A stretch of DNA of 64,000 bases from Anaerohalosphaera lusitana (GTDB lineage: Bacteria; Planctomycetota; Phycisphaerae; Sedimentisphaerales; Anaerohalosphaeraceae): contig NZ_CP019791.1 of the NCBI RefSeq assembly GCF_002007645.1, positions 1,054,001 through 1,118,000 of the forward strand. The letters are read 5' to 3'. The position numbers were made by a program, and so were the translations under genes. Positions 1 to 64,000 of this stretch are shown here, piece by piece (the first letter of the stretch is position 1; the number at the start of each line of letters is the position of its first letter). The notes under the pieces are model-generated. The model saw only the letters and a list, made by a program, of their open reading frames with translations, was not told where the DNA came from and ran no database searches.

Positions 1-501
1 CACCTTCCCGTCTTGCATATAGGCGAGGCCCGCAATCCCCGCAGGCTCCTCATGCCGCTCGACCATCTCCAGCAGCTCCCGGATAACCGGCTCGCCTTCA
101 CCGCGCACGATCACGTCGATTCCCGCCCGCAAACCTTCCTCCAAATTCTCCCCCATAAAGTGCTGTCCGCCCCCAACGGTAAATACTCCACGCCCCTTGT
201 AGAACTCCGCCAGCCGGTATATCCTCTCCGCGGTACTCGTCAGCCCTCCATAAAACCCGACCACATCCGCAGGACGCAACCGCTCCAGCTCCTCATGATC
301 GGCCCCGCCTTCCTCGCTTCTCGGCCCGAAACGCCCAAGGTTATTCTCGTCCACCACCTCGACGTCCCATCCCGCCAGCTTATTCGCGGCACTCGCCACG
401 CACACCGGCCCCAGCGCGGTCGTCTTCTTCGCAATGTTCGAATAAATATTGAACGCCGGATAAGCCAGCACAACCATCCTGAACAACTTTCGCTTTTCCA
501 A
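1..501 (-). CDS. B12-binding domain radical SAM protein, N-terminal part (cut by window edge)
   Basis: This is an N-terminal fragment of a cobalamin-binding-domain radical SAM protein. The minus strand reads from a TTG at 501 (an AAGGGGG ribosome site lies 5 bases upstream) or from an ATG at 477, and stays open to base 1. Residues 9-165 show a Rossmann-like B12-binding fold: a hydrophobic strand, then GPVCVASAANKLAGWDVEVVD, ADVVGFYGGLTSTAERIY, and the typical VGGGQHF followed by VIVRGEGEPVIRELLE. These match the N-terminal half of B12-dependent radical SAM enzymes. The CxxxCxxC iron-sulfur motif would lie outside the window, so substrate and reaction cannot be given. The gene diverges from the PEP-CTERM gene at 712. 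Confidence 0.75.
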   Translation of the reverse strand, partial: MEKRKLFRMVVLAYPAFNIYSNIAKKTTALGPVCVASAANKLAGWDVEVVDENNLGRFGPRSEEGGADHEELERLRPADVVGFYGGLTSTAERIYRLAEFYKGRGVFTVGGGQHFMGENLEEGLRAGIDVIVRGEGEPVIRELLEMVERHEEPAGIAGLAYMQDGKV

Positions 502-711
502 AGCAGCCCCCTTTAAGTATCAAATAATCTCTTACTCACTCATTATCAACCCATCCGCACAAAAACGCAACCTTGATCAAGCAGTGTCGCAAAAGAAGAA
601 AATTATGCACAAAATACCAGCAATCTTCTTGACTCCCCGCAGATTTCTGTATAGAGTAATGCTTGATAAAGTCAAATGGCGCCAAACCCATCGTCAGAGG
701 AGAAAATAACA

Positions 712-1158
712 ATGAAGAACCTCATCCCATGCCTGGTCATCACCATCCTCTGCGCCTCTATTTCATCAGCAGGCCTTGACTTCAGAGATATCCCCATCAC
801 CGGCGAAACCGTAACCGTCATCACAGGCCCTGGCTCTTTCCCAGTTGACTCAACATTTGATATAGTCGGCACTACACCACTCACGGACATTCAGATCCCA
901 GACGGCGTAACTGTTAGCAACCCCTTCGATACCATTGAAGGCCCGTTCGGCTCGTTACCCTTCACCTTCGATAATTCAAACCTCGCAGCAGTCCCAGGCA
1001 CGATCTTCCTGGCCAACGGCCAGGCCCTGATCCCCTACACCCAGCCGGACACCGACTCATCATCCACCGCAATCACCTACATCCTTATCCCCGAACCCGC
1101 CTCCCTCGCGATCCTCACCCTGGGCAGCCTCATTTTGCGAAAAAGACGTATCGACTAA
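712..1158 (+). CDS. PEP-CTERM sorting domain protein
   Basis: A small exported protein of 148 residues. The chosen ATG follows AGGAG with ten bases of spacing and opens a clear signal peptide (MKNLIPCLVITILCASISSAG); an ATG 36 bases upstream in the same frame lacks one. The body is low in charge and rich in Thr, Pro and Asp, with no recognised catalytic domain. The C-terminus has the PEP-CTERM signature: Ile-Pro-Glu-Pro, a hydrophobic helix and a basic tail (RKRRID). Such proteins are processed by an exosortase and sent to the envelope or extracellular matrix. No exosortase is in this window. Specific function unknown. Confidence 0.85.
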   Translation: MKNLIPCLVITILCASISSAGLDFRDIPITGETVTVITGPGSFPVDSTFDIVGTTPLTDIQIPDGVTVSNPFDTIEGPFGSLPFTFDNSNLAAVPGTIFLANGQALIPYTQPDTDSSSTAITYILIPEPASLAILTLGSLILRKRRID

Positions 1159-1188
1159 TCGGAAACTGAGTGTCGGCAGGGTTTTTGA

Positions 1189-1743
1189 ATGCGGCAAATC
1201 GATATCACAGCACAACCACAGTTTTTCTCTGTTATAAAAGCTCAGATGATCACACTTTGGTTTGGATGGCCCCGACGGGTATTGGGATTTACCCCTCTTC
1301 TAGTGTTGGCATGTTTTGTCATTTATGATAAGTATCCGGATGCAAGATATTTGGCATGGTTGATCGTGGGAGCTTTGGCGTTAGTGTGGACTGTAATCCT
1401 GGTCAGATACACTACAGCGGCGGTTAAATACTATAGAGGCGAAGAGCTGCGGGGCAGAAGGTTTGAGCATTTCTACAAGTATATCAATGACCAGGGGCTC
1501 GGAATAGAGAGTGATGAATATGAGATATTTTTCCGTTGGTCCGCTTTCGAATATATGATCGAAACGCGAAATTTCATATTCTTGACGACAAAACCTGTTC
1601 GGGTTTCAATAATAGTTTTTAAAAGCCTTTTGCCCCCGGAGACATCTGCCGCTGTGATCGAAGTTATATCGAAAACCCAAATTGAAAACAAAAAGTTTCA
1701 CGGCAAGCCCTGGATCAAAACTAAGAGTGGCGGTGAGAAGTAA
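1189..1743 (+). CDS. YcxB-like membrane protein
   Basis: A 184-residue membrane protein. Two transmembrane helices lie at about residues 30-48 and 54-75. A C-terminal cytosolic domain follows with the order GLGIESDEYEIFFRWSAFEY, then NFIFLTTKPVRVSIIVFKSL, which matches the YcxB-like domain family (a conserved Trp, then a strand and an Ile-Pro-Lys-like segment). The family has no established function. It begins 30 bases after the PEP-CTERM gene, with GGCAGGG as a weak ribosome site, so the two could be cotranscribed. Base composition is more AT-rich than its neighbours. Confidence 0.7.
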   Translation: MRQIDITAQPQFFSVIKAQMITLWFGWPRRVLGFTPLLVLACFVIYDKYPDARYLAWLIVGALALVWTVILVRYTTAAVKYYRGEELRGRRFEHFYKYINDQGLGIESDEYEIFFRWSAFEYMIETRNFIFLTTKPVRVSIIVFKSLLPPETSAAVIEVISKTQIENKKFHGKPWIKTKSGGEK

Positions 1744-1913
1744 AAGTCAAATATCACGCGACAAATTGATACTTGCTCTGTTTTAGATCGTTGGAATTAC
1801 GAAAAAAATGTTCGTGTAAGTAGACCGCATCGCCAGTCACTACCGCCAAAAAAAACCGCAATACGCTCAACAAACGCATTCACCCATAAATAACGCGAGC
1901 GGCGACCCAGGTT

Positions 1914-1976
1914 GTCATCCCGTACCCCGATACGGGACCCAGCATAAATAAGCCGTCGCGAAGCGACTCCTTGCGA
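1914..1976 (-). repeat. Dispersed repeat A, copy 1
   Basis: On the minus strand the unit runs from the palindrome GTCGCGAAGCGAC at 1960-1972, through TTATGCTGGGTCC, to a GATGACA tail. The same order occurs near 3478, 12050, 15278, 20143 and 36015. Copies differ in the middle segment, which is a GC-rich hairpin of variable sequence. No coding function is evident. Confidence 0.75.
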
Positions 1977-2030
1977 GTCCCCGCACATCGCAGCAATCAC
2001 TCCACCGGCTCCGCCGCACCAGCCAACATC

Positions 2031-2063
2031 TGTCATCGCGACCAGCGCAGCAACGTGCGATCT
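2031..2063 (-). repeat. Dispersed repeat C, copy 1
   Basis: The minus strand reads GATCGC, ACGT, then GCTGCGCTGGTCGCGATGACA. A near-identical unit lies at 16887-16921 on the plus strand, directly beside the right inverted repeat of the IS1111-like element. The core GCTGCGCTGGTCGC is partly palindromic. Confidence 0.6.
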
Positions 2064-2102
2064 CAAACGCAGCAAAATAGCTGGCACGCACATAACACAC
2101 CA

Positions 2103-3170
2103 TCACTCCACCATCGCTGCTCCGCTAATCCCGATCACAACCTCCAGCCCCTCACCTGGCCGCACCAGCATATTCTCAACGGTAAACTTCTCTTCCTCAG
2201 CGTCTTCAGCAACTTCGAACTCCACCGATGACCGCGCCCCCAGCACGATCTTCTCCGGCCCATCCTCACCGGGCCTCACCAGCTCCAGGTCTATCAGCCC
2301 ACCGTTCGCCACCTCCACCAGCCGCGTATTGCCCGCAGCCTCGCGCTCCCCGACCACCTTCACCATCCGTCCGAACAGCGGCCGCAGATATCGCTCCTTG
2401 CCCACCAGTCGATTCCCCACCCAAACAGTCGTCCGCCCCCTCCGCAGTGCCTTCTCGACTTCCTCCAGGTTCCGCTTCTTGACAAACACAAGCGTCAGCG
2501 TCCGATGCTTCTGAGCAGTATACTCATAATCGATCGACGGCCCGTGAATATCCGAGTTCCCCACCATCGTCAGCCCCTTCTCCATACACCACGCATGCGC
2601 ATCCGGATAATAGTCCCCCGCGTTCGCAACCTCCATCCCGTGCAGCCAGCCTTCGTCATACATCACATCCTGCACCTCTTCCCACTTGCCCCGCTCCTCA
2701 CCCTGCCACGCATGATGGTTCCAGAACACGAACCCGCCCTGCCTGTTCGCCTCCTCGATCACATCCATAAACTCGTCCGTTTCCAGCGGATCTACGTCTT
2801 CGATAAACAGTGCATTGTAATGTCCCGGCGGCGTATCCCGCGTGATCTCCGTACCCTTTACCAGCAGCACGCCCGCCTTCTCCGCGGCCGGTTTCGCGAT
2901 CTCGTACGACCGATTGTGATTCGTCGGTATGTCCCACTTGTGCGGCTGATACTCGATATGATCGCTGATCGAAATGACGTCGATCCCTTCCCGCTTCGCC
3001 TCGTCGATCCGCACCGTGGGCCACACCGTCCCGTCCGAAAACACCGTATGCGTATGCAGATCCGCCGTCAGCGTCTCATACCCCTCGATATTCGGAAAAT
3101 ACTCCTGAGCCCCGCAAAGCCCGACCAAAAACAAAACAACCGCCAACCCAGCAACCATCCGCATCTTCAT
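2103..3170 (-). CDS. Secreted PHP-domain metal-dependent phosphoesterase
   Basis: A 355-residue exported protein: signal peptide at residues 1-21, then a PHP (polymerase and histidinol phosphatase) domain. The metal ligands are visible as D37-L-H39-T-H41 followed by FSDG, then SDH at 69-71, a glutamate in KGTEIT, the NHH segment around residue 152 and GNSDIHG near residue 207. PHP enzymes use two or three metal ions to hydrolyse phosphoesters, so a phosphatase or phosphodiesterase acting outside the cytoplasm is likely; the substrate is not evident. Residues 240-355 form a beta-rich C-terminal domain. The gene stands alone with repeats on both sides. Confidence 0.85.
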   Translation of the reverse strand: MKMRMVAGLAVVLFLVGLCGAQEYFPNIEGYETLTADLHTHTVFSDGTVWPTVRIDEAKREGIDVISISDHIEYQPHKWDIPTNHNRSYEIAKPAAEKAGVLLVKGTEITRDTPPGHYNALFIEDVDPLETDEFMDVIEEANRQGGFVFWNHHAWQGEERGKWEEVQDVMYDEGWLHGMEVANAGDYYPDAHAWCMEKGLTMVGNSDIHGPSIDYEYTAQKHRTLTLVFVKKRNLEEVEKALRRGRTTVWVGNRLVGKERYLRPLFGRMVKVVGEREAAGNTRLVEVANGGLIDLELVRPGEDGPEKIVLGARSSVEFEVAEDAEEEKFTVENMLVRPGEGLEVVIGISGAAMVE

Positions 3171-3340
3171 AACTTACACCCTTAAAAAGAAATTGGCCCC
3201 CGCACAAACCCAATTATGCATCATCCAACCACATTTTGCAACACCTCTCACCCCACGCACAATATAGTCCCCCCGCCTGATTAGCGGTTCATCACGAAAT
3301 ATCGCCGAACCGAACCAACTTTCCAGAATTCCCTTTATTT

Positions 3341-3435
3341 TACCGCATTCCCAAGCCGCATAATTCCACATCCCGCCGAGAATGGACCAACGGACATTTC
3401 GTCGGAGGCGCGGCTGTTAAATTCTGCGGCGGCCC
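3341..3435 (-). repeat. Dispersed repeat B, copy 1
   Basis: The minus strand reads GGGCCGCCGCAGAATTTAAC, then AGCCGCGCCTCCGACGAAAT, GTCCATTCTCGGCGGGATG and GAATTATGCGGCTTGGG. Three other long copies are at 12182, 47212 and 62059, with a partial copy at 12539. The CAGCCGC near one end and GCGGCTG near the other can pair, so the unit could form a long imperfect hairpin. Confidence 0.8.
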
Positions 3436-3477
3436 GAATGGATGTACCTGCCGATTATTAAACCTTCCCACCCCAAC

Positions 3478-3535
3478 TGTCATCCTCCCAAAGCCCGGAT
3501 CCAGCAAAAAACAGCCGTCGCGAAGCGACTCCATG
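3478..3535 (-). repeat. Dispersed repeat A, copy 2
   Basis: Minus strand: GGAGTCGCTTCGCGACGGC, then TTTTTTGCTGGATCC and GGATGACAG. Same order as the copy at 1914, with a changed middle hairpin. Confidence 0.7.
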
Positions 3536-3583
3536 TTATAAACTACAACCGCACCAATAAAAGCCAGAAGATCATTCAAAACG

Positions 3584-4936
3584 CTAATCACGACCCTTTT
3601 CGCTGACCCAAACCCAGCTTCCTTCAGCGTTGACGTAACCCATCCAAAATTTTGTTTTAACCTTGGCTAGGCCATGCTTGAATTTGAACATCGTGGGTAC
3701 GCCTGGTTCCTTCAGTGTTTCTGTAGTTGCGACCTTTATGGCCATTTCACCCTTCTTGTTAATGTAGCCATGCACATAACCATCCTGGACCGGTTTGATA
3801 ACGTCTGCAAGGCCTTCGTTGAAATCGGCAGCAGTTATGAACTGAGGCTTGATAACGAAACTGCCTGTCTCGTCAATATATCCGTACAGGTCAGAGTCAG
3901 TTTTGGCTTTTGCCAAACCGTCGTGAAAACTCCAGAGACGGTTGAATTTGGCGTCGTACAAAGGCTTTCCGCTGTAATCGAGATGAAAGTGGCTGCCATG
4001 CGAATCTTTAACGATTATGCCCTTGCTGTCGGCACCTTGGACATCATAGTCTCTGCTTACAAGAGTCCCCGCATAGGTAAAAGCATGGAAAGGCTCCCCT
4101 TCGTTCCCAGCAGTAATGACTCTAGGGTATAGGAAAATAAGGTCATATTCAGCCTGCTGCCACCAGTTGCCCTGCATATCATAGACACGCATGCGATTGG
4201 ATTCTGTACATACGACAGCGAACTGGTTATCAGGGCCGCCGCGTTCCCAAATCTCCTCGAATGCAAAATCTATTACCGGCTCACCTTTTGTGTTTATGAC
4301 GCCCCATTTGCCATCAAATTTAGCAGCAGCATAATCATCTCTGAAGTTTTCAGCATCGTCAAATTTAAAGTCAATCAAAACCTCGCCGGATGGATTGACA
4401 TAGCCCCACTTGTCTGCCTTCTTGACTGCAATATATCGAGAGTTATAAACGTACTCAGAACAAACTAGATCATTATGTGGTTTGACATCCTGACACTTAC
4501 AAATTTTGTCATTAGTCTTAAAATTAAATAGCCATGGCGAAAAAGTGGGGTCGCCGAATAGCAAACCTGGGTTTTTAACAAAAACCAAGTCATTTGCTAC
4601 AGGCGAAGCTGAACCTTCACCCATAGACACGAGTTTACCTTGTTTATTAAATATATTGTAAAAAGACTCATGTAATCCCACAATATAGTCAAGCTGTTCG
4701 TAAGGGCCAAGAAGACCGGCAAAGTCTGGCAAAATAACTATAGTACCCTTGCCATCAATCGCACCCACTTTGCCATCCTGCATTTCCACCTTAAACAGAT
4801 GCCCCTTGCTTGCAGACAGCATTTTTGCATCGGGATCAACATCAGGTATTCCATCCGAACAGCCTGACAGGGCCAAGGTTGAACCAAATATAGCACTCCA
4901 TAGAATTGCAAATAAAACCATCTTATAACCGTTCAT
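3584..4936 (-). CDS. WG-repeat lipoprotein
   Basis: An exported lipoprotein of about 450 residues. The ATG at 4936 is preceded by GGGAGG and opens a lipoprotein signal ending in LALSGC, so the mature protein is probably lipidated at that Cys. The frame stays open upstream to 5539, but that part overlaps the divergent methyltransferase and is not supported. The body is a series of WG repeats: KWGYVNPSGEVLIDFKFDDA, KWGVINTKGEPVIDFAFEEI, YGYIDETGSFVIKPQF, GYINKKGEMAI and GYVNAEGSWVWV. These repeats form a beta-propeller-like or stacked sheet structure of unknown binding role. Confidence 0.85.
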   Translation of the reverse strand: MNGYKMVLFAILWSAIFGSTLALSGCSDGIPDVDPDAKMLSASKGHLFKVEMQDGKVGAIDGKGTIVILPDFAGLLGPYEQLDYIVGLHESFYNIFNKQGKLVSMGEGSASPVANDLVFVKNPGLLFGDPTFSPWLFNFKTNDKICKCQDVKPHNDLVCSEYVYNSRYIAVKKADKWGYVNPSGEVLIDFKFDDAENFRDDYAAAKFDGKWGVINTKGEPVIDFAFEEIWERGGPDNQFAVVCTESNRMRVYDMQGNWWQQAEYDLIFLYPRVITAGNEGEPFHAFTYAGTLVSRDYDVQGADSKGIIVKDSHGSHFHLDYSGKPLYDAKFNRLWSFHDGLAKAKTDSDLYGYIDETGSFVIKPQFITAADFNEGLADVIKPVQDGYVHGYINKKGEMAIKVATTETLKEPGVPTMFKFKHGLAKVKTKFWMGYVNAEGSWVWVSEKGRD

Positions 4937-5065
4937 CAGTATCTGCCTCCCTGTCAACATATCCATATTCATAAGGTCCAGTTGCACAAACATAACAGAT
5001 AGATGCACATACAGCAAATCCGATTTCTGACTTGAAAAAAGATAATGTCTTTTTAGAATCATCCC

Positions 5066-5935
5066 ATGGCAAAAACGCATCGCAAATACTGGTTCCGCAT
5101 GGCAGCAAGATCGGCATACCTTCTGATCAGGCCCTCCAACACCGCCGCTCTCGTGGACAAAAGCTACGACCGCATAAGCCCGACCTATGACCGGGCCTGG
5201 ACGGACCACATGCGAAACCTCACCGAGCACCTGATCGACAGGCTCAACCCCCAGCCCGGCAACACCTGCATCGACCTCACCTGCGGCACCGGTTTCGCAA
5301 CCAGCCTCCTCGCCGCAAAAACAGATACCACCGTGACAGGCGTGGACAGATCCCAAGGCATGCTCGACCAGGCCCGACAAAATCACGCCCACAACTGCAA
5401 ATTCGTACAGGCCGACATCCTCGAATTCCTGAAAAACCGGCCCACCGCCTCCGCCGACATAATAACCTGCTGCTGGGGCCTGGGCTATTCCCGCCCCTTC
5501 GCCGTCCTCCGACAGATCAAACGCGTCCTCAAACCGCACGGCAAAGTCGCGATAATCGACAACTCCCTCTTTTCACTCCGCGAGATCATATTCTGTTCGT
5601 TCCTGACATTCGCCGAAAACCCCCGCGCCCTGCAAAATGTAATGCATTTCAAGTTCCTGCCCGGCCCGCGCACCCTCCGCACAATGTTCGCAATGCTCAA
5701 CCTCAAAACGCTCCACTCCGACCAGGGCAGCAGATCCTACACCGTCGACACCGGCCGAGATGCCATCGCCCGCCTCAAATCGACAGGAGCCGCCGCGGGC
5801 TTCGAATACGCCTCCGGCAGAACGGACGACACTGCGATCTTCGACAGGTTCGCCCAGATCATCGAAGATAAGTACATGACACCCGACGGCATCAAAGTCA
5901 CACACCGCTACCTGGCAGGAATAGCACAAAAATGA
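5066..5935 (+). CDS. Class I SAM-dependent methyltransferase (UbiE/MenG-like)
   Basis: A 289-residue methyltransferase. Motif I is clear (IDLTCGTGFATSLL, near residues 73-86), followed by the acidic strand end TGVDRSQGMLDQAR and FVQADILEF; the post-motif LKPHGKVAIIDNSLF is usual for UbiE-type C- or O-methyltransferases. It overlaps the next gene by ATGA, so translation is probably coupled to the UbiA-like enzyme; the pair may methylate and prenylate the same ring or polar head. The N-terminal 40 residues are not part of the core fold and the start is uncertain (an internal ATG lies 33 bases downstream). Confidence 0.8.
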   Translation: MAKTHRKYWFRMAARSAYLLIRPSNTAALVDKSYDRISPTYDRAWTDHMRNLTEHLIDRLNPQPGNTCIDLTCGTGFATSLLAAKTDTTVTGVDRSQGMLDQARQNHAHNCKFVQADILEFLKNRPTASADIITCCWGLGYSRPFAVLRQIKRVLKPHGKVAIIDNSLFSLREIIFCSFLTFAENPRALQNVMHFKFLPGPRTLRTMFAMLNLKTLHSDQGSRSYTVDTGRDAIARLKSTGAAAGFEYASGRTDDTAIFDRFAQIIEDKYMTPDGIKVTHRYLAGIAQK

Positions 5936-6768
5936 TTATCTCTCTGCTCCGCCTCACCCGCCTCTACTATTCACTGCCCCTGGCCGGCGGCTTCATAGTT
6001 ATCCTCTCATACCTGACTGCGGGAAACCTCTCCCCGGCCATGAATGAAATAATCCCCGCATTTTTCTCCGTGCTCACCATCATCTCAGCAGGCTACGTCC
6101 TAAACGATGTCTGCGACGTGCACATCGACCGCATTAACTGTCCCCGCAGAACCCTGCCTTCGCGAAGACTCGAACCAAAACCCGCCCTGATCTTCTCGAT
6201 CATGCTCTTTATAACAGGTCTCTCGCTTGCCGCCTTTTGCGGCATAGCTTTCTTTCTCACGTCCGCCATCGTAACTGTTCTGCTGATCTGCTATGACCTC
6301 GTCTCCAAACGCATCGGCGTATTCAAGGACCTCTTCGTCGCGGCCCTGATGACATCGCTGTATCCGCTGGCATTCGCACTTCTCGAACCCGTAGACACTC
6401 CGCGACTCAGCGTTCTCTATATACACCCCGCCTGGCTTTTCTTTTCATCGCTCGGATACGAAATGCTAAAGGATATCCGCGACGCCGCCGGTGACAGCCG
6501 CAACAGCCCCCAGCCAGTCTATTACTCTATCAGGAAAAGTTTCGCGATTGCTTCCCGACTATCCATCATCACAGCAAGCCTGATAACCCTCCTGCCTTTC
6601 ATCCTCGGTCTCTGCCATGAAGTCTACCTTGTATCATCCCTCACCGCCGTCGTGCTCGCGACCCTCGCAGCTTTCAGCAGACCGACCGTCGCTATTAGAT
6701 ACGTCTACGCCGAGGTAGCATTGATCACTGCCGGTTCTCTGGTCGACTTACTGGTTTTCGGCCCTTGA
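5932..6768 (+). CDS. UbiA-family prenyltransferase
   Basis: A 278-residue integral membrane protein with about eight hydrophobic helices. It carries the UbiA metal-diphosphate motifs: N58-D59-V-C-D62-V-H-I-D66 in the first loop, and D181-I-R-D184-A-A-G-D188 in the second. UbiA enzymes transfer an isoprenoid chain from its diphosphate to an aromatic ring or a polar alcohol (quinone, haem, chlorophyll or archaeal-type lipid pathways). The first motif (NDVCD) fits the family well. It is coupled to the methyltransferase before it and its last 44 bases overlap the 3' end of the convergent radical SAM gene. Acceptor unknown. Confidence 0.85.
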   Translation: MIISLLRLTRLYYSLPLAGGFIVILSYLTAGNLSPAMNEIIPAFFSVLTIISAGYVLNDVCDVHIDRINCPRRTLPSRRLEPKPALIFSIMLFITGLSLAAFCGIAFFLTSAIVTVLLICYDLVSKRIGVFKDLFVAALMTSLYPLAFALLEPVDTPRLSVLYIHPAWLFFSSLGYEMLKDIRDAAGDSRNSPQPVYYSIRKSFAIASRLSIITASLITLLPFILGLCHEVYLVSSLTAVVLATLAAFSRPTVAIRYVYAEVALITAGSLVDLLVFGP

Positions 6769-7978
6769 GCAGATTCTTGTAAACCTTCGGCAGCGGGCCG
6801 TCCTTTTTCACAGCCTCGCACACCTTCAAACTCCTCTCCGGATCGATAGGCAGTTCTTGTGCATTCTTCAGCACATACGTCTGCCCGCATATATCCTTCA
6901 TCAGACAGCCGCATCTGGGCAGCTCGAACGTCTCCCCCATTCTAAGCCATATACTTTCGAGTGATTCATCCAGCACGTTGCCGAACGACAAGGGCGTTAG
7001 GTCACATGGACAGACGTTGCCCACCGCATCTATGAAAAGATGATGAAAGCCCGCACCGCAGCCGAACATCTCATCCGACTCCAGGTAAGAAAAGCCCGAT
7101 ACCGCGGGCCCCTTGTTCCTGCGGTTCCATCGCTTATGAAAATCTGCAAGCCGCTCAGACTCCTCACTTCCAAGTACTTCATTTTCCTGCTTACAGAAAC
7201 TGCCCGTCGGCACCGGCTCCAGCACCCGAAACTCGTGTACGCCGTACTCCCCAGCCAAACGCGCCAGCTTTTCGATCTGTCCCGACCGAACCTTCTCCCT
7301 CGTCGCAACCGTCGATACAGCAGTATAAAGCCCAGCTGATCTCGAAAGCTCTACTGTTCTTATCGCCTGCTCGAACGAACCTTCCACGCCCCTCACCGCA
7401 TCATGCTCCCCCGCATCGCTCGATTCCATCCCGATCATAATACAGCCAAGCCCGGCCCGCCTGAGCTCATCCGCCAACTGACTGTCAAGCCCGCATCCTG
7501 TCGTGAACATAACAGATGCAAGCTCATCACCACACGCCCGCACCAGCTCGACGATATCATCCCGCAACAACGGCTCACCCCCGGTAAAACCGATCGTGGG
7601 CGTGCCCAGCGACTTGATCTGCTCTATGACTTCAACCGCCTCCTCTGTCCCCATCTCACCTGCCTGATGCATTCCGTAACTGCAATGCGGACAGTCGAAC
7701 GGGCACCTGTCCGTAACCGCAAAATAGACCGAGTAAGGCACTCGCCTGCGTTCAATTACACTATCGAGAAATCTGTCAAACGCCTTCGAAGGATAAGGCG
7801 GAAAGAATGCGTTTACATGAAGACCGGTCTCATGACGTTTCGGCTGTTCGTTGCGAAACTGTTTTGCCAGGTACAGCAGATGCCGTAACGGCAGCTTGCC
7901 CAGACATCGAAGAAAGATCGGCGTCAACAATACCCAGTCACGCAGCTTCACGGATCGGATCCTTTGCAATCGCAACAT
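6725..7978 (-). CDS. Radical SAM protein with SPASM-like C-terminal cysteines
   Basis: A radical SAM enzyme of about 417 residues from the ATG at 7978; a TTG at 8026 would add 16. The cluster motif is CPFDCPHC (C-x3-C-x2-C), followed by GFTGGEPLLRDDI for SAM binding. The C-terminal part has further cysteines in CGAGFHHLFIDAVGNVCPCD and PRCGCLMKDICG, resembling a SPASM or twitch domain with an extra iron-sulfur cluster. Such proteins often modify peptides or perform anaerobic oxidations. It ends inside the UbiA-like gene (44-base convergent overlap) and starts inside the gene at 7938. A shared pathway with the methyltransferase-UbiA pair is inference only. Confidence 0.85.
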   Translation of the reverse strand: MLRLQRIRSVKLRDWVLLTPIFLRCLGKLPLRHLLYLAKQFRNEQPKRHETGLHVNAFFPPYPSKAFDRFLDSVIERRRVPYSVYFAVTDRCPFDCPHCSYGMHQAGEMGTEEAVEVIEQIKSLGTPTIGFTGGEPLLRDDIVELVRACGDELASVMFTTGCGLDSQLADELRRAGLGCIMIGMESSDAGEHDAVRGVEGSFEQAIRTVELSRSAGLYTAVSTVATREKVRSGQIEKLARLAGEYGVHEFRVLEPVPTGSFCKQENEVLGSEESERLADFHKRWNRRNKGPAVSGFSYLESDEMFGCGAGFHHLFIDAVGNVCPCDLTPLSFGNVLDESLESIWLRMGETFELPRCGCLMKDICGQTYVLKNAQELPIDPERSLKVCEAVKKDGPLPKVYKNLLKGRKPVSRPENRQ

Positions 7979-8393
7979 AGATCGAAGTACATATACCCCC
8001 AACCACAAGCCCCGCGCCCGTTCCAAACATCATGCCGACCGCCACAAATAATGGCCAGAACCCTTCAGTGTGCTGGAACAAAGTTTTCTCTGAAACCATA
8101 ATTATCATAGCGATCATAACACCATGAACGATAGCCGTGCAGATAAGTCCACACAAAACAGCATTGCAAGTACCCGAAAGCCAGATATAAAATTTATCAC
8201 CATCGCTTTGTGATTTCTTGGTAAGGTGCCCCAGGTAAAACTTCGCCAGAGGATACCCGCTGATAAGCCCGGCCACCATACCAACTGCCCAGTAATCAGA
8301 ATAGTACGCCAACCCCGTCAGCCATCCAAAACCACCGCCGGTGAGCATTACTGCCGCAATGACGAATATCGAAAAAGGGCTGTTCATTTTCAT
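7938..8393 (-). CDS. Four-helix membrane protein of unknown function
   Basis: A 151-residue protein with four predicted membrane helices (about 8-28, 36-53, 71-97 and 110-140), rich in Gly and Ala. No family recognised. It begins MKMNSPFSIF behind CGGGAG and its 3' end overlaps the start of the radical SAM gene by up to 89 bases, suggesting cotranscription. Some small hydrophobic proteins of this kind serve as accessory subunits, but nothing in the sequence shows this here. Confidence 0.65.
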   Translation of the reverse strand: MKMNSPFSIFVIAAVMLTGGGFGWLTGLAYYSDYWAVGMVAGLISGYPLAKFYLGHLTKKSQSDGDKFYIWLSGTCNAVLCGLICTAIVHGVMIAMIIMVSEKTLFQHTEGFWPLFVAVGMMFGTGAGLVVGGICTSIYVAIAKDPIREAA

Positions 8394-8760
8394 GTCCGCA
8401 CACTCCCGACTTGTAGTTATATAAAGAATCCAACGCCTGAGTTTGAATAAACGACAGCATATATTAACAATAAATATCGAATGAGTAAAATCATTTTATA
8501 AAATGCAGCAAACATAAAATCCATGAAGTCTGCTCGCATAGGCTATTGCCTTACACCCTATTCAGGCTCAGCCCCTATTTACACCATTTCAGGATGTAGT
8601 AACATTGCCCTTGCTGAAACTGACTTACCTTTGACATACACCTCTACCATCAGCGGACAGCGGCAGGGTCTGATGCAATTATAATACTGAGTCTGCGGCA
8701 CTGTATAAACGTGAAAACTAATGCAATTTTGATAAGGAAATCTGGGGAGGAAACAAAATT
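8394..8760. other. Intergenic region, 367 bases
   Basis: The divergent space between the membrane protein and the PEP-CTERM gene. It is AT-rich near 8420-8520. No gene, tRNA or strong paired promoter was seen; a lone TATAAT lies at 8680-8685, about 75 bases before the PEP-CTERM start, without a good -35 box. Confidence 0.5.
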
Positions 8761-9357
8761 ATGAAGCTTACCATCAAAACATTGCTCGCTCTAACTGTTT
8801 TATTCACAGCATCTTACGCGCAGGCGTCACCAGTTGCGCTCGATGTCACGAACCACTCGGAATCAGATCTGCGGGCAGTGCTCTGGGGAGGTTTGGCCGA
8901 GACGGATTTTGTATATGACGACGGAATGCGGACCTGGCAGAGCAGTTGGCAGAGCGATTTCTGGAGTCTGCAGGCCACTATAATTGAGGAGTACCGGATG
9001 GGTGCGATGCTTGCAACGCTGAAGGTGGAAGCACAGCACCTGACGGGGCTGCACGACGGGGAAGTAGCGCCCGGATTTGTGCTCGATACCATGCACATAA
9101 ACCTGACGGGCGATCCACGATTTGCCATAAGTGCTGAGCCTGTAAGAATTTCCAACAAAATCCATCCCGGCGCGGTGGAGCATCATGATGTGCTGCACAC
9201 ATTCGTAATGGATCTGGACCAGAATCTGCCCGGCTTATTGAGCGGGGACGGGCAGATATATGCAGTTATAGAGGCGGCCCATGTGATGCCTGAGCCGGCG
9301 ACATTGGTGCTGATCGGCGTTGGGGCGCTGGCTCTGGCGGGCTGCCGGAAGAGGTAA
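8761..9357 (+). CDS. PEP-CTERM sorting domain protein
   Basis: A 198-residue exported protein. GGGGAGG precedes the ATG by nine bases. Residues 1-22 are a signal peptide ending near SYAQASP. The middle is beta-rich and unlike known enzymes. The end has Met-Pro-Glu-Pro-Ala-Thr, a hydrophobic helix (LVLIGVGALALAG) and CRKR, a standard PEP-CTERM anchor for exosortase processing. It marks the point where the plus strand changes from C-rich to G-rich. Role unknown. Confidence 0.85.
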   Translation: MKLTIKTLLALTVLFTASYAQASPVALDVTNHSESDLRAVLWGGLAETDFVYDDGMRTWQSSWQSDFWSLQATIIEEYRMGAMLATLKVEAQHLTGLHDGEVAPGFVLDTMHINLTGDPRFAISAEPVRISNKIHPGAVEHHDVLHTFVMDLDQNLPGLLSGDGQIYAVIEAAHVMPEPATLVLIGVGALALAGCRKR

Positions 9358-9787
9358 GCAGTGTAGGATAGTTTGTAAGTCATTGCTATGGTTGGACTTA
9401 GGCTCATTAAAAATAGGAGGTGAGGAGGAATTGATCGGCCTGATATGTCTTCCGTGCTGACGTAACTTGAAGCGGGGGGCGGTACGGAATTGGCCGGATC
9501 GGGCTGGTTTTGGGAGGAGTGAGGCGGCGTCTGAGGGGGACGCGAGGAGTGCTTGGCGGTTCGTAAGTTACTGTTTTGCAGTAGCTTACGAGTCTGCTGA
9601 GTCCGGACTAAAGGGCTTTGATGTGGAACTGGAGGTCAGCGGGTGAATCCGCTCGGGAGGATGTGAGAAGGGGGGAAGAGGACCCGGCGATGAAGAGCAG
9701 CGAAGGAGGATGGCATGTATTTGTAAGTCATTTGCTGCAAGGGAGTTGTGAGGGATTGGCTGTGTGTTCAAGGGGGAGACACACGGC
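9358..9787. other. Non-coding region before the ISL3 element, with GTAAG hairpins
   Basis: No supported gene. It contains three members of a small palindromic family built on GTAAGT: a TAAGTC/GACTTA pair near 9375-9400, a 12-bp stem (CGTAAGTTACTG at 9562-9573, with CAGTAGCTTACG at 9579-9590), and a half unit at 9721-9741. The ISL3 element has split this region from 11112 onward. Confidence 0.55.
9562..9590. repeat. GTAAG palindrome, best-formed copy
   Basis: CGTAAGTTACTG and CAGTAGCTTACG form a 12-bp stem with one mismatch and a 5-base loop. Related units with the same GTAAGT arm occur near 9375, 9721, 11301 and 12421. Confidence 0.7.
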
Positions 9788-9795
9788 TTTTTTTG

Positions 9796-11103
9796 GGTTC
9801 ATCACGGAATATCGGGGAAATAGACATCAACGGCAGTACTTTGTAGCTTTTAGTTACCCGACTATTAGCTCAAAGGAGACTGCCGTTGACTGGACAACAT
9901 CTTATCAAAAAACTCGGCCAATGGGAAGGATATCGTGTTGGAACTGTTGGGCCTGCTAAGAAAGGCCGTGAATTCTGGGTCGAATTGATCCCGGAAAATG
10001 GATTCGGAACCTGTGACGGCTGCGGCCAGGAATGCAGCAGCGTTCACGAGACCGTCCAGCGTTGGATCCGCGATCTGCCGGTCTTCGACAAGACTACCCA
10101 CCTGCTCGTTCACCGAAGGCGTCTGCTGTGCCCCAGATGCGGGCCGAAGCTTGAACGAATCTCCTGGCTGGACCGTTACAGCCGCCACACCACCCGGCTG
10201 GTAGAATCGGTCGCCCGGCTGTGTGATGTGATGAGCATAAAGCATGTGTCTGAGTATTTTTCGCTGTCCTGGTCGACCGTCAAGGACATCCACAAGCGTC
10301 ATCTCAAGAAGAAGCTCGGCCCTGTCGACCTGTCAAATGTCGAGCTGCTGGCGATGGATGAATTTGCCATTCAAAAGGGCCACAGATATGCAACGGTCAT
10401 CATCGACCCGACCTGCAAGAAAGTGCTCTGGGTGGGACGAGGGCGTTCGAGAGCCTCTATCAGGCCATTCTTCGAAATGCTCGGCGACCGCTGCAAAGAC
10501 ATCAAAGCAGTAGCGATGGACATGAACGCCAGCTTCGAGCAGGAGGTTCAGCTGCATTGTCCGCAGGCTGAAATAGTTTATGATCTGTTCCATGTCGTGG
10601 CCAAGTACGGCCGTGAAGTTATCGATCGGGTCAGGGTCGATCAGGCCAATCGGCTGAGAGACGACAAGCCCGCTCGCAGGGTGATCAAGGGTTCGCGATG
10701 GCTGCTGCTTCGCAATCGTGAGAACATCGAAAAGCCCGAGGATCTGGTTCGCCTCGATGAGCTGCTGGCAGCCAACGAATCGCTGATGACGACCTATGTG
10801 ATGAAGGACGATCTCAAGCTGCTGTGGAATCTGAGCGATCGCAAGGCCGCCGAATCGTGCTGGGGTCAGTGGCTCGATCGAGCCATGCAAAGCGGGATTG
10901 AGCCGCTGATGAAGTTTGCCAAAAGGCTGAGCAAATACGCCGCCGGAATCATCGCACACAGCAGATGGCCGCTGCATACGTCACTGCTGGAGGGGATCAA
11001 TAACAAGATCAAAACCATCAAGCGACAGGCATACGGCTATCGAGACGATGAATATTTCTTCCTGAGAATAAGAGCAGCATTCCCCGGTATTCCGTGATGA
11101 ACC
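9796..11103 (+). mobile_element. ISL3-family insertion sequence, complete
   Basis: A complete 1,308-bp element. Its 24-bp terminal inverted repeats lie at 9796-9819 and 11080-11103 and differ at one position (GGTTCATCACGGAAT is shared, then ATCGG or ACCGG). It is flanked by the 8-bp direct repeat TTTTTTTG at 9788-9795 and 11104-11111. An 8-bp target duplication is characteristic of the ISL3 family. The transposase fills most of the element. Intact ends and an identical duplication suggest recent insertion. Confidence 0.95.
9886..11097 (+). CDS. tnpA: ISL3-family transposase
   Basis: A 403-residue transposase. It starts at a TTG behind AAAGGAGACTGCCG. The N-terminus has a zinc-finger-like cluster (CDGCGQEC, then CPRCG near residue 85), followed by a helix-turn-helix segment around SEYFSLSWSTVKDIH. 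The DDE catalytic core begins at LLAMDEFAIQKGHRYATVIID, continues with VAMDMNASFEQEVQLHCP and YDLFHVVAKYG, and ends with SLLEGINNKIKTIKRQAYGYRDDEYFFLRI, all typical of ISL3. The gene ends seven bases before the outer edge of the right inverted repeat. It appears intact and functional. Confidence 0.95.
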   Translation: MTGQHLIKKLGQWEGYRVGTVGPAKKGREFWVELIPENGFGTCDGCGQECSSVHETVQRWIRDLPVFDKTTHLLVHRRRLLCPRCGPKLERISWLDRYSRHTTRLVESVARLCDVMSIKHVSEYFSLSWSTVKDIHKRHLKKKLGPVDLSNVELLAMDEFAIQKGHRYATVIIDPTCKKVLWVGRGRSRASIRPFFEMLGDRCKDIKAVAMDMNASFEQEVQLHCPQAEIVYDLFHVVAKYGREVIDRVRVDQANRLRDDKPARRVIKGSRWLLLRNRENIEKPEDLVRLDELLAANESLMTTYVMKDDLKLLWNLSDRKAAESCWGQWLDRAMQSGIEPLMKFAKRLSKYAAGIIAHSRWPLHTSLLEGINNKIKTIKRQAYGYRDDEYFFLRIRAAFPGIP

Positions 11104-11462
11104 TTTTTTTGTATCTGCAAGGGGGTGCAGTGGAGGATTTGAGTTGTCAAATCCGGGTTTATGAGGCTGTTTCGGGGTTCAAGGGGCGGGGTTTTAGGGT
11201 CGTACGAAGGGTTTTGAATGGCTGTTTTGGGGTGATCGAGGCGGTTTTTCAGGTGTTGCGGCGAGGGGTCGAAAGTGCTGCCTGGCTGGTATGGTATATC
11301 TGTAAGTCATGATTGTGCAATATCTTACATCGATATGTCTTGATGCGGGCGGGGTGAAAATGGTTTATTTGCGAGATTGTAGGCTAAGAGTTATTGACAG
11401 GGGGGCGATTACGTGTAAAATGCGGCATTCTGCGGTGCCGGTTCGGCCGGTGCTGTTTTCGC
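11104..11462. other. Non-coding region between ISL3 and tRNA-His
   Basis: No supported gene. G-rich on the plus strand. It holds the ISL3 target duplication at 11104-11111, a GTAAG hairpin (TGTAAG at 11301-11306 and CTTACA at 11324-11329) and the tRNA-His promoter. Confidence 0.55.
11394..11421 (+). promoter_or_regulatory. Sigma-70-type promoter for tRNA-His
   Basis: A perfect -35 box TTGACA at 11394-11399 and TAAAAT at 11416-11421, 16 bases apart, lie about 41 bases upstream of the mature tRNA. The boxes and spacing fit a housekeeping promoter. Confidence 0.7.
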
Positions 11463-11537
11463 GGTGGGAGTAGCTCAGTTGGCTAGAGCACCAGATTGTG
11501 ATTCTGGGGGTCGCGGGTTCAAGTCCCGTCTTCCACC
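11463..11537 (+). tRNA. tRNA-His (GTG)
   Basis: A complete cloverleaf. The acceptor strand GTGGGAG pairs with CTTCCAC, the D arm is GCTCAGTTGGCTAGAGC, the anticodon stem CCAGA/TCTGG encloses TTGTGAT (anticodon GTG), and the T arm is GCGGGTTCAAGTCCCGT. An extra 5' G opposite a C discriminator is the histidine identity element and is encoded here. CCA is not encoded. A T-run follows at 11540. Confidence 0.95.
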
Positions 11538-11796
11538 CTTTTTTATGCGCGAAACTGGGGTGTGCAGGGTGTTTGGGGGCGAAATCCTGCATTTTGAGCG
11601 GCAAATGGGGCGGTAAATATGTAGACTGATCCAATCCTTTTAGGTCTTTCCAAGTTGTTTCGGGCTGATTCCGCGCGCGGTTTGGGGTGGTTTCGGGCGG
11701 GTGGGGGATATTGCCCAGTGTAGCGGGCCGAAATGGGGGTCGGCTGAAAAATTGTAGGGTGTTTTGCTTGTTGAAATTGGGTGTTTTCCTCCTTCG

Positions 11797-12116
11797 GAAA
11801 TGGGGTTAATTACAGGGGTGGACACTTAGTAAGATAAGACTTTGGGGCAAATCGGCTGATTTCGGGTGATTTTGAGGGGGCAAAAGTAGGGTAAAAACGA
11901 GCAAAAGTGGTATATAGGTGGGGTGAAAATGGGGTAAAAGTGGGCAAAAGCCGACAGGCTATTTCCTACCTGTCAAGTGGGAGAATGTTTCACCACGAAG
12001 GCACGAAGATCACGAAGTAAAGCTAAAAAGGTAAGTATACAGGAGTAAAGAGGTCGCTTCGCGACTCTGTTTTATGCTGGGTCCCCGCCTTCGCGAGGAT
12101 GACATACTGGGTGCAG
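11797..12116 (+). repeat. Large repeat F, copy 1 (inverted relative to 36.0-36.34 kb)
   Basis: About 320 bases that match the reverse strand of 36003-36340 in order: CGGAAATGGG, GGACACTT, AAATCGGCT, a run of GGGxAAAAGTGG units, GAGGCT or CAGGCT, TTTCCTACCTGTCAAGTGGG, TTCACCAC, CACGAAG units, then repeat A ending in GATGACATACTGGG. A-tracts at 11882, 11893, 11903, 11926, 11936 and 11946 are spaced 10 or 11 bases apart apart from one double gap. Confidence 0.8.
12048..12108 (+). repeat. Dispersed repeat A, copy 3
   Basis: Reads GTCGCTTCGCGACTCTG, TTTTATGCTGGGTCC, a CGCGAAGGCGGGG-type hairpin in inverse, then GAGGATGACATACTGGG. It is the distal part of large repeat F. Confidence 0.75.
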
Positions 12117-12181
12117 ATGTGCTCGTTATTGCTGCGGATTGGCTTTTGTTGTTGTGTGGATAGATTGGTCGTGTGGGCGTT

Positions 12182-12266
12182 GGGCCGCCGCAGAATTTAA
12201 CAGCCGCGCCTCCGACGTACTTTTTGGAGGGTCCATTCTCGGCGGGATGTGAAATTATGCGGCTGT
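12182..12266 (+). repeat. Dispersed repeat B, copy 2
   Basis: GGGCCGCCGCAGAATTTAAC, then AGCCGCGCCTCCGACGTAC, GGGTCCATTCTCGGCGGGAT and GAAATTATGCGGCTG. Nearly the same as copies at 47212 and 62059; the copy at 3341 is inverted. Confidence 0.8.
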
Positions 12267-12418
12267 TGGGTGCGGTAGATGGTCGGGAGTGCGGGGACGT
12301 TGATTTGGTTGGCTGATGTTTTGTGATGATCATTTCATTTGTTTGGGCTTGACAGTTTGGGGTGTGCATGTGGGTTTCAACCGTGGTGTTACTGAGTTGG
12401 GCTAAACACGCATCGCAG

Positions 12419-12475
12419 ATGTAAGTTATTGCTAATAAGGCACTTATGAGTAAATAAAAAGTGTCTGACCCTTTT
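12419..12475 (+). repeat. Composite GTAAG + GTGTCTGACCC element
   Basis: A GTAAGTT arm followed about 35 bases later by AAAAAGTGTCTGACCC and TTTTTA. The same arrangement is at 42577-42632, and the GTGTCTGACCC core alone recurs at 13557 and 53349. Confidence 0.6.
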
Positions 12476-12533
12476 TATTCTCTCTTTTTATTCTCTCTTT
12501 TTATTCTCTTCTTTTTATTCTCTTTTTATTCTC
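12471..12533 (+). repeat. Pyrimidine-rich short tandem repeat
   Basis: Five tandem units of TTTTTATTCTCT with one or two bases added or lost between units (12 to 14 bases per unit). It directly follows the GTGTCTGACCC motif. Slippage-prone, with no coding role. Confidence 0.8.
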
Positions 12534-12538
12534 TTCGG

Positions 12539-12561
12539 GCTATGAAATTATGCGGCTGGTG
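12539..12561 (+). repeat. Dispersed repeat B, partial copy
   Basis: Only the distal end of repeat B is present: GAAATTATGCGGCTGG followed by the extension TGGGTTCGGTA also seen after the 47212 copy. Confidence 0.65.
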
Positions 12562-12800
12562 GGTTCGGTACCGGATCGGGTTTTGTGTTTGCGTGTTTGT
12601 GGATGTTGCTGTATATGAAAGTTGTGGAATTGCCGGTGAGCTTTTCTGGCGGTGAAACGTCCTGATAGCCGATAGGTAGAACAGTGTTTTGCGTGGGGGG
12701 ATGTTGGGAACTGAGTTTATTCGACAAGTTGATTTTATATTAAAATTTATAACTTTTTATTGAGTATTTATTATTGGGGCGGGATGGAGAAGTTTTTTAA

Positions 12801-13577
12801 ATGGTGCATTTGCGGCGGGAAGTTTTTGAGCGTTATATAAAGAGCGTCAACGATGCTTATTTGAAGGGTGATGCTACGGAGCATACTTATCGGCCGGCGA
12901 TGCAGGGGCTGGTTGAGGGGCTTGGGGAGAATGTGCATGCAACGAATGAGCCGAGCAGGATCAGGTGCGGTGCGCCGGATTTTGTGGTGACGCGGAGCAG
13001 GTACGGCAATCATCAGACGGTGGGGTATATCGAGTGCAAGGACCTGGGGGCGGATCTGCGGAAGATCGAGAAGAGCGAGCAGATCAAGAAACGGTATCTG
13101 CCGAGCCTGCACAATATGATACTGACGGATTATGTGAAGTTCCGCTGGTACGTCGGCGGGGAGCTGCGTGAGACGGCGGAGCTTGCGCGCGAGGGTGCGG
13201 GCGGTAAGTTCGTGCTTAGCGATGAGGGCGTCGAGCGGGTCGGTGAGATGCTGGGGCAGTTCATGAACGTGGGGGTGGAGCGGATCGGCAGTTCGAAGGA
13301 GCTTGCGAAGCGGCTGGGCGGGATGACGCGGCTGATGCGTGAGATCATCAAGCAGACGTTCGAGAAGGAGAGCGAGAAGGGGTCGCTGCACGGTCAGTTC
13401 GATGCGTTTCGCAAGGTGCTGCTGCATGATCTGGGGGAGGATGAGTTTGCGGACATGTATGCGCAGACGATAGCTTACGGGCTGTTCGCGGCGAGGTGTC
13501 ATATCAATGATGTGGCGGCGTATGGGGGGAAGAAGGGAAGAGCAGAGGGAGAAAAGGTGTCTGACCCTTTAAATTAA
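12801..13577 (+). pseudogene. N-terminal fragment of a type IIG/ISP-like restriction-modification enzyme
   Basis: A 258-residue fragment of a much longer (usually about 1,000 residues) fused restriction-methylation enzyme. A PD-(D/E)xK nuclease core is visible: CGAPDFVVTR, then VGYIECKDLGADL near residues 74-86, followed by SEQIKKRYLPSLHNMILTDY, a sequence order typical of these enzymes. It continues to YAQTIAYGLFAARC and then runs into unrelated residues ending KVSDPLN, which are encoded by a GTGTCTGACCC repeat at 13557. The helicase or methyltransferase and specificity regions are missing, so the enzyme cannot work as a complete system. The nuclease domain itself looks intact. Strongly G-rich coding strand. 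Confidence 0.75.
13557..13572 (+). repeat. GTGTCTGACCC motif forming the end of the truncated restriction gene
   Basis: GGTGTCTGACCCTTTAAA encodes the last codons of the truncated gene. Other copies are at 12461, 42614 and 53349. All four sit at gene ends or in intergenic DNA. Confidence 0.6.
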
Positions 13578-13626
13578 AATCAGCTGATAGAGAGAATTAG
13601 ATTTAAATTTTCTGAAAGGAAGTGAC

Positions 13627-14205
13627 ATGTCCGATCAACCCTATAAAGCTATCAATGATTTTTGCAAAATTATTACTCAACTTCCAGATAAAGAAATGGC
13701 TGAGGAGGTGGTTTATTGGGCCTGCTATGCGGCAGGGAAACTTCCCGAACCCACCGGACTAGAACCAGTCCCTAAACGCAAGATGAATGCTATTTTTTGG
13801 GATTTAACAATTGAGGATTTAAGAAACAAGCTTATTGAATTACACGAAAAGTATAGAATTGATCAACAGCTGTTAATATTGGGTGAATTAGAGTTTGTTA
13901 AAAATCACCTAATTGGAATTGCAGATCCTAAAAAGTTAGAAAAAAACAGGCAACTTGTAGAAGCCTTAGAAGAGCAATTGAAATTACCGCAAAATAAAAG
14001 AATAGAATGTCTAGCTGATGATTCTATTCTCGGAATGATGCAGACGGCGAGAGATTTAATTTCCAATTTTGACCAGCGGCGCTCTAAAGCAGAAAACGCT
14101 CTAAGTTTCATAATAGATAAGCAAGCTGATCATTTTACCGCCAGATATTGGAGTCTACTCTTAGAAAAGGACCTACAGCGAAAAAGGAAAAAGGAGGATA
14201 AATAA
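13627..14205 (+). CDS. Hypothetical protein, AT-rich, alpha-helical
   Basis: A 192-residue cytosolic protein not recognised as any family. It starts at an ATG eight bases after GAAAGGAAG. The sequence is mostly helical and charged, with a Lys-rich tail (LQRKRKKEDK). It has much lower GC than the truncated restriction gene before it, which suggests separate acquisition. It abuts the next gene without a gap, so the two are probably translated together. A role connected to the broken restriction system is possible but not shown. Confidence 0.7.
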   Translation: MSDQPYKAINDFCKIITQLPDKEMAEEVVYWACYAAGKLPEPTGLEPVPKRKMNAIFWDLTIEDLRNKLIELHEKYRIDQQLLILGELEFVKNHLIGIADPKKLEKNRQLVEALEEQLKLPQNKRIECLADDSILGMMQTARDLISNFDQRRSKAENALSFIIDKQADHFTARYWSLLLEKDLQRKRKKEDK

Positions 14206-14493
14206 TTGAATTGGTATAGGAAGAAAGACGAGCACATGACGTTGCTGTTTGAGGTTCTTCGGAAGAGAGGGGAGGATGACCTTCTTGTGAAGTTCGGGGC
14301 GGGCAGGTTGAGCGAGGGGGATATTAAACACGCGGTGGATATTGTGCTGGGTGAATTTTGTGAGACTGGTCTGCGAGAAGACGATGAACCGAATAGACGC
14401 GGTGAGAGGCTCGATGATTTGATGGGTTTTCTGGTGGGAGAGTTAGAGGAACTGGAAGTATGTGCGTCAGAGGGGCGTGAGTATTTGTTTTAG
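14206..14493 (+). CDS. Hypothetical small acidic protein
   Basis: A 95-residue protein starting at a TTG that directly follows the preceding stop; AGGAGGATAAATAA before it is a strong ribosome site, so this start is preferred over an internal ATG at 14236. The product is acidic, with GEDDLLVKFGAGRLSEGDI and a C-terminal GELEELEV helix. No family recognised. It probably forms a two-gene unit with the protein at 13627. Confidence 0.6.
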   Translation: MNWYRKKDEHMTLLFEVLRKRGEDDLLVKFGAGRLSEGDIKHAVDIVLGEFCETGLREDDEPNRRGERLDDLMGFLVGELEELEVCASEGREYLF

Positions 14494-14533
14494 AGGTTTT
14501 TTTAGTTGGTTAGATTAAGTCAGGGGTACTGAA

Positions 14534-15217
14534 ATGACAGAATATAGTTTTACATGGTTGATATGGTGTCGAGTGCTTACAGCAGCTTTCTTTCTAGCGC
14601 AGGGGTTTCATACTGTTGCAGAGGCGAAAATTGTGATTGATGATGGTCAGCGACATGTGATCGATGACACAGAGTCTATTTTCAGCGATGGGGTTGAGCT
14701 CGATCTGGGGATATTTCAGGATCCGAGCACTCATTTCGATCTAGTGGAAGGAGGCTCTTTATTAGGCCTTGGCGTACATGGTAATGCTACGGTAACTATG
14801 ACCGGAGGGGAAGTTGAAACTGATATCGTAGTTACTGACAATGCTAGAGTGACAATATCAGGCGGCAGTATAGGTGCAAGGCTGGCTAACTTTTCTGATA
14901 ATTTTATCTATCTTAATGGGACAGGTTTTCAGGTGGTCGATCAGGCTGGTATTGAGACAGATCTTCATTATGGAGACAGTTTAAGCGATTATGTGCCATT
15001 CGTTCAGGAGGTTGAATTTGGTATTGCAACAAATTATTATACGGGCACTATCAGGGGTGTGTTGGCGGATGGTTCTATTATAAATAACCGGTTTGATATT
15101 TTTAGAAACAGTACGTTTGGCGGAAGTGGAGATATTATAGTTTTGCCTGAACCGGGGACTCTGATTCTATTGAGTTTGGGTGGATTTTTATTCCGGCGGG
15201 AGACTGTTAGACGGTAG
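14534..15217 (+). CDS. PEP-CTERM sorting domain protein
   Basis: A 227-residue exported protein. Signal peptide at about residues 1-32, cleaved near AEAK. The middle contains repeated short beta-strands (VHGNATVTMTGGEVETDIVV, TDNARVTISGGSIGAR) of the kind found in beta-helix or autotransporter-like passenger regions. The C-terminus has Leu-Pro-Glu-Pro-Gly-Thr, a hydrophobic helix and FRRETVRR, a PEP-CTERM anchor. Composition is AT-richer than the other PEP-CTERM genes here. Confidence 0.8.
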   Translation: MTEYSFTWLIWCRVLTAAFFLAQGFHTVAEAKIVIDDGQRHVIDDTESIFSDGVELDLGIFQDPSTHFDLVEGGSLLGLGVHGNATVTMTGGEVETDIVVTDNARVTISGGSIGARLANFSDNFIYLNGTGFQVVDQAGIETDLHYGDSLSDYVPFVQEVEFGIATNYYTGTIRGVLADGSIINNRFDIFRNSTFGGSGDIIVLPEPGTLILLSLGGFLFRRETVRR

Positions 15218-15401
15218 CATAATGTGAACAGGAGCTGAAAAATTTGACTGTGGCTGGTAAGAGTTAATAAGGAATATGGAAACGCTTCGCGTTGCTGTTC
15301 TTATGCTGGGTCCGCCAGAGGCGGATGACATAAGTGGGGGCGGTGATGACGGCTGTTCAGCGAAGGATGGGCCGGCGGACTCGTCGGGTTTGAGATAAAT
15401 T
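15218..15401. other. Short intergenic region with repeat A before the IS1111-like element
   Basis: Contains repeat A copy 4 (15278-15332) and the left flank of the IS110-superfamily element. No gene seen. Confidence 0.5.
15278..15332 (+). repeat. Dispersed repeat A, copy 4
   Basis: ACGCTTCGCGTTGCTGTTC, TTATGCTGGGTCC, GCCAGAGGCGG hairpin, GATGACATA. The stem palindrome differs from other copies by compensatory-looking changes (ACGCTTCGCGT in place of GTCGCTTCGCGAC). Confidence 0.7.
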
Positions 15402-15509
15402 ATGAAACCGGAGCCTCCGTGCATTGGTTATAATCGGGTTTGTTGGCCCTACGATTTTCGCGTGGTCGTCTCGTGGACGCCACAATAACCTTATATACAG
15501 GAGGCTCCT

Positions 15510-16586
15510 ATGGACAAGTATATCGGATTTGACATCGACAGCAAGAAAACAGTGGCATGCGTGGTTCAAAAAGGCAAAAAAGATTGTTTCTCGACCTTTG
15601 AGACGGATCCTGAGAAGATGAAGCAGTTTCTCAAACAGCAAGGCAGCAGGGGTGATCGGCTGCATCTGACCTTCGAGATCAGCGGTCAGGCAGGATATCT
15701 GCACGATCAGCTCAGAGGTCATGTCCAGGATGTGACTGTCTCGAATCCGACACGGATGACCTGGATATACCGCACGAGCAAGAAGAACGACCGGATAGAT
15801 GCCCGCAAGCAGGCGGTTCTGCTCAGCATTGACGAGGTGCCGAAGGTGCATATGCCCAGACTGGAAGTCCGTCAATGGCGAGTGACGATCCAGCACCGCA
15901 GGAAGATGGTCAGCAGGGTCTGTCAGGTCAAAAATCGCATACGGGCGATCATAAAGGCCAACGGCTTCAGTCGGCCCGTGGAGTCTGGAAGCTGGTGGAA
16001 GTTGGCCAATCGTTTATGGATGCGCGGTCTTGCGTGCTTTGAAGCTGATGCTGAACAGCTTTGGCGGATGAGTCTTGCGGATATGCTTGAGGAATTGAAT
16101 ATGCTAGAGTCGCAGCTCAAGCGGGTTACGAACTACCTTGACAGGTATCTGGCAGGCCAGAGTGGCGGTAAGCTGCTGATGAGTGTGCCTGGTGTTGGGC
16201 CACGCACTGCTGAAGCAATTCTGGCTTATACTGACGACATACGCAGGTTCAGACGAACGAAACAGTACTGTGCTTATTTTGGTTTGACGCCTAAGCTTGA
16301 TGAGAGCGGCTCTACTCGTCGACTCGGGCATATCAGCAAACAGGGTCCCAGCGTTGTCCGCTGGCTGCTGGTTGAAAGTGCCTGGCAGGCTATCAGGAAG
16401 AGTCCTGCGCTGAAGGCGTTTTATGAGAAGGTAATGAACGGGCAGAAGGGTCGCGGCAAGATCGCCGCAGTTGCAGTGGCTCGTAAACTGTTGAGTATAA
16501 TGCGCGCGATGCTGGTCAATGGTGAGCTTTTTAATGAGGAGCTTGTCGGCCGGTCTTGCGGTTTTGATATGAGAAAATCGGCTTAG
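15510..16586 (+). CDS. tnpA: IS110/IS1111-family DEDD transposase
   Basis: A 358-residue recombinase with a RuvC-like DEDD domain first (GFDIDSKKT with D8, TFEISGQAGYL, then KKNDRIDARKQA) and a C-terminal Transposase_20 domain (SVPGVGPRTAEAILAYTDDI, GHISKQGPSVVRWLLVESAW). Such enzymes act with a non-coding RNA that pairs to target and donor DNA. AGGAGGCTCCT precedes the ATG. The reading frame is intact. Confidence 0.93.
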   Translation: MDKYIGFDIDSKKTVACVVQKGKKDCFSTFETDPEKMKQFLKQQGSRGDRLHLTFEISGQAGYLHDQLRGHVQDVTVSNPTRMTWIYRTSKKNDRIDARKQAVLLSIDEVPKVHMPRLEVRQWRVTIQHRRKMVSRVCQVKNRIRAIIKANGFSRPVESGSWWKLANRLWMRGLACFEADAEQLWRMSLADMLEELNMLESQLKRVTNYLDRYLAGQSGGKLLMSVPGVGPRTAEAILAYTDDIRRFRRTKQYCAYFGLTPKLDESGSTRRLGHISKQGPSVVRWLLVESAWQAIRKSPALKAFYEKVMNGQKGRGKIAAVAVARKLLSIMRAMLVNGELFNEELVGRSCGFDMRKSA

Positions 16587-16615
16587 GATGTATTGAAGGT
16601 TGGCGGGATGAATTT

Positions 16616-16870
16616 AGAGGACCCTGTACGTGGCGATGCGAACCTCTTGGTATCGCGTCTGAGAGAATAGGGCCTCTTTACCGCAGGCAATTTGATGTGC
16701 CGTCTTCGTGATGAGCACGAATAGGAGCGTGGGCAGCCAACCCGAAATACGTCCCGCCGTATTTTCCCCTGCGGCCCCATGGCTGTCGTGAAGGGGCACA
16801 CAGGAGAAAATACTCTGTATGCATGAATGGATACAAAAATGTTTAGAAATGTTTGCGAGAATCTGTTGAC
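16616..16870 (+). ncRNA. Putative bridge RNA region of the IS1111-like element
   Basis: Sequential stem-loops follow the transposase stop: AGAGGACCCT at 16616-16625 pairs with AGGGCCTCT at 16669-16677; TTCGTG-ATGAG-CACGAA at 16705-16721 is a perfect hairpin; AAATACG-TCCCGC-CGTATTT at 16745-16764 is another; and a GC-rich segment (CCCCTGCGGCCCC to GAAGGGG) follows. No open frame fits. Position downstream of the gene matches the bridge RNA location in IS1111-type elements. Transcript ends and guide loops were not defined. Confidence 0.5.
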
Positions 16871-16884
16871 AGGCTCCGGTTCAT

Positions 16885-17077
16885 AGGATCGCCACGTCGC
16901 TGCGCTGGTCGCGATGACAAAGCTGGGGAGGGGGACGATGTTGGAGAAGATAAGGATGGTACCAGAACGTAACGTCGCGGGGGATGTGGTGATGCTGAGG
17001 CTGGACGTGCATGCGGAGGCGATACGTTCTCTGGATCCCAAATCAAGAGACTGTGTCGCAATTCTCGTTGATTGATC
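16885..17077. other. Spacer between two insertion sequences
   Basis: 190 bases between the IS1111-like and IS1182 elements. It begins with repeat C (16887-16921). No gene seen. Confidence 0.5.
16887..16921 (+). repeat. Dispersed repeat C, copy 2
   Basis: GATCGCCACGTCGCTGCGC then TGGTCGCGATGACAAAG; near-identical to the inverted copy at 2031-2063. It lies against the end of the IS1111-like element, whose group often targets palindromic repeats. Confidence 0.6.
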
Positions 17078-18603
17078 TTGCGGTTTTATTGTGATGGCGC
17101 TAAAATTCATTCGTGGTTCGAATGAAAGGTTTTTTATGGCATATCGTTATGGTGATCGCTACCAGCGGAGTCTATTTCCGCAGAGTATCGACGATTATGT
17201 GCCAGCCGATTCTCCGGTGCGGGCATACGATGCATTCGTCGACTCGCTGGATTTTGATGAGCTGGGCATCGAGATAAACACCGGCAAGGTCGGCTGTCCG
17301 CAGTACGACCCGGTGAGCATGCTCAAGCTTCTGCTGTACGGCTATAGCTACGGCGTCCGCAGCAGCCGCAAGTTGGAACGTGAAGCGAATTATAATATAT
17401 CGTTCATCTGGCTGACCGGCGGGCTCAAGCCGGACCATAAAACGATCGCTGAGTTCAGACGCAAGAACAGAGGCGCATTAAAAAAGGTTCTGCGTCAGTG
17501 TGCCCGTCTTTGTATAAAGCTGGACCTTATAAAAGGCAACACATTATTCATAGACGGTACGAAGGTCCGGGCGAACGCCTCGAATAAGAATACCTGGACG
17601 AAGGAAAAGTGCCAACGTCGCTTAAAAAGTATCGACAAACGCATCAAGCAGATACTGTCGGAATGCGAGACAGTCGACCGCAAGGAGGTGAATCAGGGTT
17701 CGTGGATAAAGATGGACGAGGAGCTGAGCGATCAGAAGAAACTGCGGTCGAAGGTCGAAAGTATAATGGAGCAAATACAGGCAGAGGACAGTAAATCGAC
17801 CAATATGACCGATCCTGACTGCAAGATGATGCACAGCATACAGGGCAGTCATTCGAGCTATAACGTGCAATCAGCGGTGGATGACGAGAACGGCCTGATC
17901 GTCAACAGCGATGTGGTATCGGACAATCACGACTATAAGCAGTTCGCCGATCAGGTGGACAAAGCCAATGATACACTGGATAATGATTGCGAGACAGCCT
18001 GTGCGGATGCGGGCTATTCAAGCGTGGATGAGCTTGAGAAGATCGACGAAAAAGGGATCGAGGTGGTTGTTCCTTCAAAGAAGCAGGCAGAGAAGAAGAA
18101 GAAAGACGATAATCCGTTCGACAGATCGAAGTTTGAATATGATAAAAAGAACGATTGTTTTATATGTCCCGAGGGACATGTTTTAAAATACAGCTATACT
18201 AATAAGACTAAAAAAGCGAAAGTTTATAGAGGCGGAGCGGCATGTAGAAAATGCCGTCACTTCGGCAAGTGTACGGATCAGCAACGGGGCCGAAGCGTCT
18301 CCCGTCTGCTCAACGCGGATGTGCAGGAGAAGCTGGAGGCGAGGTATGAACAGCCGCGGGCGCAGGAGGTTTACAAGCGTCGCAAGCAGAAGGTGGAGCT
18401 GCCGTTCGGACATATAAAGCGGAACCTGAAGGTCGACAGCTTCCTGCTTCGAGGGCTTGAAGGCGTCAGAGCTGAGGCATCTTTGCTGGCTAGCTGTTTC
18501 AATGTTGCGCGGATGATGAGTCTGCTGGGTGTCGAAAGGCTGATCAGCACGCTGGCGAAGTAGTAAAATGGCCGCTTACTGCTGCGCTATTACAAAATCG
18601 CAG
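17078..18603 (+). mobile_element. IS1182-family element
   Basis: The transposase is flanked by imperfect inverted ends: TTGCGGTTTTATTGTGATGG with CGCT at 17078-17101, and GCGCTATTACAAAATCGCAG at 18584-18603. Shared bases are TGCG[G/A]TTTT near the tip and GCGC inside. The match is partial, so the exact ends and target duplication are not settled. Confidence 0.6.
17136..18563 (+). CDS. tnpA: IS1182-family transposase
   Basis: A 475-residue transposase. The ATG at 17136 (MAYRYGDRYQRSLFP) is preferred to an upstream GTG at 17091, which lies inside the inverted repeat. The N-terminal DUF772-like domain includes YDPVSMLKLLLYGYSYGVRSSRKLE. The DDE core shows LFIDGTKVRANA, then a long insertion with coiled segments, CADAGYSSVDEL, and the C-terminal region PFGHIKRNLKVDSFLLRGLEGVRAEASL, which supplies the catalytic Glu region in this family. 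A four-cysteine segment (CPEGH, CRKCRHFGKC) lies before it. Frame intact. Confidence 0.92.
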   Translation: MAYRYGDRYQRSLFPQSIDDYVPADSPVRAYDAFVDSLDFDELGIEINTGKVGCPQYDPVSMLKLLLYGYSYGVRSSRKLEREANYNISFIWLTGGLKPDHKTIAEFRRKNRGALKKVLRQCARLCIKLDLIKGNTLFIDGTKVRANASNKNTWTKEKCQRRLKSIDKRIKQILSECETVDRKEVNQGSWIKMDEELSDQKKLRSKVESIMEQIQAEDSKSTNMTDPDCKMMHSIQGSHSSYNVQSAVDDENGLIVNSDVVSDNHDYKQFADQVDKANDTLDNDCETACADAGYSSVDELEKIDEKGIEVVVPSKKQAEKKKKDDNPFDRSKFEYDKKNDCFICPEGHVLKYSYTNKTKKAKVYRGGAACRKCRHFGKCTDQQRGRSVSRLLNADVQEKLEARYEQPRAQEVYKRRKQKVELPFGHIKRNLKVDSFLLRGLEGVRAEASLLASCFNVARMMSLLGVERLISTLAK

Positions 18604-18777
18604 CCAAATGCGGCCAAATGAACGAATGAAAAATGGAAACATCAGCGATTCTCGGACAGAGACGCAGAAACAGCAGAAAAGCTAAAACTGACAGCAGTAG
18701 CGACACAGTCTCCGGGTCCGGGATGACGGCTGAGGAGGTGTGCGTACGCGTTGTGTGATCCTTAAATGGAGCAATAG

Positions 18778-19305
18778 ATGAAATTTGAGCTGAATGCTGG
18801 GGATGTATGCGTCAGTCTGTATGAATGTGACTCGCGGAGTGAGCTGGAGGAGCGGTTGAGGCGGGTTGACGGGGTGGTGCTGCTGGATGAGGAACAGTCG
18901 GGCAGCCGGTTTGTGCTGGTGGAAGTTCAGCGATGCGGGGGTGAGGAGGTGCGAGCGTGGGGGATGGATATTGTCGAGCATGGGCCGAGCCCGCAGATGG
19001 TTGTGCATGGGGAGGAGTGCTTGCGGTGGGTTGCTTTCGGGAGCAGTTTGTGGCTGGTGGATGTGTGGGAGGCTCGGGTGGTGAAGTACAATCGGCTGGA
19101 TTGTGTGTTCTGGGATATTGTGAGGATGGATAGTGGAGCTGCAGCAGTCGTGCACGAGTTGGGGGTGACGGCGTATGATGCTGCGGGTGAGCGGTTGTGG
19201 GATGTGAGCGGGTCGGATATGCTGGCGGGGTTTGAGGTGGAGGACGAGCGGATCCTGTGCCGGTTTGATGATGGGACGAGCGCGGAGCGTAAGCTGTCGG
19301 TATGA
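18778..19305 (+). CDS. Hypothetical protein
   Basis: A 175-residue soluble protein of unknown family, starting at ATG 11 bases after a weak GGAGCA. It has alternating beta-strands (VLVEVQRCGG, FGSSLWLVDVWEARVVKYN, VHELGVTAYDAAGERLWDVS) that could form part of a propeller or sandwich. No signal peptide. Strongly G-rich coding strand like the adjacent OsmC gene. It stands alone after the IS1182 element. Confidence 0.6.
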   Translation: MKFELNAGDVCVSLYECDSRSELEERLRRVDGVVLLDEEQSGSRFVLVEVQRCGGEEVRAWGMDIVEHGPSPQMVVHGEECLRWVAFGSSLWLVDVWEARVVKYNRLDCVFWDIVRMDSGAAAVVHELGVTAYDAAGERLWDVSGSDMLAGFEVEDERILCRFDDGTSAERKLSV

Positions 19306-19568
19306 TATTGAAAACCTAATGGATGACTATAATGCAGGTGCGAAAATAATATCACTTCATTAATGGTGTCACTTTTGCTGCGCAAACGCAACACGGTCAA
19401 TGAACTAAGAGTTTCTGCCTTTTGGGTGGTCGCTGGGTTGTTGGTTTTGGGATTATAACGTGGCGGTGTTTGCGTTTTGGCGAATCTGGGGTATGGTTTA
19501 GTTGGGGCGGTGGTGGCGGATTTGTATTGAAATGATATCTATCTCAAGATTTTTTATGGGGGTGCGTT

Positions 19569-20138
19569 ATGCAGGCTGTGACCAAGGAAATTGTGAACGG
19601 GTTGAATGTTGCTAGTATGCAGGAAGCGATCGATGCGATGAAGTCGGATCCGGGGGCGGGTAAGCTGGAGCTTCGGGCTCATAACCGATGGGTTGGCGGA
19701 GCTCATTGTGTGACAGCGATACAGGATTTCAAGCTGGGCGGGGAGGAGAAGAAGACGCGTAAGCAGTTGTTCGAGCTGCACGGGGACGAGCCGGCTGAGC
19801 TGCTGGGTACGGATACGGGGCCGAACGCGACGGAGGCGCTGCTGCATGCGCTGGCGGCGTGTTTGAATGCCACGTTCATTTATCATGCGTCCGCGCAGGG
19901 TGTGGAGGTGGAGTCGCTGGAGATCGAGCTGAAGGGTGAGCTGGATCTGCGGGGATTTCTTGCGGTTGAGCCCGGGATACGGAACGGGTATTCGCATATC
20001 GATGTGAAGTTCAAGGTGAAGGCGGACGCGGGGCAGGCGAAGATCGAGGAGCTTTGCGGGCTCGCGCAGCGGTTTTCACCGGTGTTCGATATGGTGAGCA
20101 ATCCGATGCGTGTGCATGTGAATTGTGAGAAGGTTTAG
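19569..20138 (+). CDS. OsmC-family peroxiredoxin-like protein
   Basis: A 189-residue OsmC/Ohr-superfamily protein. The two reactive cysteines are visible: C98 in LLHALAACLNATF and C163 in ELCGLAQRFSPVFDMVSNP. Also typical are RAHNRWVGGAHC and the long helix after TGPNATEALLHAL. These proteins reduce organic hydroperoxides with a thiol reductant in the cytoplasm; some members act as thiol carriers. Starts at ATG after GGGGGTGCGTT. Probably monocistronic, with a repeat A copy just downstream. Confidence 0.88.
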   Translation: MQAVTKEIVNGLNVASMQEAIDAMKSDPGAGKLELRAHNRWVGGAHCVTAIQDFKLGGEEKKTRKQLFELHGDEPAELLGTDTGPNATEALLHALAACLNATFIYHASAQGVEVESLEIELKGELDLRGFLAVEPGIRNGYSHIDVKFKVKADAGQAKIEELCGLAQRFSPVFDMVSNPMRVHVNCEKV

Positions 20139-20142
20139 GTAT

Positions 20143-20204
20143 GGAGTCGCTTCGCGACGGCTATTTATGCTGAATCCAGAGCCTTCGGCTTTTTGTGATG
20201 ACAA
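20143..20204 (+). repeat. Dispersed repeat A, copy 5
   Basis: GGAGTCGCTTCGCGACGGC, TATTTATGCTGAATCC, AGAGCCTTCGGCTTT hairpin, GTGATGACAAAA, lying just downstream of the OsmC gene. Confidence 0.7.
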
Positions 20205-20239
20205 AATGGGGTGGCCGTTGGTTTTTGAGGACGTGAATG

Positions 20240-20278
20240 AAAAAAGAAGGCGGGGCCTGGTGGGGAGGCGCCCGCCTT
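20240..20278 (-). terminator. Rho-independent terminator of the gene at 20331
   Basis: AAGGCGGG at 20247-20254 pairs perfectly with CCCGCCTT at 20271-20278, and on the minus strand the stem is followed by CTTTTTT. It lies about 50 bases after the stop codon of the secreted protein gene. Confidence 0.8.
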
Positions 20279-20330
20279 AGAGGGTTCGGGAAGTGACTAG
20301 GGGACACTTCCCAGGATCATGTGTGGGATC

Positions 20331-22310
20331 CTATTTGTAACTGACATACCAGAAGCCCTGTATGTTTGATCCGCGGATGTCTGGTCCGATCGGGCCTTGG
20401 CCCCAATAGTAGTCGTTGTAGTTCGTGGTGCCGTTCGGTCCTATTGGTCCCATCACTGCTGCTCGGTTGCCGGAGGGCTGCTTTTGCTGTTTAGCCTTGA
20501 ACCATGCAGCCCTTACGGGAAGCGTCACTGTTGTGAATGCGAAGTTGCGGCCGAGCATGTACTGTGCGTAGCGTTTTGAGAACTTGCCCCAGTCATGTGC
20601 GTTGGTGTGGAAGCCGGTCAGCAAGTGGAGGCCCGCGAATTCATCACGCCAACGGCTGATGGCGCTCTGGTTGTTGGCCGGGCTCTTGAGTACCTGGCAC
20701 GAGAGGAGCGAGAGGAATTCGAGGTCCTTGTTGCCCCATGCGATGCCGGATTCGTTGTGGCGTATGCTGCCGTCGGTGTTGCTTGATTCGAAGGTGAATC
20801 CGCCCGGCCAGCCGTGACCAATGTAGAAGCAGATGTCGACGTTGTCTACGTAGCTGCTGTCGTAAGCGTCTTCTTTGAAGTCGGCTTCCCAGGAGTTCTT
20901 GCCTGTCCAGTTGAAGCGCTGTGTTACGCCTTCGCTGTTGAAGCGGTTGGCGAAGTTGCGCTGGTTGGCACCGCCCATATCCGAGACCGCGCGTTCGATG
21001 CCGTAGTCTGAAACGCCGCCGACAGGTGCCGACGCTGCTGCGAAGACGGATGACGGCGAGACGCTGACCTGCAGGATTGCGCTTTTGGTGACGGATACGC
21101 CGTTGGTGTCGGTCACGGTTACGGATACCATTTCGGAATTGATGGTGTCTTCGCGTGGTACGAGTGCATAGTTTATCTGGCTGGAGGTTGCCTTGTACAG
21201 CGGCATGTTCGAGGATGTCCAATCGTAGGTGTACGGCGGTGTGCCGCCTTCGACGGTTGTTGATGCGAATATCTCACTGCCGTCGGCTGTTGCCGATAGA
21301 TCGACCTGCGGTACGAACTGCGGATCGTTGGTTGCGGGTACTGTGCGGCGGAGCAGTTGTGCGGTCTGTTCGCCTACCGTGATCGAACCGCCGATGTTGT
21401 ACGCGGGGATGATCGCCGACGCTTCGCCGAACTCGAGCGACGGTGCGTAGTAGATCAGCTCGGCGTCGAGGTTGTAGGTTATCTTCGCATCCGGTGCCGG
21501 GTCGAGCGACTTCGCGGTTGTTCCTATCTCGGACGGCAGTGTCTGTGCGAAGTTCTTGATCGCGTTGACCGGCTGGACGAGCGGTACGGGGTCACCTTTT
21601 GCGAGCTGGCGGGTCGAGTGGTGCAGGCCGGTGACGACGCCGCCCGGGCTGAGCGTTACGTTGAGCAGTGCGCCTGGGCCCTGGAGCTCGGTGTTGTTGA
21701 TCTGGAAGTTGTAGTCGATGCGGGTGTCCAGCGGAATCGGTTCGATGATGGGTTTGCCTTCGAGGTCGACTGTTTCCAGGGTTGCGTTCGAGATCGTCGG
21801 CTGTGCGTTCCAGGGTGTCAGGTTGGCCTGCTCGAGTGCGCCGGATACGATGTCGGCTGCTACGTCGCCGGGCACGGGTTGGATCTTCTGCAGTGCGGCG
21901 AAGTCGAAACCTTCGATGCGGATGACCTCGGCGTTGTCGACGTCCCTGGTGTCGCCCAGCAGTGCTTCGCGGATGGCTGGGTCCTGTATTTCGAGGGTGG
22001 GAGCACTTTGGAAGTTTACCGGGTCGACGAAGACTATCGTGCCGTTCTCGTTGCTGATCTCTTTCTCAGGGATGTTGAGCGCGGCTGCGAGCTGTTCGGC
22101 CTGGGTCTGCGATGCACCTGCGCCGGTGACGACGTATACTGGCATCTGTTCGGGGATGGGTTCGTGTTCGAGCCAGTGGCCCGCGAGGACAGCGAAGTCC
22201 TGCATGTCTACGAAATCATCGCCTGTGAGGTCCGGAAAGACCTCCTGGGCCGATGCCGGCAGGGTGATCAACGCAAGGATGAGTAGTGTTGTGGTCAGTT
22301 TTTGTCGCAT
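20331..22310 (-). CDS. Secreted protein with dockerin-like repeat and caspase-like His/Cys C-terminal domain (DUF6345-like)
   Basis: A 659-residue secreted protein starting behind CAGGAGG. Residues 1-21 are a signal peptide. A single dockerin-like calcium loop follows (FPDLTGDDFVDMQDFAVL, 25-42). The middle (about 55-340) is beta-rich, and 345-420 looks like an Ig/PKD-type domain (TTVEGGTPPYTYDWTS). The C-terminal domain (about 430-600) starts GGVSDYGIERAVSDMGG and has VDICFYIGHG with His499 and EFLSLLSCQV with Cys538. That His-Gly and Ser-Cys arrangement after two hydrophobic strands resembles clan CD peptidases such as caspases and gingipains, and the layout resembles DUF6345. Peptidase activity is inference. 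Confidence 0.75.
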   Translation of the reverse strand: MRQKLTTTLLILALITLPASAQEVFPDLTGDDFVDMQDFAVLAGHWLEHEPIPEQMPVYVVTGAGASQTQAEQLAAALNIPEKEISNENGTIVFVDPVNFQSAPTLEIQDPAIREALLGDTRDVDNAEVIRIEGFDFAALQKIQPVPGDVAADIVSGALEQANLTPWNAQPTISNATLETVDLEGKPIIEPIPLDTRIDYNFQINNTELQGPGALLNVTLSPGGVVTGLHHSTRQLAKGDPVPLVQPVNAIKNFAQTLPSEIGTTAKSLDPAPDAKITYNLDAELIYYAPSLEFGEASAIIPAYNIGGSITVGEQTAQLLRRTVPATNDPQFVPQVDLSATADGSEIFASTTVEGGTPPYTYDWTSSNMPLYKATSSQINYALVPREDTINSEMVSVTVTDTNGVSVTKSAILQVSVSPSSVFAAASAPVGGVSDYGIERAVSDMGGANQRNFANRFNSEGVTQRFNWTGKNSWEADFKEDAYDSSYVDNVDICFYIGHGWPGGFTFESSNTDGSIRHNESGIAWGNKDLEFLSLLSCQVLKSPANNQSAISRWRDEFAGLHLLTGFHTNAHDWGKFSKRYAQYMLGRNFAFTTVTLPVRAAWFKAKQQKQPSGNRAAVMGPIGPNGTTNYNDYYWGQGPIGPDIRGSNIQGFWYVSYK

Positions 22311-22661
22311 GATCGCCTCCTGTTAAACAAAATGTACTTTATCTTACCCTACTGTAGCTATGAAACCCTATCGGAACAATAGGGTTTATTCTTAGAATGG
22401 GTTAGGGCGATTCTTAGATGGTTGTGCTGTTGGTTAGCAGGTGTAAAATGACAAGCTTTGGCAAGAACGGCACTTATGATGGAGGCGGGTGGGATGATCA
22501 GGTGTTGACCTTTGGCGTGGGTGAGCATGGCAGCATAGAAAGTTTCCGCCGTGCTTTTGAGTGAGGTGGCAAGGGATACGCCAGCCCGCAAAACACGCTT
22601 GCTGAGACACCTGAAACCCGCTATACTTGCGCCGCTTGATATCCTAATTTGGACCACACAA
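22311..22661. other. Intergenic region with a hairpin
   Basis: 350 bases of divergent space. A perfect 9-bp hairpin (AAACCCTAT at 22363-22371, ATAGGGTTT at 22379-22387, 7-base loop) lies about 55 bases upstream of the secreted-protein start. No gene is supported before the small peptide at 22662. Confidence 0.5.
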
Positions 22662-22757
22662 ATGACACGCAAGACAAAGATATTCCTCTACATCATGCTC
22701 GCCCTCGGCGCCGCCCTGATGATCGCCGGTGTCCTTCTCGAACAGGTGGCAAAATAA
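22662..22757 (+). CDS. 31-residue single-pass membrane peptide, copy 1
   Basis: Encodes MTRKTKIFLYIMLALGAALM then IAGVLLEQVAK: a basic start, one hydrophobic helix and a short polar tail. A second copy lies at 26246-26341. Most differences between the copies are at third codon positions and silent, with three residue changes (Leu/Val, Ala/Thr, Ala/Thr), which supports real translation. The frame continues upstream to 22551, but only the 31-codon part is shared. Function unknown. It precedes the GH106 gene by 24 bases. Confidence 0.65.
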   Translation: MTRKTKIFLYIMLALGAALMIAGVLLEQVAK

Positions 22758-22781
22758 ACCGCAAATATAATTGAGAGATAT

Positions 22782-25700
22782 ATGAATATTACTTCCAGAA
22801 CCTGTTGTTGTTTTATTATCGGATTGTTATTCATTGTTTTATCAGTATCGGCCTTCGGATCACAGGCTGACGCTGTTGTTAAAAGCGATTTTGTTGACCC
22901 TCCCATCGCAGCTAGGCCTGGTGCTTTCTGGCCCTGGCTCAACGGAAGTTTCAGCCTGGAGCGGATCACATACGAATTGGAGGAGATGAAAGACAAGGGA
23001 ATGAGCGGGGCCGATATATGGGATGTTAAGGCGCATGGTGACCCTGATAATATGATCCCGGTCGGACCGGAATTTCTCGGACCCAAATCGCTCAAAGCGA
23101 TAGGCCACGCCGTCAAAGAGGCCGATCGGCTCGGACTGCATCTGGGAATGCTCAACTCGAGCGGCTGGAATGCCGGGGGCACCTGGACCACCCCGGACAT
23201 AGCGGGCATGGGGATGTTTCATTCAAAGATAACCGTAGAAGGGCCGAAGCAGATCGATCAGATATTGCCATTCCCGGAAGTTCCGGCAAACTGCCCCAAA
23301 GACGAAAACGGCAAACCGGTTATTCATAAAGAAATATCCGTTCTTGCCGTACCGCAAAACAATAATGATATGCAAATCGACTCCATCTCAAATGTTGTCG
23401 ATCTCAATGAAAAAATGGATGCAAACGGAAAGCTCACCTGGGATGTTCCCCCAGGCAAATGGACGATCATTCGCCTGGTGATGACCAATACCGGTTACCA
23501 GTTGATAGTTCCATCACCGAATTCCCGCGGCCCTATGATCGATTTTCTAAACCCCCAAGCCTCGCGCAGACATTTCGATCATATTATTGATAAGCTTGAG
23601 TCCGAGATCGGTGACCTGGGAAACTCGCCACTGAAATACCTGGAAGTTGACAGCCTGGAACTGGGGCATCATACGGTATGGACGTATGATATGATCGAAA
23701 AGTTCAGGAAAAACTACGGTTATGACCCGGTCCCATATCTCCCGCTTCTAAAAGGTTTCAAACTTGAAGATGATGATATTGCAAAGCGGTTCAAGTATGA
23801 CTGGAAAAAGCATATCAGCGATGTTTTTATTGAAAGCCATTACCGAACTTCCAGCAACTTCTTAAATGAACACGGGTTAAAACTTTGTGCCGAAGCGGGC
23901 GGCCCTGGAGCTCCTGTCTGGCCCACCTGTCCTGTCGATTCACTGAAGGCACTCGGTTCAGTTGACATCCTTCGCGGTGAGTTCTGGCCCAAAATGCACA
24001 ATATCTGGCTTGTCAAAGAGATATCCTCAGCGGCCCATATTTACGGTAAGAAGGTCGTCGATGCGGAGTCATTTACAAGCTGGAGGCACTGGACGGACGG
24101 ACCTTATTTTCACAAGCAGATGGCTGACGCCGCAATGATCGAAGGGCTCAATCACTTTACCTTCCACACCTTTACGCACAGCCCCGAAGAGGCGGGTCTT
24201 CCCGGACGGGCATATCACGCGGGCACGCACATCAACCCTAATGTGGTCTGGTGGCCGATGGCTCGAGGATTCATCGATTACCTCTCCCGCTGCAGTTATA
24301 TGCTCCAGAAGGGGCTCTTCGTTGCCGACGTGTGTTATTATTACGGCGACCAGGCACCGAATTTTGTTTCCGCCAAAGGTGTTGATTATTCGCTGGAGGC
24401 CGGTTACGACTACGATGTAGTCAACAGCGATGTGATCCTCAATCGCATGTCCGTCAAAGACGGCAGGATCGTTCTGCCGGACGGGATGAGCTATCGCATG
24501 CTCGTTTTACCCGAACGTGAAGATATGAATCTCGATGTTCTGCGCAAGATCGAATCGTTGGTCAAAGCGGGTGCGACCGTTGTCGGCCCAAAACCGACAA
24601 GAAGCGGCTCGCTGGTCGATTATCCGAACCGCGACAAACAGGTTGCCAAACTTGCCGATGAAATATGGGGCGACTGTGATGGCACGACAAAAACCGAAGA
24701 CTCCTATGGAAAAGGACAGGTTTTCTGGAATCGTACTCCTGAGCAGATTATGGCCGAAAGAGGCATCGGCAAAGATTTCAGCTTTGAGGGAACCGATGAG
24801 AGGACAAAACTCCATTACATACATCGCCGCACTGAAAAAGAAGACATATATTTTGTGGTCAACAAGAACGAACGCTGGGAGTCGGTAGAGTGCGCTTTCA
24901 GAGTCACTTCAAAGCAGCCCGAAATATGGTATCCCGATTCAGGCGAGATCAGAGAAGTTGCTAATTATCATGTAAATGCAACCGTGACCAGTATACCTCT
25001 GCACCTTAAACCGGCGGAATCGGTATTCATAGTGTTCCGTCGACCGGCAAAGCGAATTTACTTTACACAAGTCACGCCCACAGACAAAACGAAAACGCCT
25101 CTAAAGCCTGCTTTGGATCCTCACTCAGCCACTCCGGCAGGTGCGATCTGGCTCTCCGACGGCAAGGGTGAGATCGACGACCAGTTTATCACTTTTGATC
25201 TGGGTTCGGTCCAGGATGTCGATAAAATACGTGTATGGAATTACACTGAACGTCTGCGCGGGTTTATGAATTACGGAATCAAGGATTTTGATGTACTTGC
25301 TTCGTCTGACGGTAAAGATTTCCATAACTGCGGGTCCTTCGAACTTAAAGTTGCCCACAGCATCGAGGATAAACATTATCACCAGGACATTGACGTGGAT
25401 ATAGAAGAAGCACGCTACGTTCGCTTCAATGTAAAAACAAATCAAAATTCAAAAGCTTATTGCGGCGGTTTCACCAGGCATGCCGGTCTGTCGAAAGTCA
25501 GGTTCTTCAACGGCAGCAGTGCTGTCCCCGGGGTAACCGTTCAATCCGTATCGAGCGGCAGGGCGTTCGATCCTGCCACGGATGATGATCTCGGTATGGC
25601 TCATCCCGCTGCCGAATTACTGACTGACGAAAAGAACAGCACCTTTTTGCGTGCATGGATACCCGGAACTTATGTGTTAAAAGATAATGCCGGCAAATCT

Positions 25701-26240
25701 CGCAAAATCGATGTCGATTCGATCAGGCCGATGATAGAGGTCAGCGGCGAATGGAAGGTAAGCTTTACACCCAACTGGGGAGCACCGGAAGAAACGACCT
25801 TTGATGAGCTTATCTCATGGACCGATTCCGATGACGATGGAATCAAGTATTACTCGGGCATCGCTGCATATCACAAAGAGATTGATATACCGGAAAAGTA
25901 TTTTAGTTCAGGCTCACATCTCGAGCTCGATCTGGGTGTCGTACAGAAAACCGCCCGCGTGAGGCTGAACGGACAAGAAATTGCAGTACTTTGGAAACCG
26001 CCTTTCACTGTTGACATAACAGACATCGCCATACCGGGCAAAAACAAACTGGTAGTCGAAGTTGCCAATACCTGGACAAACAGACTTATCGGAGACGCAT
26101 ACCTGCCGCCGGAAAAGCAGTTCTGCGAAACCAACCTGCACAGCCGAATGGCACGAAAAGGGCGGAGACTCCAGCCGTCAGGACTGATCGGACCTGTACG
26201 TATCAACGCCGCCAATGACGTGTTTATAAAACAGGACTAG
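22782..26240 (+). CDS. GH106-family glycoside hydrolase (probable alpha-L-rhamnosidase)
   Basis: A 1,152-residue secreted enzyme. Signal peptide about 1-27. The catalytic part begins with the GH106 pattern FVDPPIAARPGAFWPWLNGS, then LEEMKDKGMSGADIWDV, LGLHLGMLNSSGWNAGGTWT and YLEVDSLELG, consistent with removal of alpha-linked L-rhamnose from plant or algal polysaccharides. Around 780-930 a discoidin-like (F5/8 type C) module is inserted (ITFDLGSVQDVDKIRVWNY, RYVRFNVKTNQNS). The last 150 residues form a galactose-binding-like beta-sandwich (LELDLGVVQKTARVRLNGQE). Coding GC skew is balanced, unlike both flanks, and the gene sits between duplicated copies of a 31-codon gene. Confidence 0.85.
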   Translation: MNITSRTCCCFIIGLLFIVLSVSAFGSQADAVVKSDFVDPPIAARPGAFWPWLNGSFSLERITYELEEMKDKGMSGADIWDVKAHGDPDNMIPVGPEFLGPKSLKAIGHAVKEADRLGLHLGMLNSSGWNAGGTWTTPDIAGMGMFHSKITVEGPKQIDQILPFPEVPANCPKDENGKPVIHKEISVLAVPQNNNDMQIDSISNVVDLNEKMDANGKLTWDVPPGKWTIIRLVMTNTGYQLIVPSPNSRGPMIDFLNPQASRRHFDHIIDKLESEIGDLGNSPLKYLEVDSLELGHHTVWTYDMIEKFRKNYGYDPVPYLPLLKGFKLEDDDIAKRFKYDWKKHISDVFIESHYRTSSNFLNEHGLKLCAEAGGPGAPVWPTCPVDSLKALGSVDILRGEFWPKMHNIWLVKEISSAAHIYGKKVVDAESFTSWRHWTDGPYFHKQMADAAMIEGLNHFTFHTFTHSPEEAGLPGRAYHAGTHINPNVVWWPMARGFIDYLSRCSYMLQKGLFVADVCYYYGDQAPNFVSAKGVDYSLEAGYDYDVVNSDVILNRMSVKDGRIVLPDGMSYRMLVLPEREDMNLDVLRKIESLVKAGATVVGPKPTRSGSLVDYPNRDKQVAKLADEIWGDCDGTTKTEDSYGKGQVFWNRTPEQIMAERGIGKDFSFEGTDERTKLHYIHRRTEKEDIYFVVNKNERWESVECAFRVTSKQPEIWYPDSGEIREVANYHVNATVTSIPLHLKPAESVFIVFRRPAKRIYFTQVTPTDKTKTPLKPALDPHSATPAGAIWLSDGKGEIDDQFITFDLGSVQDVDKIRVWNYTERLRGFMNYGIKDFDVLASSDGKDFHNCGSFELKVAHSIEDKHYHQDIDVDIEEARYVRFNVKTNQNSKAYCGGFTRHAGLSKVRFFNGSSAVPGVTVQSVSSGRAFDPATDDDLGMAHPAAELLTDEKNSTFLRAWIPGTYVLKDNAGKSRKIDVDSIRPMIEVSGEWKVSFTPNWGAPEETTFDELISWTDSDDDGIKYYSGIAAYHKEIDIPEKYFSSGSHLELDLGVVQKTARVRLNGQEIAVLWKPPFTVDITDIAIPGKNKLVVEVANTWTNRLIGDAYLPPEKQFCETNLHSRMARKGRRLQPSGLIGPVRINAANDVFIKQD

Positions 26241-26245
26241 CGGAT

Positions 26246-26341
26246 ATGACACGCAAAACGAAGATATTCCTATACATAATGCTGGCCGTAGGCGCCGCCT
26301 TGATGATCACCGGCGTCCTCCTCGAACAGGTGACAAAATGA
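26246..26341 (+). CDS. 31-residue single-pass membrane peptide, copy 2
   Basis: Encodes MTRKTKIFLYIMLAVGAALM then ITGVLLEQVTK, the near twin of the peptide at 22662. Its TGA overlaps the ATG of the acetyltransferase gene (ATGA), so the two are translationally coupled. A weak AGGA lies 12 bases upstream. The coupling suggests this copy is in the ancestral position. Function unknown. Confidence 0.7.
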   Translation: MTRKTKIFLYIMLAVGAALMITGVLLEQVTK

Positions 26342-26853
26342 ATCGCAGGAAACTAACCATCCGCGACGAAACCCCCTCAGACATTGCCGCCATCTCCCGC
26401 ATCACCCGGGCCGCCTTCAAAACCTGCCCCTACAGCAACGACACCGAGCACCTCATAATAAACGCTCTCCGAGCCGCCGACGCTCTTACCATCTCACTCG
26501 TCGCCGAACTCGACGGCACACCGGCAGGGCACGTCGCACTCTCGCCCGTCACCTTCTCCGACGGCAGCACGGACTGGTTCGGCCTCGGTCCCATCGCCGT
26601 CATCCCCGAAAAACAGAAACAGGGCATCGGCACCGCACTGATGAACCGCGCCCTCGAACAACTAAGGACCCACAACGCCGCAGGCTGCATCCTCGTAGGC
26701 GACCCCGCATACTACACCCGCTTTGGCTTCACGGCCTACCCGCAGATAACCCACGAAGGCGTACCACCCGAAAACGTACTGGCCCTACCCTTCACCGACC
26801 ACCTACCCACCGGCCAGGTAACATTCCACAAAGCCTTCAGCGTAACGGAATAA
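26338..26853 (+). CDS. GNAT-family N-acetyltransferase (YhbS-like)
   Basis: A 171-residue acyltransferase. The GNAT fold is seen as IRDETPSDIAAISRITRAAF (motif C/D), LVAELDGTPAGHVALSPVTF, then the acetyl-CoA-binding motif A, LGPIAVIPEKQKQGIGTALM, and CILVGDPAYYTRFGFTAYPQ, typical of the YhbS subgroup. It transfers an acetyl group from acetyl-CoA to an amine; the acceptor is unknown. Coupled by ATGA overlap to the 31-residue membrane peptide. Confidence 0.85.
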   Translation: MNRRKLTIRDETPSDIAAISRITRAAFKTCPYSNDTEHLIINALRAADALTISLVAELDGTPAGHVALSPVTFSDGSTDWFGLGPIAVIPEKQKQGIGTALMNRALEQLRTHNAAGCILVGDPAYYTRFGFTAYPQITHEGVPPENVLALPFTDHLPTGQVTFHKAFSVTE

Positions 26854-26881
26854 GATTTACTGCTGAAACAGAGGATTAACC

Positions 26882-27352
26882 ATGGTACAATTTATTGCCA
26901 GGCTCACAGGGAATGACTTTTCAAAATTAGGAGTTTCAGTTGAGCTTTCAAATGGTACCGTTTGTGAGGCAAGATATACAGGAGACAGCATATTTCGCCT
27001 TAAATGGCGTATAGATATTGAATTCGAATTAGCGTGTGAGAATACAAAAGTTGATTTCAAGGTGATTTCCAAAAACTTATTTCGTACTATTTATGCTGCT
27101 TTTGACGGTAAAAAAGAAGTTTTAAGGTTGGTGTCTTGTATTTTCTCAGACTATATAATAGTAAATGGCAAAAAAGAAAGAATGGCAGGGGTTATTAGCA
27201 CAAGAGTAGAAAACTTGGGTTTCTTTGGCGAAAGTCATCCATTTTTAATAGGAAGCAATTACAAGGGGGAATTTGAAGATGATCATATTCTTCACGGCAC
27301 AATAGTTGCAACTTACTGTGTATTGAAAATGTCGTTTACAGATTCACTGTGA
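26882..27352 (+). CDS. Hypothetical protein, AT-rich
   Basis: A 156-residue soluble protein of unknown family, following the GNAT gene by 28 bases. A weak GAGGATTAACC precedes the ATG. It alternates beta-strands (FSKLGVSVELSNGTVCEARY, RLKWRIDIEFELACE, ADYIIVNGKK) and lacks a signal peptide or membrane helix. Its AT-rich composition stands out between two GC-rich, C-biased genes, suggesting separate origin. Confidence 0.6.
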   Translation: MVQFIARLTGNDFSKLGVSVELSNGTVCEARYTGDSIFRLKWRIDIEFELACENTKVDFKVISKNLFRTIYAAFDGKKEVLRLVSCIFSDYIIVNGKKERMAGVISTRVENLGFFGESHPFLIGSNYKGEFEDDHILHGTIVATYCVLKMSFTDSL

Positions 27353-27374
27353 CCTTCAAGACAAGACGCCCCCC

Positions 27375-27499
27375 CTAATACCCCACACACAACCACTCCA
27401 GCATCAGCCGCTCCAGATCCGCAGGTCGACCACCCGGTCGCCGGTAATATCCGCCTCATACAGTATCCATTGCTCCGACCGCAATCGGCACACTTCCAT
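27375..27499 (-). pseudogene. Remnant of a dockerin-like domain (frameshifted C-terminus)
   Basis: On the minus strand, YEADITGDRVVDLR is followed, after restoring one missing G, by DLERLMLEWLCVGY and a stop. The joined sequence is a complete D-x-T-x-D dockerin-like loop and helix as found at the ends of secreted proteins in this window. It lies directly downstream of the DMT gene with no upstream secreted part, so it is a decayed tail of a lost gene. Confidence 0.5.
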
Positions 27500-27502
27500 C
27501 AG

Positions 27503-28375
27503 TTACCCAGCCGCCTTCTCCCGCCTCGCCTTGCCGTTGCGCAGCGTCGCCTCGACCGCGTTCGACGTAACCGCCACCAGCACGACCACCCCGCCTGCCA
27601 GCGCCCACTCGCCCGGCACCTCGCCCACGAATATCAGCACCCACACCGGGTTCAGTATCGGCTCCAGCGTGCATATCATCACCGCGTCGATAGCCTTGAC
27701 CCGCGATATCCCCCGCGCATACAGCACATACGGGATCCCCAACTGCACCACCCCCAGCAGCACCAGGTTCACCCAGCTAACCGCCCCGGGCATACTCTCG
27801 AACATGAACGGCAGGCCCAGCACCGCGGTAAACACGTTGCCCAGGAATATCGACCCCATCGCCGCCTCCATCCGCTGCTTGCGCATCACCAGCATCATCA
27901 TCCCGAATGAAAGCCCCGTCGCCACCCCCAGCACGTTTCCCCAAAGACCTTCCGCTGACACCTCACCTACGAAAAACAGCACCATCCCCCCGATCGCCGC
28001 CGCTATCGCGATCCAGTTATACAGCCGGATCTTCTCGCCCAGGAACCACCCGCTCAGCAGCGCCACATATATCGGCGCCGTATACTGCAGCAGTATCACG
28101 TTCGCCGCCGTCGTCAGCTTGTTCGCCACCGCATACAGCAGCACCGCGCCGATATAGCACACCGCCCCGGCAAGCTGCACCCGAGAAAACGTCAGCCACT
28201 CCCGCTTCATGAAAAACGCCAGCACCACCGCCCCGATCGCGCTCCGCATCCCCCCGATCGCCATCCCGTTCCACTCGATGCTCTTGACAAGCACACCGCC
28301 CAGGCTCCAAAGCAGCGCAGTCGCCACCAGCAGCCCAACACCCTTCGCCCGTTCTTTCTCGACATGCCCCGTCAT
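27503..28375 (-). CDS. DMT-superfamily transporter (EamA-type)
   Basis: A 290-residue inner-membrane protein with about ten hydrophobic helices in two repeated halves, each beginning with the EamA pattern (LLVATALLWSLGGVLVKSIE; LWGNVLGVATGLSFGMMMLV). Such proteins export or exchange amino acids, nucleotides or other small metabolites; the substrate cannot be read from sequence. Starts at 28375 with MTGHVEKERAKG. The plus strand is strongly C-rich here. Confidence 0.88.
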   Translation of the reverse strand: MTGHVEKERAKGVGLLVATALLWSLGGVLVKSIEWNGMAIGGMRSAIGAVVLAFFMKREWLTFSRVQLAGAVCYIGAVLLYAVANKLTTAANVILLQYTAPIYVALLSGWFLGEKIRLYNWIAIAAAIGGMVLFFVGEVSAEGLWGNVLGVATGLSFGMMMLVMRKQRMEAAMGSIFLGNVFTAVLGLPFMFESMPGAVSWVNLVLLGVVQLGIPYVLYARGISRVKAIDAVMICTLEPILNPVWVLIFVGEVPGEWALAGGVVVLVAVTSNAVEATLRNGKARREKAAG

Positions 28376-28462
28376 AGCTTCCCTTAACGAACACTCAACC
28401 CAAAACGCTCAACAAAAAACACACCGCCCAACTATAACGCCTCACCGCAACCCCTTCCAGCA

Positions 28463-28500
28463 CAAAAAAAGGCGGCAGCCCAACAGGACTCACCGCCTTT
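28463..28500 (-). terminator. Rho-independent terminator of the PEP-CTERM gene at 28531
   Basis: AAAGGCGG at 28468-28475 pairs with CCGCCTTT at 28493-28500; on the minus strand the stem is followed by TTTTTTT. It lies 31 bases after the stop codon. Confidence 0.85.
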
Positions 28501-28530
28501 AAAAATTTCAAGTCAAATATGCTGCTTTGC

Positions 28531-29208
28531 TTACTTCTTCCTTCTCAGCAGCGCCAGACCGCCCAGACCAAGCAGTGCAACCGTAGCGGGCTCAGGCACT
28601 GTGTAACCGTAAACAACCGTCACACAACCGCTGCTCTCTGTCGAAACATTGCTAACGCCGTTGCCGGGCATTGACAAAGCAGAATTTGCATTGCCGACCA
28701 GCGAAAAATCAACCGTGCCGCCGCCGATGAACATGCTAAGATCATCGCCTGCTCCAAAAGCTACCGTCTGGCTATCGCTTTCATCCATGTATTCCTGGCT
28801 GAAGCCCGATGTGCCGGCAAAATCCGTAATTCCATCATACGCGGTCAGGTCCATCTGATAGTCTTCCAGAACTTCCCACGCAACATCCGCCAGCGAACTG
28901 CCGTCAAGCGAAATGCCCAGGTCGCCGTTCGTGGTGTAAGTTTCCTCGCCCATCGTGAAATACGTCGAGATCGTGCGATACACCGGGTTATCCGTGTTAT
29001 TCTCGAAGTTGATCGTGCCGTTGGCCCCGACCGTCGCGGTGATCTGAACGCTGTCCAGCGTACCCAGCGATGTGTCGAACTGAGCGACCGACAAAGTCTC
29101 GTCGACATTGAAATAGCCGTCAAAACTGTCCGTGTAGGTCACAAAATCCGCATTCGCCGCACCGGCCAACACACAAATACCCAAAACTGCCAAAAGTGTC
29201 TTTCTCAT
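28531..29208 (-). CDS. PEP-CTERM sorting domain protein
   Basis: A 225-residue exported protein. The ATG at 29208 opens a signal peptide (MRKTLLAVLGICVLAGAANA) and is preferred over an upstream in-frame start at 29310. The body consists of Asp/Thr-rich beta segments (TYTDSFDGYFNVDETLSVAQ) suggesting an extracellular sandwich fold. The C-terminus has Val-Pro-Glu-Pro-Ala-Thr, ALLGLGGLALL and RRKK: a textbook PEP-CTERM anchor. It has its own promoter (29400-29427) and terminator (28463-28500), so it is monocistronic. Confidence 0.88.
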   Translation of the reverse strand: MRKTLLAVLGICVLAGAANADFVTYTDSFDGYFNVDETLSVAQFDTSLGTLDSVQITATVGANGTINFENNTDNPVYRTISTYFTMGEETYTTNGDLGISLDGSSLADVAWEVLEDYQMDLTAYDGITDFAGTSGFSQEYMDESDSQTVAFGAGDDLSMFIGGGTVDFSLVGNANSALSMPGNGVSNVSTESSGCVTVVYGYTVPEPATVALLGLGGLALLRRKK

Positions 29209-29521
29209 TTTACCCTCGCTCTCTGGAAACCGCCCTCCGGCGGCCCCGTACAAATAACAAAATATACCTTCAAATTCCGTATCGGCGCACACCGATCCGG
29301 CAAAATCCAACTGGGAATTCTTCCTTGAGTGCTCCCATCACCTTCCCTGCAAAAGCTCTATCTCCTGCGATCCGACAAATCCTCTCTCTCCAGCTCACTA
29401 GTATAGTGTCTTGGCCGTCCGTGTCAAGCAAAAACTCCGTATTTACCACGATGCAATACTTTTAACGAACAAATATTAGGCATTTATGAGCGTTCCGCCG
29501 CTTTCCCAGGAAATCTTCAAA
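29209..29521. other. Leader and intergenic region upstream of the PEP-CTERM gene
   Basis: No gene seen. It holds the promoter at 29400-29427 and therefore a leader of about 185 bases for the gene at 28531. Confidence 0.5.
29400..29427 (-). promoter_or_regulatory. Sigma-70-type promoter of the PEP-CTERM gene at 28531
   Basis: Minus strand: TTGACA (29422-29427), 16 bases, TATACT (29400-29405). Confidence 0.65.
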
Positions 29522-29641
29522 TTATCTTCCCCGCCTCATAACCGCACTGTCCCACTCCTTCAGCACCCACTCGCCCAATTGGCCCGGCACCCAGTCAGCC
29601 TCACTAACAATCGCATCCCCCGCCTGGTAGCGACTGTTATT
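29522..29641 (-). pseudogene. C-terminal fragment of a gene cut by the IS110 element
   Basis: Immediately beyond the IS110 transposase stop, the minus strand stays open for about 38 codons (SRYQAGDAIVSEADWVPGQL, GEWVLKEWDSAVMRRGR, then TAA). Codon use is like neighbouring genes. It has no start of its own and probably is the 3' part of a gene interrupted by the element; a short start-like piece, MRAEVLEAVMRRSLDVREGV, reads in the same direction on the far side from 30886. Identity unknown. Confidence 0.4.
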
Positions 29642-29645
29642 AAAA

Positions 29646-30794
<1,149 letters not shown>

Positions 30795-30996
30795 TTATAC
30801 AAGGGTGGGCCATGCCCACGCAACTTCACGCCTTCTCGCACATCTAAGCTTCTCCGCATAACGGCCTCAAGCACTTCCGCTCTCAAATTGTCATTCCTTC
30901 AATCGAGCAAAACCCTCACTCTCCCTTTCGCCGTCAACCGTCAATTTTCTGTTTAGCACCTCATTGCATTTGCTCAAAAGTGATCCCACATACCCG

Positions 30997-31383
30997 TCAT
31001 TCATAAACTATCTGCTCCACCGCCTTCCACGCCTTGTGAAATTCTTCCATCTGCTTCGCATTCAAGCCTTGAAAATCCCGGTTCACATACATATATTCTC
31101 CGTCCTTCTTTGCTTCCAGACTGCACCTGTCCCGCCACTCCTTGTCATGCACAACCGCCTCCCAGACCATCTCGATGACCTCTCCCCGACAAGCCGTCGC
31201 CGATTCGATATTCTCGCAGACAAGTACATCCCTTTTTGTGCCCGTGTGCACGGAACTGCTCGTCCATGACCACAGGTTAATCCCTGCCTTTTCCGCAGCC
31301 AGACTAACAGCCTCCACAGTCACTACAAGCAAAGCCACAGCTACCAGCACCCGCCAAATTTTACCAAACCTGATTCTCTCCAT
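30997..31383 (-). CDS. Hypothetical protein with N-terminal membrane anchor
   Basis: A 128-residue protein: MERIRFGKIWRVLVAVALLV forms a membrane anchor or uncleaved signal, followed by a periplasmic domain of about 100 residues (RDVLVCENIESATACRGEVI, two cysteines). No family recognised. It is the last gene of a minus-strand series with the TPR, SUMF1 and small membrane protein genes. A ten-codon copy of its start (MDRNRFGKIG then stop) is found upstream of the TPR gene. Confidence 0.6.
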   Translation of the reverse strand: MERIRFGKIWRVLVAVALLVVTVEAVSLAAEKAGINLWSWTSSSVHTGTKRDVLVCENIESATACRGEVIEMVWEAVVHDKEWRDRCSLEAKKDGEYMYVNRDFQGLNAKQMEEFHKAWKAVEQIVYE

Positions 31384-31434
31384 AAGTCATGGCCTCCCGC
31401 TAAAATTCAAAAAAAACAAGCTCCACGCACTGTT

Positions 31435-33525
31435 CTACTCTCCCTCCCACCTCAAGCTTCCGAACCACTCCTCATCCCGCACACACGCCAGATCATCATC
31501 GCCCATCGCATGCTCACGGCTGGGCAATGTTCCTTCCTCTTGTCCAACCTCAAGCCATTCCCGACAACTCTTCTTATCTCCCAGCAGCCCATAAACACAA
31601 GCCATATTATAAGCCCCGCTCCCGCGTTTAATACCCTCAGCTTTCTGTACGACATCTATGGCCTTATCAAGATTGGCTTTTTTATCCTCAGGTCTGTCCA
31701 TTCTCACAGCCAAACTAAGCAAGACACTCCCCCAGCCAATGAATGCAAAATGAGACCTCGGATCTATCTCAGTCGCCTTTTCGTATTTTTCGCATGCCTG
31801 CTCAAGCTTTTCGAAAGCATCATCCTCCTCCAGCAGTTCTGCCCATCTCCAAAGAGCACTTCCCCAGTTATTGAATGCTTCATGGAAGTCTGCCTTTATC
31901 TCAGTCGCTTTCTCGTACTTTTCGCATGACTGCCCAAGTTTTTCTAATGCCTCTTTACCTTCCAATCGCTCTGCCCATTGTCCAAGAGTGTACCCCCAAC
32001 CATAAAATACTTCATGGTCGTCCATCTTTATCTCAGTCGCTTTCTCGTACTTATCACATGCCTGCACAAATTTCTCTAACGCATCATCACCCTCCAGCAG
32101 TTCTGCCAGTTTTCTAAGAGCAATTCCCCAGTTATAGAAGGCTTCATGGTCGCCCGTCTTTATCTCCGTCGCCTTCTCGTACTTTTCGCATGCCTGCTCA
32201 AGTTTCTCTAATGCATCAGCCCCTTCCAACAGCTCTGCCCATTTCCAAAGAGCAGTTCCCCAGTAATTGAATGCATCATGATCGTCCGTCTTTATCTTCG
32301 TCGCCTTTTCGTATTTTTTGCATGCCTGCTCAACTTTCTCTAACGCCTCATCCCCTTCCAGCAGCTCTGCCCATTTCCAAAGAGCAATTCCCCAGTTGTT
32401 GAATGCATCATGGTGGTCTGCCTTTATCTCAGTAGCCTTCTTGAACTTCTCGCATGCCAACTCAAGTTTCTCTAATGCATCTTCGCCTTCCAGCCGTCCT
32501 GCCAATTCGTCAAGAGTGTTCCCCCAGCCAATGAATGCCAAATGATACCCCGGTTCTATATTCGCCGCCTTCTCATACTTTTCGCATGCCTGCTCAAGTT
32601 TTTCTAACGCATCATCACCATCCAGCAGTTCTGCCCATTTTCCAAGAGCACTTCCCCAGTTATTGAATGCTTCATGGTAGTCCTTCTTTATCTCAGTCGC
32701 CTTCTCGTACTTTTCGCATGCCTGCCCAAGTTTTTCTAATGCCTCTTTACCTTCCAATCGCTCTGCCCATTCTCCAAGAATGTACCCCCAACCATAAAAT
32801 GCTTCATGGTCGTCCATCTTTATCTCAGTCGCTTTCTCGTATTTTTCACATGCCTCCGCAAATTTCTCTAACGCATCATCACCCTCCAGCAGCTCTGCCA
32901 GTTTTCCAAGAGCAAGTCCCCAGCCAAGAAATGCAAAATGATACCCCGGTTCTATCTTCGTCGCCTTCTCATACTTTTTGCATGCCTGCTCAAGCTTTTC
33001 GAACGCATCATCACCTTCCAGCAGATCTGCCAGTTTTCCAAGAGCAAGTCCCAAGTTATAAAATGCATAATGATCGTCCTTCTTTATCTCAGTCGCCTTC
33101 TCATACTTTTCGCATGCCTGCCCAAGTTTTTCTAATGCCTCTTTACCTTCCAATCGCTCTGCCCATTCTCCAAGAGTGTACCCCCAACCATAAAATGCTT
33201 CATGGAAGTCCTTCTTTATCTCCGTCGCCTTCTCGTACTTATCACACGCCTGCTCACATTTTTCTAACGCTTCTTCGCCTTCCAGCAGTTCTGCCCATTT
33301 TTCAAGAGCAAGTCCCCAGTTATAAAATGCATTAGGTAGTTGCGGGTCGATTGCCGTGGCCTGCTCATATAGTTTGCATGTCTCCCCAAAGTCATCATTA
33401 GCATGAGCATTCTTTGCAGCTTTTAAGGCCTCTCTGACAGCATCTCTGTACTTTCTCCGGTTCCAGAAAATAACGAAGATGATGCCTGCCGTTATCAATG
33501 TGACAATCGTTGGAATCTCAGTCAT
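31435..33525 (-). CDS. TPR-like repeat protein made of 132-bp tandem units
   Basis: A protein of about 696 residues from the ATG at 33525 (a GTG lies two codons upstream). One membrane helix (TIVTLITAGIIFVIFW) anchors it. Twelve 44-residue repeats follow, consensus AFYNWGxALGKWAELLEG then DDALEKLEQACEKYEKATEI, with a degenerate 13th; this is an extended TPR/Sel1-type helical solenoid for protein binding. Units 2, 5 and 11 are nearly alike (GYTLGEWAERLEGKEALEKL), showing that multi-unit blocks were copied. The C-terminal cap (YNMACVYGLLGDKKSCREWL) is typical of TPR ends. The DNA is repetitive at 132-bp spacing. Confidence 0.85.
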   Translation of the reverse strand: MTEIPTIVTLITAGIIFVIFWNRRKYRDAVREALKAAKNAHANDDFGETCKLYEQATAIDPQLPNAFYNWGLALEKWAELLEGEEALEKCEQACDKYEKATEIKKDFHEAFYGWGYTLGEWAERLEGKEALEKLGQACEKYEKATEIKKDDHYAFYNLGLALGKLADLLEGDDAFEKLEQACKKYEKATKIEPGYHFAFLGWGLALGKLAELLEGDDALEKFAEACEKYEKATEIKMDDHEAFYGWGYILGEWAERLEGKEALEKLGQACEKYEKATEIKKDYHEAFNNWGSALGKWAELLDGDDALEKLEQACEKYEKAANIEPGYHLAFIGWGNTLDELAGRLEGEDALEKLELACEKFKKATEIKADHHDAFNNWGIALWKWAELLEGDEALEKVEQACKKYEKATKIKTDDHDAFNYWGTALWKWAELLEGADALEKLEQACEKYEKATEIKTGDHEAFYNWGIALRKLAELLEGDDALEKFVQACDKYEKATEIKMDDHEVFYGWGYTLGQWAERLEGKEALEKLGQSCEKYEKATEIKADFHEAFNNWGSALWRWAELLEEDDAFEKLEQACEKYEKATEIDPRSHFAFIGWGSVLLSLAVRMDRPEDKKANLDKAIDVVQKAEGIKRGSGAYNMACVYGLLGDKKSCREWLEVGQEEGTLPSREHAMGDDDLACVRDEEWFGSLRWEGE

Positions 33526-33612
33526 CAGCACTCACCCAATTTTACCAAATCTGTTTCTGTCCATAATCCATAACCTCCAGCCAAAATTCAAAACACGCTC
33601 CACGCACTTACC

Positions 33613-35343
33613 TCACTCTCCCCCAGCTTCATCCCAGTTTTCACAAACCAGACGAATACCAGTAAGCAAAACGAAACCGGCTTCGTCAGCCGCCGCCGGT
33701 TCCCTGCTCGCGGATCTGCAGCCTTGGGCTAAAGAGCCTATGATCCCCCCTCGCACCACGCGGACATTCATGTCTTCCGAAATACAGACCGGGTCAACAG
33801 CCTCTGCGTTGGAATAGCAGTCCGGATCGTAGGCATCCAGACACCATTCACTCACGTTACCATACATGTCATGGAGTCCCCACGGATTTGGTTTCTTCGT
33901 CCCCACTTCTTTAGTGCCGGTTTCAGAGTTCTCCCGATACCATGCGAATTCATCTAAACGCTCACTGTCGTCACCAAAAAAGTAAACAGTTTCTGTCCCT
34001 GCCCGGCAGGCATACTCCCATTGTGCTTCAGTGGGTAAACTGTACTTTTGTCCGTCCTTCTCACTTAGCTTTTTAGAAAAATCGACTGCGTCAGCAAACC
34101 TGACACCATCCACGGGGTGATTCTTAACCCTCCAATTATCAGCCGTCGGTTTTACATTTTCAGCATCCAGGCAAGCATCGCAATCCGGGCACTTATACTT
34201 GCACAGACTGGGGTTAGAATCCATAAGCTCAGTGTATTGTTCCTGAGTGACCTCATGCTTACTGAGCCAGAAACCTTTGCTTATTCGCACTTTATGCTTT
34301 GGATGCTCGTCCCGAAATTCTGACGCTCTACCGCCATATTCATTTTCGACTTCTTCTGGTGAAAGACTGCTGCCCATCATGAACTCGCCTGCCGGTATTC
34401 GCACGAACTCCATCCCCATCGAATTGGTTCTGACTTCGAACTGTGCTGGTTTAGAGTTGATAACCACTCTGAAACCGTCCCATTGACTTGGTATGATGCT
34501 GTCGTACGCATAGCGTGCAGCACAACGGCAACGGTCAGCAGATGAGAGGTAAAGACCGCCCCGCAGAACTCGTTCAACTCCCCCAACCATTTCTCCCTCT
34601 TTTTCTTCTGTTGAAACAGGTGCGGGACCTTTCGGATCCTCCTCAGGTGACCGGGAATAATATTCCTCATCATAGAGATCCAGGCACATTTCAGAAACAT
34701 TGCCCAACATGTCGTGCAAGCCGAACGCATTCGCTTTTTTCTGCGCGACGGCATGCATCTTCATATTTGAATTCTCTCTGTACCACGCCCGTTCCCCCAG
34801 ATCAGCAGAAACTTGTTGTCCGTCACTGTTCCCGCCGCGACAGGCATATTCCCATTGAGCTTCTGTCGGCAATGAATAGTTTCTGTTTTCCGCTTCGCTT
34901 AGTCTTTCGCAGAATTCCATAGCATCTTTGAAACTTACACCTGTGATTGGAAGATTCTGTCCTTTGGGCTTTCCGGGGTTCTCACCCATCACAGCCTCAT
35001 ATTGCGCCTGGGTTACCTCGGTCGTTCCCATCCAGAACCCGTTTGTCAATCTTACCTTATGTTGCGGTCGCTCATAAGGCTCTGCAAACTTATCATCTTC
35101 ACTGCTGCCCATCATGAATTCACCAGCCGGTATCCAAACCAGCTTCATGCCGACAGAGTTCGTTAAAACTTTAGAATCCTCGCGATTCACAGCTTGGGAT
35201 TGCTGCGCTGTTCCCTCATTTAACGCCTGTGACTGATCAGCAAACACAAATCTGCCAAACAAGACAACTGCACAGACTGTCATAACCTTGAATAATTCAA
35301 CCGAATAACTAACACTACTTCGCATTGCTTTCTCCAATCGCAT
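33613..35343 (-). CDS. Exported protein with two SUMF1 (formylglycine-generating-enzyme-like) domains
   Basis: A 576-residue protein. The ATG at 35343 follows AAGGAGGG and lies beside the stop of the upstream gene. Signal/anchor segment at about 10-35. Two SUMF1-type domains follow, each opening NSVGMKLVWIPAGEFMMGSS or NSMGMEFVRIPAGEFMMGSS and containing EVTQAQYEAVMG, LPTEAQWEYACRGG and GLHDMLGNVSE. The paired active-site cysteines of true formylglycine-generating enzyme are not present in the expected RGG...C-x4-C form (first domain SSADRC; second SLAQGC), so sulfatase maturation is unlikely. A periplasmic binding or effector role is more likely. Cotranscribed with its neighbours. Confidence 0.85.
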   Translation of the reverse strand: MRLEKAMRSSVSYSVELFKVMTVCAVVLFGRFVFADQSQALNEGTAQQSQAVNREDSKVLTNSVGMKLVWIPAGEFMMGSSEDDKFAEPYERPQHKVRLTNGFWMGTTEVTQAQYEAVMGENPGKPKGQNLPITGVSFKDAMEFCERLSEAENRNYSLPTEAQWEYACRGGNSDGQQVSADLGERAWYRENSNMKMHAVAQKKANAFGLHDMLGNVSEMCLDLYDEEYYSRSPEEDPKGPAPVSTEEKEGEMVGGVERVLRGGLYLSSADRCRCAARYAYDSIIPSQWDGFRVVINSKPAQFEVRTNSMGMEFVRIPAGEFMMGSSLSPEEVENEYGGRASEFRDEHPKHKVRISKGFWLSKHEVTQEQYTELMDSNPSLCKYKCPDCDACLDAENVKPTADNWRVKNHPVDGVRFADAVDFSKKLSEKDGQKYSLPTEAQWEYACRAGTETVYFFGDDSERLDEFAWYRENSETGTKEVGTKKPNPWGLHDMYGNVSEWCLDAYDPDCYSNAEAVDPVCISEDMNVRVVRGGIIGSLAQGCRSASREPAAADEAGFVLLTGIRLVCENWDEAGGE

Positions 35344-35344
35344 G

Positions 35345-35725
35345 TCATGCAACCCTCCTTGTCTGTTCGTCATTTATGCGCTGCCGAACGCCCCTTAAAA
35401 CCAGCCAGCCAAAAATAGCCGACACAGCCACCAGCTCACACAACAGTCTGCCGATATCAACTCGCGTACTTGCATAAGAGTGCTTGGGGTAATACGTTTT
35501 TTCTTCGGTAAGAACTTTCTCACCGTCCACAGTTCTATAACTACTCACGGTCTGCTGCCTGTCAGAGCTGTATTTTATAATCGAACTGAACATAAAGTGC
35601 ATGCCTATAAATTTCTCACCATCTCGCGAGGTTTTCTTGCCGACAAAAGGCGGGAACAATGAAATTACCACAACTATAATTATATAAACAACCAGCAGCC
35701 GGTAAGTATACGTGTCGAGCTTCAT
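35345..35725 (-). CDS. Small two-helix membrane protein
   Basis: A 126-residue protein with membrane helices at about 10-27 and 91-110 and a periplasmic loop between them (RDGEKFIGMHFMFSSIIKYS). No family recognised. Its TGA overlaps the region just upstream of the SUMF1 gene's ATG (TGACATG), so it heads a translationally linked operon: membrane protein, double SUMF1 protein, TPR protein, hypothetical protein. Confidence 0.7.
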   Translation of the reverse strand: MKLDTYTYRLLVVYIIIVVVISLFPPFVGKKTSRDGEKFIGMHFMFSSIIKYSSDRQQTVSSYRTVDGEKVLTEEKTYYPKHSYASTRVDIGRLLCELVAVSAIFGWLVLRGVRQRINDEQTRRVA

Positions 35726-35799
35726 ATTAAAATATCATCTTCTAAAATAAGACAATTCGAGTTCACGAAAAACCACTATAGCTCCAACCCATACCCCGG

Positions 35800-36045
35800 T
35801 CAAACAATTTCCGACCCGTTAACTTCAATGACTCTGTAAATGAAAACAGAGCTTCCGAAATGGCTGTAAACGCCCCATGGTCCAAATCCACTTGCACAGC
35901 CGGACTTGTCAAGTTCAATCAGAATGACATTACAAAACGCCGCCCAGGAGCAGCGGCCGCACCTGCAAAATTCTGCGACAGCCCAGGCATCCTGGTATAG
36001 TAAGTATGCTCCCAGTATGTCATCCGCCTCTGGTGAGCCCAACAT
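35800..36045 (-). CDS. Doubtful 81-codon frame starting inside repeat A
   Basis: Reads MLGSPEADDILGAYLLYQDA and ends FIYRVIEVNGSEIV. Its first 15 codons are repeat A sequence, so if real it is a chimera of a repeat and an older coding fragment (EFCRCGRCSWAAFCNVILIE, GFGPWGVYSHFGSSVFIYRV). No ribosome site. It may be a decayed remnant. Confidence 0.25.
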   Translation of the reverse strand: MLGSPEADDILGAYLLYQDAWAVAEFCRCGRCSWAAFCNVILIELDKSGCASGFGPWGVYSHFGSSVFIYRVIEVNGSEIV

Positions 36046-36340
36046 AAAACAGAGCCTTAACGCGACTTCCTTGCTCTTGTATTGTAGAGTCTTTAGCTTC
36101 TCTTCGTGCTCCTTCGTGTCCTCTGTGGTGAACCCTTTTCAGCAGCATATCCCACTTGACAGGTAGGAAACAGCCTCTCAGTTTTGCACCACTTTTACCC
36201 CATCTTTACCCTGTCTTTGCCTACTTTTGTGCAGTTTTGACCCACTTTTGCACCGCCAAAAATCGCAAAATCAAGCCGATTTCGGCCCCAGTCTCACTTG
36301 CAAAGTGTCCGCGCGCATGAGGAACACCCATTTCCGCTGG
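36003..36340 (-). repeat. Large repeat F, copy 2
   Basis: The minus strand matches 11797-12116 throughout, in the same order. It carries an even more regular series of A-tracts (AAAA or AAAG) spaced 11, 10, 10, 11, 11 and 11 bases (about 36180-36255). Its distal part is repeat A copy 6 (36015-36082). Confidence 0.8.
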
Positions 36341-36575
36341 TCATGATCACCCATGCCGGATAGATGATTCACACCCCGAAAAATGGGTGTATGGCCCCAT
36401 CTCTTAACGGCCCGGCCGGCACCTCCCCGATTCGCCGGTAATTATCCTTGCAAAACACTCTCAATCCCGCTAAATTAGGCCTTTCACAGCCGCGCAGCGA
36501 GTTGACAACACACACCGTCTTATCGCGCAACTGTCTGTGAAAAAGGCACTTACAAAAAACCGGTGCCGCCATTAT
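36341..36575. other. Intergenic region upstream of tRNA-Ser
   Basis: No gene supported. CACCCCGAAAAATGGGTG near 36371-36388 forms a small hairpin. No clear tRNA promoter was identified. Confidence 0.45.
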
Positions 36576-36662
36576 GGAGAGGTGTCAGAGTGGCTTATCG
36601 AGCTGGTTTCGAAAACCAGTGTACTGTTCGCAGTACCGCGGGTTCGAATCCCGCCCTCTCCG
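36576..36662 (+). tRNA. tRNA-Ser (CGA)
   Basis: An 87-base class II tRNA. Acceptor GGAGAGG/CCTCTCC, discriminator G, anticodon arm CTGGT-TTCGAAA-ACCAG (anticodon CGA, codon UCG), long variable arm GTACTGTTCGCAGTAC, and T arm CGGGTTCGAATCCCG. The long variable arm and G73 are serine identity features. Confidence 0.95.
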
Positions 36663-36720
36663 GTAAAAAGTCGCATAACGTTCTTTGGAATTATAACATA
36701 CTGTCAGCTAATGAGTTATC

Positions 36721-36785
36721 GCCAACAGGATTCGAACACGCGGCAACGCGAAGCGTTGCTACGCGGGTTTGACGCCTACTGGCGC
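36721..36785. repeat. Cruciform unit 1
   Basis: Outer arms CGCCAACAG and CTACTGGCG; inner stem GGCAACGC-GAA-GCGTTGCT. It shares order with unit 2, including TTCGAAC before the inner stem and ACGCGGG after it. Confidence 0.65.
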
Positions 36786-36854
36786 CGCGCAAGCGAATCC
36801 CGCCCTCGGCCAAAAACAGAAAGACATAAGTCTTTATTGCAGCAATACTTATGT

Positions 36855-36920
36855 TGGCCGGCTGTTCGAACCCGTGATAACGCGCAGCGTTATTCACGCG
36901 GGAGCGACACCAGCCGGGGC
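36855..36920. repeat. Cruciform unit 2
   Basis: Outer arms GGCCGGCTG and CAGCCGGGG; inner stem GATAACGC-GCA-GCGTTATT. Compared with unit 1, two inner base pairs change together (GC to AT on both arms), preserving pairing. Confidence 0.65.
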
Positions 36921-37067
36921 ATCGTGGTTGAGTCGGCACAGAACGTTACGGCCCGTAAGGGCATTTAGAATAAGCAGTTACAATAAAATATCTCGGAATT
37001 CAGCAGTTAAATGACGAATTCCGTAAATGCAGCGTAAAACGCCCGCGGGGCGACGACATAAACCATG

Positions 37068-37106
37068 CAGCGACATAGGGTTACGATTGAAAAATCTATG
37101 TCGCTG
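37068..37106 (+). promoter_or_regulatory. 11-bp inverted repeat upstream of hisH
   Basis: CAGCGACATAG (37068-37078) and CTATGTCGCTG (37096-37106) are perfect complements around a 17-base loop, ending 25 bases before the hisH ATG. It could be an operator or a leader hairpin. No T-run follows, so it is not a simple terminator. Confidence 0.45.
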
Positions 37107-37131
37107 AGACACACTCCGGGACGAATTTATT

Positions 37132-37749
37132 ATGATAGTAGTTATCGACTATAGCGTGGGAAACGTTCGCAGCGTCTGCAAGGCCCTCAACCACATCGGC
37201 TGCGAAACAAAACTGTCTCGCAAACGCGAAGACATCGAATCCGCCGACGGCATTATCCTGCCCGGCGTGGCCGCGTATGGCTTTGCTGTTAAAGAACTTA
37301 GCGACACTGCCGACATTATAAAAGATGTCGCAAAACAGGGTAAACCCCTCCTCGGCATCTGCGTCGGATACCAGCTCCTATTCGACAAAAGCTACGAAAA
37401 GGGCGAGCACGCCGGCCTGGGTCTGATCTCCGGCGAAGTGGTCCCTCTCCCGCCCGGCCTGACCGTCCCGCACATGGGTTGGAATTCCGTTAAGTCCAGC
37501 AAAGACATGGACTTATTTAAATACATGCGCGACGAGGAACACTTCTATTTCGCCCATTCGTACCATGCGAAAGTGACCGACCCCGAGGCGAAGATCGCAA
37601 ACACCGACTACGGCAGCGATATCGTCGCAAGTGTCCAGAAACAAAGCATTTACGGCGTTCAGTTCCACCCCGAAAAGTCCGGCCCCGTAGGTCTGAAATT
37701 CCTGGAAACCTTCAACGAGATATGCCTGGCAAAGAAGAATAATAGCTGA
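37132..37749 (+). CDS. hisH: Imidazole glycerol phosphate synthase, glutaminase subunit HisH
   Basis: A 205-residue class I glutamine amidotransferase. It releases ammonia from glutamine for HisF in the fifth step of histidine synthesis, feeding also AICAR to purines. Catalytic Cys77 lies in LLGICVGYQLLF (usually GICLGMQ), and His179/Glu181 in VQFHPEKSG complete the triad. GNVRSVCKALNHIGCE and VPHMGWNSV are further HisH landmarks. The ribosome site is weak (GGGACG) and a perfect inverted repeat lies just upstream. hisF follows after 151 bases. No other his genes are in the window. Confidence 0.95.
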   Translation: MIVVIDYSVGNVRSVCKALNHIGCETKLSRKREDIESADGIILPGVAAYGFAVKELSDTADIIKDVAKQGKPLLGICVGYQLLFDKSYEKGEHAGLGLISGEVVPLPPGLTVPHMGWNSVKSSKDMDLFKYMRDEEHFYFAHSYHAKVTDPEAKIANTDYGSDIVASVQKQSIYGVQFHPEKSGPVGLKFLETFNEICLAKKNNS

Positions 37750-37900
37750 TAAGGACGGTTTGCAATGCGGCGGCAGTGACTTGTTTCCGCCGTCCGCAAG
37801 TCGCAGATGTTCTCGACTGCAGCGAAATGCGACTGTGTTGTAAGTGCTTGCAAATAAATAAATTAAGAAATAACATGTTAGCTTCAGGACCTATTAAAAT

Positions 37901-38665
37901 ATGCTGACAAAACGAATAATTCCATGCCTGGACGTTAAGGATAACCGTGTTGTAAAGGGTGTAAATTTCCTCAATCTCCGCGACGCCGGCGACCCGGTAG
38001 AACTGGGTTCAAAATACTCTGATCAGGGCGCCGACGAGCTCGTTTTTCTCGACATCACCGCCACCATCCGCAGCGAAAAGACAATCGTCGAACTTGTCGA
38101 AAAAGTTGCAGACAACGTCTTTATTCCCTTCACCGTCGGCGGCGGCATCAACAAAGCCGATCAGATAGACATACTTCTGCGTGCCGGCGCCGAAAAGTGC
38201 TCCATAAACACCGCAGCGGTCAACAATCCCGATCTGCTGCGTGAATCGGCGGATCGTTTCGGCAATCAGTGCGTGGTGCTGGCGATAGATGCCAAACGCA
38301 CGCAACCTACTGAGAATAAATGGGTTGTGACGGTCAAGGCAGGTACGCAGCGGACCGATATCGACGCCGTCGAGTGGGCAGTGCGGGCGCAGGAGCTGGG
38401 TGCGGGCGAGATATTGCTGACCAGCATGGATGCCGACGGCACCAAGGCTGGGTATGATATAGAACTGACCCGCGCGGTTGCTGAGGCTGTTGACATTCCG
38501 GTTATCGCATCCGGCGGGGCGGGTGACCTGGATACGCTGGTGGATGTATTGGAGAACGGCAAGGCCGACGCTGTGCTGGCGGCTTCTATATTCCATTATG
38601 GCGAATATACAATCGGCCAGGCGAAAGAATATCTGGCCAAACATAATATACCTGTGCGTTTATAA
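37901..38665 (+). CDS. hisF: Imidazole glycerol phosphate synthase, cyclase subunit HisF
   Basis: A 254-residue TIM-barrel enzyme that uses ammonia from HisH to convert PRFAR to imidazole glycerol phosphate and AICAR. Catalytic acids D11 ([18 protein letters not shown]) and D130 (VLAIDAKR) are present, with the phosphate sites FTVGGGI and IASGGAGD. Normal length. Plus-strand base skew changes inside this gene: the first half is C-biased and the second half G-biased around 38.3 kb, matching the regional switch. Confidence 0.96.
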
Positions 38666-38766
38666 TATAGTTTTATATGTATGCTCACCGAGATTGAGTG
38701 TATATTATAAACACAGGCTGTTTTATAAATAATATAAGTGGTAAGCTTTGCTGGCGGGCCGGGGGG

Positions 38767-39564
38767 TTATAAAATGGGCTGGTAGCAATTGCACAGCCAG
38801 CTTTGGGCGAGCAGCAGCAAGTCGTCTATGTCGGTGGTTCCGCTTTTATCTATGTCCGAGATCAGTTCTTCGGCGGTTTGTCCGTACTCGGCGGCCAATG
38901 CTGCGAAATCATCGAAATTGACAAACGCATCGTTTCCCTGAATGTCGGCCAGGCTGCAGTTGGGGTCCGTGATGATGGAGGCGGTGAATGTGAATGCGAA
39001 GTCGCCCGGCTGGCCCGGTTCGGGTCCCCAGGAGCGGAAGAGCTGGGCGGTGTTGCTCCAATATGCAGTTGTCCTGTCAATAGTGTAGCGGACGGAAAAG
39101 GTGGTGTCGTGGACGTTCTTAAATTCGTCTACCGGGTGGGCGGTTCCGCCTGTTGTCAGCGAGAGGAACTGTATCCATTCTGAGGTGCCGATTTTGTACT
39201 CGCCTGTTATGCTCGATCCAATTTCAAAAATGCGCGCCAGTGAAGTGACGGTGACGTCTGCCAGTAATGCTCCCTGCTCGGCGACGAAGGTATATTGGAG
39301 CACGGCGGGGTCGCCGCCTTTGCTTGTGTCGGTGTAGAAGCTGGCGTATGGGTTGTCGGTTTCGACGACGAAGCCCGCATCGCCGGATATGGCGAGGTTG
39401 GTGTCTATGCCGTGATGACGGACATCGTGCTGATAGGTGTATGCGGGGCCTGTGCAGATGATGTCGCTGCCGGGCTGGTCGGTGATGGGCGTGACGTGGG
39501 TAGCGGCAAATGAGGTGCAATACGAGAGACTGAAAAGCAGAGATAAAGTTAGTGTGGTCCTCAT
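38767..39564 (-). CDS. Secreted protein with C-terminal dockerin-like domain
   Basis: A 265-residue secreted protein. Signal peptide about 1-20. The middle (25-195) is a beta-sandwich of unknown type, with no PEP-CTERM tail. The C-terminus has two calcium-loop segments, NCSLADIQGNDAFVNFDDFA and SDIDKSGTTDIDDLLLLAQS, a dockerin-like pair typical of Phycisphaerae. It is convergent with hisF across about 100 bases. Confidence 0.78.
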   Translation of the reverse strand: MRTTLTLSLLFSLSYCTSFAATHVTPITDQPGSDIICTGPAYTYQHDVRHHGIDTNLAISGDAGFVVETDNPYASFYTDTSKGGDPAVLQYTFVAEQGALLADVTVTSLARIFEIGSSITGEYKIGTSEWIQFLSLTTGGTAHPVDEFKNVHDTTFSVRYTIDRTTAYWSNTAQLFRSWGPEPGQPGDFAFTFTASIITDPNCSLADIQGNDAFVNFDDFAALAAEYGQTAEELISDIDKSGTTDIDDLLLLAQSWLCNCYQPIL

Positions 39565-39740
39565 CGGATCCTCCTAAACACACTAAGTGCCGAAGCGTCA
39601 TAAACGAATTCGTCGCATGATGTCTTAGCTGGTTAACGAGGCCAACCAAAATATATTAATGCAAGAAAACACTCTATAGTGTTGCTTCGGCGGAATGTAC
39701 TATAACGCCTTTACAGGAGATGCCTTGCTTATGTGCTTTC

Positions 39741-40826
39741 TTATGCTTGTCTGGATTTTCTTTTCATAAGCAAGCCTCCCAGTCCAATCAGCAAAATGCT
39801 GGACGGTTCAGGGACATCGGAGAACTCGATATTGTCAAGCAGTACCTGTGAGCCGGATGCGCCGTCGAATTGCAATCCCAATGTTACGTGGTCGAGATAA
39901 AGCCAACTGTCGTCCTGCAAATAGAAAGAAGCATGACTCATTTGTTCAGCAATAGAATCGCCAGCTTCGAGTTGGCCAACGAGAAGCTGCCCGCCATCTC
40001 GATCGGTAAGTGTGACATCCAGTGAACCCGTATCCGTTAGAAACGCATAATCGAAATTTATATAAAATGCGTCCTGCGGTGTGTCGATAATCTGTGTGAT
40101 ACCAACAGGTGAACCAGTTGTCAGTTTTGCGAGATTGCCATCGCCAAAGGGATTAGCCGCCATCTCGGCTGTTCCACCGCCGGAATTTATATTCCAGCTA
40201 TCTAAACCATCGTCAAAGCTTCCGTTTGAAGTGGCAGTTTCGCCCCAGGTTCTAAAGGTTAAATATGGTTTTTTGTTTGCAGTGCCATTCCAGTTCACAC
40301 CATTTCGAGTGACGAAATAGCTGCCATAGCCGCTGTTTGCTACCAATGCCATCGAGAGATTGTTGTCGTAGGGGCTGATGTAGGGCATGTTTGAAAGAGA
40401 TATGTCATATTTTCTGGCCTGGGATACATCGTTGACTTTGGTGACAGAGACAGAGCCAAGTTTGGTGCCGAGACTCGATGCATATGGAATCGAAGAATCA
40501 CTCCAACTGTCATAGGAATAGTGATATATATTTACTGCGGTCGTATTTGAGCCGCTTCCGCTTGATCCCCAGATATTGAGAACAGCGCCGCGTAATGTAT
40601 AGTTGCTGACGCTGGAGGTGTCAAATTTGATTACTGCCCGCCGTCTATAATTGGAAAAGGTGGCATCATAATCCGTCCACATGATATAGCTGCTACCATT
40701 TGGATAACGCCGTGAGGGGTCATTTTCGCCGTCAGCAATCGAGTAAAGTTTCTTGTCAACTGCTTGTGTAGTGCTTGATACAATGAATAAACTTGCCAAA
40801 AATGACAATAAAGTCAACTTCCCCAT
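39741..40826 (-). CDS. PEP-CTERM protein with DNRLRE-like domain
   Basis: A 361-residue exported protein. Signal peptide about 1-22. Residues 25-190 resemble the DNRLRE carbohydrate-binding-type domain (RRRAVIKFDTSSVSNYTLRG, AVLNIWG, VNIYHYSYDSWSDSS). Residues 200-335 form a second beta-sandwich (NGSFDDGLDSWNINSGGGTA). Tail: Val-Pro-Glu-Pro-Ser-Ser, LLIGLGGLLM, KRKSRQA. A strong promoter lies 66 bases upstream of the ATG. Probably monocistronic. Confidence 0.85.
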   Translation of the reverse strand: MGKLTLLSFLASLFIVSSTTQAVDKKLYSIADGENDPSRRYPNGSSYIMWTDYDATFSNYRRRAVIKFDTSSVSNYTLRGAVLNIWGSSGSGSNTTAVNIYHYSYDSWSDSSIPYASSLGTKLGSVSVTKVNDVSQARKYDISLSNMPYISPYDNNLSMALVANSGYGSYFVTRNGVNWNGTANKKPYLTFRTWGETATSNGSFDDGLDSWNINSGGGTAEMAANPFGDGNLAKLTTGSPVGITQIIDTPQDAFYINFDYAFLTDTGSLDVTLTDRDGGQLLVGQLEAGDSIAEQMSHASFYLQDDSWLYLDHVTLGLQFDGASGSQVLLDNIEFSDVPEPSSILLIGLGGLLMKRKSRQA

Positions 40827-40891
40827 CTCAACCTCCAGTTATTAAGATTAAAATCCCCCATTCAGCCAAAACTCCAAAATTCCAAGAACTA

Positions 40892-40920
40892 AACATAGCA
40901 TATGTGCCGTAGATTGTCAA
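40892..40920 (-). promoter_or_regulatory. Sigma-70-type promoter of the gene at 39741
   Basis: Minus strand: TTGACA (40915-40920), 17 bases, TATGTT (40892-40897). Confidence 0.7.
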
Positions 40921-40983
40921 GATTGTTTTTTTATCAGCGAAAGATTGCTCGCCGAGAAGCCAGAAGCAGTTTTGAAACAGCTT

Positions 40984-41406
40984 CTACTCTATCTCAGGTT
41001 TTCTGAGGTTTCCGTTAACCATTACATTTCTTTGGGCATCGATGACAACTTTGTCGCCGACTTCAACTGTGCCGTAATTGTTATTGTTAAATTGTAATGT
41101 AACAGGGCTGCCCGGGAATTTTTCCAGCCGGATGTTTACGTCATCACCTATTGTGACCTCGACTTGTGCATCTGTCTGGTCCGGGTCCGAATGGAGTTGA
41201 CCTTCAAATTTGCTGGCAGCTCCACCGCCCACAGTCTCAGCTACCTCGAAATCAATGCCCCAAACTTTGGCTATGCCCCGGCCATCTATGTTCTTGACGA
41301 AATTACCTGAGGTTGGGGGGTAGGTGCTGGGGCTGTCTTCTTTGGGGCATCCCAAGATCGCCAAGAGGAGCATGAGGGATGCAGCAAGTGTTAATTTATG
41401 TTTCAT
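40984..41406 (-). CDS. Small lipoprotein, hypothetical
   Basis: A 140-residue lipoprotein. The signal ends LLLLAILGC, a lipobox, followed by PKEDSPSTYPPTSGN. The mature part is beta-rich (GIAKVWGIDFEVAETV; VTIGDDVNIRLEKFPG). No family recognised. It is the second of several minus-strand genes for small exported proteins, 77 bases downstream of the lipoprotein gene at 41485. Confidence 0.7.
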   Translation of the reverse strand: MKHKLTLAASLMLLLAILGCPKEDSPSTYPPTSGNFVKNIDGRGIAKVWGIDFEVAETVGGGAASKFEGQLHSDPDQTDAQVEVTIGDDVNIRLEKFPGSPVTLQFNNNNYGTVEVGDKVVIDAQRNVMVNGNLRKPEIE

Positions 41407-41484
41407 TGCAATTTCTCCAATTAATAATGATTGTTTTGCTGCTTGAATATTTTATTGAGTTTGAGGGTTAGCTATGTGCAGCTT

Positions 41485-41796
41485 CTAATCAGGTGTCCAT
41501 CTGAAAGAAATTATTTTGTTTATTGGCAATATCTCGCTGCTTTTGGACTCTTCGACAACGATATACTCATCGTAAAAATGGATTGCTGTTGCCTTTGAAG
41601 GTGTGTCACCTGTGCCCATAGTTGAAGTCTCACTGGTCTGTATTGAGTAGTAAACATCGAAAGAGCCCGTGATAGTAGAAGGTGCTCTTTTAGAATGTCT
41701 AATATCAGTGTCATTATCGCACCCTGCGAGGGTTAACGCGAGGCAAATTACTGCAAGGACGTGAACCAAGACGGCTTTTCTGGAGATAAGATTCAT
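41485..41796 (-). CDS. Small lipoprotein, hypothetical
   Basis: A 103-residue lipoprotein. The ATG at 41796 follows TTGGAGGAAGGC and opens a signal peptide with lipobox LALTLAGC; the frame continues upstream to 41850 but without a ribosome site. The mature part is short and beta-rich (TGSFDVYYSIQTSETSTMGT). No family recognised. Confidence 0.65.
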   Translation of the reverse strand: MNLISRKAVLVHVLAVICLALTLAGCDNDTDIRHSKRAPSTITGSFDVYYSIQTSETSTMGTGDTPSKATAIHFYDEYIVVEESKSSEILPINKIISFRWTPD

Positions 41797-41882
41797 TTTG
41801 CCTTCCTCCAATATGATAATATATCTTTTTTTGTAGCAACATAATTTCACAAGCGCCGAGAGTATATTACTTCCGTTTTGAA

Positions 41883-42260
41883 CTAATCCTTAGTGTTTCT
41901 CTCTGCACGGTATGCCTTCAGCACTGCTGCGGCCTCACTCAAACTGGAGCCCGTTTCTTCGCGATATAATTTTACGGCTTCAACAAATGAGCAGTTCGGA
42001 TCATTGCATTTTGCCCGTACTTCAGCGGATGGTTGAGGAAGAGAGTTGATGTCAATTTTTTTATGGGGAAACAACCAGGTCAAAGTAACGATCTGACTTA
42101 GTGCCACACCAAAAAGCAAGCCACGCCAAAATTCCGGTAGGGTTTGCAGTGCAAGGCCGAGCAGTATGCAAATCACAGACATGATTATACAGACAACGAT
42201 AAAAAGGGGTACGTGCCGCAGTGAGAAATCGCTCGGCACAAACGATCTGTTTTTGCTCAT
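41883..42260 (-). CDS. Membrane protein with L7/L12-like C-terminal segment
   Basis: A 125-residue protein with two membrane helices (about 18-38 and 45-63) and a cytosolic tail. The tail PNCSFVEAVKLYREETGSSL then SEAAAVLKAYRAE resembles the C-terminal domain of ribosomal protein L7/L12 (EAVK-x-RE-x-TG-x2-L-x-EA), a segment also found in unrelated small membrane proteins. Binding partner unknown. A conserved promoter-like element lies about 100 bases upstream. Confidence 0.65.
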   Translation of the reverse strand: MSKNRSFVPSDFSLRHVPLFIVVCIIMSVICILLGLALQTLPEFWRGLLFGVALSQIVTLTWLFPHKKIDINSLPQPSAEVRAKCNDPNCSFVEAVKLYREETGSSLSEAAAVLKAYRAERNTKD

Positions 42261-42359
42261 ACATTACTCCATGGCTGAAATAGTATGAAAGGACATTAAA
42301 AGTCATTTTCCATGCATTAAGGTTCGATTGTGGAGCTTTGCTGAGTAATAGCAGAGTCT

Positions 42360-42387
42360 ATTATAGTGTTAGGGTGTTGGTTTGCCA
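42360..42387 (-). promoter_or_regulatory. Promoter-like element E, copy 1
   Basis: Minus strand: TGGCAA (42382-42387), 16 bases, TATAAT (42360-42365), followed by AGACTC. The copies at 44075 and 58192 share boxes, spacing and flanking bases. Confidence 0.6.
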
Positions 42388-42576
42388 GATTATTATGTTT
42401 ACAATTTTATGACAGGTTTGGTGGTGTTATTTACGCGGGCGGGGGGCATGGAGGAATTAGATGGGGGCTTGTTTGCTGCCAGCATCTCATCCAAGTCTTT
42501 GTCGTTGGTGTAAAGCTGTTTAGTTTTTCATAGCGTTGGAATTGTTATGGTCTTGCATTTGCTCTCCGTATGGGTG

Positions 42577-42632
42577 TTTGTAAGTTTGAATATATCATCC
42601 ATTTATATTAAAAAGTGTCTGACCCTTTTTAC
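42577..42632 (+). repeat. Composite GTAAG + GTGTCTGACCC element, copy 2
   Basis: TTTGTAAGTTTG, then about 25 bases later TTAAAAAGTGTCTGACCC and TTTTTA. Same layout as 12419-12475. Confidence 0.55.
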
Positions 42633-42700
42633 TTAAGGAAATATTGTCTACACATAAGGACAAGCTTTATTGCTTGCAAAATAATTAGCTACTCTGTTGC

Positions 42701-43114
42701 TTATGCATCTGGGAAATTGGCCGCAACCGTGAAGAATGCAAACACCGACATCATTACTGCGGCAATGTTGATGAACACCCATTTGCGATGTGATTGCGTT
42801 ATGCAAGATACGATCGTCCAGACAAGACTGATGAAAGCCGATGTCGCAGAGCCAAAGAGAAGAATCGGCCAGAGAAAGCCCCACAAATACCACAGATTCT
42901 TCCCTGTTTCTGATCCAGCCACGAACTGGGCAACGGTGGCTCCGCCTGCGATCAGGAATATGTAAGTCATAACGATCGCTACGACTGAGGGCAGGGCATG
43001 AGAAACTATGACTCCGCCAAGGTTGAGCCGCTTTCGGTGTGCCCAGAAGTGGACGGCGAGTACATAGGGACACCACACGACAAGATAAGCCAGGAATATT
43101 GTTCTGTTTTCCAT
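42701..43114 (-). CDS. Four-helix membrane protein, hypothetical
   Basis: A 137-residue inner-membrane protein with four hydrophobic helices (about 7-24, 32-60, 72-95 and 110-130). No family recognised. Starts MENRTIFLAYLVVW. It lies 65 bases downstream of the lipoprotein gene at 43180 on the same strand, so cotranscription is possible. Confidence 0.65.
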   Translation of the reverse strand: MENRTIFLAYLVVWCPYVLAVHFWAHRKRLNLGGVIVSHALPSVVAIVMTYIFLIAGGATVAQFVAGSETGKNLWYLWGFLWPILLFGSATSAFISLVWTIVSCITQSHRKWVFINIAAVMMSVFAFFTVAANFPDA

Positions 43115-43179
43115 TTTGTATTATTTTATGATTGAACAAGTACTATGTAAGCATGGGTGGATCTGGCTTTTATAGTTTC

Positions 43180-43920
43180 TTACTTTATTTTACTTTGTTT
43201 TCTAAAAAACTTATTAACATGAGCGGTTGATTCTATTTCCCGAACGCTTAGATATGCATATTCGAATTTCATATTCTCAGCCAGGTTAGTATGCTCATCC
43301 GGAATAAGCTTTTCTAGTTCATATCTGACAAATTTCCATTTTGCAATAAACTGGGCATATTCATCGCTACAACTTGACATGACCTCTTTCCTGCTTCTAC
43401 CCTGTAATGGTTCGACGCCGCGATCAGTGACGACTAGATTTTGATTTTGTTCTTCCAGTTCGTGCCAGGAACTTAAGTATTTCGTTTTGGACTGATCGAT
43501 AATCACAATGATAGAGCGATCCGAATCAAATCCGTACCAAGACTGCCGCTGATCTGCATTCCAGAAATCCGTGGTCTCTAGTTTGTTTAAAAACGACGAT
43601 ATCTCTTTCTGAGAAAGAGCAGCTTTATAGTATGGGCTTCCTCCCTCTATTCGATTCGATGAATATACCATTGTACCATCGGGCCAAATACAAGTTATAA
43701 TTTGGGGAACTAAGGCTTCTGAGCCTGCAGAGAGGTTATCAGAGGTAACGGTCTTGTTGGCAGTCAAAGAAACGAAAACAGATATTATGGGAAAATCTTT
43801 TCGGCCCTCAGCATTAGCCACAAGGTTGACTTTGCTCCCAAGTTCGTTAGTTGTACAGCCACACATCAGACTCAAAGAATGGAGTAGGGATAGCATCACT
43901 AAAACATTTATTTTATTCAT
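43180..43920 (-). CDS. Lipoprotein, hypothetical
   Basis: A 246-residue lipoprotein: signal ending LSLMCGC (lipobox), then a mature domain with beta-strands and helices (ALVPQIITCIWPDGTMVYSS; FWNADQRQSWYGFDSDRSII). No family recognised. Promoter-like element E lies about 155 bases upstream. Confidence 0.7.
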   Translation of the reverse strand: MNKINVLVMLSLLHSLSLMCGCTTNELGSKVNLVANAEGRKDFPIISVFVSLTANKTVTSDNLSAGSEALVPQIITCIWPDGTMVYSSNRIEGGSPYYKAALSQKEISSFLNKLETTDFWNADQRQSWYGFDSDRSIIVIIDQSKTKYLSSWHELEEQNQNLVVTDRGVEPLQGRSRKEVMSSCSDEYAQFIAKWKFVRYELEKLIPDEHTNLAENMKFEYAYLSVREIESTAHVNKFFRKQSKIK

Positions 43921-44074
43921 AATTTATCTCATAAATGGTTAGACGGTTTGCATGATGTCTATGAATTTTAGTCTGGTTCAAAGTTTGCTTACACATTACA
44001 CCGTGCCACGGTTGCTGAGGTCATCCATGATGACAGGTTTGGTTTTGTATTGTTGTTGAGTCATAACAGAGTCT

Positions 44075-44102
44075 ATTATAGCGGTAGGGGGTGAGTTTGC
44101 CA
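44075..44102 (-). promoter_or_regulatory. Promoter-like element E, copy 2
   Basis: Minus strand: TGGCAA (44097-44102), 16 bases, TATAAT (44075-44080), followed by AGACTC, upstream of the lipoprotein gene at 43180. Sequence similarity to copy 1 extends about 45 bases. Confidence 0.6.
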
Positions 44103-44215
44103 GATTATTGTGGTGTTTTACGGCAGTTTTCAGGCTATTGGGGCGCATGGGTGGTGCGGCGGCCTGGGGGCTTGCCGTTGGGGTCGGTTATGATTTGTTT
44201 TGCGAGTTCGGGTTT

Positions 44216-47029
44216 TTACCAGTCCCTGCTGAATGATGCGAAGTCGGAGAAGTCAATCTGGCCGTTGCGGGAGATGTCGGCTGGTGAGAGTGCTGCGTCG
44301 TTGTTGAGCCAGGATTCGCCGAGCAGGGACAGGTCGTTTGCGTCTACGGTTCCGTCGTTCTGCAGGTCGGCAGCGCTGCCTGAGGTGGAGTCGGACATTG
44401 AGGCCTGGCGGGTTCCGCCGTATGCGCCGAGGTTTATGAGTTGGCCGTGGGGGTAGAGTTCCAGGGTCCAGTCGGCGAGCGGGTCGCCTGCGTCGATCGC
44501 GGGGCTTGTGACGGAGTCCTTTATCCATGATTTGGTTGTCGGGTCGTATCGGCCGTTGCGGGACTGGAGGCGGTAGTCGCCGTCTGACCAGTAGATGTCG
44601 TCGCCGTCGAGGATCCAGCGGCCAGTGTCGGAGGCGTAGAGGGGGTCGCCGTCGATGTTGTTGGAGGCGTGGGGGAGGGCGTTGATGTCAGTTGCGCCGG
44701 TGCAGGTTGCGGAGGTGTCGTTGTCGTAGTAGTCGCCGTCGGGGTTGTCGTAGAAGAGGCAGTAGGTGACGGCGGGGTCGGAGGCGGAGTGGTTTTCGTA
44801 GATGGCTGTGCCGACGTTGTGTGTGAAGATGGAGTTGGTGATCGATGGTGAGCAGTCGTAGCAGGCGATGCCGCCGACGGTGTTCGCGGTGGTGTTATAG
44901 TTGACGGTGCAGTTGGTCATGCCGAAGGGGGATTCGCTTGCGTAGATCGCGCCGCCTACGTTGGCGGTGTCGTTTGCGGTGAAGCGGCAATTTTTGATCT
45001 GCGGGTCGGAGAGGGAGGCGTATATTGCGCCGCCTGCGTTGTCTGCGCTGTTTGCGATGAAGGCGCAGTCGGTGATCGTCGGGGACGAGTTGAGGGCTGC
45101 CTGGATCGCGCCGCCGAAGTGATAGGCGGAATTGTTTTTGAACGTGCAGTTGTCTATCACGGGGCTCGATGCGAGGCAGCGTATGGCGCCGCCTCCGGTG
45201 TTGGAGCCGTAGGCGTGGCTGTCGGTGATGATGCAGTTGGTGATGGTGGGGGATGCGTAGCTGAGGTTGATCGCGGCGCCTTCGAATGCGTAGCCGCGGG
45301 TGATGGTGAAGCCGTCGATGAGGGATGTGTTTGTTTCGTTATTTTCGAAGCGGAAGGCGAGTGCGCCGGACTGGCAGTCGATGGTGCAGTTTGCGGGGCC
45401 GTTGAGGCTCTTGAGGGTGAGGGCCTTGCCGTTGAAGTTGATGAGGTTGTTGCCGGTGCCGGTGTATGTTCCGTCCATGACGATGACCGTGCCGTCGGTT
45501 GGGATGAGATCGAGGGCTTCCTGTATCGTGTCGAACGGGTAGGTCTGTGTGCCGTCTTCGGAGGGCTGGCCGGGTCCGTCGTCGTCTACGTAGAGGGTTG
45601 TGGGGACGGCTTCGAATTCGACGGTGACGGATCTGTCTGCGTCCATCGTTACCTGGTTGGTGTTCGTTTTGAGGGTGTCGTCGTCCGTGCCGGACCATTG
45701 GCTGACGCGGTAGCCGGGTGCGGGCGAGGCGGTGAGGTCGACGGTTGTGCCGGGGGCGTAGCTACCGGACTCGGGTGAGATGGAGCCGTTGGAGCCTGTG
45801 ACGGAGGCGGTGAGGCTGTATAGCGAGGCGGGGGCTTCGGGGTGGTGGTAGCCGATGTCGACTGTTGCGGTGTCGTGAACGCCGTCGGTTCGAGTGGTGA
45901 GTGCGTCGAGGGAGAGGTTGTATGCGAGGTCACTGCCTGCGTCGACGCAGGGGCTTTGGGAGGGCTGGCCGGAGGCGGTTTGGCTGAGGTAGTAGTCGGA
46001 GAGCGGGCCTGTGACGAAGAGGGGATCGCCGTCGATGTTGTCGCTGGCGTTGGAGATGTTCATGTTTATTTCAGCGGCGGTGGAGAACTGCCAGGTGTCG
46101 TAGTCGCGGAAGTCGGCGACGGTGTTTGAGTAGAAGTGGCAGAAGGTGACGGTGGGGTCGGCGTTCTGGCCGTCTTCGTATATGCCGTAGTTTGTGTTGT
46201 AGGCGATGGTGCAGTTGGTGACGGTGGGAGTGGTTGCGGCGGAGTAGGTGCTGTAGCAGTAGATGCCGCCACCGCCGTTGAATCCGGCGGAGTTGTGGGC
46301 GATGGTGCAGTTGGTGATGATCGCGTTTGCGCCGTAATCGCAGAAGATGGCACCGCCTTTTTGAGCGGCGGAATTGTTGGCGAGGAGGCAGTTATTGATG
46401 GTCGGGCTGAGGTGGGGGTCGCAGTAGATAGCGCCGCCGCTTTCGGAAGCGGTGTTGTCGGTGATGACGCAGTTTTCGATGGTTGGGTTGACGAAGCCGC
46501 CGACGGAGATCGCTGCGCCGAGGGCGGCGGAGTTGTTGGTGAAGGTGCAGTCGGTGATGAGGGAAGCGGTATCGATGCAGGAGATTGCTGCGCCGAGGTA
46601 TGCGGAATTATTTTTGAAGACGCAATTTTTTATTGTGGGGGATGTTGAACCGTCCCAGCCGCCGTTGATCTGAATTGCGTTGTTGGTTGCATTGATTATG
46701 GTGAAGCCGTCGACGGCGGCGGCGGATGATTCGCCTGTCATGAAGAATACGAAGGCGGAGGAGTTTGCGGCGCTTTGGCAGTCGATGGTGCAGGCTGCGG
46801 GGCCGTTGGCGCTTTGGAGGATGAGGTCCTTGCCCTGGAAGTCGAGCATTGTATTGTTTGTGCCGGTGTATGTGCCGTCTGTAACGGTTATAGTGTCGCC
46901 GGGGGATGCTGCGGTGACGGCGGATTTGATGTCGGGGTATGTTTGTCCGGTGCCGACGGTTAGGTTTGCGGCGTGTGCTGACGGCAGGCATACGAAAAGT
47001 GCGAGCAAAAGGATCGACTTCTTCATCAC
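44216..47029 (-). CDS. Secreted right-handed beta-helix protein with InlB-type and dockerin-like domains
   Basis: A 937-residue secreted protein. Signal peptide about 1-20. Two parallel beta-helix regions (about 22-395 and 480-850) each start with a YPDIKSAVTAASPGDTITV- or YPFDTIQEALDLIPTDGTVI-type entry and contain rungs such as PTIENCVITDNTASESGGAI and PTITNCIITDSHAYGSNTGG, as in polysaccharide lyases and right-handed helix adhesins. Between them lies an InlB B-repeat-like module (GSYAPGTTVDLTASPAPGYR). The end is dockerin-like (NDGTVDANDLSLLGESW; ISRNGQIDFSDFASFSRDW). After the stop, the same frame stays open for 26 more codons. Pectin/alginate-type lyase activity is possible but unproven. 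Confidence 0.85.
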   Translation of the reverse strand: MMKKSILLLALFVCLPSAHAANLTVGTGQTYPDIKSAVTAASPGDTITVTDGTYTGTNNTMLDFQGKDLILQSANGPAACTIDCQSAANSSAFVFFMTGESSAAAVDGFTIINATNNAIQINGGWDGSTSPTIKNCVFKNNSAYLGAAISCIDTASLITDCTFTNNSAALGAAISVGGFVNPTIENCVITDNTASESGGAIYCDPHLSPTINNCLLANNSAAQKGGAIFCDYGANAIITNCTIAHNSAGFNGGGGIYCYSTYSAATTPTVTNCTIAYNTNYGIYEDGQNADPTVTFCHFYSNTVADFRDYDTWQFSTAAEINMNISNASDNIDGDPLFVTGPLSDYYLSQTASGQPSQSPCVDAGSDLAYNLSLDALTTRTDGVHDTATVDIGYHHPEAPASLYSLTASVTGSNGSISPESGSYAPGTTVDLTASPAPGYRVSQWSGTDDDTLKTNTNQVTMDADRSVTVEFEAVPTTLYVDDDGPGQPSEDGTQTYPFDTIQEALDLIPTDGTVIVMDGTYTGTGNNLINFNGKALTLKSLNGPANCTIDCQSGALAFRFENNETNTSLIDGFTITRGYAFEGAAINLSYASPTITNCIITDSHAYGSNTGGGAIRCLASSPVIDNCTFKNNSAYHFGGAIQAALNSSPTITDCAFIANSADNAGGAIYASLSDPQIKNCRFTANDTANVGGAIYASESPFGMTNCTVNYNTTANTVGGIACYDCSPSITNSIFTHNVGTAIYENHSASDPAVTYCLFYDNPDGDYYDNDTSATCTGATDINALPHASNNIDGDPLYASDTGRWILDGDDIYWSDGDYRLQSRNGRYDPTTKSWIKDSVTSPAIDAGDPLADWTLELYPHGQLINLGAYGGTRQASMSDSTSGSAADLQNDGTVDANDLSLLGESWLNNDAALSPADISRNGQIDFSDFASFSRDW

Positions 47030-47103
47030 GGGCCCTCTCCCTGAGTAAAGTTATAACCGAGAAAACCCTTGCGCAGATCTTCTCTACTAATTATTGACTA
47101 TGT

Positions 47104-47132
47104 ATTTTAACATATCTGCGGTTTTGATCCAA
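47104..47132 (-). promoter_or_regulatory. Promoter of the beta-helix gene
   Basis: Minus strand: TTGGAT (47127-47132), 17 bases, TAAAAT (47104-47109), about 75 bases before the start codon. Confidence 0.55.
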
Positions 47133-47360
47133 GTGAAATGTTGGATCTTCGGTATGTGGTGAGTGTGATATGGCGTAGAAAAGGGCATTCAAAAAGATGG
47201 TTAATCAGGACGGGCCGCCGCAAAATTTAACAGCCGCGCCTCCGACGTACTTTGAAGGGGTCCATTCTCGGCGAACCGTGAAATTATGCGGCTGGTGAGT
47301 TCGGTAAATGGTGGAGAAAGTTTGAACCCTGCTCCCGTTCTTTAATGTTTCGTAATGTCG
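47133..47360. other. Intergenic region with repeat B
   Basis: No gene. Holds repeat B copy 3 and the space between the beta-helix promoter and the LamG gene terminator. Confidence 0.5.
47212..47294 (+). repeat. Dispersed repeat B, copy 3
   Basis: GGGCCGCCGCAAAATTTAAC, AGCCGCGCCTCCGACGTACT, GGTCCATTCTCGGCGAACC, GTGAAATTATGCGGCTGG; the extension GTGAGTTCGGTA follows. Confidence 0.8.
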
Positions 47361-47395
47361 CAAAAAAGGCGGGGCAGTTTTCACTGCTCCGCCTT
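47361..47395 (-). terminator. Rho-independent terminator of the LamG gene at 47441
   Basis: AAGGCGGGGCAG (47366-47377) pairs with CTGCTCCGCCTT (47384-47395), a 12-bp stem with one mismatch, followed on the minus strand by TTTTTTG. Confidence 0.85.
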
Positions 47396-47440
47396 GGGGA
47401 GTGATGTCACTATTATGTGACTTCGGTTCGGTTTATCTGC

Positions 47441-49006
47441 TTAGTTTGCAGAGATGATTCCGCTGTCTAGCCACTGTGCGGCGAAGATGGCGAAGTCCGC
47501 GATGTTTACTTCGCAGTCGTCGTTGAAGTCCATAACGGGTGCGAGTGCACAGACTTCTCCGCCTACTTCGTTCACGTAGAGCTGAGCGACGTCTGAGGCT
47601 GTGAGCGGGTAGTTGTAGATGCGGACGTCGTCGAGTATGCCGCCGAGGGGGATGGAGCCGTCGTCGCGAGCACCGATGCTAACTACTCCGTCGGTGTCAG
47701 GGCCTACTGTGCGGGTGTAGACGAGTTCGGCTACGCCGTTCTTGTAGATCGTGACTGTTTCGTCGGCTTCGTATGTGATGACGAAGTGCTGCCACTGGCC
47801 CGCGGGGTCGAGGTCGAGGAGCGATCCTGTTCCGATGTTCGAGGGGCTTGTGTTGATCCAGATCGCATCATCAGTGGGCTGAACCACGAAATCCCATCGT
47901 GCGTTGTCCCAGCCGGTGGTGCCGTCTTTTGCGGTGATGCATGTGTCGGTTGTGACGCCTGCATCGAGGTTGACCCATGCTGAGATCGTTGGGGTCGTGC
48001 CCGGATCGAAGGTGCCCGCGGTTGCGTAGGCGTTGGGGTCGGAGACTATCGAGACTGCGCCTGCGGGGTCGCCGTTGGCGCCGGGGACGAAGACGGAAGA
48101 ATCGATCGTGCCGCCTACGAGGGCGTCATTGCCGTTGCCGCTGACGTCGATGTATGCTCCGTCGACGAAGTCTGCCTGGTCCATTGTCCAGTGTGCGACG
48201 AGGCGCTGTACCGTGAGTGCAGCGGTTTCGGAAGTGACGGTGCCGCCGGGTGCTGTGACTACGCAGTAGTAGCTGCCTTCGTCGGTGAGTGCTACTGACG
48301 GGAAGGAAAGGGCCTGTGTTGTCGCGACGTTAGGATCGTTTGTGCCGTCGAGAACCTTTTTCCACTGATAGGTGAGGCCTGTGGAATCGCCTGTTGCGGA
48401 GTTGACGGCGTCGACTGTGAATTCAGCGGGATCGCCGAGAAGTACGGACTGGTCGGCGGGTTGGGTCACGATGGACGGGACCTCGGTTGTGGTGACTTCT
48501 GAAGTGAGAGAGACGGTGTCGAGGAAAGTCCAGTTCCATGCGCCGTGGAAGCGTACGCCGATGGGCTTGCCGACGTAGTCTGCGCCTGCTGCTGCGACGA
48601 ATTCACCTGTTCCCTGGTCCCATGTTCCGTTGCTGGTGTCGGTGGAGCTGATGCTGACGGACCAGCCTGGGATGTCGGTCTGCACGCCGGCATCTTCGTA
48701 GTAGAGCTGGGCGGTGAGGGGACGGCCGGCGGTGCTGATGGTCATGTAGAAGTCGATGGTGTAGGTGTTGCCTGCGACGATGTTGTGAGCGGTCGTCTGG
48801 TAGGCGCTGCCGTCGTTGTTGGACTTGCCGAGGACGATGCTGTAGGTTCCCTGGTGGACGTTGTCTGTTCGCCACTGTCCGTCGGTGCCTGTGATGGTCC
48901 AGTCGGAGTCTGGGGTTTCAAAGCCGCCGTTGACCAGGACCTCTTCGGCTTGTGCAGCCGAGACAACTAAACACAATGAAAGTAAACAAATTACGAGTCT
49001 CATCAT
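47441..49006 (-). CDS. Secreted LamG protein with Ig-like and dockerin-like domains
   Basis: A 521-residue secreted protein starting behind GGAGGGTCT. Signal peptide about 1-20. Residues 22-170 are a beta-sandwich carbohydrate-binding-like domain (VLVNGGFETPDSDWTITGTD). Residues 178-262 are Ig-like (PADQSVLLGDPAEFTVDAVN, GSYYCVVTAPGG). A LamG/concanavalin domain follows (VAHWTMDQADFVDGAYIDVS to GGILDDVRIYNYPL). The end is dockerin-like (MDFNDDCEVNIADFAIFAAQ). Its LamG-dockerin half is a paralogue of the N-terminal half of the GH16 protein at 51616. Likely binds polysaccharide outside the cell. Confidence 0.85.
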   Translation of the reverse strand: MMRLVICLLSLCLVVSAAQAEEVLVNGGFETPDSDWTITGTDGQWRTDNVHQGTYSIVLGKSNNDGSAYQTTAHNIVAGNTYTIDFYMTISTAGRPLTAQLYYEDAGVQTDIPGWSVSISSTDTSNGTWDQGTGEFVAAAGADYVGKPIGVRFHGAWNWTFLDTVSLTSEVTTTEVPSIVTQPADQSVLLGDPAEFTVDAVNSATGDSTGLTYQWKKVLDGTNDPNVATTQALSFPSVALTDEGSYYCVVTAPGGTVTSETAALTVQRLVAHWTMDQADFVDGAYIDVSGNGNDALVGGTIDSSVFVPGANGDPAGAVSIVSDPNAYATAGTFDPGTTPTISAWVNLDAGVTTDTCITAKDGTTGWDNARWDFVVQPTDDAIWINTSPSNIGTGSLLDLDPAGQWQHFVITYEADETVTIYKNGVAELVYTRTVGPDTDGVVSIGARDDGSIPLGGILDDVRIYNYPLTASDVAQLYVNEVGGEVCALAPVMDFNDDCEVNIADFAIFAAQWLDSGIISAN

Positions 49007-49080
49007 AGACCCTCCAAAAGAAATTAGTAAAACTTATTTCACACAGCTTTTACGTTGCTGTTGACACACTTATAAAGACA

Positions 49081-50766
49081 CTACTTTGCCAGGATCAGTG
49101 TCGGATCGGCGATGGAGGCAGTATTGAATCTGATATCGTCATCGCTTCCGTCGGTTGCTATAATGGTCAGGAACCTGTCATCGGGGTAAAGCGGTACGTC
49201 GATGAGGACGCCTTTGTCGCCGATGTTGTAATCCTGTTTTTCGAAACGTATCCGGCCGTCCACGAGGACGTGTATGCTTGAGATCGTGTCGGGGTACTGG
49301 GGGGCCTTGTGGTCATTGAGGCCGTAGACGCCGTAGAATTTTGTGAAGTCCTTGTTTTCGCTTATTTTGTAAATGCGCCTGAATGCGTCGAGGTCGAATG
49401 TTATGCCCTGGTTCGGGTTGATCTTAAGGGCATTGGCGGGTTTGGAGCGGACGTTTTCCGGGAGCTCGAAGCTGTCGTACCAGCCCATTCGGTAGATGCC
49501 GACGAAGAATTTGTCGTTGGTGGGAGGGCAGTTCTCGAATGTTTGGCCGGTGGATGAAATCTGTACGGGTCCGGCGGCTGGGTTGGGTGCGAAGACGCCG
49601 TCGACGAACGGGTTGCTGGTTACGGGATGGTATTTGCCGTCGGAGGAATAGTTGAAACGCTGCCAGTTCTTTTCGGTGTCCTTTATGAAGCTACCATGTC
49701 TGAGATCGCCGGTTCGGGTGTCGATGCTCCAGTTGTCGGTTCTGGTGCTTTCGGTGAAGTTGTGTGCGACGATGTCTGCGAGGTTTATGTCTTCGCCTCG
49801 CCAGAGCAGGTTGTGATCTGAATCGATGTTTCTTACGAAGAGGCGGTCGCTGCAGGGTGTGCGGTAGATATTGCCTGTGGTGGGGTCGACCATGCGTGCG
49901 TTGTCTGCGGTTATTTCCTCGCTGGTTTTATTTTTGCCCTGTCCCGCGACGAGGACGGTTTTGCCTTCGAGGACGTGCAGTTGTACCGATCCGCTGGACG
50001 CGACTTCTACGCCGAATTCGGTGCCGAGGTCCATGATCTTGGCGTTTCCGGTGGAGACCGTGAATCCGCAGGCTTCTGGGGGTACGACGGAGTAGAGTTT
50101 GCCGAGGTTGAGGCGGACCTGGTCGCCGGTTATTATGGCGATTTCGGCGGGGCCTTCGAGGATGACTTCGGCGTTGTTGTCGAAGCGTATCTTTGCGAAG
50201 CCGCTGCGGAGGGTGAGGTTTTTCTGGTGTGTGTTGAGCCTGTGGCCGGGTTTTATGCTGTTTTCGGACCATTGGGCGTTTATTGTGTCGGTGACGGTTG
50301 CGACTTGATCGGCGGTTCTGGATTCGGTGATGAAAAGGCCTATTATGAGAAGCAGTGCCGCGGCGGTGGACAGGGCGAGGGTGTAGGCGGCAAGTTTGCT
50401 TACTTCGCGTTTTTTGGGTTTATGCGTGGAGACTGTTTTGTGCGGGGAGTGTTTGGCGGTGCTTGGTTTGGCAGCAGGTTCGTCAATTTCCAGGGTTTGT
50501 GCGGAAGCTTCCTGCTGTGCAAGGGCCTGCCAGAGGTTGGCATCGAAGTCGGGGCCTATTTCATCGGGCTGCTGGATCTCGAAGAGCTTTTTGGGGTCCT
50601 GCAGGGCCGAGTGGAGCTGTAGCGAGTCGATGTAGTAGTCCAGCGCATCGGGGTCGTTTCGGAGGAGTTCGTTGAGGCGGGTTTTGCCCTCGGCGGAGAT
50701 GGTGCCGTTGAGTGATTCTTCGATGAGGAGCGCCAGCAGTCTTGTGGAGGAGTTGTCATTGCTCAT
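49081..50766 (-). CDS. FecR-family membrane anti-sigma regulator
   Basis: A 561-residue membrane protein paired with the ECF sigma factor. The ATG at 50766 overlaps the sigma gene's stop (ATGA). Residues 1-60 are the cytosolic anti-sigma segment (LLALLIEESLNGTISAEGKT; DALDYYIDSLQLHSAL). A membrane helix lies at about 125-147. The FecR domain follows (FAKIRFDNNAEVILEGPAEI; KIMDLGTEFGVEVASSGSVQ). The C-terminal 200 residues form an NPCBM-like beta-sandwich (GITFDLDAFRRIY, SSIHVLVDGRIRFEK), perhaps sensing a sugar outside the cell. Confidence 0.85.
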   Translation of the reverse strand: MSNDNSSTRLLALLIEESLNGTISAEGKTRLNELLRNDPDALDYYIDSLQLHSALQDPKKLFEIQQPDEIGPDFDANLWQALAQQEASAQTLEIDEPAAKPSTAKHSPHKTVSTHKPKKREVSKLAAYTLALSTAAALLLIIGLFITESRTADQVATVTDTINAQWSENSIKPGHRLNTHQKNLTLRSGFAKIRFDNNAEVILEGPAEIAIITGDQVRLNLGKLYSVVPPEACGFTVSTGNAKIMDLGTEFGVEVASSGSVQLHVLEGKTVLVAGQGKNKTSEEITADNARMVDPTTGNIYRTPCSDRLFVRNIDSDHNLLWRGEDINLADIVAHNFTESTRTDNWSIDTRTGDLRHGSFIKDTEKNWQRFNYSSDGKYHPVTSNPFVDGVFAPNPAAGPVQISSTGQTFENCPPTNDKFFVGIYRMGWYDSFELPENVRSKPANALKINPNQGITFDLDAFRRIYKISENKDFTKFYGVYGLNDHKAPQYPDTISSIHVLVDGRIRFEKQDYNIGDKGVLIDVPLYPDDRFLTIIATDGSDDDIRFNTASIADPTLILAK

Positions 50767-51332
50767 GTGATGTTCTCCTCTACGAGGCGGTGACGGATGC
50801 ATTGGACGAGTACGTTGTGTATTCGGGAGAGCGTTCTGTAGATGCCCATTCGATTTCTGGAGAAGCGGTCGGCGATCTGCTGGGGCGGCAGGCCCTGTTC
50901 GTAACGCATCTGGACGATCTTGCGGTCCTTTGTGTCGAGCTTGCCGAGGCATTTTCTCAGTGCGTCGACGTATCTGCTTTGCGGGTCGGTTTGCTGGTCC
51001 ATGAGCTCGCCGGTGCGGTTTGCGATGATGTCGAGTACGTCGTGTTCGAGGATCTTTGACTGCTTGCTTTGTTTGCGGTAGTGGGCACGGACGCAGTTAT
51101 GGGCTATTTTGATGCCCCAGGCGGCGAAGTTGGTGCCTGGTTTGAACTGGTCGAATTTTGACCACATGACGGTGGCGACTTCCTGGAAGATGTCGTCGGC
51201 GTCGTTGTGATTTGGGACCAGCATGAGGATGTAGGTCTGAATCCGCTTCTGGTTTGTTACAAAGAGGCGGAGATAGGCCGATGCCTTTGATGCTTCGGTT
51301 ATATCATGATTTTGCTGGTTTCTGTCTGTCAT
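50763..51332 (-). CDS. ECF-type RNA polymerase sigma factor
   Basis: A 189-residue sigma-70-family factor of the planctomycete/verrucomicrobial ECF type. Region 2 has YILMLVPNHNDADDIFQEVA then TVMWSKFDQFKPGTNFAAWG; region 4 has RKIVQMRYEQGLPPQQIADR and FSRNRMGIYRTLSRIH. The ATG at 51332 (MTDRNQQNHD) is chosen over one 22 codons upstream on alignment grounds. Coupled by ATGA overlap to the FecR gene. Probably directs transcription of nearby polysaccharide-related genes. Confidence 0.88.
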   Translation of the reverse strand: MTDRNQQNHDITEASKASAYLRLFVTNQKRIQTYILMLVPNHNDADDIFQEVATVMWSKFDQFKPGTNFAAWGIKIAHNCVRAHYRKQSKQSKILEHDVLDIIANRTGELMDQQTDPQSRYVDALRKCLGKLDTKDRKIVQMRYEQGLPPQQIADRFSRNRMGIYRTLSRIHNVLVQCIRHRLVEENIT

Positions 51333-51615
51333 AAAGCTTTTTCTGTTCCCAATGAGGGATTGAACGAATTGTGCTACGCTTAAGGGCACCTCTAACAATT
51401 CATTTTGTCGGACAAGCGAATCTTTTTAATTCCGAGCGGCGTCAGACAAAAACCGCTTTAGCGGCAACTAAAGCTGATCTGTCTTCCTTGCCGGAACGCA
51501 AAAATCTTCTACTTGCCGCTCAAAAGCAATTATTAGAGCTACCCTTAATGCAGGGTTCTATTCGGTATTAAACGCAAAATGTTGTTAATTTTGTAATTTT
51601 TCTCTGAGTTTGGAT

Positions 51616-53151
51616 TTATTGCCGGTCGGTTACGTCGTAGACGCGGACGTAGTCGACGGTGAAGTAGTCGGGGAGGTTTGCCTGGGTGATGTCGCCTGCC
51701 CAGGAGCCGATCTCTTCGCTGAGATAGACGTATTCGGGGACCTGCGAGACACCGCCTGCTGAGGTTCGCCAGACCTCGTTGCCGTCTATATAGAAGATGT
51801 ATTCGGTCGGCGTCCACCATACGCCGAAGCGGTGCCAGCCCTCGAGTGCGGCGGGGTAGTTGGTGATCTGTCCGACTGACTGGTGCTCTTCGCCGTAGCC
51901 GTCCCAGTGGAGAGCGTGCTGTACGCGGCCGTCTCGGTAGGGCCATTCCATGACGTCAATTTCGGTGCCGTCTGTGCCTTCATTGCCGATGGAGCCGGTG
52001 CCTGCACACTGGATCCAGAATGCGGACCAGTGGCCGGGCTGGTGGGGGAGTTTGCAGCGGGCCTCCCAGTAGCCGTATTTGTGCTCGAATTTGTCCTTTG
52101 TCCAGACAGCGCCGGATGTGTAGCGGTCGCCGTCTTTTCGGACTCGGAGGATTAGGTTGCCCTGGCCGTCGAGGTAGGAGTTGTCTTTGGTCCACCAGCC
52201 GCCCTTGCGCTGCCAGTCGCCCTGTATGGTCCATTTGGTCAGGTCTATGTCGGTTCCTTCGAATTCGTCATTGAAGACGAGTGTCCAGGTTTTGTCGGGG
52301 GGCAGGTAGGGGAGGCTGCCGTCGTCGGTGAGGGGGCCGTAGCCGTCTTCGAGCCAGTGGGAGGCGAAGATCATGAGGTCGGAGTAGTCGACGATGCAGT
52401 CGTTGTTGAAGTCCATGGAGGGTCTGTCGGCGCATATCTCGCCGCCTGCCTGGTCGACGTAGAGCTGAGCGATCTGTTCGTATGGGAGGGGGTAGTTGTA
52501 TATTCTGACGTCGTCGAGGGTGCCGTGGAGGGGGATGGTGCCGTTGGCCCGGGCACCGATCGCGACGGTGCCGGAGTCGTCGGGGCCTGGTGCGCGGTCT
52601 TCGAATGTTCGCATTTTTACGGCGTTTTTGTAGAGGGTTGCGGTGCCGTTAGCGTCGATGGTGAGGCATAGGTGCTGCCACTGGCCGGGCGGATCGAGGA
52701 TGCCGGGGGCCGCGAGGTTGGTGCTGAGGTTGGCCCAGATGCCGGCGGTGTCAGCCTGGACGAGGAATTCCCATTTTGCGTCGTCCCAGTGGGCGGAGTC
52801 GCTTCGTTTTGCGGTTATGCAGGTATCGCCGGATGCGTTTGGGTTCAGTTTTACCCATGCGGAGATGGTGAGGGTTTGGCCGGGGTCGAATGTGCCTGCG
52901 GTCGCCCATGCGGCGGGGTTTGCGTAGAGGTCGAGGGCGCCGGTGGTGTTTCCGTTGACGCCGGGGACGAAATTGGGCGGCGGGGTGTTGGCTGCGGCGT
53001 GATGGTCGTTGCCGCTGACGTCGAGGTATAGGCCTTTGGCGTAGTCGGTCTGGTCGAATGTCCAGTGGGCGATGAGGGTGTTTTCGGCGGATCGGGCGGT
53101 GGAGAGGCAGGTGAGAGCGAGTATGGCTGCGATAAACAGGGTATTTTTCAC
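51616..53151 (-). CDS. Secreted GH16-family endo-glycanase with LamG and internal dockerin-like domain
   Basis: A 511-residue secreted enzyme. Signal peptide about 1-21. LamG domain (24-235), then a dockerin-like segment (MDFNNDCIVDYSDLMIFASH, about 245-264), then a GH16 catalytic domain (285-505). The GH16 catalytic motif is E397-I-D399-V-M-E402 (nucleophile, assisting Asp, acid/base). GH16 members cleave beta-1,3/1,4-glucans, agar, carrageenan or porphyran; the subsite residues do not settle which. The placement of the dockerin-like segment between LamG and the enzyme, instead of at the end, is unusual. Confidence 0.9.
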   Translation of the reverse strand: MKNTLFIAAILALTCLSTARSAENTLIAHWTFDQTDYAKGLYLDVSGNDHHAAANTPPPNFVPGVNGNTTGALDLYANPAAWATAGTFDPGQTLTISAWVKLNPNASGDTCITAKRSDSAHWDDAKWEFLVQADTAGIWANLSTNLAAPGILDPPGQWQHLCLTIDANGTATLYKNAVKMRTFEDRAPGPDDSGTVAIGARANGTIPLHGTLDDVRIYNYPLPYEQIAQLYVDQAGGEICADRPSMDFNNDCIVDYSDLMIFASHWLEDGYGPLTDDGSLPYLPPDKTWTLVFNDEFEGTDIDLTKWTIQGDWQRKGGWWTKDNSYLDGQGNLILRVRKDGDRYTSGAVWTKDKFEHKYGYWEARCKLPHQPGHWSAFWIQCAGTGSIGNEGTDGTEIDVMEWPYRDGRVQHALHWDGYGEEHQSVGQITNYPAALEGWHRFGVWWTPTEYIFYIDGNEVWRTSAGGVSQVPEYVYLSEEIGSWAGDITQANLPDYFTVDYVRVYDVTDRQ

Positions 53152-53348
53152 TTGGACGGTCCTTGCAAAAGTACGGAACTATCTTTTGGTTACGGCTAGA
53201 TGGGGCGCGGAGCGTGATTTTGCACGTAAAAACTGTTAAAGATCTGTGAATTGTTTAGTTTTTCGGTAGCGATGTAGCGTTTTTGGACTTGGTGAGTGGC
53301 TGGTAAATTGTTGTAGGTCAGGGATTTATGTTCAAGGTTGCAATTTAA

Positions 53349-53366
53349 AGTGTCTGACCCTGTTTA
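53349..53366 (+). repeat. GTGTCTGACCC motif, copy 4
   Basis: AAAGTGTCTGACCCTGTTTA, 12 bases downstream of the stop codon of the SUMF1 gene at 53378. Confidence 0.55.
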
Positions 53367-53377
53367 CTTCTCGTAAT

Positions 53378-54292
53378 TCATTTAACAAGAACACATCGAA
53401 AGCCTGTTTCAGAGTTGTCGCCTGAGAAATTGTTTTGGTTCAAGGGGTGTAAAAAGTCTTTTCTGGCGGTGTTCCATGAAGCGCCAAATGATATTTGCCC
53501 ATCATGCGAAATCTCAGCGACATTCCCACGCAAGTCATACAAGCCGAGCCGATTGACAGTTCCGGAGCCGACGGGCCTGGTGGAGTTCAAGTATTGCTTA
53601 GAACCAGCCGGGGTGACCGAACCGTCAAGTGCCGCATCGGCAACGTACTGCTGCCATTGGTCAAAAGTCGGTAGTGCATAGGAGTATCCCTTTGGTAATT
53701 TACCTTTTTGCCGGTCAAGCTCGGTGGCTTTTTCACAGAATGTTCTGGCCTGGGCCGATGTGACAGACTCAACGGGCAGGGCAGGGCCAACAAAGTGACT
53801 TGGGTTACAACCCATTAATTTCTCGAATTGCTCTTGGGTCGTTTCATACCGCGACACGTAGTAATCTGCGTTCAGCTTTACCATTTCCATGCCCATGGAA
53901 TTTGTGAAGCCTTCATTTTCGATAACTTTGACAGGGACAACGGTTTTGATAAAGTCAGCTACGGTGCTCCCATATAACAAGCTGACGGATGCAATCAGCA
54001 ACAGAGCAACCAGGTAATGTGCTTTGCCGACACCAGCGATTTCCTTCTTTTTCAAGAAAGCAATGCTGCCTTGTAATAATAGAACCACAGACCAACTGAT
54101 CAGAAGTGAAACGGCCGCGAACTGAATTGCGTACCATGCAGCAAAGAAAAATGCTACTCCGATCAGCGGTTCGTCGAGATTTGTGAGCCGAATCAACTCG
54201 CTTAATTCATAGATTACAAATGCAACGGTGGAAATACAGCAGACCACGATTGCTGTCATGATGGTAAATCGTTTGCTGTATATATTGTTCAT
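53378..54292 (-). CDS. Membrane protein with C-terminal SUMF1-like domain
   Basis: A 304-residue protein. The ATG at 54292 (MNNIYSKRFTIMTAIVVCC) follows TAGGAG. Three or four membrane helices (about 8-28, 44-70, 90-110) are followed by a SUMF1-like domain (GFTNSMGMEMVKLNADYYVS; YETTQEQFEKLMGCNPSHFV; ALPTFDQWQQYVAD; LGLYDLRGNVAEI). It lacks the RGGS...C-x4-C active site of formylglycine-generating enzyme and has no cysteine in that position, so it is not a sulfatase maturase. Paired with the downstream-facing gene at 54330. Confidence 0.78.
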   Translation of the reverse strand: MNNIYSKRFTIMTAIVVCCISTVAFVIYELSELIRLTNLDEPLIGVAFFFAAWYAIQFAAVSLLISWSVVLLLQGSIAFLKKKEIAGVGKAHYLVALLLIASVSLLYGSTVADFIKTVVPVKVIENEGFTNSMGMEMVKLNADYYVSRYETTQEQFEKLMGCNPSHFVGPALPVESVTSAQARTFCEKATELDRQKGKLPKGYSYALPTFDQWQQYVADAALDGSVTPAGSKQYLNSTRPVGSGTVNRLGLYDLRGNVAEISHDGQISFGASWNTARKDFLHPLNQNNFSGDNSETGFRCVLVK

Positions 54293-54329
54293 TTTGCTCC
54301 TAAGTTGCATGTGACACATAGCCATGAAT

Positions 54330-54755
54330 CTACTTCAATATGATTTTGTAGAATTTTAAATCCATATCGGATTTGATTAGTTTTTTCCAGTTTATTTCTG
54401 TCTTCAGGTAGCCTTCATTTGTCAGGACCGCTGCACCCTTGTCACGGGAATGCCAGAGATCTATGTGCCAAATCGCTACGAACTCCCCAGGAGGAGTATC
54501 CGGGTTGGGATTAACAATCAGGACACGGTTCATATTCACCTGGCTGGGACTGGAGGGCTTAATTACGGATTGCTCCTCTAAGCTAGCGATGGCTGTGTCT
54601 ATATTGCCGGTCTTATATGCGTCAGATATTGCGGTTTGGATTTGCGCACCCAATGTATAATTTTCAGGAGTTAACGGCCAGGTTAACCGCCATACAATTA
54701 GAAGAAGTATTGCAACAACAAACAGTGTAGCAATGTACCAGACAACCTTTCTCAT
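54330..54755 (-). CDS. Membrane-anchored hypothetical protein
   Basis: A 141-residue protein: one N-terminal membrane helix (ATLFVVAILLLIVWRLTW), then a soluble domain (LGAQIQTAISDAYKTGNIDT; VLIVNPNPDTPPGEFVAIWH). No family recognised. It precedes the SUMF1 gene by 37 bases. A group II intron is inserted about 13 bases upstream of its start codon, in the opposite direction, so its original promoter has been moved away. Confidence 0.65.
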   Translation of the reverse strand: MRKVVWYIATLFVVAILLLIVWRLTWPLTPENYTLGAQIQTAISDAYKTGNIDTAIASLEEQSVIKPSSPSQVNMNRVLIVNPNPDTPPGEFVAIWHIDLWHSRDKGAAVLTNEGYLKTEINWKKLIKSDMDLKFYKIILK

Positions 54756-54768
54756 TTACTCCGATAAC

Positions 54769-56719
54769 GTACGATAAGTTTCGGAAGCGCCAGGAGACTG
54801 GCAAGGAGTAGCGGATGCGAGAGCCGTACAATGAAGGTTTAGCGAGCCACATTGGCCCCGAGTCATGTGGGTGGGTCGGTAACGACACATCTGAAGCGTT
54901 GACAGGGGTACATGCGGGCCGGGTATTGAGCCGCGTAAGTTCTTGCGTAACAGATCGGAGTGCCGACGCTGTCGAAACTGTCGGAAGGCAATACTGGATA
55001 CGCCGTTATCGCAAGGCATATTCAGACTCCGCGCGGTCGAAGACCCCGTGCACGCATGGAAACTCTTTGCACAGGAACTGGGAGATCCTGTGTTCAGCCT
55101 TATCCAAAGAATCTGGAAAGGTTCGCACTGCAAATCCAGAAGGAGCAACGCAGTGATGCACGAGCACAGGAAGTCGGACAGTCCCATAGTACCGGAGACG
55201 CTCTTGAACAAAGATTGTGATACATTACAGTCGGCGGAGAGAGCCGAGGGAAGGGGACTGACCAAGGGCAATCCGTCCCAGCAAAACAGGTGCCGGACTC
55301 AGAGCCGGGCAGGCCTGCAAAGTGCGTTGGAACGGATACGGCAGGCAGCGGCCGGGGACAATAAGCTGCGGTTCACCTCGCTTTGGCACCATGTCTACAA
55401 TGTAGAACGCCTCAGAGAAGAATATTTCAGCATCAAAAGACAGGCAGCAGCAGGCGTAGACGAAAAGACATGGCAGGAGTATGGGGAAGACTTGGAAGAA
55501 AATCTCCAAGACCTCTCAAGCCGACTAAAGCGCGGGGCATATAGAGCCAAACCCGTCAAGCGGGTTTATATCCCAAAGTCTGATGGACGGCAGCGTCCCA
55601 TTGGTATAACTACCATAGAGGATAAGATCGTCCAGCGGGCCACGACAACTGTACTGAATGCCATATACGAGACTGATTTCAAAGGCTTCTCGTACGGCTT
55701 CCGTCCAGGTCGTAGTGCTCATAATGCTCTTGATGCTGTAACAGTCGGCATACTCAAACGCAAGGTGAACTGGGTGCTCGATGCCGACATATGTGGATTC
55801 TTCGATGCTATCGACCACAGTTGGCTTATAAAATTCATTGAGCACTGGATTGGAGACCAGCGAGTAATTCGCCACATAAAGAAGTGGCTCAATGCTGGTG
55901 TGCTGGAAGAAGGCAGGCGAGTACAGTTTAAAGAAGGTACTCCACAGGGAGGAAGTATTTCCCCTCTGCTGGCAAACATCTACCTTCACTATGTATTTGA
56001 CCTTTGGGCCCATCAATGGCGTAAGCGAAACGGCCAAGGCCATGTTATCATGGTCCGGTACGCAGACGATATCGTGGTGGGCTTCCAGTACAAATCGGAC
56101 GCAATGCGGTTCCGGAAAGATATGCAGAGCAGGTTTTGCAAGTTCAATCTGGAATTGCATTCCGACAAGACCCGCCTGATTCAATTCGGCCGTTTTGCGG
56201 CAGAGAGAAGGGCGGCTAAAGGTCAAGGCAAGCCTGAAACTTTTGACTTTCTTGGTTTTACGCACATCTGTGCCAAATCAAGCAAAGGCACTTTCAAGCT
56301 GCTTAGACTCCCAATTCGCAAGCGTGTGCAGGCAAAGCTGAAGGAAATCAAGGAGCAGTTGAAAATACGCAGGTATACGTCCATACCGGAAATGGGGCGA
56401 TGGCTCCACTCTGTGGTGAGTGGCTGGTACCGCTATTATGCTGTTCCGAATACCTTTCGTTATCTTGGCAAGTTCAGACGGCGGGTTGCCTGGCTGTGGT
56501 TCAGAGCATTGCGACGGCGCAGTCAGCGAAGCAGGATGACCTGGAGTCGAATGTACAAGCTGATGGATAGATGGCTTCCTAAACCGAGAATCTTGCACGC
56601 ATATCCCCAAGCTCGTTTAAAGGCTGCACGTTATGACCCAAGGCAGGAGCCGTATGCGGTAATCCCGCACGTACGGATCTGTGCGGGGGGCTGTGAGCAA
56701 TCACAGTCCCTACCGCGAC
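54769..56719 (+). mobile_element. Group II intron with reverse transcriptase (approximate limits)
   Basis: About 1.95 kb. The left end is placed tentatively at GTACGATAAG (consensus GUGYG; one base off). The 5' part is GC-rich, open-frame-poor and contains repeated structured segments. The intron-encoded protein lies inside. Domain V (56647-56679) and domain VI follow, and the 3' end is near CCTACCGCGAC (about 56719). It is inserted just upstream of the gene at 54330, in the opposite direction. Confidence 0.7.
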
Positions 56720-56730
56720 CACATTTTTGA
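55156..56730 (+). CDS. ltrA: Group II intron reverse transcriptase/maturase
   Basis: A 524-residue multifunctional protein. The ATG at 55156 follows AAGGAG; the frame stays open upstream to 54943 but without family residues. RT motifs: RPIGITTIEDKIVQRATTTV, FKGFSYGFRPGRSAHNAL, LDADICGFFDAIDH, GTPQGGSISPLLANIY and the catalytic YADD. A GIIM/maturase-X domain follows (SVVSGWYRYYAVPNTFRYLG). There is no HNH endonuclease domain. The last 30 codons (EPYAVIPHVRICAGG) read through domain V, as is common for this class. It splices and retrotransposes the intron. Confidence 0.93.
   Translation: MHEHRKSDSPIVPETLLNKDCDTLQSAERAEGRGLTKGNPSQQNRCRTQSRAGLQSALERIRQAAAGDNKLRFTSLWHHVYNVERLREEYFSIKRQAAAGVDEKTWQEYGEDLEENLQDLSSRLKRGAYRAKPVKRVYIPKSDGRQRPIGITTIEDKIVQRATTTVLNAIYETDFKGFSYGFRPGRSAHNALDAVTVGILKRKVNWVLDADICGFFDAIDHSWLIKFIEHWIGDQRVIRHIKKWLNAGVLEEGRRVQFKEGTPQGGSISPLLANIYLHYVFDLWAHQWRKRNGQGHVIMVRYADDIVVGFQYKSDAMRFRKDMQSRFCKFNLELHSDKTRLIQFGRFAAERRAAKGQGKPETFDFLGFTHICAKSSKGTFKLLRLPIRKRVQAKLKEIKEQLKIRRYTSIPEMGRWLHSVVSGWYRYYAVPNTFRYLGKFRRRVAWLWFRALRRRSQRSRMTWSRMYKLMDRWLPKPRILHAYPQARLKAARYDPRQEPYAVIPHVRICAGGCEQSQSLPRPHF
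56647..56719 (+). ncRNA. Group II intron domains V and VI
   Basis: Domain V: GAGCCGTATGCGG, AATC, CCGCACGTACGGATC, the standard 33-34 nucleotide hairpin with a two-base bulge. Domain VI: GGGGGCTGTGA-GCAA-TCACAGTCCC, with the branch-point A expected in the following CTACC. Together these are diagnostic of a group II ribozyme. Confidence 0.85.
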
Positions 56731-56742
56731 AGTGGATTAAAA

Positions 56743-56806
56743 AAGTCCTTTCGCTGGTCGATGGTATTTACAGTACATACTTACCATTTTGCCAGAGAAA
56801 GGACTT
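56743..56806 (+). promoter_or_regulatory. Leader hairpin covering the IS256 transposase ribosome site
   Basis: AAGTCCTTTCGCTGG (56743-56757) and CCAGAGAAAGGACTT (56792-56806) pair over 15 positions with one mismatch. The second arm contains AAAGGA, the likely ribosome-binding site, which would be masked in transcripts that enter from outside the element. Confidence 0.55.
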
Positions 56807-56809
56807 ACG

Positions 56810-58033
56810 ATGCAGAAGAATGAATCGGACAGATCGGTTGCGGACTTGAACAAAGCTATTAAAATTGACGAATCGCAGATTCAAAACCACCTCGGCGAGA
56901 TGGTCCGCAGCACCGTCGAGCAGACGCTCAACAACATGCTCGATGCAGAGGCGGATCAGCTCTGCAATGCCAAACGCTACGAGCGGACCTCAGAGCGAGT
57001 CAACAGCCGGGCAGGTCATTACAAGCGAAATCTGCACACCAGATCGGGCGAGGTCAAGGTGAAGATGCCAAAGCTTCGCAGGGCAAAGTTCGAGTCGGCG
57101 ATCATCGAGCGATACCGCCGACGCGAAGCTAGCGTCGAAGAGGCACTGATGGAGATGTACCTGGCGGGCGTTTCGGTCCGCCGCGTGGAAGATATAACCG
57201 AGGCCCTGTGGGGCATGCGGGTCAGTGCAGGCACGGTCAGCGATCTTAACCAGAAGATGTACGAGCGGATCGACGAGTGGCGGAACCGAAGGATCGAAGG
57301 CGAGTATCCATACGTCTACCTCGACGGCATCTGCCTGAAACGAAGCTGGGGCGGCGAGGTTCGCAACGTCTCTGTGCTCGTTGCGATCGGTGTGGGCAAG
57401 GACGGCTATCGCGACATCCTTGGCGTCGTAGAAGGCGGCAAAGAGGATCGAGACGGCTGGAGCGGCTTCCTGCGTTCGCTCAAGCAACGCGGGCTCAAGG
57501 GTGTTCAGTTGGTCGTTTCGGATAAGTGCCTCGGCCTGGTCGAATCGCTGGGCGAGTTCTTTCCCGACGCACGCTGGCAGAGATGTACGGTTCATTTTTA
57601 CAGGAACGTATTCTCGGTCGTGCCGCGAGGAAAGATGCAGGAGGTATCTGCGATGCTAAAAGCGATCCATGCACAGGAGGACCTCGCAGAAGCAAAGAAG
57701 AAAGCTCATGCCGTCGCCGACAAGCTTGATGGCATGAAGCTGCGAAGGGCTGCCCAGCGAGTTCGTGAAGGTGCCCAGGAGACACTCAGCTACTATCACT
57801 TCCCGCGGAAACACTGGCGACAGATCCGCACGAACAATCCGCTGGAGCGGATCATGCGTGAGATACGCCGCAGGTCGCGAGTGGTCGGCTGCTTCCCGGA
57901 CGGCAACTCAGCCTTGATGTTAGCCGCTGCTCGTCTGAGACACATTGCCGGGACGAAATGGGGCACGCGAAGATACATGAATATGGATCGGCTAAGAGAA
58001 ATGCAGAACGAAGCGATAGCCGAAGCCATTTAG
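56810..58033 (+). CDS. tnpA: IS256-family transposase (mutator type)
   Basis: A 407-residue DDE transposase of the IS256/MuDR group. The ATG at 56810 (MQKNESDRSVADLNKAIKID) follows AAAGGA. Motifs in order: LNNMLDAEADQLCNAKRYER, RKLHTRSG-like N-terminal domain, VYLDGICLKRSWGGEVRNVS (first catalytic Asp), VVSDKCLGLVESLGEFFPDA then RWQRCTVHFYRNVFSVVPRG (second Asp and CxxH), and TNNPLERIMREIRRRSRVVG (catalytic Glu). Frame intact. Confidence 0.94.
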   Translation: MQKNESDRSVADLNKAIKIDESQIQNHLGEMVRSTVEQTLNNMLDAEADQLCNAKRYERTSERVNSRAGHYKRNLHTRSGEVKVKMPKLRRAKFESAIIERYRRREASVEEALMEMYLAGVSVRRVEDITEALWGMRVSAGTVSDLNQKMYERIDEWRNRRIEGEYPYVYLDGICLKRSWGGEVRNVSVLVAIGVGKDGYRDILGVVEGGKEDRDGWSGFLRSLKQRGLKGVQLVVSDKCLGLVESLGEFFPDARWQRCTVHFYRNVFSVVPRGKMQEVSAMLKAIHAQEDLAEAKKKAHAVADKLDGMKLRRAAQRVREGAQETLSYYHFPRKHWRQIRTNNPLERIMREIRRRSRVVGCFPDGNSALMLAAARLRHIAGTKWGTRRYMNMDRLREMQNEAIAEAI

Positions 58034-58070
58034 CCCGATAAAAAATTTCACCCCCATGGGGGTGATCAGG

Positions 58071-58463
58071 ACGATAAGCCATGACCAACGAAGGACAACA
58101 AATCAAATGTGCGAAAAATTCCTTGCACTACGTTTACTCCTCCCAGTTCCTATGTGCGGTTGTGGTGCGGGTTTTGATCATAACGAAATCTATTATAACG
58201 GCAGGGGCTTATTTTACCAGAGTTTGTGGCATTTGAGAGGGTTTTTGGTGGTTCGGACTGTGGTTTGGTGGTGGGGTGATTGTCGGTCTATCAAAAGATG
58301 GGGAGATTGAAGTGTGTTGCTGAGTATTCATCTCATTTTGATAAACATCCGACAGAAGCAATGTAATATCTTCTGGAGGTGCTTAAGTGTGCGCAAGAGC
58401 GGGTTATAGTGCTGGCTGCTGTTCAGGCGGTGTCTGGTTTTGTGGGAAACGCGCTCTGTGCCT
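58071..58463. other. Intergenic region with promoter-like element E, copy 3
   Basis: No gene supported. Element E lies at 58192-58219 (minus). It points toward the IS256 element, the intron and, beyond them, the gene at 54330. Confidence 0.5.
58192..58219 (-). promoter_or_regulatory. Promoter-like element E, copy 3
   Basis: Minus strand: TGGTAA (58214-58219), 16 bases, TATAAT (58192-58197), followed by AGATTTC. Same boxes, spacing and flanks as the copies at 42360 and 44075. Confidence 0.6.
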
Positions 58464-59318
58464 CTAATACGGACACGTCTTGCTTTTTATATCTCTGCCG
58501 GGGTAGGCAGTCAGATAGCTTTTAGTGAATTGCATGCCGTTTATTGTTTCGCTTTCATAAGGATCTACGTGATCGACATGGCCGTCGGCAAAGACTACGT
58601 TGCCGACTCCGCCGCTTTTGGTTTGAATGGCTCCTTGACTGCCTACTTCCATTCTGGATGACAATCCGGAATTGTTATGATAGGTCCCGATGCTGTCGCC
58701 GACCTGGCCGAAAGAGTCATTTGGGTGCCGAGCGAAAAAGTTAGTGTCGTTGAGAACATGCGAACAAATATCTTTCGAGCCACCCTGTCCCATTTGCCAC
58801 ATCGATTCCTCCACAAAAACAGCTACCTGTGAGTTCATTCGGGTGATGTTGGAGGACCTTAGATGTGTCGTTCCCAGGTAGGCGTTCTGGCTGTAAGCAT
58901 ACTGCGGTTCGATGGGGATATCCTCGTCGTGGTCGAAATGGTCCGCACCGTACTGCTTTCCGATACTCTTGAAGGTGGGGCACATGTGGGCGTCTGCAGA
59001 GGCGAGATAGCTCCACAACGGTCCGGCGTTGGAGGGAGTGACTGTCGGCATGGTATTTCTGTCGTGCCACTGGCAGTTCCGGGTCGCCGGGGGGATCCAG
59101 CTTTTATAAATCGCGGTCATGGGGTTCGGGAACTTCTGGTTATAGTCGGCGAGATACATATTCATCGCGAGGCCGTACTGCTTTAGATTGGTCTTGCAGA
59201 CTGTCATGCGAGCCATTTCTTTGACCTTGCCCAATGCGGGCAGCATGATAGACATAAGAAGGCCGATTATTGCGATAACTACCAGGAGCTCGATTAGGGT
59301 GAAAGCTTTTCGTTTCAT
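58464..59318 (-). CDS. Type II secretion pseudopilin-like protein with H-X9-DG domain
   Basis: A 284-residue protein. The N-terminus [20 protein letters not shown] is a prepilin signal cleaved by prepilin peptidase after the basic segment, leaving F as first residue with the Glu at +5. The rest is a globular extracellular domain ending with the planctomycete H-X9-DG signature ([18 protein letters not shown]). Such proteins are numerous in planctomycetes and sit in pili or secretion apparatus. An IS1595 element begins 26 bases upstream of the start codon. Confidence 0.9.
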
Positions 59319-59344
59319 TCTCTTTGCCCTTCACAATACATAAT

Positions 59345-60094
59345 GGTTCAAGGGAAGATAACTTGACTGAAAATGACGTTAAGTTATTATCCCACAATGA
59401 TTAACAAGTACAAAAAGCGTTCAAAAATTTCAGAGGCCAAATTCCGGCAGATTGTCAAGCTGTTCGCCTTGGATATTGAGGCCAGCAAAATTGCAGAGCT
59501 GACAGGTCTTTCTAGAAAGACCATCAACACTATTCTTTACAAAATTCGAATACGGATCGCCGAATACTGTCAGCAGCAAAGTCCGTTTGACGTCGGCGAG
59601 ATTGAGATCGACGAAAGCTATTTCGGAGCCCGACGCGTACGTGGTGTTCGAGGTCGCGGCGCGAAGGGAAAACATATTGTCTTCGGCCTGATCAAACGCG
59701 GCGGCAAGGTCTATACCCAGGTGGTCAAAAACTGCTCTAAAAGCACTCTGATGCCCATTATAAAGCAAAAGGTTAACAAGGACTCGACCGTGTATACCGA
59801 TGGTTTCAAAACCTATGACGGCCTGGTTGACTTTGGCTACAAGAAGCACTATCGCGTCAAACATGGTGAAAACGAATTTGCTGAAGGCCGCAACCACATC
59901 AACGGCATTGAGAACTTCTGGGCGATTGCCAAAGGTCGGCTCAATAAGTTTCGAGGAATCAGCAAAGGTACCTTTGCTCTGCACTTGAAAGAATGTGAAT
60001 TTAGATTTAACCATCGACACGATGACCTGTATAAGTTACTGTTAAAAATACTCAGAAAGAACCCAATTTAATCCAAGTTATCTTCCCTTGAACC
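59345..60094 (+). mobile_element. IS1595-family element, complete
   Basis: A complete 750-bp element. Perfect 21-bp inverted repeats lie at 59345-59365 and 60074-60094 (GGTTCAAGGGAAGATAACTT plus G). An 8-bp direct repeat, TACATAAT, flanks it at 59337-59344 and 60095-60102. The 8-bp duplication fits the family. Intact ends and duplication suggest recent insertion. Confidence 0.96.
59373..60071 (+). CDS. tnpA: IS1595-family transposase (ISXO2-like)
   Basis: A 232-residue DDE transposase. An ATG at 59397 (MINKYKKRSKISEAKFRQIV) is an alternative start. Motifs: the ISXO2-like core begins GEIEIDESYFGARRVRGVRG, continues VYTDGFKTYDGLVDFGYKKH (second Asp) and ends HINGIENFWAIAKGRLNKFR with the final Glu/Asn signature. 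Nothing is missing and the frame fills the element. Confidence 0.93.
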   Translation: MTLSYYPTMINKYKKRSKISEAKFRQIVKLFALDIEASKIAELTGLSRKTINTILYKIRIRIAEYCQQQSPFDVGEIEIDESYFGARRVRGVRGRGAKGKHIVFGLIKRGGKVYTQVVKNCSKSTLMPIIKQKVNKDSTVYTDGFKTYDGLVDFGYKKHYRVKHGENEFAEGRNHINGIENFWAIAKGRLNKFRGISKGTFALHLKECEFRFNHRHDDLYKLLLKILRKNPI

Positions 60095-60102
60095 TACATA
60101 AT

Positions 60103-60456
60103 TGTTTTTGCGCGCCTTCAGGCATAGTCTACGTGTAATTAGTACCAAAAAGGGAGTTAAATGTAAAATCTTTATTTCATTTTTCAATTACTTTTCGGGG
60201 TAGACATACTTACATGCAACGGCATGAGCAGCAGATACTCAGCTCCTATGAATGTCTGAGGCCGTTAGAATCTGACTGTATCGGTTGCGGCGTTACTCTT
60301 TCAAACGTGATTTGCATCAGCTTTGTTCGCCTTTTCTTGGGCGGCCCAGGGGGGGGTTGGCATATTTGGGATTTTTTACCTTGTGGGGTTCTGGTTCTGG
60401 GGGATAATTGAGTTTTGCGGGGGATGGGGGTGGTTCTATTAGAAAGGGGGCGAATT
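60103..60456. other. Intergenic region: original upstream sequence of the pseudopilin gene
   Basis: About 350 bases without a gene. Before the IS1595 insertion, 60103 onward was contiguous with 59344, so this region likely held the pseudopilin promoter. No clear boxes were identified. Confidence 0.5.
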
Positions 60457-61140
60457 ATGGGCATTACTGCGAGATATTATGGTTGGCATTGTGCGGGGGA
60501 TTTTCGTCGAGCGGCTGCTGGGTTGTTTTTGCTGGCGGTGGTGTTTTATGGGGGCGGGTGTTATCCGGAGTTTGTCAGTCCGATCAGTACATCGCTTTCG
60601 CGGCAGATGGATGACAGGGTGCTGGGTAACTGGGTGCGTAGGATCGGGGGCAGGGAGGTGCAGCAGGTTTCGTTTTTCCCGCGGGAGCTGAGCGACTGGG
60701 TGGATATCGTGTTCGTGTACGGGATCGATCTTCGCGAGCGGTACGGCGGGGCGAATGTGGAGGTTTATCAGGGTTATCGTGCATTGATAGACGGTGATGA
60801 TTATTTGTGCTTTCGCAGGCGGGTGAAGGATGAGCCGAACGTTCTGCCGGAGGAGAGAGTTTTTTATATTGTGGGGTACGAGGTGGATGATGATGTGCTA
60901 ACGATACGTATGCTTTCGCTCGATGAGATCGAGGATGTGATAGACGATGGGGATCTGGAGGGGGAGGTGGTGGTGCGCAATCCCGACGAGGGAGTTTTTT
61001 ATGATACGATTTTGGTGACCTCGTCGAGTGAGCGGGTGACGCGGGTGATAGACGATGAGGGGATCGACAGGCTGAGCGAGGATGACGATTTTCATACGAA
61101 GGTTTTTTACAGGGAGCTGGACAGTTGGAGGCGCTACTGA
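60457..61140 (+). CDS. Lipoprotein, paralogue 1
   Basis: A 227-residue lipoprotein; the ATG at 60457 follows AAAGGGGGC. The signal ends FYGGGC with lipobox-like VFYGGGC, then YPEFVSP. The mature part shares with the next gene the order C-x-PEF, LGNW or LGCW, VQQVSFFPRE, VYGIDLRERYGGANVEVYQG, YIVGYEVDDDVLTIRMLSLD and an acidic C-terminus. Unknown family. Strongly G-rich coding strand. The pair arose by tandem duplication. Confidence 0.65.
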   Translation: MGITARYYGWHCAGDFRRAAAGLFLLAVVFYGGGCYPEFVSPISTSLSRQMDDRVLGNWVRRIGGREVQQVSFFPRELSDWVDIVFVYGIDLRERYGGANVEVYQGYRALIDGDDYLCFRRRVKDEPNVLPEERVFYIVGYEVDDDVLTIRMLSLDEIEDVIDDGDLEGEVVVRNPDEGVFYDTILVTSSSERVTRVIDDEGIDRLSEDDDFHTKVFYRELDSWRRY

Positions 61141-61327
61141 TCTGCGGCAGGGCTGAGAGGTGTTGTCGTGGTGGATTGGTGAGCGGCGACGGGAAAAATG
61201 TTGAATCGAGGAGGGCTTAAAGGTAAGATATATATTGTAAAGCCAGGCTTTGATTTTAGTTTTTCAGTTATCATGAGCTTTTGGGCGTAGGGATTTAGTG
61301 GGATCATGTATTAGAGGGAGATCTGTG

Positions 61328-61948
61328 ATGGGTACTTTGAGAACAATTGTAATTTGTGGGTGTGTTTGTGTTTTGATGGTGTCGGCTGGGTGTCTGCCGG
61401 AGTTTGAGAATCCGCTGCCCGAATCGCGGGCCGAGGAGGTAAGCGGTGAGCTTTTGGGGTGCTGGTGGCGGACGCTGGAGGACGGGACGGTTCAGCAGGT
61501 ATCCTTTTTGCCGAGGGCGGAGAGTAAGAAGTTCGATGCTGTTTTTGCTTTCGGGATAAAGAGCAAGGACGGAGCGGCGGTCGATATGTTCGAGGTTTAC
61601 AGTGTTGATCTGGGCGAGAGTTTTTTGTGTGCCCAGAAGCAGGTTATGGGTGAGCGGCGGATGGAAGAGGAACAGCCTTATTTCATTATGAATTACGAGG
61701 TGCGTGAGGATGGTCGGCTGGAGATACGGATGCTGTCGCTGGAGAAGTTCAAGGCGGCTGTTGAGGGCGGTGAGCTTGCGGGGACGGTTAAGGAGAAGGA
61801 CGAGAGTTCGCGACGGCCTTGGGATGTGGTCGAGGTGAGTGCTTCGGGTGAGGAGGTTGCGGAGTATATCGAGAAGACGCCGGTGAGCGAGCTGGTGACG
61901 GATGATGAGGATCTGCTGCTGGTGTTTGAGCGGACGCCGGGGTTTTGA
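61328..61948 (+). CDS. Lipoprotein, paralogue 2
   Basis: A 206-residue lipoprotein; the ATG at 61328 follows GAGGGAG. Signal with lipobox MVSAGC, then LPEFENP. It shares LLGCWWRTLEDGTVQQVSFL and FIMNYEVREDGRLEIRMLSL with paralogue 1. Function unknown; a small extracytoplasmic beta-rich domain is likely. Confidence 0.65.
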   Translation: MGTLRTIVICGCVCVLMVSAGCLPEFENPLPESRAEEVSGELLGCWWRTLEDGTVQQVSFLPRAESKKFDAVFAFGIKSKDGAAVDMFEVYSVDLGESFLCAQKQVMGERRMEEEQPYFIMNYEVREDGRLEIRMLSLEKFKAAVEGGELAGTVKEKDESSRRPWDVVEVSASGEEVAEYIEKTPVSELVTDDEDLLLVFERTPGF

Positions 61949-62058
61949 GTGAGGCGGGCTTGATAAAATATTGTGAGATAATTTTTGCTGGGCCGTACTG
62001 TTTTGGAAGTCGGTCCGGCATTTTTTTTTGATCAAGGAATAATGGGCAGCATGCAGTT

Positions 62059-62142
62059 GGGCCGCCGCAGAATTTAACAGCCGCGCCTCCGACGAACTTT
62101 TGGGAGGGTCCATTCTCGGCGAGCTGTGAAATTATGCGGCTG
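62059..62142 (+). repeat. Dispersed repeat B, copy 4
   Basis: GGGCCGCCGCAGAATTTAAC, AGCCGCGCCTCCGACGAACT, GGGTCCATTCTCGGCGAGC, GTGAAATTATGCGGCTGG, between the second lipoprotein and the membrane protein. Confidence 0.8.
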
Positions 62143-62223
62143 GGGAGTCCGGTGGAGCAGGTTTTAACATGTATGATTTCTACCGTTGTTTCACTATGAA
62201 CGTTTTTAATTTGGAGGCAGGTT

Positions 62224-62784
62224 ATGAGCAGGGATGTTAAGAAACTGGTGGTTGGGGTGGTTTTGTTTGTGCTGGGCGGTTTGGTTGTGCCGGTGGCGGG
62301 GTTTGTGTTTTTCTTTTATCCGATGGTGAGCGCGGAGCCTGCGGCGCGGTTTGTTGCGCCGGCTAATGTGCGGGTGGAGATCGAGGAAGCTGGGCGGTAT
62401 GTGCTTTGGAACGAGTATGAATCGATTTACAAGGGGCAGACTTTTGCGGTGGATGAGGATCTGCCGAGCGGGATCAGTATGTCGTTTGTCGGGCCGGCGG
62501 GGGTTGGAGATGTGGAGATGGATGCGGCGATGAACAGTTCGGTGAGTACGCCGAGCACGGAGAGGAAGTCGGTGGGTGTTTTCGAGGTGGACGAGCCTGG
62601 GCGGTATGTTTTGAGTGTTGCGGGTGAGTTCGAGGCGCGGGTGTTTTCGCTTCGCAAGAGCGTGCTGTATAGGTCGCTGATGGCGGGGCTTGGGGTGCTG
62701 GCGGTTTCGGTGCCGTTGTCGCTTGCGGGGATCGGTTTGGGTGTTGCGGGGATCGCGGGGATGGTGAGGTCGAAGGGGGAGTGA
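62224..62784 (+). CDS. Two-helix membrane protein, hypothetical
   Basis: A 186-residue protein with membrane helices at about 7-29 and 155-180 and a periplasmic domain between (VAPANVRVEIEEAGRYVLWN; SVGVFEVDEPGRYVLSVAGE), whose two EAGRYVL/EPGRYVL strands are internal repeats. No family recognised. Starts behind GGAGGC. Its TGA overlaps the next gene's ATG (TGATG), so the two are translationally coupled. Confidence 0.7.
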   Translation: MSRDVKKLVVGVVLFVLGGLVVPVAGFVFFFYPMVSAEPAARFVAPANVRVEIEEAGRYVLWNEYESIYKGQTFAVDEDLPSGISMSFVGPAGVGDVEMDAAMNSSVSTPSTERKSVGVFEVDEPGRYVLSVAGEFEARVFSLRKSVLYRSLMAGLGVLAVSVPLSLAGIGLGVAGIAGMVRSKGE

Positions 62785-63374
62785 TGGCTGACGGTCGAGA
62801 GGGTGAGACGCTTGCGGAGAAGGTTGCGCGTGTGGTGGCGGAGCGCGTGGAGGTGGTTGAGTATGATCCGCGGTGGCAGGGGATGTTTGAGGCGGAGCGG
62901 GAGCATCTGCGGGCGTGTCTGCCGGGGGATCTGGTGGGGCGGATCGAGCATTTCGGGAGTACGGCGGTGGAGGGGCTGGCTGGGAAGCCGATCGTGGATA
63001 TGCTGGTGGAGGTGTTTGACCTGGAGCGGGTGAAGCGGGAGGTTGCGGGTGTGCTGGAGGGGCAGGGGTATGAGTATTTCTGGCGGCCGACGTGGGGTGA
63101 TGACGGTGATCCTTTTTATGCGTGGTTTATCAAGCGGGACGGGGAGGGGCGGCGGACACATCATATTCACATGGTGGAGCCGGGGTTTGAGCACTGGGAG
63201 AGGCTGCTGTTTCGTGATTATCTGCGTGAGCATGTTGAGGTTGCGGGGGAGTATGCGGAACTGAAGCGTCGGCTGGAGCGGGAGCACGGCGGGGCCCGGG
63301 TTGCGTATACGGAGGCGAAGGGGGAGTTTATCCGGCGGGTGACGGAGAGGGCGAGGGGGTATTACGGGGGCTGA
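62784..63374 (+). CDS. GrpB-family nucleotidyltransferase-like protein
   Basis: A 196-residue GrpB (UPF0157) protein. The nucleotidyltransferase-like core is clear: VVEYDPRWQGMFEAEREHLR, RIEHFGSTAVEGLAGKPIVD (the G-S-T and D of the NTase fold), MLVEVF, then THHIHMVEPGFEHWERLLFR and YAELKRRLEREH. Family members are thought to act on small molecules or nucleotides; activity and substrate are unproven. Coupled to the upstream membrane protein. Confidence 0.85.
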   Translation: MADGREGETLAEKVARVVAERVEVVEYDPRWQGMFEAEREHLRACLPGDLVGRIEHFGSTAVEGLAGKPIVDMLVEVFDLERVKREVAGVLEGQGYEYFWRPTWGDDGDPFYAWFIKRDGEGRRTHHIHMVEPGFEHWERLLFRDYLREHVEVAGEYAELKRRLEREHGGARVAYTEAKGEFIRRVTERARGYYGG

Positions 63375-63593
63375 TCATCAATAAATTGGGGATGTCGGGG
63401 GCGGTGTTTTCTTGCATATCTGTATTTATCGGGTATAATCGGGTTTGTCGGTTCGGTTTTGTATTTGTGCGGGCGTTTTTTTGCGGAGGGAGATTTTTTC
63501 CGTAACGTTTTGGCTGAATTGGTGTCTGATGTTGTGCAGGGCCGGTTTTTTTGGCGGCTTTTTGCAGATCTTCTATTTTTCAGGGAGGCAAGT

Positions 63594-64000
63594 ATGAGCG
63601 GTAAGGTGAAGTTTCGGGTTGCGGTTATTGCGGCGGTTCTGTGTTTTGCGGGGTTCTGGGGCGGAGCGGGGTTTGCCGTGGAGGCGGTGGAGGAAGCGGG
63701 TTCGCGGACGCAGGATGAGCGGGCGGATGCGGTTGTAGGTACGGGGCTTGAGGGGGTTGAGTTTGTGGAGGTTGAGAAACCCTATACGGTTGGAAAAGAC
63801 TCAGTCATGGATCGGGGGCCGATCGAGCCTCAGTTCATGGCTCGTTTTCATTTAAAATATAGCCTGGGGATTATTGAGGATGAATTTGAGGATAAGGCTG
63901 GTGAGATGCCTTCGGGTGAGAGATTCAGTGACGAACAGAAAAAATATTTGAAATACTGTGATGCGACTTCGAGCACGACCGGCTTTAGACCTCGGATCGA
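63594..64000 (+). CDS. Secreted hypothetical protein, N-terminal part (cut by window edge)
   Basis: The frame opens at ATG 63594, six bases after GGGAGGC, and stays open to the edge (135 codons). Residues 1-29 are a signal peptide (VAVIAAVLCFAGFWGGAGFA). The visible mature part (VEFVEVEKPYTVGKDSVMDR; FHLKYSLGIIEDEFEDKAGE) is charged and shows no recognised domain. The start shares the G-rich coding bias of the upstream genes. Confidence 0.65.
   Translation, partial: MSGKVKFRVAVIAAVLCFAGFWGGAGFAVEAVEEAGSRTQDERADAVVGTGLEGVEFVEVEKPYTVGKDSVMDRGPIEPQFMARFHLKYSLGIIEDEFEDKAGEMPSGERFSDEQKKYLKYCDATSSTTGFRPRI

Follow-up and report, generated by a model that had tools for sequence, protein, structure and literature searches.

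Two copies of a 31-codon frame lie at this locus on either side of a gene for a GH106 alpha-L-rhamnosidase, all on the same strand, and the second copy runs into a gene for a GNAT acetyltransferase (Table 1). The window, that is the whole stretch of 64,000 nucleotides that was analysed, is part of a genome consisting of a single contig of 4.25 Mb. The stop of copy 1 and the start of the GH106 gene are separated by 24 nt, the stop of the GH106 gene and the start of copy 2 by 5 nt, and the stop of copy 2 overlaps the GNAT start in the tetranucleotide ATGA (26338-26341), with the Shine-Dalgarno-like hexamer AGGTGA ending 4 nt ahead of the GNAT ATG.

Table 1. Features of the duplicated peptide locus (positions within the window).
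Feature	Position	Strand	Basis
Peptide gene copy 1, 31 codons, TAA stop	22662-22757	+	Repeat comparison and selection test
GH106 alpha-L-rhamnosidase gene, 1152 codons	22782-26240	+	PF17132 profile, E 2.2e-159
Peptide gene copy 2, 31 codons, TGA stop	26246-26341	+	Repeat comparison
AGGTGA, Shine-Dalgarno-like, in the last codons of copy 2	26328-26333	+	Read from the sequence; putative function
GNAT acetyltransferase gene	26338-26853	+	PF00583 profile, E 4.1e-12

Divergent from copy 1 lies a gene for a DUF6345 protein (20331-22310, minus strand), with relatives (E 1e-20) in 6 of the 38 other genomes of the family. Downstream of GNAT, a 156-codon frame (26882-27352) has a GC3 of 0.29, far under that of its neighbours; it returned zero profile matches in Pfam, NCBIfam, PHROGs and PADLOC and is possibly a recent arrival. 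Further on, a PEP-CTERM protein with a choice-of-anchor E domain is encoded on the minus strand (28531-29310), which may hint that the organism sorts surface proteins by an exosortase-type route. Transposase genes are found within about 8 kb on each side of the locus (15510-16586, IS110; 17091-18563, DDE; 29646-30743, IS110), and defence-gene profiles gave zero matches against six proteins of the window.

The predicted translations of copy 1 and copy 2 are MTRKTKIFLYIMLALGAALMIAGVLLEQVAK and MTRKTKIFLYIMLAVGAALMITGVLLEQVTK, respectively, each followed by its stop. The two copies form a direct repeat of 102 nt with 86% identity, the longest detected within 21000-28000, and when copy 1 was searched with short flanks against the DNA of the own genome, copy 2 came up at E = 1.1e-28; this value, together with the selection test given below, rules out a chance likeness of two short frames. 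The final codons common to both copies are GAA CAG GTG, GCA or ACA, and AAA, and the pair of peptides ending in LLEQV-A/T-K that was described in a first-pass annotation of this DNA is confirmed. In copy 1, the equivalent 3' end runs into TAA and holds no ATG. No third copy or remnant was recovered from the 4.25-Mb genome by protein search (E up to 10), and the 18 further matches of the DNA search (E up to 10) all had E values of at least 0.5 over at most 35 bases; genome-wide, only two copies were thus found.

Eleven of the 31 sense codons differ between the copies, eight of them silently and three by replacement (L15V, A22T and A30T), and the stops are TAA and TGA, thus bearing out the earlier statement that most base differences are silent. 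By the NG86 method dN is 0.044 and dS 0.57 (ratio about 0.08); LWL85 gave 0.065/0.55 and YN00 0.047/0.75. Simulation of unselected change with an equal number of base differences led to an expectation of about 8 amino acid differences against the 3 observed, the probability of 3 or fewer ranging from 0.00015 to 0.00135 when four transition biases were tried with either copy as the start; the test rests on two sequences and on a simple model of mutation that takes no account of composition bias. When the 102-nt repeat is read in all six frames, that of the peptide is the best conserved, with 4 residue differences against 8-12 in the other five. The proposal that the peptide has been selected since the duplication is therefore upheld by dN/dS, simulation and six-frame comparison alike and, as judged from codon changes, both copies are retained through purifying selection on the amino acid sequence.

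Since the one gene enclosed by the direct repeats differs in composition, these might be read as a DNA feature with the frame in them a by-product, for example as the site at which a GH106 cassette recombines or attaches. This we regard as extremely improbable, since the differences are distributed by codon position in one frame with an excess of silent changes, the likeness sets in right at the ATG and breaks off 6 nt past the stop, the GH106 gene fills the space between the repeats with no integrase gene there, and no third copy is found. The same abrupt beginning at the ATG disfavours a longer version of copy 1 starting at a GTG (22551, 68 codons).

At the edges of the repeat, 5 of the 6 bases next to the stops match, falling to 6 of 24 over the length of the gap; the probability of the former is 0.0046 for a preset length, but as the length was picked after looking, it serves as a hint only. 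The likeness had been claimed to run past the stop of copy 1 into sequence resembling the GNAT start: the likeness past the stop is weaker than this, and the resemblance of the 24-nt gap to the GNAT start is no better than that of shuffled sequences (117 of 200 as good). Upstream, no likeness in register was seen over 60 bases, and local alignments of the flanks were equalled by 44 of 200 shuffles over 100 nt and by 183 of 200 over 350 nt; downstream, over 200 nt, by 172 of 200. A dS of about 0.57 implies that the event was not recent, and unconstrained flanks may thus have lost their likeness, which would explain the sharp edges.

The predicted peptide opens with a basic segment, MTRKTK, continues with about 20 hydrophobic residues and closes in a short polar tail, EQV-A/T-K. 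Mean Kyte-Doolittle hydropathy over residues 7-26 is 2.6 in copy 1 and 2.5 in copy 2, giving one hydrophobic stretch of sufficient length to span the membrane, and of the 215 frames in the window that start with ATG and have 25-45 codons, only 3 are strongly hydrophobic, two of these being the copies. Under the positive-inside rule a basic N-terminus points to the cytoplasmic side which, combined with the hydrophobic stretch, predicts a single-pass protein of the inner membrane in that orientation. The best Pfam profile match of the peptide (E 0.39) stayed below the cut-off, no NCBIfam profile matched copy 1 at E of 0.001 or less, the best PHROGs match had an E of 0.14, and solved structures gave one match only, at E 1.8.

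In size, single hydrophobic stretch and duplication, the present frames resemble the toxins of type I toxin-antitoxin systems. That the locus holds two copies of such a toxin is nevertheless very unlikely: copy 2 is squeezed between the GH106 gene and the GNAT start, with no room outside the GH106 gene for a promoter and a long leader, and no Rfam family reached its gathering score within 18000-31000. A likeness in kind is offered by YohP of E. coli, a bacterial single-transmembrane small protein of 27 aa according to the passages cited (PMC7549839), as the peptide described here is also of about 30 residues with essentially one hydrophobic stretch; unlike YohP, it has two copies with an unrelated enzyme gene between them and is known from a single lineage. 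For the class of single-pass small membrane proteins, which comprises translated products of less than about 50 residues, a frame of 31 codons with selection on its amino acids would be a candidate member. So far as searched, it probably encodes a lineage-specific single-pass membrane microprotein of an ordinary kind, the membrane location being predicted from hydrophobicity.

Relatives of the peptide were sought in other genomes, as the first-pass annotation had proposed, and no confident one was found outside the own genome in the order, phylum, phage and plasmid sets. Among the 160 other genomes of the order (66 of the 161 in the set being at least 90% complete), copy 1 had no convincing match, with 8 genomes showing one at E of 1 or less (best 0.21); among 391 other genomes drawn from the phylum, a set overlapping that of the order, one match fell at E of 0.1 or less (0.084). 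The phage and plasmid collections gave no match to copy 1, and viral contigs contained 0 matches to a degenerate DNA pattern that stands for residues 1-12. A permissive tblastn search with both copies was performed on 35 loci, comprising 24 loci with GH106 from the family (out of 33 matches there outside the own genome), wider stretches of two of them, 6 GNAT stretches, L004, L005 and a locus of genome G120 that had been entered because of an earlier match. The G120 locus was the best (E 0.002 and 0.005), all others having E of at least 0.84, and 16 further loci (9 DUF6345 and 7 GH106 from the phylum search) gave a best E of 2.0; most of these loci cover 1.5 kb on each side of a partial-gene match, some at contig ends, so that a peptide gene lying farther away would escape.

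The G120 match is the N-terminus of an 81-residue protein that begins with MTRKTKI (E 0.22). Origin of the peptide from it was considered and rejected, as it belongs to another family whose member in the own genome starts quite differently; the likeness is probably due to chance among hydrophobic N-termini, and a distant relation is conceivable. Proteins of this kind (81-88 aa, with a hydrophobic N-terminus) have matches at E of 1e-3 or less in 39 of the 161 order genomes by row count, their genes being placed, for instance, at G000:C1:1583757-1583990 on the minus strand (L102, 1755-2021, minus strand) and at L071 831-1076. The gene precedes one for a membrane protein in which 4Fe-4S-like cysteine motifs can be read, and in genome G120 it starts just past a selenocysteine tRNA gene.

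As to the gene between the copies, the PF17132 profile assigns it to the GH106 alpha-L-rhamnosidases (532.8 bits, cut-off 29), with an additional match to the NF045579 jelly-roll domain and nothing unusual noticed beyond its domains; both PF17132 matches in the genome (E of 0.001 or less) fall within it, thus making it the only such gene found. Its GC3 of 0.54 contrasts with 0.74 in copy 1, 0.71 in copy 2 and 0.74 in GNAT, but is well inside the spread of the 51 frames of the window (mean 0.59, SD 0.13) and no outlier. Two other families of the phylum contain matches to it whose best stretches reach 809 and 775 bits; within the family the best figure is 640 bits, taken from one piece of a match that is split. 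The GC3 contrast with the neighbours and the higher scores out of the family lend weak support to an acquisition of the GH106 gene.

Strong relatives of the GNAT protein (E 1e-20) occur in 8 of the 38 other genomes of the family, which numbers 39 genomes in our set and in which the own genome alone carries its genus label. Many of these relatives begin near residue 4 to 6 of the GNAT described here, with variable starts and one nearly as long; its first codons, read in this way, may be local sequence. Nine relatives (those of the eight family genomes and, out of five from a separate search, the one of Desulfarculus, L004) were examined for an upstream frame, and none has a small hydrophobic frame within 420 nt upstream of GNAT. 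The linkage is thus not seen at family level, and the earlier view that peptide-GNAT was the original order gains no support from these relatives; within the genus it may be ancestral. Absence of the peptide frame from related genomes had been named beforehand as an argument against selection; the relatives compared do lack it, but they are too distant to refute selection acting between the two copies. For the neighbouring OsmC, DUF6345, EamA and two uncharacterised proteins, the 35 loci of the tblastn search yielded no match at E 1e-3; 6 of the 8 GNAT loci from other family genomes are among these loci.

Three orders of events fit the data: an original peptide-GNAT order with entry of the GH106 gene along with a duplication, duplication followed by insertion, or arrival of the GH106 gene with a peptide gene of its own. 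The first-pass annotation had opted for the first, which the data do not favour over the other two. The third, in which GH106 arrived by recombination of foreign DNA and the copies diverged in different lineages, would account for a dS of about 0.57 between the copies with no likeness in their flanks and for the two out-of-family GH106 matches that outscore the best in-family one. We nonetheless deem it unlikely, as no peptide accompanies the GH106 relatives (24 of 33 family matches and 7 of the phylum, in short flanks only) and the GC3 of the copies resembles that of GNAT. In the history we prefer, the duplication would have left one peptide copy on either side of GH106, which probably entered between the copies, or together with the duplication; transposase genes lie close to this stretch.

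Regarding expression, each copy directly precedes a larger gene in the same orientation, which allows the frames to be viewed as leader or coupling ORFs that set the translation of the rhamnosidase and of GNAT, the peptide itself having little function. An overlap of the type used to recognise coupled pairs (ATGA or TGATG) is present between copy 2 and GNAT, where AGGTGA lies inside copy 2, and absent between copy 1 and GH106, where the 24-nt distance is too far for tight coupling. Moreover, the amino acids were kept while silent sites changed, beyond the need of a pure coupling ORF. An explanation by leader function with little role for the peptide is, in our estimate, rather unlikely. Since the amino acids are preserved, beyond the open frame as such, the peptide itself is most likely functional, with coupling secondary for copy 2.

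That genes overlapping by ATGA can be coupled through termination-reinitiation is well established, as stated in the passages cited (PMC6728339, PMC10666635). Copy 2 and GNAT are similar to such coupled pairs in their 4-nt overlap and in the Shine-Dalgarno-like sequence within the upstream codons; they differ in that the upstream gene has only 31 codons, and the copy 1/GH106 pair in having no overlap. Under the reading that we favour, the peptide would be placed in the inner membrane, N-terminus inward, and exert its action there, probably by modulating or stabilising a process or partner in the membrane. Copy 2 would be translated just ahead of GNAT, which would start by termination-reinitiation at the ATGA, helped by the AGGTGA within the peptide codons, and copy 1 would lead GH106 in the same gene run, less tightly coupled across its gap. 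Against this reading, a sigma-70 scan showed no promoter-like site upstream of copy 1, with 3 sites in the region against 6.0 expected from shuffles.

A bolder proposal is that the peptide gene is a portable coupling module, in which a selected microprotein with a ribosome site at its 3' end and a start-stop overlap is copied ahead of incoming genes; if so, these genes would join an existing expression unit and be made together with the microprotein, but we hold this to be most improbable. The reading as a whole, namely a duplicated, selected and lineage-restricted membrane microprotein whose second copy is probably coupled to GNAT, is the one that we consider likelier to be right, with moderate confidence.

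Among the literature titles surveyed, including those on GH106 in Planctomycetota, such a pair is not described. The absence of known relatives is the usual obstacle for orphan microproteins, and here the duplicate pair within one genome lets the reality of a 31-codon gene be tested from within, even without them. If confirmed, the locus would contribute an orphan microprotein of the membrane and illustrate, on a small scale, the fitting of a carbohydrate-enzyme gene into a gene run.
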